32,529 nt of DNA. Source: Bacteroidales bacterium (GTDB taxonomy: Bacteria > Bacteroidota > Bacteroidia > Bacteroidales > VadinHA17). A program made the position numbers and the translations under genes. A model generated the notes under the pieces. That model saw only the letters and a list, made by a program, of their open reading frames with translations. It ran no database searches and was not told the origin of the DNA. Location: the NCBI GenBank assembly GCA_003142255.1, contig PLLO01000009.1, forward strand, positions 1 to 32,529, given 5' to 3'. This document shows positions 1 to 32,529 of this stretch, piece by piece (position 1 is the first letter of the stretch; every line of letters starts with the position of its first letter).

Positions 1-34
1 ACTAATCCCCCATTTTTATTCCTAGTAAGGTTCG

Positions 35-66
35 TTTGTTAATGAAATCTGCAGATACTATCTTCG
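35..66 (+). promoter_or_regulatory. Candidate Bacteroidota promoter for gldA
   Basis: TTTG at 35-38, a 20-nt spacer, then TATCTTCG at 59-66, which matches the Bacteroidota -7 box TAnnTTTG except at one base. It would start transcription close to 73, about 15 nt before the gldA ATG. The match is imperfect and such boxes occur by chance, so support is moderate. Confidence 0.35.
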
Positions 67-87
67 CAGGTAGATAAATGAAGTTCT

Positions 88-1002
88 ATGTCGATCCTGG
101 TAAAGGGAGTTACGAAGCTGTACGGAGAGCAGAAGGCTCTCGATGATATATCATTTGAGGTGAAGACAGGCGAGATAGTCGCTTTCCTTGGTCCCAACGG
201 GGCTGGGAAATCGACAATGATGAAGATCATCACCGGTTTTATACCGGCCTCTTCAGGAAGCGTGTTTGTGAACGGAACAGAAACCTCCGCCGACAATATC
301 GAGATTCGGAAAACCATCGGCTACCTCCCTGAAAACAATCCTCTCTATCCCGAAATGTACGTGAGGGAGTACCTGGGTTTCGTAGCATCGGTTTATAAGC
401 TTGGAAAAGAGACAAAGAGAAGGGTCGATAATATCATCGAGACAACCGGCCTGGCCCCGGAGCAGAATAAAAAAATAGGTGCTCTCTCAAAAGGGTTCAG
501 GCAGAGAGTAGGCCTTGCACAGGCACTCATCCACGATCCCGGCGTTCTTCTTCTTGATGAGGCAACGGCCGGCCTCGATCCAAACCAGATCGTCGATATC
601 CGCAACCTTATCCGCGATGCAGGCAAGGAGAAGACAATACTCCTTTCAACGCATATAATGCAGGAGGTAGAGGCCATATGCAGCAGGATCATCCTTATAG
701 ATAAAGGAAAGATCGTGGCCGACGAGGAGAAGAGCAACATATATTCAAAAATAAGCCGTCCGTACCAGGTAGTCAATGTTGAATTTGACAAGGGAGTAAC
801 CGAACAGGCGCTTCTTGGCATCCCGAACGTCGTCAGGGTTCAGATGAAGGGAAAGGATCGCTGGGTTGTCGAGGCTGAAGGCGAGGCCGACATCCGTCCT
901 GCAATATTCTCGTTCGCCGTAGGCAACGGTCTTACCGTCCTTTCGCTTCAGAAGGAAGTGAGCAACCTCGAGGAGGTTTTCAGGCAGCTCACAAACGGAT
1001 AA
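88..1002 (+). CDS. gldA: Gliding-motility ABC transporter ATP-binding protein GldA
   Basis: This is the ATPase subunit of an ABC transporter; in Flavobacterium GldA works with GldF and GldG and is linked to gliding. The 304-residue length fits the family. Visible motifs are Walker A GPNGAGKST (residues 35-43), the signature LSKGFRQRVGLA starting at 133 (the GldA form of LSGGQ), Walker B VLLLDEATAGLDP with D157 and E158, and the switch His in LLSTHIMQEVE. A C-terminal region of about 85 residues follows the ATPase domain. It has no membrane segment and would sit on the cytoplasmic face. No gldF or gldG lies downstream, so the membrane partners must be elsewhere. The ATG at 88 starts directly on the ATPase fold and has a promoter-like sequence just upstream. 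A general ABC-2 exporter ATPase is the alternative name, but the signature favours GldA. Confidence 0.88.
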   Translation: MSILVKGVTKLYGEQKALDDISFEVKTGEIVAFLGPNGAGKSTMMKIITGFIPASSGSVFVNGTETSADNIEIRKTIGYLPENNPLYPEMYVREYLGFVASVYKLGKETKRRVDNIIETTGLAPEQNKKIGALSKGFRQRVGLAQALIHDPGVLLLDEATAGLDPNQIVDIRNLIRDAGKEKTILLSTHIMQEVEAICSRIILIDKGKIVADEEKSNIYSKISRPYQVVNVEFDKGVTEQALLGIPNVVRVQMKGKDRWVVEAEGEADIRPAIFSFAVGNGLTVLSLQKEVSNLEEVFRQLTNG

Positions 1003-1035
1003 TCTAATCAATTACCATATTCGTTCATTTATTTT

Positions 1036-1083
1036 TTGATTTTCTTCGTCAGCCCCATCCCTAAAGGGTGCGAAGAAAATCAA
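1036..1083. repeat. 13-bp inverted repeat after gldA
   Basis: TTGATTTTCTTCG (1036-1048) is repeated exactly in reverse complement at 1071-1083. The loop contains CAGCCCCATCCCTAAAGGG, a variant of the C-tract/TnAA/G-tract palindrome found throughout the window. No T tract follows, so it may be a repeat unit rather than an intrinsic terminator, though it could still end gldA transcripts. Confidence 0.6.
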
Positions 1084-1205
1084 TTACTCCCTTTTGGGGT
1101 GAGGCAAATAGTTGATTTTCAAGCACATTTTATTACTTAGAATAATATCTATCAGTTTCATTCTTTTTTTATTGAATATTTTTTACTTGCTTTGTGCCGT
1201 AATTA

Positions 1206-1258
1206 TCGGGTGGAAAGATTTGTGCTGATTGCAACCACAGGAAAAAATGCTAAAACGG
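1206..1258 (+). promoter_or_regulatory. Candidate SAM-II-like riboswitch aptamer upstream of metK
   Basis: The stretch has GTGG (1210-1213) pairing with CCAC (1235-1238), GATTTG and TTGCA-type segments in the enclosed loop, an A-rich linker, then TGCTAAAACGG. This order matches the known SAM-II (metA-type) pseudoknot aptamer: P1 stem, GAUUUG...UUGCA loop, CCAC, A-rich linker, GCUAAAA. The gene downstream makes SAM, which fits. Two points argue for caution: there are two extra bases after the first GTGG relative to the form I remember, and metK begins about 360 nt later. A covariance-model scan against the SAM-II family would settle it. Confidence 0.5.
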
Positions 1259-1316
1259 TGAAAAATTCGTTTTTCCGTCAACCAATCTTCCCATCTTTTG
1301 TTATAAGAAAGTTTAG

Positions 1317-1347
1317 AGTGCCTAAAGTTGAAAAAACTATAGGCACT
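1317..1347 (+). terminator. Hairpin between the SAM-II-like element and metK
   Basis: AGTGCCTA (1317-1324) pairs with TAGGCACT (1340-1347), and AGTT/AACT extends the stem inward past a one-base mismatch. Only a short, broken T run follows, so this is a possible attenuator or transcript end rather than a clear intrinsic terminator. It lies about 60 nt after the SAM-II-like motif, where an expression platform could be. Confidence 0.3.
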
Positions 1348-1417
1348 TTAGACTTGACTAATTGAATAATGATTTAATTTATCACTGCTACGAGATAAAA
1401 TTGTTAAAATGTATTTA

Positions 1418-1577
1418 AGATTCTTCACTTCTCCGCCAGTTGGCGGATTCGTTCAGAATGACAGTGACTTATATTGTAATGTTAGTGATGGAAGGGAGCG
1501 GTTGGCGGAACAACCGCTCCCTTCCATCACTTGATCCTCAATATCCATTGTCATCCTGAGCGATAGCAAAGGATCTC
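1418..1577. repeat. Composite palindromic repeat upstream of metK (REP-like)
   Basis: Two outer arms of the AGATTCTTC...GAATGACA type (1418-1464, and inverted at 1549-1576) enclose a perfect 20-bp stem (1485-1504 with 1511-1530, loop GCGGAA). The same layout recurs at 3059-3240 on the other side of metK. Repeats with AGATTCnTC/GAATGACA arms are scattered in many bacterial genomes and resemble REP sequences; the transposase that might move them is not in this window. Confidence 0.7.
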
Positions 1578-1614
1578 ATAATTTAAGTCGGATAATATTA
1601 TTAATTTTTAAACT

Positions 1615-2958
1615 ATGGGATATTTATTTACTTCAGAATCAGTTTCAGAGGGTCACCCCGACAAAGTAGCCGACCAGATCTCAGATGCACTTCTCGATGA
1701 GTTCCTTAAATGGGACCCGGAGTCGAAAGTCGCCTGCGAGACATTCGTAACGACAGGACTAGCCGTCTGCGGTGGCGAAGTGAGGACAACAGGATGGGTG
1801 GATGTTCAGGAAACTGCAAGAAATGTGATCCGCAAGATTGGATATACAAAAGCCGAATACCGTTTCGACAGCGACTCCTGCGGTGTGATCTCGACAATTC
1901 ATGAGCAGTCTTCAGATATTAACCAGGGCGTAATGAGGGAAAAGCCCGAAGAGCAGGGTGCCGGTGACCAGGGCATGATGTTCGGCTACGCATGCCGCGA
2001 AATGGACAACTATATGCCACTGACCATCGAGCTGGCCCACAGGCTTCTCCAGGAGCTTGCCGCCATACGCCGCGAGGGGAAGGTGATGAAGTACCTCAGA
2101 CCCGATGCCAAATCGCAGGTTACCATAGAGTACGACGACAACAACAACCCCGTCTGCATCGACACCATTGTGGTGAGCACACAGCATGACGAATTTGTGC
2201 TTCCAAAAAACAAAACTGCTGCTTCAGAAAAAGCTGCAGAAGCAGCAATGCAAAAAAAGATAAAGGAAGACATTCAGAAGATACTACTTCCGAGAGTTAA
2301 AAAATCACTTCCCCCGAAGATCCAGAAAATGTTCAAGAGCGACCTTCGCATGCTGGTCAACCCCACGGGCAAATTCGTTATCGGCGGTCCTCACGGAGAT
2401 ACCGGCCTCACCGGCCGCAAGATCATCGTCGACACATACGGCGGTCACGGCGCACATGGAGGCGGTGCATTCTCAGGCAAGGACTCGTCGAAAGTCGACA
2501 GGTCGGCAGCATACGCTGCACGCCATATTGCGAAGAACCTTGTGGCAGCAGGAGTGTGCGACAGGGCTCTGATACAGGTAGCTTATGCTATCGGAGTAGC
2601 CCAGCCGGTAGGATTATATGTAAATACTTTCGGAACGGCAAAAGCTAAAGATTTAAAAGGTAAAATACTTCACGACGGAGCCATATCAGAAAAGGTAAGA
2701 GCTCTTTTCGACATGCGTCCCTATGCAATAGTGAACAGGCTTGGACTCAAGAACCCGATATTCCTTGAAACAGCATCGTATGGACATTTCGGCCGCGATT
2801 ACTTTGAAAGGAATGTTGATGTGTATTACGAAGTTCCGGGCAGCAAGCCGAAATCAGTAAACGGCAACGGCAGAAAAGCATGGACCAAGAAGGTGAGCTT
2901 CTTTGCATGGGAAAAGCTGGATTACGTAGAGAAGATAAAGAAGGCGTTTAAGATTTGA
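1615..2958 (+). CDS. metK: S-adenosylmethionine synthetase MetK
   Basis: MetK makes SAM from methionine and ATP in the cytoplasm, releasing phosphate and pyrophosphate. Signature sequences are [14 protein letters not shown] (residues 12-25), [12 protein letters not shown], and the glycine-rich [22 protein letters not shown] region that binds the phosphates. It has 447 residues against about 384 in E. coli; part of the extra length is a lysine-rich insertion around residues 208-240. The start at 1615 gives the usual N-terminus just before [12 protein letters not shown]. The gene is convergent with the methionine operon across a repeat-filled gap and stands alone on its strand. A SAM-II-like element upstream suggests feedback by SAM. 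Function is as sure as sequence allows. Confidence 0.97.
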
Positions 2959-2963
2959 CCCCC

Positions 2964-2990
2964 GGAACGTTCCGCAACGCGGAACGTTCC
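2964..2990. terminator. 12-bp perfect hairpin just after metK
   Basis: GGAACGTTCCGC (2964-2975), loop AAC, then GCGGAACGTTCC (2979-2990). It begins 5 nt after the metK stop. No T tract follows, so it may protect the 3' end or be part of the repeat cluster; a terminator role is inferred from position and stem strength. Confidence 0.4.
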
Positions 2991-3058
2991 TGCCCCCTAA
3001 AGGGGGCCTAGCCTACAGCGGTACGAACACTATAGAGGGGGGACGGAAAGGGATAAGA

Positions 3059-3240
3059 AGATTCCTCGCTGACCCATTCGCTCCGCTCTGGGTTTCAGCT
3101 CGGAATGACAGGGATGTTTTGGGTAATGGGGGAAGGAGAGGCGATTCGCTTTTGCGAATCGCCTCTCCTTCCTTCCCTTATAAAAAATGGATAGTCATTC
3201 CGAATGAATCCGCCGGTAGCGGAGGAATGAGGAATCTTTT
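3059..3240. repeat. Composite palindromic repeat downstream of metK (REP-like)
   Basis: Outer arms of AGATTCCTC...GGAATGACA type (3059-3111, inverted at 3194-3240) enclose a perfect 19-bp stem (3131-3149 with 3154-3172) closed by a TTTT loop. The build is the same as at 1418-1577, although the central stem sequences differ. The central stem could act as a bidirectional terminator between the convergent metK and metF. Confidence 0.7.
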
Positions 3241-3574
3241 ACTTTAAGAACGAAATAGATCGACGAAACTGATTAATCAAGACTCCAGAGCCGCAAAGGA
3301 GATGCTGGCGGATACCTAGGGGTCCGGATCAACCCACCCCTGCCTCCCGCTTTTGCGGGACTGGCTTCCGCTATCGCGGAATCTCCGTTACACTCCGATC
3401 TCCCAGGAGGGGATTCTTTTTGGCAGATTTTCGCCCCCTCTCCCCATCTCGCCCTTACGCTTTGCGAAACGTTCCTGCCCCCTAAAGGGGGCCTGACCCG
3501 GTTAACGTATTTAAATCTGGCTACTGAATTAGGCCCCCTTTAGAAGGCAGGCCTGAGCTTGCGAAGGCCGGGGG

Positions 3575-4528
3575 TCAGAACGATGCTTTGACTATACTGG
3601 CAATATTATCGGCACTACCCAGAGTATAGTAATGTATTCCGGGAACACCCTCTTTTATCAGCTCCTTCGACTGCATGGTTGTCCATTCAATACCGGCTTC
3701 ACGCGCCTCTTTATCGGTGGTGCATTTCCTTACGGCATTCACAAGGTCGCCCGGCAGATCAATATGGAATGTCTGCGGCAGCAGCTTAATATCATTCAGC
3801 GCCGATATGGGCTTGATGCCTGCAATGATTGGCACGGAGATCCCCATCTTCCGGCATTCATCGCGAAACCTGAAGAATTTTGAATTATCGAAGAACATCT
3901 GTGTAACGATATAACTGGCACCTGCATCGACTTTAAACTTCAGGTTCTCCATGTCGATCTGAAGGTTGGGAGCCTCGAAATGCTTCTCCGGGTAAGCGGC
4001 CACACCTATGCAGAATTTGCCGGGGGTGGTATCCTCGAGTGCCTCCTCGAGATACTTTCCGTTGTTCATATCCACGATCTGCTTAACAAGCTGCCAGGTG
4101 TGCGTGTGACCATCCTTTTCAGGGATAAATGTCCTGGTGCCCCTTTGCGGATCGCCCCTCAATGCCAGCACATCATCGATACCAAGAAAACTCATCTCTA
4201 TAAGCACATTCTCCGTCTCCTCCCTTGTGAACCCGCCGCAAAGCAGGTGAGGGACAACAGTGATGTTATACTTGTATCTTACAGCGGCTGCCAGGGCAAT
4301 CGTCCCGGGACGGAGACGCGTTATCCTTTTTTCAAGAAGTCCATCGGGACGCTCCTTGAATGTCATCTCGTTGCGATGCGTGGTAAAGTTGATGTATGCC
4401 GGCCCGAATTCAGCAAGCCTGTCAATCGTTGCATAAACCTTTTCGATGCTGTGCCCCTTCAGGGGAGGGAGCAGCTCGAAAGTGAACAGCGGACCCTTAG
4501 CGTTTTTTATCTTTTCAATAACACTCAT
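3575..4528 (-). CDS. metF: Methylenetetrahydrofolate reductase MetF
   Basis: MetF is a cytoplasmic FAD enzyme that reduces 5,10-methylene-THF to 5-methyl-THF, the methyl donor for MetH. The 317 residues form a single TIM-barrel domain, near the usual 290-320. Visible family motifs are FTFELLPP near residue 15 (with the conserved Glu), the TVVPHLLCGG segment, and ALRGDP, which binds FAD. It is the last gene of the methionine operon, 9 nt after metH, so it is likely made from the same transcript under the SAM-I leader. Nothing in the sequence looks damaged. Downstream is the repeat-filled gap before the convergent metK. Confidence 0.95.
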   Translation of the reverse strand: MSVIEKIKNAKGPLFTFELLPPLKGHSIEKVYATIDRLAEFGPAYINFTTHRNEMTFKERPDGLLEKRITRLRPGTIALAAAVRYKYNITVVPHLLCGGFTREETENVLIEMSFLGIDDVLALRGDPQRGTRTFIPEKDGHTHTWQLVKQIVDMNNGKYLEEALEDTTPGKFCIGVAAYPEKHFEAPNLQIDMENLKFKVDAGASYIVTQMFFDNSKFFRFRDECRKMGISVPIIAGIKPISALNDIKLLPQTFHIDLPGDLVNAVRKCTTDKEAREAGIEWTTMQSKELIKEGVPGIHYYTLGSADNIASIVKASF

Positions 4529-4537
4529 CTTCTTTCA

Positions 4538-7500
4538 TTATAAGTTGGGAGCAAGCCATTTTGCCGCCTCTCCGACAGTCATGTTTTTTCTTGAAGCGTA
4601 ATCCTCAAGCTGATCGCGGCTTATTTTACCTATGCTGAAGTAGGAGGAGGCCGGATGCGAGAAGATATATCCGTTTACCGTTGCAGGTGGTGTCATGGCA
4701 AAGTTTTCAGTGAGCCCGACGCCAAGGGCTTTCTCTGCATCGAGGATATCGAACAGGACCCTCTTCTCGGTATGGTCGGGGCAGGCCGGATATCCGGGAG
4801 CAGGCCTTATACCTTTATATTTAACTGCCAGCATTTTTTCAATCGTCAGATTCTCATCCTTTGCATAGCCCCAGTATTCTTTCCTGATTTTTTCATGAAG
4901 CCATTCGGCAGCGGCCTCTGCAAGGCGGTCGCTCAGTATCCTTATCATTATCGATGCATAATCGTCCTCTTTGTATTTTGAATATGCCTCATTATCGATG
5001 TCGGCAGTAACGACAAACAAACCGATGTGATCGGTCAGTCCCGACGATTCAGGAGCGATAAAATCAGAGAGGGAGAGGTTGGGAACGCCTTTCTCTTTCA
5101 GCTCCTGGTTCCTGAGAAATCTAAGGACAGCTTTCGGTTTATGCTTTTTTGCATCCACAAATACCTTTACATCATCACCATCGGAGACTGCAGGATATAA
5201 TCCGGCAATTCCCCTTGCTGATACGATCTTCTTGTCAATTATCTCTTTAAGATAATGCTGAGCATCGTCAAACAGCTTTTTTGCCTCCGGGCCCTTGACC
5301 GGATCGCTGAAGATGGCAGGATATTTTCCGGTAAGCTTCCATGCAAAGAAGAAGTATGTCCAGTCGATATAATCTGCCAGCGTACGAATATCGATATTCT
5401 CCATCAGATGGTATCCGGGATTGTCAGGCTTTTGTATTGTGAAGCTCTTCCAGTCAGTGATCAGGCGATTCTTCCTGGCTGCCTCAAGTGAGACAAGATT
5501 TCTCTCCTCGCGTTTTGAGGCATGATCTTCCCGCATCTTACGGTATTTCGCAGAAACAGAAGCTATATATTCATTACTGTTATTACGCTTAAGCGATGAC
5601 AGCACGCCGGCAGCCCTGGATGCATCCTTTACATGGATCACCGGTCCCGAATATACCGAGGCGATCTTAACTGCAGCATGTATCTCCGAAGTGGTAGCCC
5701 CGCCTATAAGCAGCGGAACAGTCAGCTTTCTACGTTCCATTTCTGCTGCCACGTGGACCATCTCTTCGAGCGAAGGGGTTATAAGTCCGCTTAGTCCAAT
5801 GAAATCAGCCTTTTCCTTAATTGCAGTATCTATTATCTTTTCAGAAGGGACCATTACGCCAAGGTCAACAATCTCGTAATTATTGCATGAGAGTACCACG
5901 CCTACGATGTTCTTCCCGATGTCGTGGACATCGCCTTTTACGGTTGCGAGCAATATCTTACCGGCGCTTTTCCTTTCTCCTTCTGTGCTCTCCTTCTCGA
6001 TGTAAGGGGCGAGCTTCGTGACAGCCTTTTTCATTACGCGCGCGCTCTTCACCACCTGCGGAAGGAACATTTTTCCTGATCCGAAAAGGTCGCCCACCTC
6101 ATTCATTCCGCCCATCAGCGGACCTTCGATGAGGTCGATTGAACGGCTGAACAATGTACGGGCCTCCTCGACATCCTGCTCAATGAACTCGTCAAGTCCT
6201 CTTACTAGCGAGTGCCTGATCCGTTCCACAACTGGCAGAAGGCGCCATTCGTCGCTCTTCTCTTCCTTTTTACCCTCGTTTTTCAGTCCCTCGGCAAATT
6301 TCACAAGCCTTTCCGTGGCATCCTTCCTCCTGTTCAGGATAACATCTTCGGTAAGATGAAGAAGATCAGCGGGAATTTCGCTGTATACCTGAAGCATGCC
6401 GGGATTGACAATTCCCATATCGAGCCCTGCATTTATTGCATGGTACAGGAAGGCGGAATGCATAGCCTCGCGCACCTTGTCAAATCCCCTGAATGAGAAC
6501 GAGAGATTGCTTATGCCGCCGCTGACCTTTGCATAAGGCAGGTTCTTCCTGATCCATTCGGTTGCCTTTATAAAGTTGATGGCATAATTGTTATGCTCAT
6601 CTATCCCGGTGGCAACAGCAAGTACGTTGGGATCGAATATTATATCTTCAGGCGGGAAGCCCAGCTTATCGACAAGCAATTTGTATGATCTCTCCGCGAC
6701 GGCAGTTTTTCTCTCAAGAGTATCAGCCTGTCCCTTCTCGTCGAAGAGCATCACTACTGCGGCAGCGCCGTATTTTCTTATAAGCCTGGCACGATCGAGG
6801 AAAGCTTTTTCGCCCTCCTTGAGGCTTATCGAGTTGACAACCGATTTACCCTGGATGCACTTCAGGGCAGATTCGATGACATTCCATTTCGAGGAGTCGA
6901 TCATCAGCGGCAGTTTTGTTATATCAGGCTCGGCCATGACGAGGTTCACGAACTTCACCATCGCCTTTTCAGAGTCGAGCATCGCCTCGTCCATGCAGAT
7001 GTCAATCACCTGGGCACCGCCATCTACCTGGTTTCGTGCGATAGCCAGCGCCTCGCCGTATTTCTCTTCCTTTATAAGCCGTGCAAACTTAATTGAACCG
7101 GAAACGTTCGTGCGCTCGCCGATGTTGACAAAATTGGTTATGGGAGTAATGATCAGAGGCTCGAGTCCGCTGAGCCTGGTATACCTGGTTATTTCAGGTA
7201 TTACCCTTGGCTTATATTTTTTTGCGGTCTCTGCGATCATGCTGATATGGAGCGGTGTTGTTCCGCAGCAGCCTCCGATGATATTGATCCATCCTTCCTT
7301 CATGAAATCCTCAGTTACCGAGGCCATGAATTCTGCAGTCTGGTCATATTCCCCGAACTGGTTCGGGAGGCCGGCATTCGGATGTACCGAAACATAAAAA
7401 ACTGATTTGGCGGAAAGCTCTTCGACGAATGGTCTCAGCTGCTCTGCACCGAGAGCACAGTTAAGCCCTACGCTGAAGAGAGGAAAATGCGATACCGAGA

Positions 7501-8188
7501 TCAGAAACGCTTCGAGAGTCTGACCGGTGAGTGTCCTTCCGCTGGCATCGGTGATCGTAACGGATACCATCACCGGAAGACGGCTGTTTTTTTCTTCAAA
7601 AACAGAGTCGATGGCAAAAAGGGCAGCCTTGCAATTTAGGACATCAAATATAGTCTCGACGAGCAGGATATCGGCTCCGCCGTCAATCAGTCCCCTTGCC
7701 TGTTCAGAGTATGCCTCTACCAGGTTATCGAATGTAACAGAGCGTGCCCCGGGGTCGCTGACATCAGATGACATCGAGGCTGTCCGGTTTGTGGGGCCGA
7801 GAGTGCCTGCAATGAAATGACCCGTGGTGCCTGAAGACTTTTCAAAATCATCTATAGTCTCCCTTGCATTTTTTACAGCTTCAACGTTCATCCTGTAAAC
7901 CTGATCTTCCATGCCATAGTCGGCCATGGAAATCTTATTGGAATTAAAAGTATTCGAGGTGATGATATCGGCTCCGGCATCAAGGTACTGCCTGTGGATA
8001 TTCTTTATTGCGCCGGGGTTTGTCAGCGAGAGCAGGTCATTATTCCCCTTCTGGGGACTTGGATGATCAGCGAACTCCTTTCCGCGGTAATCAGCCTCCT
8101 GCAGCTTCAGCTTCTGGATCATGGTTCCCATTGCGCCATCGAGAATCAGGATCTTGTGTTGTATTATATTTTCGGGTGAAGTTTTCAT
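4538..8188 (-). CDS. metH: Cobalamin-dependent methionine synthase MetH
   Basis: MetH moves the methyl group of 5-methyl-THF to homocysteine through bound cobalamin. All four modules are present in 1216 residues (E. coli 1227). The homocysteine/zinc domain (about 1-330) has GAMGT and the three zinc cysteines C244 (GLNCALG), C307 and C308 (GGCCGTTP). The folate domain (about 345-620) follows. The cobalamin module (about 650-880) has GDVHDIG with axial ligand H755. The AdoMet reactivation domain (about 900-1216) has [12 protein letters not shown] from R1128. It sits between hom and metF on the minus strand. The 117-nt gap to hom holds an inserted palindromic repeat (8223-8297), so the operon may have been spread apart after it formed. 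The enzyme needs B12; no B12 riboswitch was seen here. Confidence 0.97.
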
Positions 8189-8222
8189 TTAACGTAATAT
8201 TTTTCTTTATTGCTTCATGAAC

Positions 8223-8297
8223 TCACCCCCTTTCCCGACCCTTCCCCCAAGGGGGCAGGGAGTCAGGCTCCCCTCCTCGGAGGGGTGGGGGTGGGTT
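8223..8297. repeat. Family-2 palindromic repeat between hom and metH
   Basis: An imperfect palindrome of the form ACCCCCTTTCCC...CTTCCCCCAAGGGGG...CCCC-TCC-TCGGAGGGG-TGGGGGTGGGTT. Close relatives lie at 22207-22332 and 23728-23807, both also in gaps of operon-like clusters. It separates two genes of the met operon and could give a processing or attenuation point; no function is proven. Confidence 0.65.
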
Positions 8298-8305
8298 AGT
8301 TCTTG

Positions 8306-9508
8306 TTAGTTAATCCCCTTCCTGCCTGTATTCACAATAAAAACATTCAGGTTACGAAGTTGTTCCCGTAACTCGTAAAGTTTCTGAAGGTTCACGATCC
8401 CGATCGCATATTTGTATAATCTTCCGCTAAAGTATTCCGACACTTCCTCAAATCCAAATAATTCGCGATCCTTTTCGTCGTTGTACCTGAGGTAAACCTC
8501 AAGCTTATAGTCGCGTGTGTAGTTCGAGACCGTACCCTGCCGGTACTTCTTGTATTCATATTTGTACCCGTAGGAGTTTGCCGAGATATCGGATAGAACA
8601 GCGCTGCCGGTTGCATGTCCGCCTGCACCCTTGCCTGAAAAGAATTGCTTGTCGGCAAATGCGGCTTCAGTTATAACGCCGTTATATTCATTGTCGACAT
8701 TGTAAAGGTATTTGTCCGACGAAATGAACCTTGGCAGCACAAAGCTGGTGATGGTATTTTCATTCGTCTTGCCGACAAAGGGGACAAGCTTGATCTTGAG
8801 TCCCTTCTCCTTTGCATATTGGATATCGAATTTTGAAATTGTATTTATGCCGTAATGGAACACTTCCTTCGGATCGAGAAAAAGTCCGTACGCATGGCCG
8901 GTGATAATGCAAAGCTTGTATTTTGCATCCCATCCTTCGACGTCGAGCGTGGGATCGGACTCTGCAAATCCCTTTTCCTTAGCCTCGTTGAGAGCATCAT
9001 CATAATCTGTTCCCAGGTTGTGCATCAGCGTCAGGATATAATTGGTAGTCCCGTTGAGTATGCCGCGAAGTGAATAGAGAAGCTCGTTGTCGTAATACTC
9101 CTCGAGGTTTCTGATAATGGGTATGCTGGCCCCTGCGGAAGCCTCATAAAGAAGCGATACCTTATATTTCTCCTGGAGGCTGACAAGCTCACGGAAATGG
9201 TTTGCCACCATAACCTTATTGGCGGTAACCACGTTCTTCCCACTTTTCATTGCCGTGGAGACAATGCTGAAGGCCTCGTCGGCATCATCGATTAGCTCTA
9301 CGACAAGGTTTATTGATGGGTCGTTAAGGATATCGTTCTTATCGAAGGTGAAGTTTGACATAGGTATACGTCTCTTCTTTGTGCGGTCCTTCACGCAGAT
9401 CCTTACGATATCGGCCCTGAAGCCCTTGCTGCTGTTCAGCACGTCGTGAAGCCCCTGGCCCACGCATCCATAGCCGAACATTCCTATTCTGAGTTTTTGT
9501 CTTGTCAT
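8306..9508 (-). CDS. hom: Homoserine dehydrogenase (monofunctional)
   Basis: The enzyme reduces aspartate semialdehyde to homoserine with NAD(P)H, the branch point to methionine and threonine. The Rossmann motif GYGCVGQG spans residues 12-19, followed by the NKVMVANH and EASAGASIPIIRNL segments and the catalytic region GILNGTTNYILT...GFAESDPTLDVEGWDAKYKL typical of the family. At 400 residues it has no fused aspartokinase, unlike the ThrA form many Bacteroidota also carry; the last 80 or so residues could be a small regulatory domain, but no clear ACT motif is visible. It lies 7 nt after metX, which suggests it serves methionine synthesis specifically and is controlled by the SAM-I leader. 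Confidence 0.93.
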   Translation of the reverse strand: MTRQKLRIGMFGYGCVGQGLHDVLNSSKGFRADIVRICVKDRTKKRRIPMSNFTFDKNDILNDPSINLVVELIDDADEAFSIVSTAMKSGKNVVTANKVMVANHFRELVSLQEKYKVSLLYEASAGASIPIIRNLEEYYDNELLYSLRGILNGTTNYILTLMHNLGTDYDDALNEAKEKGFAESDPTLDVEGWDAKYKLCIITGHAYGLFLDPKEVFHYGINTISKFDIQYAKEKGLKIKLVPFVGKTNENTITSFVLPRFISSDKYLYNVDNEYNGVITEAAFADKQFFSGKGAGGHATGSAVLSDISANSYGYKYEYKKYRQGTVSNYTRDYKLEVYLRYNDEKDRELFGFEEVSEYFSGRLYKYAIGIVNLQKLYELREQLRNLNVFIVNTGRKGIN

Positions 9509-9515
9509 TGTCAGT

Positions 9516-10534
9516 TCATTTTGAAGTTTTTGTCCAGAAAGATCTGATGATCCCGGTCACCTTTTCTGTCTCGATCAGGAAGCCGTCGTGGCCATAAAAA
9601 GAATCCATTTCAACATATTCAGCCTTTTTTGCATGGCTTGCAATGAATTTCTGATCATCGGTAGGGAAAAGCATATCCGACTTTATCCCGACGCATATGA
9701 CATCGGCTTTGATGCTATTGAGGGCTTTCGTCACGCCGCCTCTTCCCCTGCCGAGATTATGAGTATCAGAAAGGTTTGTGAGGCACCAGTACGAGTATGG
9801 GTTGAATCTGCTTACCAGCTTATCGCCCTGGTATGCCTGGTATGATGAAGCTTTAAAAGAAAAGAGTTTCTCATCGTCATCCTCTTTCTGCGTCTGATTA
9901 TATGCGTTCATTGTCCTGTAGCTTATGAGAGCGATCGATCTTGCAGCTTTCAGTCCTTTTTTACCGCCGTCGGGTTCACCTGCGACAAATGTCTGGTCGG
10001 CTTCCATTGCAAGGCGCATCGATTCGCTAAAGGCGAGTGCCCAGGGAGTTTGTTTCGCTCCCGAAGCCAGCACCACGAGCCGTTCGATAAGATCAGGGAA
10101 CATGATGCTATATTCAAGTGCCTGGTAACCGCCGATGGAAGCGCCGATAATGGTATGAATCTTTTTTATTGCGAGATGTTTCCGAAGTATCTCATGGGCA
10201 TTTACCAAGTCGCGTATGGTGATGAACGGAAAATCGCGAAGCCACGGCTTCCCTGTTAATTTATTAACAGTAGCCGGACCGGTGGTTCCGTAGCATCCGC
10301 CGAGCACGTTGGCGCAGACGATGAAATACTTATCAGGGTCGAAGAGCAGTCCGCTCCCCACCATTCCCGGCCACCACGATTCCACATCGGAATTGGCGGT
10401 AAGGGCATGGCATATCCAGATTACATTATCTCCATCGCTGTTCAGCTTTCCCCAGGTATTATAGGCAATCTCAATTTCCGGCAGCTCAGCTCCGGTCTCA
10501 GTTATAAAGGGGTGATTATATTTCAGTGTCTCCA

Positions 10535-10535
<1 letters not shown>
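9516..10535 (-). CDS. metX: Homoserine O-acetyltransferase MetX
   Basis: MetX activates homoserine by acylation, using acetyl-CoA in most family members, to give the substrate of MetY. It is an alpha/beta-hydrolase of 339 residues. The nucleophile elbow GASIGGYQ has S132; the acid lies in VGIKSDMLFPTDDQ and the catalytic His in YGHDGFLIE near the C-terminus. The ATG overlaps the metY stop by one base (TGATG), so translation is probably coupled. Some MetX proteins use succinyl-CoA, and the sequence alone does not fully exclude that; the adjacent metY supports the acetyl form. Confidence 0.93.
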
Positions 10536-11946
<1,411 letters not shown>

Positions 11947-12015
11947 TTAGCGGCGCATGTCCATAGGCATGTGCAGCATGGTCAGGTTTTTTCGGTTGAG
12001 ATGAAATGACTTCAT
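11947..12015 (-). CDS. Methionine-rich leader peptide (22 codons)
   Basis: An ATG at 12015-12013, 15 nt after the SAM-I aptamer, opens a 22-codon frame that ends in TAA at 11949-11947. The tail reads MLHMPMDMRR, so four of the last ten residues are Met (codons at 11979, 11970, 11964 and 11958), and there is a fifth at the start. The Met-codon stretch itself can fold as GCACATG...CATGCGC, which translating ribosomes would open. Position and composition are those of an attenuation leader peptide that senses charged Met-tRNA. I know of no named family for it. Chance remains possible in so short a frame, and conservation in relatives is the test. Confidence 0.6.
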   Translation of the reverse strand: MKSFHLNRKNLTMLHMPMDMRR

Positions 12016-12030
12016 TGTTTCCGTGTTTTA

Positions 12031-12150
12031 TTTTTATCATCTCCCGGCTTTTCCGGGATTAGGTTTTGGCACCTTTTTCCGTCCGTCAATTGACGGAATG
12101 GTTGCCAGGGTTTCGCAGAGCCTAATCTCTCCGCCCTTCTTAATAAAAAC
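12031..12150 (-). promoter_or_regulatory. SAM-I (S-box) riboswitch, met operon leader
   Basis: Read on the minus strand, the element has every S-box landmark in order: P1 strand TTTTTATTAAGAAGG, then GCGGAGAGATTAGGCTC, GCGAAACCCTGGCAACC, a P3 hairpin TTCCGTC/GACGGACGGAA, AAGGTGCCAAAACC, a P4 hairpin CCCGGAAAAGCCGGG, and the closing P1 strand GATGATAAAAA. It binds SAM and normally lowers expression of methionine genes. It lies between the promoter and metY. No terminator with a T tract follows, so the readout is probably translational, acting first on the leader ORF that begins 15 nt later. Confidence 0.95.
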
Positions 12151-12190
12151 CAAACACCCTTGAAAGGAAGGAATATTTGATTTGTGGAGA

Positions 12191-12221
12191 CAAATATATA
12201 AAGGATTTTGAGAAATGCAAA
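12191..12221 (-). promoter_or_regulatory. Promoter of the metY-metX-hom-metH-metF operon
   Basis: On the minus strand, TTTG at 12221-12218, a 19-nt spacer, and TATATTTG at 12198-12191: an exact match to the Bacteroidota promoter TTTG-N19..21-TAnnTTTG. Transcription would begin near 12184, about 35 nt before the SAM-I aptamer, which is the expected arrangement. Confidence 0.7.
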
Positions 12222-12474
12222 AAAAATAGCCCCCAAAACCCCTTGTTTTACCCCCCACCCCCCCTGAAGGGGGGCTTAACTCCGTAGTACTATAAGGAGT
12301 AGTGATAAAGCCCCCTTTAGGGGGCAGGCTATGCGACAGCATAGCCGGGGGCTAACATAGGAGGACAGAGATGCCAGGTTTTGCTTTCAGCCCCCAAACC
12401 CCCTAAAGGGGGCTTGTTTTAATAGAAAGAGAAAATTTCATATATTTATAATTCAGCTGCATATTAAGTTTTCT
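12222..12474. other. Repeat-filled gap between the met promoter and the first DUF559 gene
   Basis: No gene is visible. It carries a composite repeat (12258-12352) and the left 27-bp inverted repeat of the DUF559 unit (12389-12415). The remaining 59 nt before the DUF559 start are AT-rich without a convincing promoter. Confidence 0.7.
12258..12352 (+). repeat. Composite palindromic repeat, copy A
   Basis: A C6TGAAG6 palindrome, a spacer containing TCCGTAGTACTATAAGGAG, a second palindrome CCCCCTTTAGGGGG, and a further hairpin GGCTATGC-GACA-GCATAGCC ending in GGGGGCT. The core of about 65 bp is nearly identical to the reverse complement of 16693-16769, so the pair forms an inverted repeat around cysS, ispG and both DUF559 genes. 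Confidence 0.75.
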
Positions 12475-12884
12475 ATGAAAAGAAGAGTGATTGAACGTCA
12501 TATGTTTTATGGTGCTAAAAAAGGAATTTTTTTAAAAGCGATTTCACTTAGGAATAACATGACAGAAGCTGAAGAATTATTATGGGAAGAACTTAAGAAC
12601 AAAGAAATATTTAAAGACAGATGGAAACGGCAACATCCTATCGATATTTTTATTGTTGATTTTTATTGTCATAAACATAAGCTGGTAGTAGAAGTCGATG
12701 GTGAAATACATTTACAGGAAGAGGTTAAGGAACATGATAATGGGAGAGAACATGACATTACAAAGCTTGGCATCAAAATATTAAGATTCACCAATAAAGA
12801 AATCTTCGAAGAAATTGAATCTGTTAAATCAATAATCCTTCAGGAAATTAATTCTTAAAGCCCCCTTTAGGGGGTTTGGGGGCT
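12389..12884 (+). mobile_element. Candidate DUF559 mobile unit with 27-bp terminal inverted repeats
   Basis: A perfect 27-bp inverted repeat (12389-12415 and 12858-12884) encloses the small nuclease gene 12475-12858. Each repeat is a CCCCCTTTAGGGGG palindrome, TTT, then GGGGGCT. The stop codon of the gene touches the right repeat. The unit is 496 bp, AT-rich inside with GC-rich ends, and unlike its GC-richer neighbours. The arrangement is what a minimal mobile element would look like, but no insertion-site duplication was identified, so mobility is inferred. Confidence 0.5.
12475..12858 (+). CDS. DUF559 (Vsr-like) endonuclease-fold protein A
   Basis: 127 residues with the DUF559 pattern: LRNNMTEAEELLWEEL, then RWKRQHPIDIFIVDFYC, then KLVVEVDGEIH. 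The D of VDFYC and the E-x-D of VEVDG match the catalytic positions of the PD-(D/E)XK nuclease fold related to the Vsr mismatch endonuclease. No biochemical function is established for the family. The coding sequence is AT-rich beside the met and cysS genes, which suggests transfer. It lies between perfect 27-bp inverted repeats and its last 18 or so bases are part of a tandemly amplified unit downstream. A second, diverged family member is 1.8 kb away (14643). The ATG at 12475 is the first in frame; a later Met is possible but would lose part of the N-terminus. Confidence 0.8.
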   Translation: MKRRVIERHMFYGAKKGIFLKAISLRNNMTEAEELLWEELKNKEIFKDRWKRQHPIDIFIVDFYCHKHKLVVEVDGEIHLQEEVKEHDNGREHDITKLGIKILRFTNKEIFEEIESVKSIILQEINS

Positions 12885-13011
12885 AAAACGACTAAAGATT
12901 CTCAGGTAAATTAATTCTTAAAGCCCCCTTCAGGGGGTTTGGGGGCTGAAAACGGCTAAGGATTCTAAGGTAAATTAATTTTTAAAGCCCCCTTCAGGGG
13001 GTTTGGGGGCT
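12841..13011 (+). repeat. Three tandem 62-64-bp repeats after DUF559 A
   Basis: Units begin at 12841, 12903 and 12967. Each contains the AAATTAATT-TTAAAG segment that ends the DUF559 gene, then the 27-bp palindrome-plus-G-tract element (12858-12884, 12921-12947, 12985-13011), then GGCTnAAAAC and CTAA-GATTCT. Copies 2 and 3 have one T-to-C change in the palindrome. Unit 1 overlaps the 3' end of the gene, so the array seems to have grown from it. Confidence 0.85.
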
Positions 13012-13032
13012 GAAAACTATTAGTTACTTTTG
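13002..13032 (+). promoter_or_regulatory. cysS promoter with its -33 box inside a repeat
   Basis: TTTG at 13002-13005, a 19-nt spacer, and TACTTTTG at 13025-13032 make a complete Bacteroidota promoter. The TTTG lies within the AGGGGGTTTGGGGGCT part of the third tandem repeat. Transcription would start near 13039, placing the first usable cysS start at ATG 13051. Confidence 0.65.
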
Positions 13033-13050
13033 TCTAATAAACAACAGCTC

Positions 13051-14520
13051 ATGGATAATAACTTCACCATCTATAACAGCCTATCCCGCAAAAAGGAACT
13101 CTTCAAGCCACTGCATGCGCCATTTGTAGGAATGTATGTCTGCGGCCCGACGGTTTACAGCCATCCTCACCTGGGCCATGCCCGTCCCGCAGTGATATTT
13201 GACATGCTGTTTCGTTACCTTACATATCTTGAGTACAAAGTCCGGTATGTGAGAAACATCACCGATGTGGGTCACCTCGAGAATGATGCCGATGAGGGAG
13301 AGGACAAGATAGAAAAGAAGGCAAGGCTAGAGCATCTGGAGCCGATGGAAGTGGTTCAGAAGTACCTGAACAGCTTCCTGAAAAACATGCAGGACCTTAA
13401 TACCCTTCACCCCTCAATAGAACCAAGGGCCTCGGGACATATCATCGAGCAAATTGAACTCATCAAAGAGATCCTTGAAAAGGGGTATGCTTATGAAATA
13501 AACGGTTCGGTCTATTTTGATGTCCTGAAATACAGCAAAAAATATAATTACGGCAAGCTCTCGGGAAGGGTCCTCGAGGATCTCCAGGCCAATACCCGCA
13601 CCCTCGACGGGCAGGATGAAAAAAAGAACCCGTTCGACTTTGCGCTCTGGAAAAAAGCAACGCCTGAGCATTTAATGAGATGGCCCTCACCATGGAGCGT
13701 GGGATTCCCGGGATGGCACCTCGAATGCTCTGCCATGAGCACAAAATACCTGGGAGACGTTTTCGACATACACGGAGGCGGAATGGACCTCCAGTTCCCT
13801 CATCATGAGTGCGAGATAGCTCAGTCGACAGCTGCAAAAGGAAATGAGCCGGTGAAGTACTGGATGCATAACAACATGATAACCATCGACGGGCAGAAGA
13901 TGGCCCGGTCGCTTGGTAACTTCATAACTCTCGACCAGATCTTTACCGGCGACCACCCTCTGCTGCTGCAGGCCTACACACCGATGACAATAAGGTTTTT
14001 TCTGCTCCAGGCACATTACCGCAGCACCGTAGACTTCTCCAACGAAGCCCTCCAGGCAGCGGAGAAAGGACTGCAGAAGCTTCTGAAAGCCATTGAGACT
14101 CTAAAGAAACTAAAGCCTTCACTGACATCGACGGTTGATGTCCCGGCTCTCTGGAAAAAGTGTCATGAAGCCATGGATGATGACCTGAACAGCCCGATCC
14201 TTCTTTCTCATCTCTTCGAAGGCGTGAAATATATAAACTCGGCAAATGACGGTACCGAAAAGCTTACCGCTGCCGATATTGAATTGCTGAAGAAGCTCTT
14301 TAACATTTTTGTTTTTGATATCCTGGGACTAAAAGTAGAAAATGATAATTCTTATGACGACGAATTTATAAATAGTGTTATTGATGCAAGTGTGAAGATT
14401 CGTACAATTATTAAAAATAATAAAGACTGGAGTACATCAGATTTAATAAGACAAGAATTAAATAAAATAGGTATTAAAATAAAAGATAAAAAGGAAGGCG
14501 GAGAATGGGAACTTGAGTAA
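13051..14520 (+). CDS. cysS: Cysteinyl-tRNA synthetase CysS
   Basis: CysS charges tRNA-Cys with cysteine. It is a class I synthetase of 489 residues with the HIGH-type motif HLGH at 40-43, the KMSKS-type motif KMARS at 283-287, and the zinc ligands C31 (YVCGPTV), the Cys of WHLECSAM, and the His/Glu of [10 protein letters not shown] longer reading from TTG at 13030 would start inside the -7 box of the promoter, so ATG 13051 is chosen. From about 14335 to the stop the codons turn strongly AT-rich, unlike the body of the gene, and a DUF559 gene follows. The C-terminal tail still reads as a plausible CysS end (EGGEWELE). Confidence 0.95.
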
Positions 14521-14583
14521 AAGATTTTTTACACACGTTGGAATCTTACGTACAATTCAAGAACGGATATGCAAAGTGGGCAA

Positions 14584-14617
14584 ATCCCCCTATAATCCCC
14601 CCAGCGGGGGGATAAAG
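14584..14617. repeat. Left flanking repeat of DUF559 B
   Basis: ATCCCCCTATAATCCCCCC-AGC-GGGGGGATAAAG: a C6/G6 palindrome plus a further C5 tract. In reverse complement it aligns imperfectly with 15001-15030, so the pair behaves as degenerate inverted repeats around the second DUF559 gene. Confidence 0.6.
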
Positions 14618-14642
14618 GACTATATATTAATATTTTAATGGA

Positions 14643-15041
14643 ATGGCCAGAGTCATAAATAAAGATTTGAAAAAAAGGGCTGTTGAATTGAGGAACAATA
14701 TGACGAAGGCTGAAATCATACTTTGGTCAAGGTTACGAATGAGGCAGGTTGCGGGATTGAAATTCAGGAGACAACAACCAATATTTGACTATATAGTTGA
14801 TTTCTATTGTCAAGAAATAAAACTCGTAATTGAAGTTGACGGTGAAATTCATACTCTCCCAGAACAAAGAAAATCTGACATGCTTAGGAATAAGATATTG
14901 ACCATAAATGGTTACAATGTCATTCATTTTAGTAATCATGAAATAGAAACTAATTTAGATTCTGTAATCAAAAAAATAAAATCTATTATTGCCTGTCTTT
15001 TATCCCCCTGCCAGGGCGACCACCGGGAGTCATCCAAATGA
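14643..15041 (+). CDS. DUF559 (Vsr-like) endonuclease-fold protein B
   Basis: 132 residues with the same pattern as protein A: LRNNMTKAEIILWSRLR, LKFRRQQPIFDYIVDFYC, and KLVIEVDGEIH, again with the D...ExD positions of a PD-(D/E)XK nuclease. It is clearly a diverged paralogue, not a recent copy. The last residues, LLSPCQGDHRES, are encoded by a palindromic repeat (15001-15030). The stop overlaps the ispG ATG (ATGA), so ispG translation may be coupled to it. Codon use is AT-rich. It is placed between cysS and ispG, flanked on both sides by repeats of the C5/G5-plus-G-tract design. Biochemical function is unknown. Confidence 0.8.
   Translation: MARVINKDLKKRAVELRNNMTKAEIILWSRLRMRQVAGLKFRRQQPIFDYIVDFYCQEIKLVIEVDGEIHTLPEQRKSDMLRNKILTINGYNVIHFSNHEIETNLDSVIKKIKSIIACLLSPCQGDHRESSK
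15001..15030 (+). repeat. Right flanking repeat of DUF559 B, within its C-terminal codons
   Basis: TATCCCCCTGCCAGGGCGAC followed by CACCGGGAGT; translated as LSPCQGDHRES. It is a worn version of the repeat at 15067-15097, 66 nt downstream in the same reading phase relative to its own gene. Confidence 0.65.
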
Positions 15042-16618
15042 AAAACAATCTTAAAAATATAAATCTGTCCCCCTCTCAGGGGGACCATAGGGGGTTCTAC
15101 AGGTCTGCAGTAATCTTAATAGGGTCCATCCCTCTTGGTGGTAGCAATCCTATTCGTTTACAGTCGATGACGAACACAGACACGCTCGACACAAAAGCTT
15201 CGGTTGCCCAGTGCATAAGAATCATTGAAGCCGGGGCCGATTATGTACGTTTAACAGCACAGGGAGTCAGGGAGGCAGAGAACCTTGCGAGTATTAAAAA
15301 GGAACTTCGGAAAGCAGGCTTCAATAATCCCCTTATTGCAGATATCCACTTCAACCCTGCCGCTGCCGAGAGTGCAGCCAGCATTGTAGAAAAAGTAAGG
15401 ATCAATCCAGGGAATTACGCTGATAAAAGAGCAGCATTCATAAAAAGTGAATTTACTGAAAAAGAATATGGCGAAGAGCTGGAACGAATTCATGAAAGGC
15501 TTCTTCCTCTTATCAATATCTGCAGGGAGAACAAAACAGTTATTCGTGTCGGCATCAACCACGGATCACTTTCCGACCGCATCATGACCCGTTACGGGAA
15601 CACCCCGAAAGGGATGGTGATGTCGGCAATGGAGTTTATAAAGATCTTCCTCACCGAGAATTTCACCGATCTGGTACTCTCAATGAAGTCATCCGATACC
15701 GGAGTCGTAATTGAATCGAACAGGCTCCTGGTTGATATGATGCTGGCCGAAGGGGTAGCTTTCCCTATTCATCTTGGTGTTACCGAAGCCGGCGAAGGGG
15801 AGGACGGGAGAGTACGATCAGCCGCAGGAATAGGCGCGCTGCTGTCGGAGGGCATCGGCGATACCATTCGCGTTTCATTATCGGAGGATCCCGAGCTCGA
15901 GATACCAGTGGCCACAGAGATTGTTCGCTTTACCTTCGGAACGACAGGACGATTGGCAAACCCTGCCGGTAAGCTGGAATATAAATCAAGGAAGGAACTT
16001 TATCGCCCGGAGGTGCTTGCCGATGAAAACGGGATCATTACTGATGAATCGGGCAAACCATTCAAGGGTAAAATGATAACATTCAGCCCGGGAGAACAGG
16101 TTGTGCTTCCGTCCGGTGAAAAAGAAAAAATAATTCTTAACCCGGTCTTTAATGAAGACGATCCGGTAAAACTTGCAATTGATGCGGCAGCTCTTCTTGG
16201 AAAATATTTCATATTAAAACAGGCTGACGGCATCTGTATTTCCAACAGGGGGAAAGTTCAGGGCACTAAGCTGAAGGAGCTCTCGTTTTCGATACTCCAG
16301 GCAACTGAAGCCAGGATCACCAGGACGAGATATATCTCATGTCCCACATGCGGACGCACAAAGTTCGACCTGCCGGAGGCTGTCAAAAAAGTAAAGGAAG
16401 CTACCGGGCACCTGACCGGGCTGAAGATAGCTATCATGGGTTGCATTGTTAACGGTCCTGGAGAGATGGCAGGCGCAGATTACGGTTATGTTGGCGCCGG
16501 GGAGGGTAAAGTTCATATTTACAGGGGTACGGTACCTGTTCTTAAAAACGTTCCTGTGGAAAAAGCCGTCGGGGAGCTATTAAAACTAATTGAATCAGAC
16601 CCCCATCCCGTTCCTTAA
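15038..16618 (+). CDS. ispG: 4-hydroxy-3-methylbut-2-enyl diphosphate synthase IspG
   Basis: IspG (GcpE) reduces methylerythritol cyclodiphosphate to HMBPP in the non-mevalonate isoprenoid pathway. The TIM-barrel part starts at IGSIPLGGSNPIRLQSMTNTDT. The C-terminal [4Fe-4S] domain has C435 and C438 (SCPTC), C469 and E476 (GCIVNGPGE). At 526 residues it is longer than E. coli IspG (372) but shorter than the roughly 600-residue Bacteroidota forms, consistent with a reduced middle insertion. Residues 10-19 (LSPSQGDHRG) are translated from a palindromic repeat, and the end PHPVP comes from another hairpin repeat. No start codon lies between that repeat and the conserved core, so the repeat must be translated. 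The ATG overlaps the DUF559 B stop. Confidence 0.94.
   Translation: MKNNLKNINLSPSQGDHRGFYRSAVILIGSIPLGGSNPIRLQSMTNTDTLDTKASVAQCIRIIEAGADYVRLTAQGVREAENLASIKKELRKAGFNNPLIADIHFNPAAAESAASIVEKVRINPGNYADKRAAFIKSEFTEKEYGEELERIHERLLPLINICRENKTVIRVGINHGSLSDRIMTRYGNTPKGMVMSAMEFIKIFLTENFTDLVLSMKSSDTGVVIESNRLLVDMMLAEGVAFPIHLGVTEAGEGEDGRVRSAAGIGALLSEGIGDTIRVSLSEDPELEIPVATEIVRFTFGTTGRLANPAGKLEYKSRKELYRPEVLADENGIITDESGKPFKGKMITFSPGEQVVLPSGEKEKIILNPVFNEDDPVKLAIDAAALLGKYFILKQADGICISNRGKVQGTKLKELSFSILQATEARITRTRYISCPTCGRTKFDLPEAVKKVKEATGHLTGLKIAIMGCIVNGPGEMAGADYGYVGAGEGKVHIYRGTVPVLKNVPVEKAVGELLKLIESDPHPVP
15067..15097 (+). repeat. Repeat inside the 5' coding end of ispG
   Basis: GTCCCCCTCTCAGGGGGACC then ATAGGGGGTTC: a C5/G5 palindrome plus a second G5 tract, the same design as the DUF559 A repeats and the same sequence type as 15001-15030. 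It is read in frame as LSPSQGDHRG. Confidence 0.75.
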
Positions 16619-16629
16619 AGCGGAACGGG
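16607..16629. repeat. Hairpin spanning the ispG stop codon
   Basis: CCCGTTCC (16607-16614), loop TTAAAGC containing the TAA stop, then GGAACGGG (16622-16629). The last ispG codons are made of this palindrome. It may help end transcription, but no T tract follows. Confidence 0.55.
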
Positions 16630-16692
16630 ATTGCCCCCTTGGGCTGTCTGCCGGGCTTTTGTCAGCCCCCGTCCCCCGCTCCGCGGTGTCCT

Positions 16693-16769
16693 GCCCCCTG
16701 AAGGGGGCTTAAACACTACTCCTTATAGAACTACGGATTTAAGCCCCCCTTTAGGGGGGATGGGGGGCT
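16693..16769 (-). repeat. Composite palindromic repeat, copy B (inverted relative to copy A)
   Basis: GCCCCCTGAAGGGGGC, a spacer with ACTACTCCTTATAGAACTACG, then GCCCCCCTTTAGGGGGGATG and GGGGGGCT. In reverse complement its core is almost identical to 12258-12352. It fills the gap between the convergent ispG and rnr genes and may serve as a terminator for both. Confidence 0.75.
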
Positions 16770-16797
16770 ATCTTTCAGGAGGGGATGGGGGGTCAAT

Positions 16798-19032
16798 TTA
16801 TCTGTTTCGTTGTTTCTGTGATCTCTGCTTTCCTGAATATTCAGAGTTGCGCCCTTTTGGGTTACCGGATTTTATTGTTTTGATATCCCCTTCTGATGTA
16901 TCTGTCACCAGCTTGTAATCGAGCTGTTTTTTCTGAAGGTCGGCTTTTACAACTTCTATTTTAATCTTATCGCCAAGAGTATAAACCTTACCGTTTGAAC
17001 GGCCTATTATGCGATAGTTTTCTTCATCATACTCATAAAAATCGTCTTCAAGGTCACGGAGGGCGACCATGCCCTCGCACTGGTTCTCGATAATCTCGAC
17101 ATAGATGCCCCATTCGGTCACACCGGAGATAACGCCATCAAACGGCACTCCCATTTTATCGCTCATATACTCGACCTGCTTGTATTTTGTTGAAGCTCTT
17201 TCAGCCTCGGTGGCAAGGCGCTCCATCTTCGAGGAGTGGTCGCACAGCTTCTCGTATTTCTCGCGGCCCTTAATATTGGATCCATCGAGATACATTGTCA
17301 GAAGCCGGTGGACCATCATGTCGGGATAACGCCTGATAGGCGAGGTGAAATGAGTATAGTACCTGAATGCAAGACCATAATGCCCTATATTTTCTGTCGA
17401 ATAGATTGCCTTGGCCATCGACCTCAGGGCAAGAGTCTCGATAATATTCTGCTCCTTTTTCCCTTCAATCTGGTGAAGAAGCCTGTTCATCGCCTTTGGC
17501 AGCGGAGTCTTGTCGTCTTCGGAAAGCTTATACCCGAACTTCTTTATAAAGTGGCTGAAATTGCTGATTTTCTCCGGATCAGGCTTATCGTGTATCCTGT
17601 AAACAAAAGTCTTGCCCTTGCGGATTTTTCCCACATATTCAGCAACACTCTTGTTTGCAAGCAGCATGAACTCCTCGACGAGCTGATTGGATGTGCCCAT
17701 CTCGCGGAATTTGATGCCGGTAGGCTTGCCTTTCTCATCAAGGTCGAATTTCACTTCAACCTTTTCAAAGGAGAAGGCACCTGCCGAAAACCTTTTTGTG
17801 CGGAGCTGCTGTGCAAGCCTGTGGAGAACTGTGACCTGATCCTTCATATCGCCCTCGCCGGTATCAATAACCTTCTGGGCTTCGCTATATGAAAAGCGCT
17901 TGTCGGAGTTTATGATGGTGCGGCCAAACCATTCGTTGACTATCTCCGATTTATCATTAAGCTCAAAAATCGCAGAATAGGTAAGCTTATCCTCGTACTG
18001 ATTGAGGGAGCAGATGTGGTTCGAAAGCCTTTCCGGGAGCATGGGCACAACCCTGTCGACAAGGTAAATGGACGTTGCGCGCTGTTTTGCCTCATCTTCC
18101 AATATAGAGCCTGGCTTTACGTAATGTGTAACATCGGCAATATGAACGCCGGCTTCCCAGTTGCCGTTGGCAAGCTGCTTCAGAGAAAGAGCGTCGTCGA
18201 AATCCTTTGCATCCTCCGGGTCGATCGTGAATGTAGGGACACCGCGCATATCGCGTCTTGCTTTTATATCTTCCGGGGTGATTGCTGCAGGAATTTTTTC
18301 AGCATCGGCCTCGACCTCTTCGGTAAAATGGTATGGCAGTTCAAATTCTGCAAGTATGGCATGCATCTCCGTTTCATTCTCTCCCGGTACTCCCAGTACA
18401 TTGATGATCTCTGCGATCGGGTTCTTTGATTTAGGATCCCAGTCGACAACTTTAGCCACTGCCTTTTCTCCCTGTTTTGCCCCGTTAAGCTTTGAGAGGG
18501 GGATAAAAAGGTCGAATGGCATGTTCTTGTTATCGGGAATGAGGAATGCAAAATCAGGCATGAGCTCTATGGTGCCTACAAACGAAGTGCGCCATCTTTC
18601 AATGATCTCAACAACTTCACCTTCGGGCCTCGCACCCTTCCGCTTTGCAAAGAGCAGCACCTTTACAGTGTCGCCGTGAAGCGCGGTATGAAGGTTTTTT
18701 GCTGAGACGAAAACATCATCCTCGAGGTCGGTGGTCGAAATAAATCCAAATCCCATGCGGGTCAGATCGACTGTTCCGGTAATATAGCCCCGGCTCTCCT
18801 TTATCATGTATTTTCCCTGGTATGCCTCTTTGATAATTCCCTTTTTTGTGAGATCCCTGAGTACATCAGTTATCGCCTTCTTCTCTGACGGGTCATTTAT
18901 ATTGAGGCGTTTTGCTATCTGCTTGTAGTTGAAACTCTGCTGTGGGTTATTAGATAAAATATCCTTTATCCGGCTGGCTGCTGATTCATTTGAAGAGCCT
19001 GAACTCTTATTGCCCCTTCCCTTTTTGCTCAT
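16798..19032 (-). CDS. rnr: Ribonuclease R
   Basis: RNase R is a processive 3'-5' exoribonuclease that degrades structured RNA. The 744-residue product has an N-terminal winged-helix region (SRIKDILSNNPQQSFNYKQIAKRLNI), cold-shock-like OB domains, the RNB catalytic domain with DPEDAKDFDDA from D271 (metal-binding Asp residues D271, D277, D279, D280), the HFTSPIRRYPDMMVHR motif, and a C-terminal S1 domain (FDGVISGVTEWGIYVEI) with a basic tail. A longer reading to 19101 adds 23 hydrophobic residues, but a -7 box (TACCTTTG, 19055-19048) lies inside that extension and a nuclease would not carry a membrane anchor there, so ATG 19032 is chosen. It diverges from the GH9 gene. Confidence 0.94.
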   Translation of the reverse strand: MSKKGRGNKSSGSSNESAASRIKDILSNNPQQSFNYKQIAKRLNINDPSEKKAITDVLRDLTKKGIIKEAYQGKYMIKESRGYITGTVDLTRMGFGFISTTDLEDDVFVSAKNLHTALHGDTVKVLLFAKRKGARPEGEVVEIIERWRTSFVGTIELMPDFAFLIPDNKNMPFDLFIPLSKLNGAKQGEKAVAKVVDWDPKSKNPIAEIINVLGVPGENETEMHAILAEFELPYHFTEEVEADAEKIPAAITPEDIKARRDMRGVPTFTIDPEDAKDFDDALSLKQLANGNWEAGVHIADVTHYVKPGSILEDEAKQRATSIYLVDRVVPMLPERLSNHICSLNQYEDKLTYSAIFELNDKSEIVNEWFGRTIINSDKRFSYSEAQKVIDTGEGDMKDQVTVLHRLAQQLRTKRFSAGAFSFEKVEVKFDLDEKGKPTGIKFREMGTSNQLVEEFMLLANKSVAEYVGKIRKGKTFVYRIHDKPDPEKISNFSHFIKKFGYKLSEDDKTPLPKAMNRLLHQIEGKKEQNIIETLALRSMAKAIYSTENIGHYGLAFRYYTHFTSPIRRYPDMMVHRLLTMYLDGSNIKGREKYEKLCDHSSKMERLATEAERASTKYKQVEYMSDKMGVPFDGVISGVTEWGIYVEIIENQCEGMVALRDLEDDFYEYDEENYRIIGRSNGKVYTLGDKIKIEVVKADLQKKQLDYKLVTDTSEGDIKTIKSGNPKGRNSEYSGKQRSQKQRNR

Positions 19033-19047
19033 AAATTTAGGTTTTTG

Positions 19048-19055
19048 CAAAGGTA
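19048..19055 (-). promoter_or_regulatory. -7 box for rnr
   Basis: TACCTTTG on the minus strand is an exact TAnnTTTG, giving a short leader of roughly 10 nt before ATG 19032. No good TTTG lies at the expected -33 position, so this is a partial match. Confidence 0.35.
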
Positions 19056-19187
19056 AGATAATGAACGATAAAAGTATTATATTTGATAAAATGACTCTCA
19101 TCTGAACAGGGATGAGTACGATATCAGGAACTTAATTTTTATACTTGCTAAAATCAAATAAATCAATTATTAACACACAATAAAAAA

Positions 19188-21755
19188 ATGAGAGAAAATT
19201 CAAATTTGAAGAATTTAGCTTTCACACACAGAGCTGTCTTTTTTGCTTTCATCTTGATCCTTACTTTCGTTAAACCATGTTTCTCACAGGAGAACAGCCT
19301 TAAGCTTAATGACAAGGATTATTTTGAGATGCGTGGATTTAATGTACTTGTCTTCGAAAATCAGTATAATGGCATGTTTTTCGACGAAAAGACCGCTGGT
19401 ATCCTTTTGATACATCATGGTGTGAGAACGGCCACAGGTGGTGCAGTAAGATTGAAGCCCACACCTGAACAGTGGGACCAGATACCTGTTGTCACAGAAC
19501 GGAAAGTCAACAGGGACGACAACAGTATAGATGTTACCCTTCGGTATGCAGATTTCGATTTCATCTCCCATATACATGTCAAACCACAGGGAAGCAGTGT
19601 CATGATCACTGTGACGCTCGATAAGCCTCTTCCTGAAAAGCTTGCAGGAAGAGCTGGATTCAATATAGAGTTCCTGCCTTCAGAGTATTTCGGGAAAACT
19701 TATCTGATGGATAACATTTCGGGCTTGTTCCCTCTTTACCCGGCAAGCTCAATGGATGTCAAACCAATGGCGACTCAGATAACCCAGTTCGCTGGTTTTT
19801 CCACATTCGACGATCATGGCCGGGCAGAATACGTGGAACCAAAACCTATAGCTGAAGGCAAAAACCTTATTCTGGCGCCCGAAGATCCCGAAAGACGGAT
19901 CAGTATTCAAACTGAAAACGGAACCCTGATGCTTCTCGATGGCAGGGCAGTTGCCCAGAATGGCTGGTACGTAGTTCGTACACTTATTCCATCAGACCAG
20001 ACAGGCAAAGTTGTGGAATGGACTCTTACCCCTGGCATCATCCCTGCCTGGACAAGGCCTCCAATGATCGCTCATTCACAGGTCGGTTATTACCCCGATC
20101 AGGAAAAAATAGCTGTTATCGAACTGGATAAGAATGATAATCCGCTCAAGAACGCTTCCGTGCTAAGGCTAGGTAACAATGGTGAATGGATTGAAGAGTT
20201 CAGTGGCGAGGTAAAACCCTGGGGTACATATCTTAGATACAATTATGCCCGGTTTGATTTCTCTTCCGTGAAGGCCCCTGGCATATATATTATTAAATAT
20301 GGCAACCAGAAAACGGATCCTTTCCAGATCGGGAAAAACGTATTTGACAACGCCTGGCAACAGACACTCGATGTATGGTTCCCGGTACAGATGGACCATA
20401 TGTTTGTCAATGAAGCTTACCGAGTTTGGCACGGAGCCGCTCATCTCGACGATGCCCTGCAGGCACCTGTAAATCATCAGCATTTCGACGGCTTCAGAAT
20501 GGGAAACACCACGGAAACTAAGTATAAACCACTGGAACGGATACCAGGCATGAACGTTGGCGGATGGTTTGATGCCGGTGATTATGATCTTCGTACAGGA
20601 TCGCATTGTATTGCCATATCCAATCTCATTGACTCATGGGAGCATTTCAATATTAATCGTGATGAGACGCTTGTGGATCAGAAACAGAGGTTCGTGGATA
20701 TTCATCATCCCGATGGAAAGCCGGATATCCTGCAACAGATTGAGCAGGGGACACTTTTCCTTATTGCCCAGCAGCGCGCATTCGGACGTGCAATCACAAC
20801 AGTCATCGAACCAAATCTGCACCAGTATCATCACCTGGGCGATGCAGTGAACATAACCGATAACCTGAATTATAATCCAAACCTTAAGGAGTATGAATCT
20901 GATGGTAAATCCAGCGGTACAAAAGATGACAGGTGGGTGTTTACCAACAAATCATCACAGGTCAATTATAGCTCGCTTGTATCTCTTGCAGGCGCAAGCC
21001 GCGCCCTTAAGGGATACAATGACAGCCTTGCTGAAGAGTGCCTGGCAACTGCAAAGAAAATATGGATGGATGAACATATTCAACCGGCCCGGCCAAATAC
21101 GCAGGATTTCGGATATACAGGCACTGGCGAAATGGAAGCTGCCCTCCAATTATATATTTCAACAAAAGAATCCAGGTATGCCGACAGGTTTAAAGAATTG
21201 TTATGGCCAGCGATGGAAAGAAGCTACATCATTTATATGAGGCTTGGTGTCACTGGTGTTCCATGTATGGACAAAGCTTTTAAGGACCAGCTTGCTCCCT
21301 ATGTCCGGAAATATAAGAATGCCAACGACGACCTGTTCAGGCAAAACCCCTTCGGTGTATCAATATCGACACGTGGATGGGGTGGAAATGAAGGAGTGAT
21401 AAGCTGGTCTATAACCAATTATCTCTTGCATAAATTCTTCCCGGAAATAATTGGACCGGAGTATGCGGAGAGAGGAATGGCTTTTATTTATGGATGTCAT
21501 CCAGGCTCGAATGTTTCATTTGTTTCGGGGGTTGGAACGCATTCTGCAGAAGTGGCTTATGGTAATAACCGAGCAGATTTCACATTCATTGCCGGGGGTG
21601 TGGTGCCCGGGATATTGATCCTGAAGCCCGACTTCCCTGAGCATATGGAAAAATGGCCTTTCCTTTGGGGTGAAAATGAATATGTGATAGACATTTGTGC
21701 TGAATATATTTACCTGGTAAATGCTATAATCGACCTGAAGAAAACAGAGAAATAA
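19188..21755 (+). CDS. Secreted glycoside hydrolase family 9 protein
   Basis: 855 residues starting with a signal peptide (hydrophobic run AVFFAFILILTFV, likely cleavage after CFS near residue 34). Residues about 40-285 are an extra beta-rich region I do not recognise. A cellulase N-terminal Ig-like domain follows from PPMIAHSQVGYYPDQEKIAV, then the (alpha/alpha)6 catalytic domain. The Asp pair lies in GGWFDAGDYD (D462, D465) and the acid Glu in GENEYVID (E831), so catalysis should be intact. The usual GH9 substrate motif ending in PHHR is replaced by SAEVAYGNNR, so the substrate may not be cellulose; some GH9 enzymes act on glucosamine or mixed-linkage glucans. It stands alone, with no SusC/SusD pair nearby, and has no T9SS tail. 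Confidence 0.85.
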   Translation: MRENSNLKNLAFTHRAVFFAFILILTFVKPCFSQENSLKLNDKDYFEMRGFNVLVFENQYNGMFFDEKTAGILLIHHGVRTATGGAVRLKPTPEQWDQIPVVTERKVNRDDNSIDVTLRYADFDFISHIHVKPQGSSVMITVTLDKPLPEKLAGRAGFNIEFLPSEYFGKTYLMDNISGLFPLYPASSMDVKPMATQITQFAGFSTFDDHGRAEYVEPKPIAEGKNLILAPEDPERRISIQTENGTLMLLDGRAVAQNGWYVVRTLIPSDQTGKVVEWTLTPGIIPAWTRPPMIAHSQVGYYPDQEKIAVIELDKNDNPLKNASVLRLGNNGEWIEEFSGEVKPWGTYLRYNYARFDFSSVKAPGIYIIKYGNQKTDPFQIGKNVFDNAWQQTLDVWFPVQMDHMFVNEAYRVWHGAAHLDDALQAPVNHQHFDGFRMGNTTETKYKPLERIPGMNVGGWFDAGDYDLRTGSHCIAISNLIDSWEHFNINRDETLVDQKQRFVDIHHPDGKPDILQQIEQGTLFLIAQQRAFGRAITTVIEPNLHQYHHLGDAVNITDNLNYNPNLKEYESDGKSSGTKDDRWVFTNKSSQVNYSSLVSLAGASRALKGYNDSLAEECLATAKKIWMDEHIQPARPNTQDFGYTGTGEMEAALQLYISTKESRYADRFKELLWPAMERSYIIYMRLGVTGVPCMDKAFKDQLAPYVRKYKNANDDLFRQNPFGVSISTRGWGGNEGVISWSITNYLLHKFFPEIIGPEYAERGMAFIYGCHPGSNVSFVSGVGTHSAEVAYGNNRADFTFIAGGVVPGILILKPDFPEHMEKWPFLWGENEYVIDICAEYIYLVNAIIDLKKTEK

Positions 21756-21875
21756 CTAAAATACAAAAACTCCCTGTTCAGGTTTTAAGAGTAAAGCTGA
21801 TGAATGTGCCGGTTTCTGCCACTGCTTAAACAGGTACTTAAAATTTTAATAAATTTGACATAACGTAAGATTAAT

Positions 21876-22163
21876 ATGTCCGACCTGAAATCTGTTTACC
21901 AGCATTCGCCAGCCGTCGTAACGAGAAAAACGGGGAATGAATATGTGTTAGTACCTGTTGCAAATAACATTGCCGATATGAACAGCGTCTATACCCTGAA
22001 CGAAACCGGCGCTTTTATCTGGGAGCATATCGATGGGAAGCGATGCGTGAAAGAGCTGATCGAAGCTCTTATGGAAGAGTATGAGACTGACGAGAAAACG
22101 GCATCGGAAGATGTCTTTTCATTCATAACCGAAATGGAAAAATACCTGATCATAAATGATTGA
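21876..22163 (+). CDS. PqqD-like protein (RiPP recognition element fold)
   Basis: 95 residues that match the PqqD family: a short N-terminal stretch with VPVANNIADMNSVYTLNETGAFIWEHIDG, then a helical part KRCVKELIEALMEEYETDEKTASEDVFSFITEMEKYLII. PqqD domains bind the leader of a ribosomal peptide and present it to a modifying enzyme. It is the first gene of the five-gene cluster up to 26801. A TAAATTTG box at 21850-21857 is a good -7 element, but no TTTG is seen at the right distance upstream. In lasso-peptide clusters the equivalent is the B1 protein. No precursor gene was found beside it. Confidence 0.85.
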   Translation: MSDLKSVYQHSPAVVTRKTGNEYVLVPVANNIADMNSVYTLNETGAFIWEHIDGKRCVKELIEALMEEYETDEKTASEDVFSFITEMEKYLIIND

Positions 22164-22206
22164 AACAAATTAATAGTAATTTTTGATAAATCCTTTATTT
22201 AAAACG

Positions 22207-22332
22207 CACCCCCTTTCTTATTTCCCCCAAGGGGGAAAAGTTCACTCGCAGGCAGGCCCCTTCGCTAAAATTGCCCACCGGGCAATTTCTTACGCTCGGT
22301 CCTCCCCGTGGGGGAAGGATGGGAAGGGGGTA
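22207..22332. repeat. Family-2 palindromic repeat between pqqD-like and kinase genes
   Basis: Outer arms ACCCCCTTTC... and ...GAAGGGGGT enclose CCCCCAAGGGGG, a perfect 9-bp hairpin AAATTGCCC-ACC-GGGCAATTT (22268-22288) and CCCCGTGGGGG. It is the longest of the three family-2 copies because of the inserted hairpin. It fills most of the 195-nt gap; nothing else is seen there. Confidence 0.65.
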
Positions 22333-22358
22333 AATTAAAGGGACATGGAGTGTAAATA

Positions 22359-23246
22359 ATGAGGAGCTACAGCTTAAATATTGCCGGTTATATTATCAGA
22401 TTCGAGAGTGCTGACGGCGGACCTGATCTTGTTCCTTCGGAACGGTTCCTCAGAAATATCTGTAGCAACAGCGACCCTGATGTCATGGTGAATGTTCACG
22501 CCGGGAAGCTTTCACTTCCGAGGGGAGCAAAGATGGTTTTCAATGCTCCGTATGTTGAAGAGGTCAACGGCATCGCGGAAAAAAAACGCGACAGGTTCTG
22601 GAGCGTCCATAAGCATCATAATGACCTTTTTATAAAAACACTCTTCCCGCTTTCTTCTTTCAGAAAAAAGGCAGTTCTTAAATATTCGCTTTCTTCACCG
22701 GAATGGGATCTCTGGATCGATAGTGCCGGCACCGGGACCGACCCGATGGAATATCCTCTCGACGGGCTGATCCTTTATTACCTCACTGTAATTAAAGGCG
22801 ACATTCTGATCCATGCTTCGGGCATAAACCAATCAGGCCGGGGATATCTTTTCAGCGGTGTCTCGGGAAAGGGCAAGAGCACCATGGCGAAGCTGTGGGA
22901 CAAGGCAGGCGCAAAAGTGATCCACGACGACAGGCTTATAATCAGAAGAAACGGCAGCGGGTATAAGATGTACAACACACCTGTCTACAATAACGATGAA
23001 CCGTCCGAATCGCCCCTCGATAAAATATTCCTGATCGGTCATGGAAAGAGAAATGAGATCATCCCTGTAAGTGGTGCTTCGGGAGTAAGCCTGATTATGG
23101 CAAACTGCATTCAGCATAACTGGGACCCGAAAATCGTGGTACGGCTGCTCGGGTCGGTATCAATAATGTGCACATCCATCCCGGCTGCCAGACTCCTTTT
23201 CAGACCCGACAGGAGCGTCATCGATTATATCCTCGAAAATGAATAG
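22359..23246 (+). CDS. HPr-kinase-like (HprK-related) kinase
   Basis: 295 residues. The C-terminal half has the P-loop GVSGKGKST (167-175) preceded by ILIHASGINQSGRGYLFSG and followed by AKVIHDDRLIIRR with D190 and D191, the layout of the HPr kinase/PEPCK-type ATP-binding fold. The N-terminal half is a separate region without a clear motif. It is not HprK itself: the HPr-binding signature is not seen and no PTS gene is near. Related kinases in paeninodin-type lasso clusters phosphorylate the C-terminus of the precursor, which fits the neighbours here (PqqD-like, exporter, nucleotidyltransferase). The gene overlaps the next by 8 nt. The actual substrate is unknown. Confidence 0.82.
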   Translation: MRSYSLNIAGYIIRFESADGGPDLVPSERFLRNICSNSDPDVMVNVHAGKLSLPRGAKMVFNAPYVEEVNGIAEKKRDRFWSVHKHHNDLFIKTLFPLSSFRKKAVLKYSLSSPEWDLWIDSAGTGTDPMEYPLDGLILYYLTVIKGDILIHASGINQSGRGYLFSGVSGKGKSTMAKLWDKAGAKVIHDDRLIIRRNGSGYKMYNTPVYNNDEPSESPLDKIFLIGHGKRNEIIPVSGASGVSLIMANCIQHNWDPKIVVRLLGSVSIMCTSIPAARLLFRPDRSVIDYILENE

Positions 23247-23703
23247 CGAGAATGACACATATACCATCCTGAAGGAGATAAGTTTCGCCCTCCTGGCGGA
23301 AGGGAAGACTATAAGGGCAAAAGCAGAAGGGTACAGCATGTATCCTTTTATCAGGCCCGGATCAATGGTGCTTCTGGGACCTATCAATGACAGCGTCACG
23401 CTTATCCCGGGAGAGATAGTGGCATGGAAAAGAGAATCGGGTTTTGTGCTGCACAGGCTTACAGGCATAATAAAGAACGGAAGCGAGATACACTATATCA
23501 CCAGGGGCGACAGCTGCCTGCAGGAAGATCAGCCCTTAAGCAGGGAACAGATCGCTGGAAGAGTGTTAATGATCGAAGATGCAAAAGGAGAAACGAGGGA
23601 AGGGAGTCAGCTTATCAGAAAACCCCGTTATTTTTATAACAGGTTCAGTGTGTGGCTTATCTTCAAATGGAAGAGGATCTCAAGATTCATGATGATTCTT
23701 TAA
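23239..23703 (+). CDS. S24/S26-family peptidase-like protein (signal-peptidase type)
   Basis: 154 residues with the serine box GYSMYPFIRPGSMVLL (S33) and GEIVAWKRESGFVLHRLTGI, where H72 stands where bacterial signal peptidase I has its general-base Lys. Ser/His is the pattern of the archaeal, ER and SipW-type enzymes. A further family box, ITRGDSCLQEDQPL, follows. There is no N-terminal membrane helix; a weak hydrophobic stretch lies near the C-terminus (FSVWLIF). It overlaps the kinase gene by 8 nt, so the two are likely made together. In this cluster it could cut a peptide leader; alternatively it is an inactive homologue. Substrate unknown. Confidence 0.78.
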   Translation: MNSENDTYTILKEISFALLAEGKTIRAKAEGYSMYPFIRPGSMVLLGPINDSVTLIPGEIVAWKRESGFVLHRLTGIIKNGSEIHYITRGDSCLQEDQPLSREQIAGRVLMIEDAKGETREGSQLIRKPRYFYNRFSVWLIFKWKRISRFMMIL

Positions 23704-23727
23704 TAATATATATAATGTTTTTAGTTT

Positions 23728-23807
23728 TACCCCCTTCCCCAGCCCTTCCCCCACGGGGGCAGGGAGTCAAGCTTTTCCCCCTTGGGGGAAACGGGAAAGA
23801 GGGTAAT
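23728..23807. repeat. Family-2 palindromic repeat before the ABC exporter gene
   Basis: TTACCCCCTTCCCCAGCCC... pairs overall with ...GGGAAAGAGGGTAA, enclosing CCCCCACGGGGG and CCCCCTTGGGGG. It shares GGGCAGGGAGTCA with 8223-8297. It lies in the 159-nt gap between the S26-like and ABC genes. Confidence 0.65.
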
Positions 23808-23862
23808 TAAAAGAAATGGCACCGAGTATTATTGAAAATCAATAATTACATTGCAAGACCAG

Positions 23863-25650
23863 ATGAAAGAAAAAATTAAATATTTCCGTGAATCCATAAA
23901 GCTGGTCTGGCAGTCGGCTCCGGGCTGGACATTCGTAAATATTGTCATTTCAGTCCTGCGAAGCTTCCTGCCGCTTCTGCTGCTCTGGCTCTTAAAGAGT
24001 CTGATCGACGGCATAACGGCAGCAGTATCGGCAAGGCCGGGACAGCCGATCATGAATATCCTTTGGCCCGTCATTGCAGTCGTGATAATATGGTTTCTCG
24101 ATGAGGCAGCCTCCGACATCTCTAATTTCGTCCGCAAAAAACAGTCACTGAAACTTGAGACCTTCATGTACGGTCTCCTTCACTCGAAAGCCATCAGGCT
24201 CGACCTGATCAATTTCGAGCGTCCTGAATATTTTGACACCCTTACCAGGGCGGCAAGAGAGGCACCATGGAGGCCAAACAGCATACTTAACAACCTGGTC
24301 TCCATTCTCAGGGGGCTCCTCTCCCTTATCCTGATGGCCGGAGTGCTGACATCACTTAACTGGATGCTGGCGCTTCTGCTGATTGTAGTGAATGTCCCGG
24401 GTGTATGGCTGAGGTTCTATTATGCCGACGTTCTTTACAACTTCCAGAGGGAACAGACACCCGAAGCAAGAAAAACAGCCTACTTCAACTGGCTTCTGAC
24501 CGGCGATCGCCCCTCGAGAGAAATAAGGCTTTTCGGACTCGGGGAATATTTCATGTCGCTCTTCAAAAAATCTTTCCTCAAAACAAAAGAGGATGAGCTC
24601 CGGATCATCAAAAAACGAACGCTCATTGAACTTGTATCAGATCTCTTCAAGGCGGCTGCCGTTCTCATCACGATTATGTTCGTTGCAAAGGAGACAATAT
24701 TTGGGAAGATTACCCTGGGACAGATGGCAATGTTACTATTGGCGTTCCGTCAGGGCATGGTATATATCAAAGAACTTCTGGGATCAGTCGGCGGACTATA
24801 CGAGGATTCACTGTTCATAGGCGATACTTTCGAATTCCTTAACCTGAAGGAAAATATTGTTGCAGTTCCACCCGAGATAGTGCCGACGGGATTAAATAAA
24901 TCCATAGAAGTTGAAAACCTATCGTTCAAATACCCCGGCAATGCCGAAACTACGATCAAAAACGTAACCTTCAGGGTAATGAAGGGGGATATCATTGCTC
25001 TTGTCGGACCCAACGGAGCCGGGAAGAGCACGCTGGCAAGACTCATCTGCAGGCTTTATGATCCCTATTCAGGATCAGTTAAGCTCGATGGTGCCGACAT
25101 CCGGAACATGGATCCTGAAAAGTACAGGAAGCTGATATCGGTGGTATTCCAGGATTTTATGCTTTACAACCTTGAGGCCGGGGAGAATATAAGACTTGGC
25201 AACATTGATGAAGAAAATCCAGGCGAAAAAGTAAAATCGGCTGCACGCGCTTCGGGTGTTCATGACCTTATAAATAATCTACCCGACGGTTATTCTACAG
25301 CCATCGGCAACCTGTTCGACGATAGCCGTGAGTTGAGCTGGGGCGAGTGGCAGAAGCTGGCTCTCTCAAGAGCCCTTTTCAGGGATGCCCCACTGCTTAT
25401 CCTCGATGAGCCGTCAAGCTCCCTTGATGCAGATACTGAATATGATATCTTCAGCCGTTTCAGGGAGATTGTCAGGGGAAGGACATCAATACTGATAAGC
25501 CACAGGTTTACAAATGTAAGCCTGGCCGACAGGATCATCGTACTTGACAAAGGTGCCGTTGCAGAGAGCGGCACCCATGACGAGCTTATGAAGAAAAAGG
25601 GGATATACTTCAGCATGTACACCAAACAAACCGGCAGGTTTGACAAATGA
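23863..25650 (+). CDS. ABC exporter (fused membrane and ATPase domains)
   Basis: 595 residues: an N-terminal membrane domain of about 330 residues with hydrophobic helices (VISVLRSFLPLLLLWLL, ILWPVIAVVIIWFL, LISILRGLL-type segments), then an ATPase domain. Walker A is GPNGAGKST (382-390), the signature is LSWGEWQ (491-497) with Trp in place of the second residue Gly of LSGGQ, Walker B is LLILDEPSSSLD (D515, E516), and the switch His is in LISHRF. No C39 peptidase domain is present. It resembles the exporters of lasso-peptide clusters, which fits its PqqD-like and kinase neighbours. ATG 23863 is chosen over TTG 23851. The next gene overlaps by 4 nt. Confidence 0.88.
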   Translation: MKEKIKYFRESIKLVWQSAPGWTFVNIVISVLRSFLPLLLLWLLKSLIDGITAAVSARPGQPIMNILWPVIAVVIIWFLDEAASDISNFVRKKQSLKLETFMYGLLHSKAIRLDLINFERPEYFDTLTRAAREAPWRPNSILNNLVSILRGLLSLILMAGVLTSLNWMLALLLIVVNVPGVWLRFYYADVLYNFQREQTPEARKTAYFNWLLTGDRPSREIRLFGLGEYFMSLFKKSFLKTKEDELRIIKKRTLIELVSDLFKAAAVLITIMFVAKETIFGKITLGQMAMLLLAFRQGMVYIKELLGSVGGLYEDSLFIGDTFEFLNLKENIVAVPPEIVPTGLNKSIEVENLSFKYPGNAETTIKNVTFRVMKGDIIALVGPNGAGKSTLARLICRLYDPYSGSVKLDGADIRNMDPEKYRKLISVVFQDFMLYNLEAGENIRLGNIDEENPGEKVKSAARASGVHDLINNLPDGYSTAIGNLFDDSRELSWGEWQKLALSRALFRDAPLLILDEPSSSLDADTEYDIFSRFREIVRGRTSILISHRFTNVSLADRIIVLDKGAVAESGTHDELMKKKGIYFSMYTKQTGRFDK

Positions 25651-26801
25651 AAAGCGATCTGAATATCAGGGACGAAGAGATACTTCTTCTAGGGCTGTGC
25701 CGCCTCTCTTTCGGCGTGGAGCTGAAGGTCATGCTTACCGCTCTGGCCGAGACTGTGACAGACTGGAATTATTTTTTCACAATGGCAAACGCCCATGGTG
25801 TGGCTGCCCTTGTATATCATAACCTCGAAAAGCTCGGGTTCCTTGATCTTATACCGGACGAAGTCACGGGGAGGCTCAGGAATGCGATGATGGTGACCAT
25901 CAGCAGGAACGCAGGAAATGCAGAGTCAATGGGAGAGGTGCTAAGGATCCTTAACCGCGAGAACATAAAGACCGTGCTGCTGAAGGGTCTTGCCCTCGAA
26001 CTTACGGTATATGGAAACTGCGGGCTGAGGCAGATGACCGATGTCGATGTCCTGGTAAGCAGGGACAACTGCATGAAGGCCAGGAAGCTTCTCATGGAGA
26101 ACGGATTTGAGTCACTACCTGTCAAATCGGTATTTCACAAACCTATTATTGCCGACATCGGCAAGCATCTTCCGACACTTATCAAGAACGGGTTCGCTGT
26201 GGAGCTTCATCATGAGCTCTTCGGGGCAGGGAAAAACGTGCTGACAAGAATGCTTTACGACACTTCCATTGAAATTGAAGTCAACGGTGAAAAAAGCTTC
26301 GTGCCGGAGACCCGGATCTTTTTTCTCTACCTGGTAAAGCATCTGTATCTCCATGAGATGAACAACGAATCGCAGCTTAGGCTATATACGGATCTTGTGG
26401 TGCTGATTGAAAAGTTCGGTGACGAGATCTTAAACTACGACCTGCTTACCTATGCCAACCAGGCCGGCATGTCGCAGATCCTTGCATGGAGGCTCGAGCC
26501 GCTGAGAGACCTGTGGGGCATTTCGTTCCCCGGCTGGATAAACGAATTTATTGACAAATGGTACCATCCCGATTCCATAAACAGGTTCGTCTTCTTCCTG
26601 AAAAATCCGAAGGATAACCCACCTCCAGGCAAAGGACAGAAATACCTGTACAACCTAAGGGAAGTAAAAGGAGTACACAGGAAAGCGCTCTATATGCTTG
26701 GAGAGATATTTCCGACCATAGAATTTATGAAGAAGCGGTACAATTGCAAAAGCACCCTGACGGCATTGCTCCGTTACCCGCCCAGATGGATTGGTCTTTA
26801 A
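25647..26801 (+). CDS. Nucleotidyltransferase family protein (PF14907 type)
   Basis: 384 residues. The key stretch is TVLLKGLALELTVYGNCGLR then QMTDVDVLV, with D132 and D134 as the metal-binding pair of a nucleotidyltransferase fold; LLKG, GLRxxxDhDhLV and the following VELHHEL match the uncharacterised PF14907 family. The C-terminal half is helical with many aromatic residues. Members of this family are found in lasso-peptide and exopolysaccharide clusters; in a few lasso systems the homologue helps modify the peptide C-terminus together with the kinase. Here it is the last gene of the cluster, joined to the exporter by an ATGA overlap. The substrate cannot be told from sequence. Confidence 0.82.
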   Translation: MKSDLNIRDEEILLLGLCRLSFGVELKVMLTALAETVTDWNYFFTMANAHGVAALVYHNLEKLGFLDLIPDEVTGRLRNAMMVTISRNAGNAESMGEVLRILNRENIKTVLLKGLALELTVYGNCGLRQMTDVDVLVSRDNCMKARKLLMENGFESLPVKSVFHKPIIADIGKHLPTLIKNGFAVELHHELFGAGKNVLTRMLYDTSIEIEVNGEKSFVPETRIFFLYLVKHLYLHEMNNESQLRLYTDLVVLIEKFGDEILNYDLLTYANQAGMSQILAWRLEPLRDLWGISFPGWINEFIDKWYHPDSINRFVFFLKNPKDNPPPGKGQKYLYNLREVKGVHRKALYMLGEIFPTIEFMKKRYNCKSTLTALLRYPPRWIGL

Positions 26802-26806
26802 TTCAG

Positions 26807-27229
26807 TCAGCTTTTGAACAGGGCAACTATAGAAAGGACAAGCATAATCCCGCCTTCGGTAAGGAACTGGATCAGTCCCTCTTTCGATAATTTCTTCCTG
26901 ATCAGCACGGTTATCACCATATGGGCAATAGAGAACGCCGGGGCGACGAAAAAAAATGTCCTTGCCAGGGGCCATCCTGCTGCTTTAAAGGTAAAGGCCA
27001 TAAAGACGCTTGCATAGAGATATCCCGTAAAAAACAACAGTACGGTGGATCCTTCAGGATTATATCCCCTGAAGATATACCAGCCGGAGACAAGATAAGC
27101 AAGGGAGACTGCCAGCAGTATCCATGCAGGCATCAGGGAGCCCGGGTTGCGGCTGCTGAGTAGGATAGCAATGATGCCGATAAGGAAGATCACGGTGCTG
27201 ATAAATGTAAGAACTGAATTCTTTTTCAT
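26807..27229 (-). CDS. Small integral membrane protein, function unknown
   Basis: 140 residues with four clear hydrophobic segments: VLTFISTVIFLIGIIAILL (6-24), AWILLAVSLAYLVSGWYIF (about 35-53), VLLFFTGYLYASVFMAF with its continuation into the ARTFFFVAPAFSIAHMVITVL segment, and GGIMLVLSIVALF at the end. Charged loops are short. I do not recognise a family. It converges with the nucleotidyltransferase gene (5 nt between stops) and is followed upstream by a lipoprotein gene on the same strand 45 nt away, so the two may share a transcript. Confidence 0.65.
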   Translation of the reverse strand: MKKNSVLTFISTVIFLIGIIAILLSSRNPGSLMPAWILLAVSLAYLVSGWYIFRGYNPEGSTVLLFFTGYLYASVFMAFTFKAAGWPLARTFFFVAPAFSIAHMVITVLIRKKLSKEGLIQFLTEGGIMLVLSIVALFKS

Positions 27230-27274
27230 ATTACCGAAATGTTAAGTTACAGGATCAGGTAAAGCCTTTTCCGG

Positions 27275-27745
27275 TTATTTTGCAAGAAGAGAGTCCTGGT
27301 ACTGAAGGTAGATCGTGAAATACCCTTCCGTGATCGTTAAGGAGTCGTTGGGATTAGCGACATTTTTAAGCTTGAAGTGGAAATCACCTTCAAGATCGGA
27401 GACCTGGAGGCCCAGAAGGCGGAACTCCCCGGACGTTGCATGATATATCCTGGAGTCGCTGGTCCTGTACATTACCGAAAAAGCAGGGTAAGCGTAGGTG
27501 TTTTTTACTAAAGTGGTATCGGGGACCCACATCGAGATGGAGTCGCCGCCGCTCCCATAAATATTCCAGATATAGCTTTTCTTAACCGAGTTTTTATAAG
27601 CGGTGTATTTAATTGCGTATCCTTTGGCTGAAGAGTAAACGCCGTTATTCCGGTATTCGAGAAGGTGAGATTTTTCCACCTCATGTGTGCTGCAGGAGGG
27701 CAGGAGTATGGAGATGATGCCTGAAAACAGAATGGTTCTTTTCAT
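27275..27745 (-). CDS. Putative lipoprotein, function unknown
   Basis: 156 residues starting with a type II signal peptide: MKRTILFSGIISILLPSC, with the lipid-bearing Cys at 18 followed by STHE. The mature part is rich in Tyr, Ser and beta-strand patterns (YGSGGDSISMWVPD, GEFRLLGLQVSDLEGDFHFKLKNV) and has no motif I recognise. The ATG at 27745 is preferred to the GTG two codons earlier. It is upstream of the small membrane protein on the same strand. A Bacteroidota surface or periplasmic lipoprotein is the safest reading. Confidence 0.65.
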   Translation of the reverse strand: MKRTILFSGIISILLPSCSTHEVEKSHLLEYRNNGVYSSAKGYAIKYTAYKNSVKKSYIWNIYGSGGDSISMWVPDTTLVKNTYAYPAFSVMYRTSDSRIYHATSGEFRLLGLQVSDLEGDFHFKLKNVANPNDSLTITEGYFTIYLQYQDSLLAK

Positions 27746-28081
27746 AACCACGGGATTAAAGCATAAAATTACCGAAAAAAAACAAGAAATACCAGAGGCA
27801 TGAAGGAGTTGTCTTAGAACCCTTTGTGTTCCTTTGTGATCCCGATAGCTATCGGGACCTTAGTGTTCTTTGTGGTTAATTTTTTTTTACCACAAAGGAT
27901 CACAAAGGTCAACACGAAGGGCACAAAGTTTAGGAACAATTTTTTGTTCTTTTTAGATAGCCCTGCAGGACGATTACTTCAGTAATTATTTATGCTTACC
28001 TTTACTATATATATTCGGTCAGATAGGAATTTCAAAGGCAAAAAAGCATGGGTTTTGTAAATAATTAAATAAGCTGTTATT
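27746..28081. other. Gene-free gap with a composite palindrome
   Basis: Between the divergent lipoprotein and beta-barrel genes. It contains a CTTTGTG/CACAAAG composite inverted repeat (27821-27928). The last 120 nt before 28082 are AT-rich; TATATTCG near 28009 is a partial -7 match without a clear -33 box. Confidence 0.6.
27821..27928. repeat. CTTTGTG/CACAAAG composite palindrome
   Basis: Several CTTTGTG motifs on the left arm (from 27821) are matched by CACAAAG motifs on the right arm (to 27928) across an AT-rich centre. The left arm also holds the perfect 16-bp palindrome CCCGATAGCTATCGGG (27841-27856). The arrangement resembles dispersed REP-type repeats and is unrelated to the two C/G-tract families in the window. 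Confidence 0.65.
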
Positions 28082-28573
28082 ATGAAAATGAAAACATTAG
28101 CTCTCTTTTTATGCATGGTTTCTTTGCCAGTGGCACTTTCAGGTCAGGAAAAGGCAGATACTTTAAGTAAGGCGAAATTCAATAATTCTTTAGGAGTTGC
28201 TGCAGGATTCACAACAGGCTACGGGCTATCGTACCGATATTGGCCCAGGAAATTCGGGATACAAATTACGTTTGCTCCTTATGAAAATAAATACGAAGCT
28301 CATTATAGTTTTGGTCTGGCTTTTTTAGTGAAAGTCATAAACACTGAAAAAGCTAATTTCTTTTTATACGAGGGGAATCACTTCTTGTTTAATAAAGAAA
28401 AGTACGAGTATAATCCCACTCATAATACAGCCATTTACAATGGCATCGGAATCGGGATAGAATTTATCATGTTAAAGTATATAAGCTTTAATCTGATGGG
28501 CGGATATGCCGGGTTCGAGAACTTTGACAGAGTAGGGTTTACCGGAGAAACGGGGTTGTACTTCAGGTTTTGA
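28082..28573 (+). CDS. Putative outer-membrane beta-barrel protein
   Basis: 163 residues with a signal peptide (MKMKTLALFLCMVSLPVALSG, likely cut before QEK). The mature part has alternating strands rich in Gly and aromatic residues (SLGVAAGFTTGYGLSYRYWP, YSFGLAFLVKV, GIGIGIEFIMLKYISFNLMGGYAGF) and ends in the aromatic C-terminus YFRF, the usual end of an outer-membrane barrel. With about eight strands it would be a small barrel. No named family is recognised. It stands alone between repeat-containing gaps. Confidence 0.65.
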   Translation: MKMKTLALFLCMVSLPVALSGQEKADTLSKAKFNNSLGVAAGFTTGYGLSYRYWPRKFGIQITFAPYENKYEAHYSFGLAFLVKVINTEKANFFLYEGNHFLFNKEKYEYNPTHNTAIYNGIGIGIEFIMLKYISFNLMGGYAGFENFDRVGFTGETGLYFRF

Positions 28574-28921
28574 CCAACCCGGACTTAAGTCCCTCTCTAT
28601 TCAGACAGTTTTGACGACTGACGCCTGATGCCCGTCGCCAGTAATACGTTATAAATGATACATATCCCTCTGCCCGTCAAATAAACTTGATCCCGAGTCT
28701 TCCGGACTCCTAAACTTGCAAGCCTTGCCCGGCATAAATCGCCTGTCGCCTGTTTTATATCACGATAATATTTTTTCTCCATTCGTCAAAAATACTTGAC
28801 ATGTTTTTCTTTTTGACTTAACTTTCCTTTTAATTTATTTATTTTCAATTATTAACCAGACCATCGTCCTCCGAAGCCTTGGCGAAGGAGGACCTGCTAA
28901 ACGCCCTAAAGCCTTTCCATC
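28574..28921. other. Gene-free gap before the S74 repeat-protein gene
   Basis: The first 200 nt show no gene or strong structure. The end holds the probable leader: TTTG at 28812-28815, an AT-rich -7 region near 28834-28841, and TTTTCAATTATTAACCA (28842-28858), which is repeated at the end of the window. GTCCTCC (28866-28872) pairs with GGAGGAC (28887-28893) in a hairpin 28 nt before the start codon. Confidence 0.55.
28812..28858 (+). promoter_or_regulatory. Leader/promoter shared with the window end
   Basis: TTTG, an 18-nt spacer, a weak -7 octamer TTTATTTA, then TTTTCAATTATTAACCA. The same order and spacing occur at 32459-32507, where the -7 box is a perfect TATATTTG. The shared sequence suggests a duplicated regulatory region. 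Confidence 0.45.
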
Positions 28922-31390
28922 ATGAAAACAAAACTCCTCTTCTCCGTACTTTTATCTTTTTCCTTTTGTCTTTTGTCTTCACAAGTGCCTCAGGGCTTCA
29001 ACTACCAGGCAATCGCACGGAATGGTAATGGAGTGCCTATTACCAGCCAGACAATTCCTGTCAGGATATCGATCGTGACATCACTTACCGGAGGAACCGT
29101 CATATGGCAGGAAGATCATTCCTCAGTGACCTCCGATCAGTACGGATTGATAACACTTGTGATAGGAACTGGTACTCAGTCCGGTGGTTCGGCTACCTCG
29201 TTTTCGGCAATCGACTGGAGTGCACAGACTCTTTTCCTGAAGACTGAAGTCAAGTATCCCGGACCGGGTTGGACAGACATGGGGACCAGCCAGATCTGGG
29301 CAGTGCCATATTCATTACTGGCAAAGAATATCGCCCCGCTTTCGAAGCTTGGGATAACCGGAACAACTACCGATATGGAAGAAGCTCTTTTTGAAGTTAA
29401 GAACCAGGCAGGGCAGACGGTCTTTGCAGTTTATAACGAAGGAATCAGGGCTAATGTAGGAAATGGCAGTAAAGGAACCAAGGGAGGGTTTTCCGTAGGC
29501 GGTTATGACGCAACTAAAGGCACTGCGATATATGACCTTTTTACATTAAACACTGACAGTGCGAGGATCTATGTTGACAGCAAACCAAACCTCAAAGGAG
29601 TGAGAGGCGGCTTTTCGGTCGGTGGCTACGATATGACCAAGGGAACAGTTCAGAATTACCTTAATGTAAGCAAAGACAGTATCAGGATGTATCTTGACAA
29701 CAATCCACTTACAAAAGGATCAAAAGGAGGATTCGCTGTTGGAGGTTACGATATGACAAAAGGTGGCACGTCTGTTCAGAATTACATTAACGTGACACCC
29801 GACAGTACAAGGATTTTTACAGGCGATACCCTGAAAGGATTTGGTGTTGGAAATATTTCCAGCGGGTCGGCTGAAAATTACCTGAAGCTGACGCCTTCAA
29901 ATTATCTGATCGGACATCAGGCTGGTAAGAGTATAACTACAGGGTTGTACAACTCAGTTATTGGATATCAGGCTGGCTATAGAATAAACACAGGGATTTC
30001 GAATTCTTTTATTGGCTACAAAGCAGGATATTTAAACACCTCCGGAAACTGTAATGTTTTTTTGGGAAATGTGGCCGGGTATTCAAATAAGGGTTCAAAT
30101 AATACCTTCATAGGTTTTATCTCAGGATATAATAATACCACTGGTGTGACCAATAGCTTTTTTGGTGACAGTACCGGATTTTCCAATACATGGGGTTGGA
30201 ATAATACTTTTTTAGGAGGGAGATCAGGTTTTGCGAATACCAGCGGGCATTACAACACATTCGTGGGGGCCATGGCAGGGTACAGCAATTCGACTGGGTT
30301 TTCTAATACTATAATCGGGTACAGTGCAGGTCAAAATAATACTACCGGCTGGAATAATATAATGATAGGACAAAATGCCGGTCAGAATAATACCACAGGA
30401 GGTGACAATATGTTCATTGGATTCGAAGCCGGGAAAAACTCGTCAACTAATATCTATAATACTTCGATAGGATACCAGGCTGGCTACAATACGAGCACTG
30501 GTATTAGTAATTTAATGGTTGGATTCATGGCCGGTTACAATAATAGAGGCACTTATAACGTGTTGATCGGAGATCAGGCCGGTTACAGCAACCAGGCAAA
30601 CTATAATGTATTTATCGGGCCACAGGGTCCGGGTTCTAACAATACTACCGGAAGTGATAATATTATGATAGGGAACAGGGCTGGAGTGACGAACTCTACT
30701 GGTGGCGAAAATGTATTTATGGGAGGCGCATCCGGTCTGAACTCCAATGGTAACGGAAACACATATTTAGGTTCGATGTCAGGTACTTCTAATAAGACAG
30801 GAAGCAATAACGTGTTTATAGGTTATGGAACAGGCTGGTCAAACATAAACGGATCAAATAATGTACTCGTGGGTTTTCAGGCAGGTTCCAATGAAACAGG
30901 TTCAAACAAACTCTATATTGCCAATTCAAGTACAAACCCACCACTTATTTATGGTGATTTCTCGACGGGGACAGTTGCGTTAGGTACAATCACACCAGCA
31001 ACTTCATATAAACTATATGTCAATGGCAGCGCCTTTGCAACCGGAACATGGAGTAGTTCAGATGTTCGCTGGAAAAAAAATATAACCCCGTTGACAGATG
31101 TTCTTGGCAAATTACTTAATCTCAAAGGGGTAAATTATGAATGGAGAAAAACCGAGTTCCCTGAAATCAGTTTTGAGAGCGGAAAACAAATTGGATTGAT
31201 AGCTCAGGATGTCGAAAAAACATTTCCAGAACTGGTTAAGACAGATGGTAATGGTTATAAAGCAGTTTCTTATGAAAAACTCTCTGTAATCCTTCTAGAA
31301 GGTATAAAGGAACAGCAAAAAGAAATAGATGATCTTAAAACTCTTGTCAACAGTCTTATTGCAAATCAGACAGCACAGGTAAATAAATAA
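28922..31390 (+). CDS. Secreted repeat protein with C-terminal S74 (endosialidase-type) chaperone domain
   Basis: 822 residues. A signal peptide (KTKLLFSVLLSFSFCLLSS) precedes the QVPQGFNYQAIARNGNG start common to Bacteroidota surface proteins. Residues about 180-305 hold three to four copies of a 40-residue repeat (KGxxGGFxVGGYDxTKG...DSxRxY). Residues about 325-675 hold some two dozen degenerate repeats of the NxFIGxxAGYxNTTG type, like beta-helical adhesin or fibre stalks. The end, from SSSDVRWKKNI (S711-D714), is an S74 intramolecular chaperone domain that in phage tail fibres trimerises the stalk and then cuts itself off before the Ser; a coiled coil (LLEGIKEQQKEIDDLKTLVNSLI) closes it. 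A trimeric surface fibre is the likely product. No T9SS tail is seen. Confidence 0.82.
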   Translation: MKTKLLFSVLLSFSFCLLSSQVPQGFNYQAIARNGNGVPITSQTIPVRISIVTSLTGGTVIWQEDHSSVTSDQYGLITLVIGTGTQSGGSATSFSAIDWSAQTLFLKTEVKYPGPGWTDMGTSQIWAVPYSLLAKNIAPLSKLGITGTTTDMEEALFEVKNQAGQTVFAVYNEGIRANVGNGSKGTKGGFSVGGYDATKGTAIYDLFTLNTDSARIYVDSKPNLKGVRGGFSVGGYDMTKGTVQNYLNVSKDSIRMYLDNNPLTKGSKGGFAVGGYDMTKGGTSVQNYINVTPDSTRIFTGDTLKGFGVGNISSGSAENYLKLTPSNYLIGHQAGKSITTGLYNSVIGYQAGYRINTGISNSFIGYKAGYLNTSGNCNVFLGNVAGYSNKGSNNTFIGFISGYNNTTGVTNSFFGDSTGFSNTWGWNNTFLGGRSGFANTSGHYNTFVGAMAGYSNSTGFSNTIIGYSAGQNNTTGWNNIMIGQNAGQNNTTGGDNMFIGFEAGKNSSTNIYNTSIGYQAGYNTSTGISNLMVGFMAGYNNRGTYNVLIGDQAGYSNQANYNVFIGPQGPGSNNTTGSDNIMIGNRAGVTNSTGGENVFMGGASGLNSNGNGNTYLGSMSGTSNKTGSNNVFIGYGTGWSNINGSNNVLVGFQAGSNETGSNKLYIANSSTNPPLIYGDFSTGTVALGTITPATSYKLYVNGSAFATGTWSSSDVRWKKNITPLTDVLGKLLNLKGVNYEWRKTEFPEISFESGKQIGLIAQDVEKTFPELVKTDGNGYKAVSYEKLSVILLEGIKEQQKEIDDLKTLVNSLIANQTAQVNK

Positions 31391-31454
31391 CCCGGTAAAC
31401 AGGTGTTCGGGTTGCTCTTTATATATTGTTTTTAAAAATTAAAACTAATCTCAA

Positions 31455-31670
31455 ATGGAACAGGGAATTCATTCTATTCTACCATGGTTCATCCCGTTAA
31501 TTGCTATTGTTGCAATATGGGACTCTGTATGGAAATTGATTGCAATGTGGAAAGCTGCACGAAATAATCATCTGGCATGGTTTATATGCATCTTTATCTT
31601 TAACACATTAGGTATTCTACCTATAATTTATATCCTTATCAATAAGGAAGAACCTGTGAGTGCAACCTGA
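31455..31670 (+). CDS. DUF5652-like small membrane protein
   Basis: 71 residues with two membrane helices (ILPWFIPLIAIVAIWDSVW and LAWFICIFIFNTLGILPIIYIL) separated by KLIAMWKAARNNH. The WKxAARNNxxxWF...NTLGILPIxY pattern is that of the DUF5652 family, whose role is unknown. It lies 64 nt after the S74 gene on the same strand but is probably an independent gene. Confidence 0.75.
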   Translation: MEQGIHSILPWFIPLIAIVAIWDSVWKLIAMWKAARNNHLAWFICIFIFNTLGILPIIYILINKEEPVSAT

Positions 31671-31685
31671 CGATGGTAAAATAAA

Positions 31686-31717
31686 CTTGACTTGGGGTTT
31701 CTTATAATGTAACTTTG
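31686..31717 (+). promoter_or_regulatory. Promoter for the cupredoxin gene
   Basis: CTTG at 31686-31689, a 20-nt spacer, and an exact TAACTTTG at 31710-31717. The start would be near 31724, about 42 nt before ATG 31766. A longer reading from TTG 31715 would begin inside this box and can be excluded. Confidence 0.5.
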
Positions 31718-31765
31718 GTTACGAGAGAAACAAGAGCACATGATCAGGGACATAAAATTATAAAA

Positions 31766-32365
31766 ATGAAAAAGTTGATTATTTCGCTTTTCCTGGTTTC
31801 ATTGGGAATCGTAGCTTTTTGCACAACCTGGACAGTAACATACTCCGGATTTACATTTACCCCGGCAACCGTCACAATTGTTGTTGGCGACGATGTAAAT
31901 TTTAATCTTATATCCATGCACAATGCAGTAGAAGTAAGTCAGGCCACATGGGATGCCAATGGCAACACACCCCTGCCCGGTGGTTTTTCTGTGCCGTTTG
32001 GAGGTGGCTTGGTTTCACCGTCTCAGCTTACTGTCGGCACACACTGGTATGTATGCTCACCTCATGCATCATTAGGAATGAAAGGTACAATTATCGTCAG
32101 TACTTCAACCGGTATAAAAGAGAATCAATCACAGATAAATATCTCTGTATACCCAAATCCGTCCAGTGATTTCATAACAGTTAAAGCAAACAGCAGCTTT
32201 CAGAGCTCTCCGTATTTCATTACAGACCTTGCAGGAAGGCAAGTTCTATCCGGCAAGCTGAATGGCGAGGAAAATTTTATTGAAATCAGCCAGTTTGAAA
32301 AAGGCATCTATCTGTTCCAGGTAGCAGGACAAATAAGGCGATCATTTAAAGTGATAAAGAATTAA
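31766..32365 (+). CDS. Secreted cupredoxin with a type IX secretion sorting domain
   Basis: 199 residues: signal peptide (MKKLIISLFLVSLGIVAFC), a plastocyanin/azurin-like domain, and a C-terminal T9SS type A sorting domain. The copper ligands are all present: H52 (SMHNAVEV), C97, H100 and M105 (CSPHASLGM), the spacing of a type 1 blue-copper site. From about residue 128 the sequence reads SVYPNPSSDFITV...FITDLAGRQVL...GIYLFQV...SFKVIKN, a full sorting tail. It would carry one electron or bind copper at the cell surface or outside the cell. ATG 31766 is chosen because it starts the signal peptide and the promoter lies just upstream. Confidence 0.88.
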   Translation: MKKLIISLFLVSLGIVAFCTTWTVTYSGFTFTPATVTIVVGDDVNFNLISMHNAVEVSQATWDANGNTPLPGGFSVPFGGGLVSPSQLTVGTHWYVCSPHASLGMKGTIIVSTSTGIKENQSQINISVYPNPSSDFITVKANSSFQSSPYFITDLAGRQVLSGKLNGEENFIEISQFEKGIYLFQVAGQIRRSFKVIKN

Positions 32366-32529
32366 GAACCTGCAAATAAAAGCATATTCGCAACCCAGAC
32401 TTTAATATCATTTAAATGTTCCGTGAGTGTATCGAAATAAAATTGACCTGGCTTGTCTTTTGTTATAACTTGCTTCTGCATATATTTGTTTTCAATTATT
32501 AACCAAGTCATCGGTTTGGGCAGCAACTC
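32366..32529. other. Window end: non-coding, with a promoter for a gene beyond
   Basis: No coding frame is seen. It holds the promoter at 32459-32488 and the TTTTCAATTATTAACCA leader that also precedes the gene at 28922, so a related gene probably starts just past the window. Confidence 0.5.
32459..32488 (+). promoter_or_regulatory. Promoter at the window end
   Basis: TTTG at 32459-32462, an 18-nt spacer and an exact TATATTTG at 32481-32488, followed by TTTTCAATTATTAACCA. The spacer is one base shorter than usual, as in the matching leader at 28812. Confidence 0.5.

Follow-up and report, generated by a model that had tools for sequence, protein, structure and literature searches.

The window, by which we mean the whole stretch of 32,529 nucleotides analysed here from a Bacteroidales bacterium, carries on its minus strand the genes metY, metX, hom, metH and metF, headed by a SAM-I (S-box) aptamer and a short open reading frame (ORF) that lies between the aptamer and metY (see the table below). 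The aptamer match covers model positions 1 to 108 out of 108, the gathering score of RF00162 being 44.4, and it is the one SAM-I match found genome-wide. In agreement with the first-pass annotation, which had described a 22-codon minus-strand ORF with four Met codons among its last ten, the coordinates place the leader ATG 15 nt after the aptamer end, and 107 nt separate the leader end from metY. The promoter pattern used here has one minus-strand and two plus-strand matches in the window, and 29 of the 31 close relatives have it upstream of their aptamer; for flavobacteria, the promoter consensus is given as TAnnTTTG (PMC9723704). Judged by this arrangement, the leader ORF is probably part of the met operon's 5' UTR. 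The Rfam matches in the window were SAM and SAM-II only, and no T-box was found in the window leader.

Features of the met operon leader and of the neighbouring genes in the window
Feature	Position	Strand	Evidence
SAM-I (S-box) aptamer	12031-12149	minus	RF00162, 76.5 bits, E 1.7e-16, full length
Leader ORF, 22 codons + stop, MKSFHLNRKNLTMLHMPMDMRR	11947-12015	minus	translation; conserved in aligned leaders
Met codon cluster (codons 13, 16, 18, 20), proposed stalling site	11956-11979	minus	close-leader conservation; order-wide Met-x-Met
Bacteroidota-type promoter match TTTG-N19-TATATTTG	12191-12221	minus	pattern match upstream of aptamer
metY (Cys/Met metabolism PLP enzyme)	10535-11839	minus	PF01053
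metX-like (alpha/beta hydrolase)	9516-10535	minus	PF00561; metX name inferred from position and family
Homoserine dehydrogenase (hom)	8306-9508	minus	PF00742, PF03447
metH, B12-dependent methionine synthase	4538-8188	minus	PF02965, PF02574 and others
metF, methylenetetrahydrofolate reductase	3575-4528	minus	PF02219
Post-stop hairpin GATCCTG/CAGGATC, possible platform part	11902-11946	minus	7-bp stem; modest enrichment in relatives
Second small hairpin CAGGC/GCCTG	11876-11892	minus	predicted in folds of window and close subgroup A
SAM-II riboswitch	1204-1263	plus	upstream of metK
metK	1615-2958	plus	downstream of SAM-II riboswitch

As a separate observation, this one window holds both a SAM-I switch and, before metK, a SAM-II switch, and among 30 selected genomes of the same order with SAM-I, 21 also had SAM-II; a 2007 survey had come across no species with the two classes together (PMC2258182).

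A search of public genomes with metY yielded 80 loci, from which a close set of 32 leaders was formed, comprising the window and the 31 loci that have the ORF and could be aligned over the region between aptamer and metY. The aptamer was confirmed with cmscan in all 12 of the loci submitted from these 31 close relatives. All 32 close leaders start with ATG and keep a frame without internal stop; the stop stands at codon 23 in 28 of them, and in the remaining 4 the frame continues beyond that codon. Met16, Pro17, Met18 and Met20 are invariant (32/32), Met13 is found in 26 of 32, and the C-terminal half of the peptide is well conserved within the close group, with the peptide of one relative (L108) being identical to the window leader. 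The body of the leader, codons 2 to 12, shows its greatest variation at third positions. The first-pass annotation had proposed aligning the leaders of related genomes, and in the close relatives the start, the frame, the Met codons and the spacing from the S-box are indeed kept, with synonymous-biased change (dN/dS of 0.32 by the Nei-Gojobori method, pooled over codons 2 to 22 of the 32 close leaders, a descriptive value since all pairs were pooled and related sequences are not independent). With respect to the protein databases, none of nine leaders tested matched any NCBIfam model, so such ORFs may well escape annotation; Pfam returned nothing for the window leader, and a protein search with the 46-residue leader of Chryseolinea serpens gave no candidate.

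For the distribution across the order, S-box sites were picked blind to the ORF. A total of 295 genomes were searched and 89 had a match; after two matches below the cut-off were dropped (G276 and G287), 99 sites in 87 genomes remained, with the window included. We observed an ATG peak 9 to 15 nt past the aptamer at these sites, with 77 ATGs at offsets 8 to 16 compared with a mean of 2.2 per offset at 20 to 119. Within the slot 8 to 16 nt past the aptamer, an ORF of 12 to 70 codons begins at 66 of the 99 sites, metH itself begins at 6 (offsets 11 to 15), and the other 27 have no ORF of at least 12 codons. Met-x-Met was found within the last 12 codons in 36 of the 66 short ORFs. By comparison, four shifted frames each gave 0 of 66, 2000 rounds of codon shuffling gave a mean of 3.0 and a maximum of 9, antisense ORFs gave 12 of 1074, and the bodies of the same ORFs gave none. 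The layout noticed at first in the window therefore recurs order-wide at sites chosen without regard to it, the 36 Met-x-Met leaders coming from 35 genomes and 23 families. Some of the 30 short ORFs lacking Met-x-Met have other terminal clusters of Met or Cys and others have none; since the first ATG with at least 12 codons was taken in this count, a few leaders are misread, for example L125. Going by the lengths of the contigs, the close and order-wide sets overlap, as with L035/L128, L056/L029 and L068/L177.

A wider set of 49 order-wide leaders was selected by their Met or Cys ends, and 46 of them start at offsets 8 to 16, with Lys as residue 2 in 30. The lengths and bodies of the order-wide leaders are very unlike, and their ends differ as well, reading MRMR, MCMR, MDMRCMR or MPMCMR among others. 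Leaders of the order precede metY, metX and metH, and also an aspartokinase-like gene (PF00696) and a HcyBio gene (PF01837), with one protein tested for each; several further downstream genes resemble these last two cases by eye. On comparison of the sequences, start position and the identity of the terminal codons are what the leaders have in common, and the peptide sequence is not. Terminal runs of Cys (CCCCCCC, CCCFCCC) were also noticed in leaders of the order, namely L113, L135 and L137, and one genome (G257) harbors two of these, L113 and L135, together with a third S-box whose ORF ends in PRMR (L028).

A set of 137 distinct S-box aptamers from outside the order, made up chiefly of best-scoring matches and not drawn at random, gave 18 ATGs at offsets 8 to 16 and 10 short ORFs. 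An end with Met-x-Met or CCC was recorded at 1 of the 137 aptamers by automatic count (L276), and two more ORFs ending in Met or Cys were spotted by eye (L229 and L304), so that the combination of S-box and leader is rare among these 137 aptamers. A chance ORF is ruled out by the conservation in close relatives, the enrichment across the order and this rarity outside it, and on such comparative grounds the conserved leader ORF of the window is not a product of chance.

The metY search also matched named Cytophagales, such as Chryseolinea serpens, Chryseolinea lacunae and Chryseosolibacter indicus. Among the loci of Cytophagales and a few neighbours found by metY similarity, we examined 25 with an S-box, L071 and L098 being excluded because their S-box is remote. 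The slot after the aptamer holds a Cys-rich leader in 16 of these 25, a Met-rich leader in 2 (L062 and L068), and neither in 7 (L064, L080, L096, L099, L100, L105 and L107). The 16 Cys-ended ORFs begin at offsets 7 to 13 and contain on average 4.75 Cys in their last 12 codons, compared with 0.5 to 1.25 in shifted frames; their carriers include Chryseolinea serpens and Chryseosolibacter, both of the Cytophagales. Short ORFs with such ends were also seen at metY loci without a nearby S-box match, ending in Met at L058 and L067, where a lenient Rfam search gave no match, and in Cys at L070, L085 and L090, where no S-box match was reported near metY. These loci indicate that the codon cluster can occur without the aptamer. 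L070, L085 and L090, and L098 with its remote S-box, are candidate stand-alone Cys leaders.

Constraint was also observed at the nucleotide level within the Met cluster. Codon 17 (11965-11967, minus strand) is CCT in 32 of 32 close leaders, the third base of codon 19 is C in all 32, and across the order Pro before Met is encoded by CCT in 16 of 16 cases, compared with 25% CCT among the Pro codons of the downstream genes; this may reflect RNA structure or the speed of decoding. The same uniformity of CCT at codon 17 and before Met, and of C at the end of codon 19, would be expected if the conserved stretch were a non-coding RNA or DNA motif (ATGCCTATGNNCATG), but we regard that reading as very improbable, as the start codon, the open frame and the dN/dS are protein-like, Met-x-Met holds a single frame though the intervening codons vary, and the Cys leaders are without the motif. 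The invariance of Pro17 (32/32) and the alternation of Pro and Met in the lineage of the window are in favour of another alternative, namely an arrest peptide whose nascent chain, inside the ribosome tunnel, would respond to methionine, SAM or cysteine. Across the order, though, only the identity of the terminal codons is kept while bodies and ends vary, no arrest sequence conserved across relatives, as in peptides of the TnaC type, was found order-wide, and Cys-ended forms occupy the equivalent slot, which together make a tunnel sensor quite unlikely. The exchange of Met for Cys near the stop, with the peptide sequence not being kept, points instead to sensing of tRNA charging.

Regarding the RNA that follows the leader, the first-pass annotation was right that GATCCTG (11945-11939), just after the TAA stop, can pair with CAGGATC (11908-11902), forming a stem of 7 bp with its arms 30 nt apart. 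Its placing of the Met stretch in a foldable segment is less well borne out, as the window segment that surrounds the stop folds scarcely better than dinucleotide shuffles of itself (z = -0.43). Taken over the 49 loci, the leader-end region is more structured than shuffles, with a mean z of -1.25, 29 loci below -1 and 1 above 1. Sliding means of z were about -1 from -42 to +18, with the minimum near the stop. Just after the stop, a stem of at least 7 bp was found in 11 of 32 close leaders (7.0 expected) and in 18 of 49 order-wide leaders (8.8 expected), and a stem of at least 6 bp in 14 of the 32 (12.2 expected). The stop-proximal segment was not enriched in downstream pairing (mean z of 0.16), no helix after the leader was found common to both close subgroups, and folding of eight sequences constrained by a ribosome at each Met codon gave no consistent pair of alternative folds. 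A role of GATCCTG/CAGGATC as a conserved attenuator hairpin has so far found little support, its enrichment being only modest and no helix being common to the subgroups. No intrinsic terminator was detected on the minus strand of 11800-12300, and the hairpin CAGGC/GCCTG is without a U tract after it. A terminator-like site was recorded at 10 of the 49 order-wide loci, compared with 2.8 expected, and from these sequence counts lineages other than that of the window may have a terminator.

SAM-I operons are usually regarded as requiring one sensor. The reading we prefer, to which we assign a probability of roughly 0.7 from the sequence comparisons, is that of a leader with two inputs, in which the S-box would gate initiation of the leader ORF and the terminal codons would sense tRNA charging by stalling. 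A terminator would not fit into the interval between aptamer and ORF, so what the S-box controls is likely the start of leader translation, and the six loci where metH itself starts at the leader offset are what would be expected of a switch gating initiation. In SAM-I switches that act on translation, the ribosome-binding site lies within the 3' side of P1 (PMC2258182); together with the gap of 15 nt and metH at offsets 11 to 15, this leads us to infer a control by SAM over leader initiation. At low SAM, P1 of the S-box would open and ribosomes could start at the ATG 15 nt on; with SAM bound, P1 (-16 to -23 from the leader ATG) and the folded aptamer would hinder initiation. A ribosome that has initiated would cross the short body and reach the Met codons, which lie 3 to 10 codons ahead of the stop. 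Were charged Met-tRNA in short supply, the ribosome would stall there, alter the behaviour of the downstream RNA and thereby allow expression of metY-metX-hom-metH-metF; if charged Met-tRNA were ample, it would terminate and the output of the operon would be low. Output would be high only if SAM and charged Met-tRNA were both low, that is, a NOR gate, and at metY loci of the Cytophagales Cys codons would fill the equivalent slot. Our first guess for how stalling would act on metY is attenuation of transcription. Serial sensing of SAM and of Met-tRNA charging had been put forward in the first-pass annotation; the comparative test and the exchange of Cys for Met speak for it, and the part that has so far found little support is the hairpin as a conserved attenuator.

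It might be argued that the leader does no more than link the S-box to termination by Rho or to decay of the RNA, with its translation protecting the RNA and no second sensor being present. The S-box adjoins the start of the ORF, the window is without an intrinsic terminator, and riboswitch leaders of Mycobacterium tuberculosis are reported to depend on uORF translation (PMC11260477), all of which are in line with such coupling; it leaves unexplained, however, why Met or Cys should cluster at the end of otherwise dissimilar peptides, and we consider it unlikely. Returning to the two-input leader, we think it reasonably probable that in parts of the Bacteroidota the S-box has been rewired to act directly on the initiation of an attenuator peptide, which has near its stop an exchangeable cassette of codons, mostly Met in the order of the window and Cys in the Cytophagales. 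The two would make up a serial NOR gate of riboswitch and ribosome that reads SAM and a single charged tRNA, and this gate would be used repeatedly, before metY, metX, metH, aspartokinase-like and HcyBio genes.

Amino-acid leader-peptide attenuators are known from the trp, his and thr operons, and the present leaders resemble them as a short ORF before biosynthetic genes with pathway codons near its end. Two features of the trp and thr type were found, namely a short ORF that heads a biosynthetic operon and shows protein-like selection, and a cluster of codons for a pathway amino acid, Met or Cys, near the leader end. The difference is that the leader here starts directly behind a SAM-I aptamer and that the window lacks a terminator, so we describe it as working like a classical attenuator and do not file it as one. 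Leader attenuation has been suggested for flavobacterial amino-acid operons (PMC9723704), and 5' UTRs of Bacteroides thetaiotaomicron are reported to contain short ORFs resembling leader peptides (PMC7366714); the uORF motifs reported in the consulted portion of PMC8632094 do not include a Met or Cys leader motif.

In M. tuberculosis, B12 riboswitches with uORFs precede ppe2 and metE (PMC11260477). The ppe2 case is similar in that a riboswitch controls a translated leader ORF whose translation alters the next gene, and it differs in its ligand, which is B12 and not SAM; a cluster of pathway amino-acid codons is not among the uORF features described in the portion of that source consulted, and uPPE2 is reported to act by termination-reinitiation at a stop/start overlap, in contrast to the gap between leader and metY here (PMC11260477). 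Two inputs are likewise combined in tandem RNAs such as SAM-I with AdoCbl (NOR), T box with ppGpp (AND) and guanine with PRPP (IMPLY), where one mRNA leader reads two signals and the T box reads tRNA charging (PMC5912903). Both inputs of those regulators are RNA ligand sensors as presented there (PMC5912903), whereas the second input proposed here is a ribosome on a gated leader. No description of a Met or Cys leader peptide placed behind a SAM-I riboswitch was found in the part of the open-licence PMC literature covered, and a subscription paper could exist. The layout of the window is thus best viewed as a variant of known regulators, with a riboswitch and a probable amino-acid leader peptide placed in series.

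The named strains of Cytophagales among the metY matches make the idea testable, and the exchange of Met and Cys in one slot constitutes a natural experiment on codon-specific stalling. If the two-input reading is true, a gated sensor of tRNA charging would let the cell judge its SAM supply separately from whether methionine (or cysteine) suffices for making protein.
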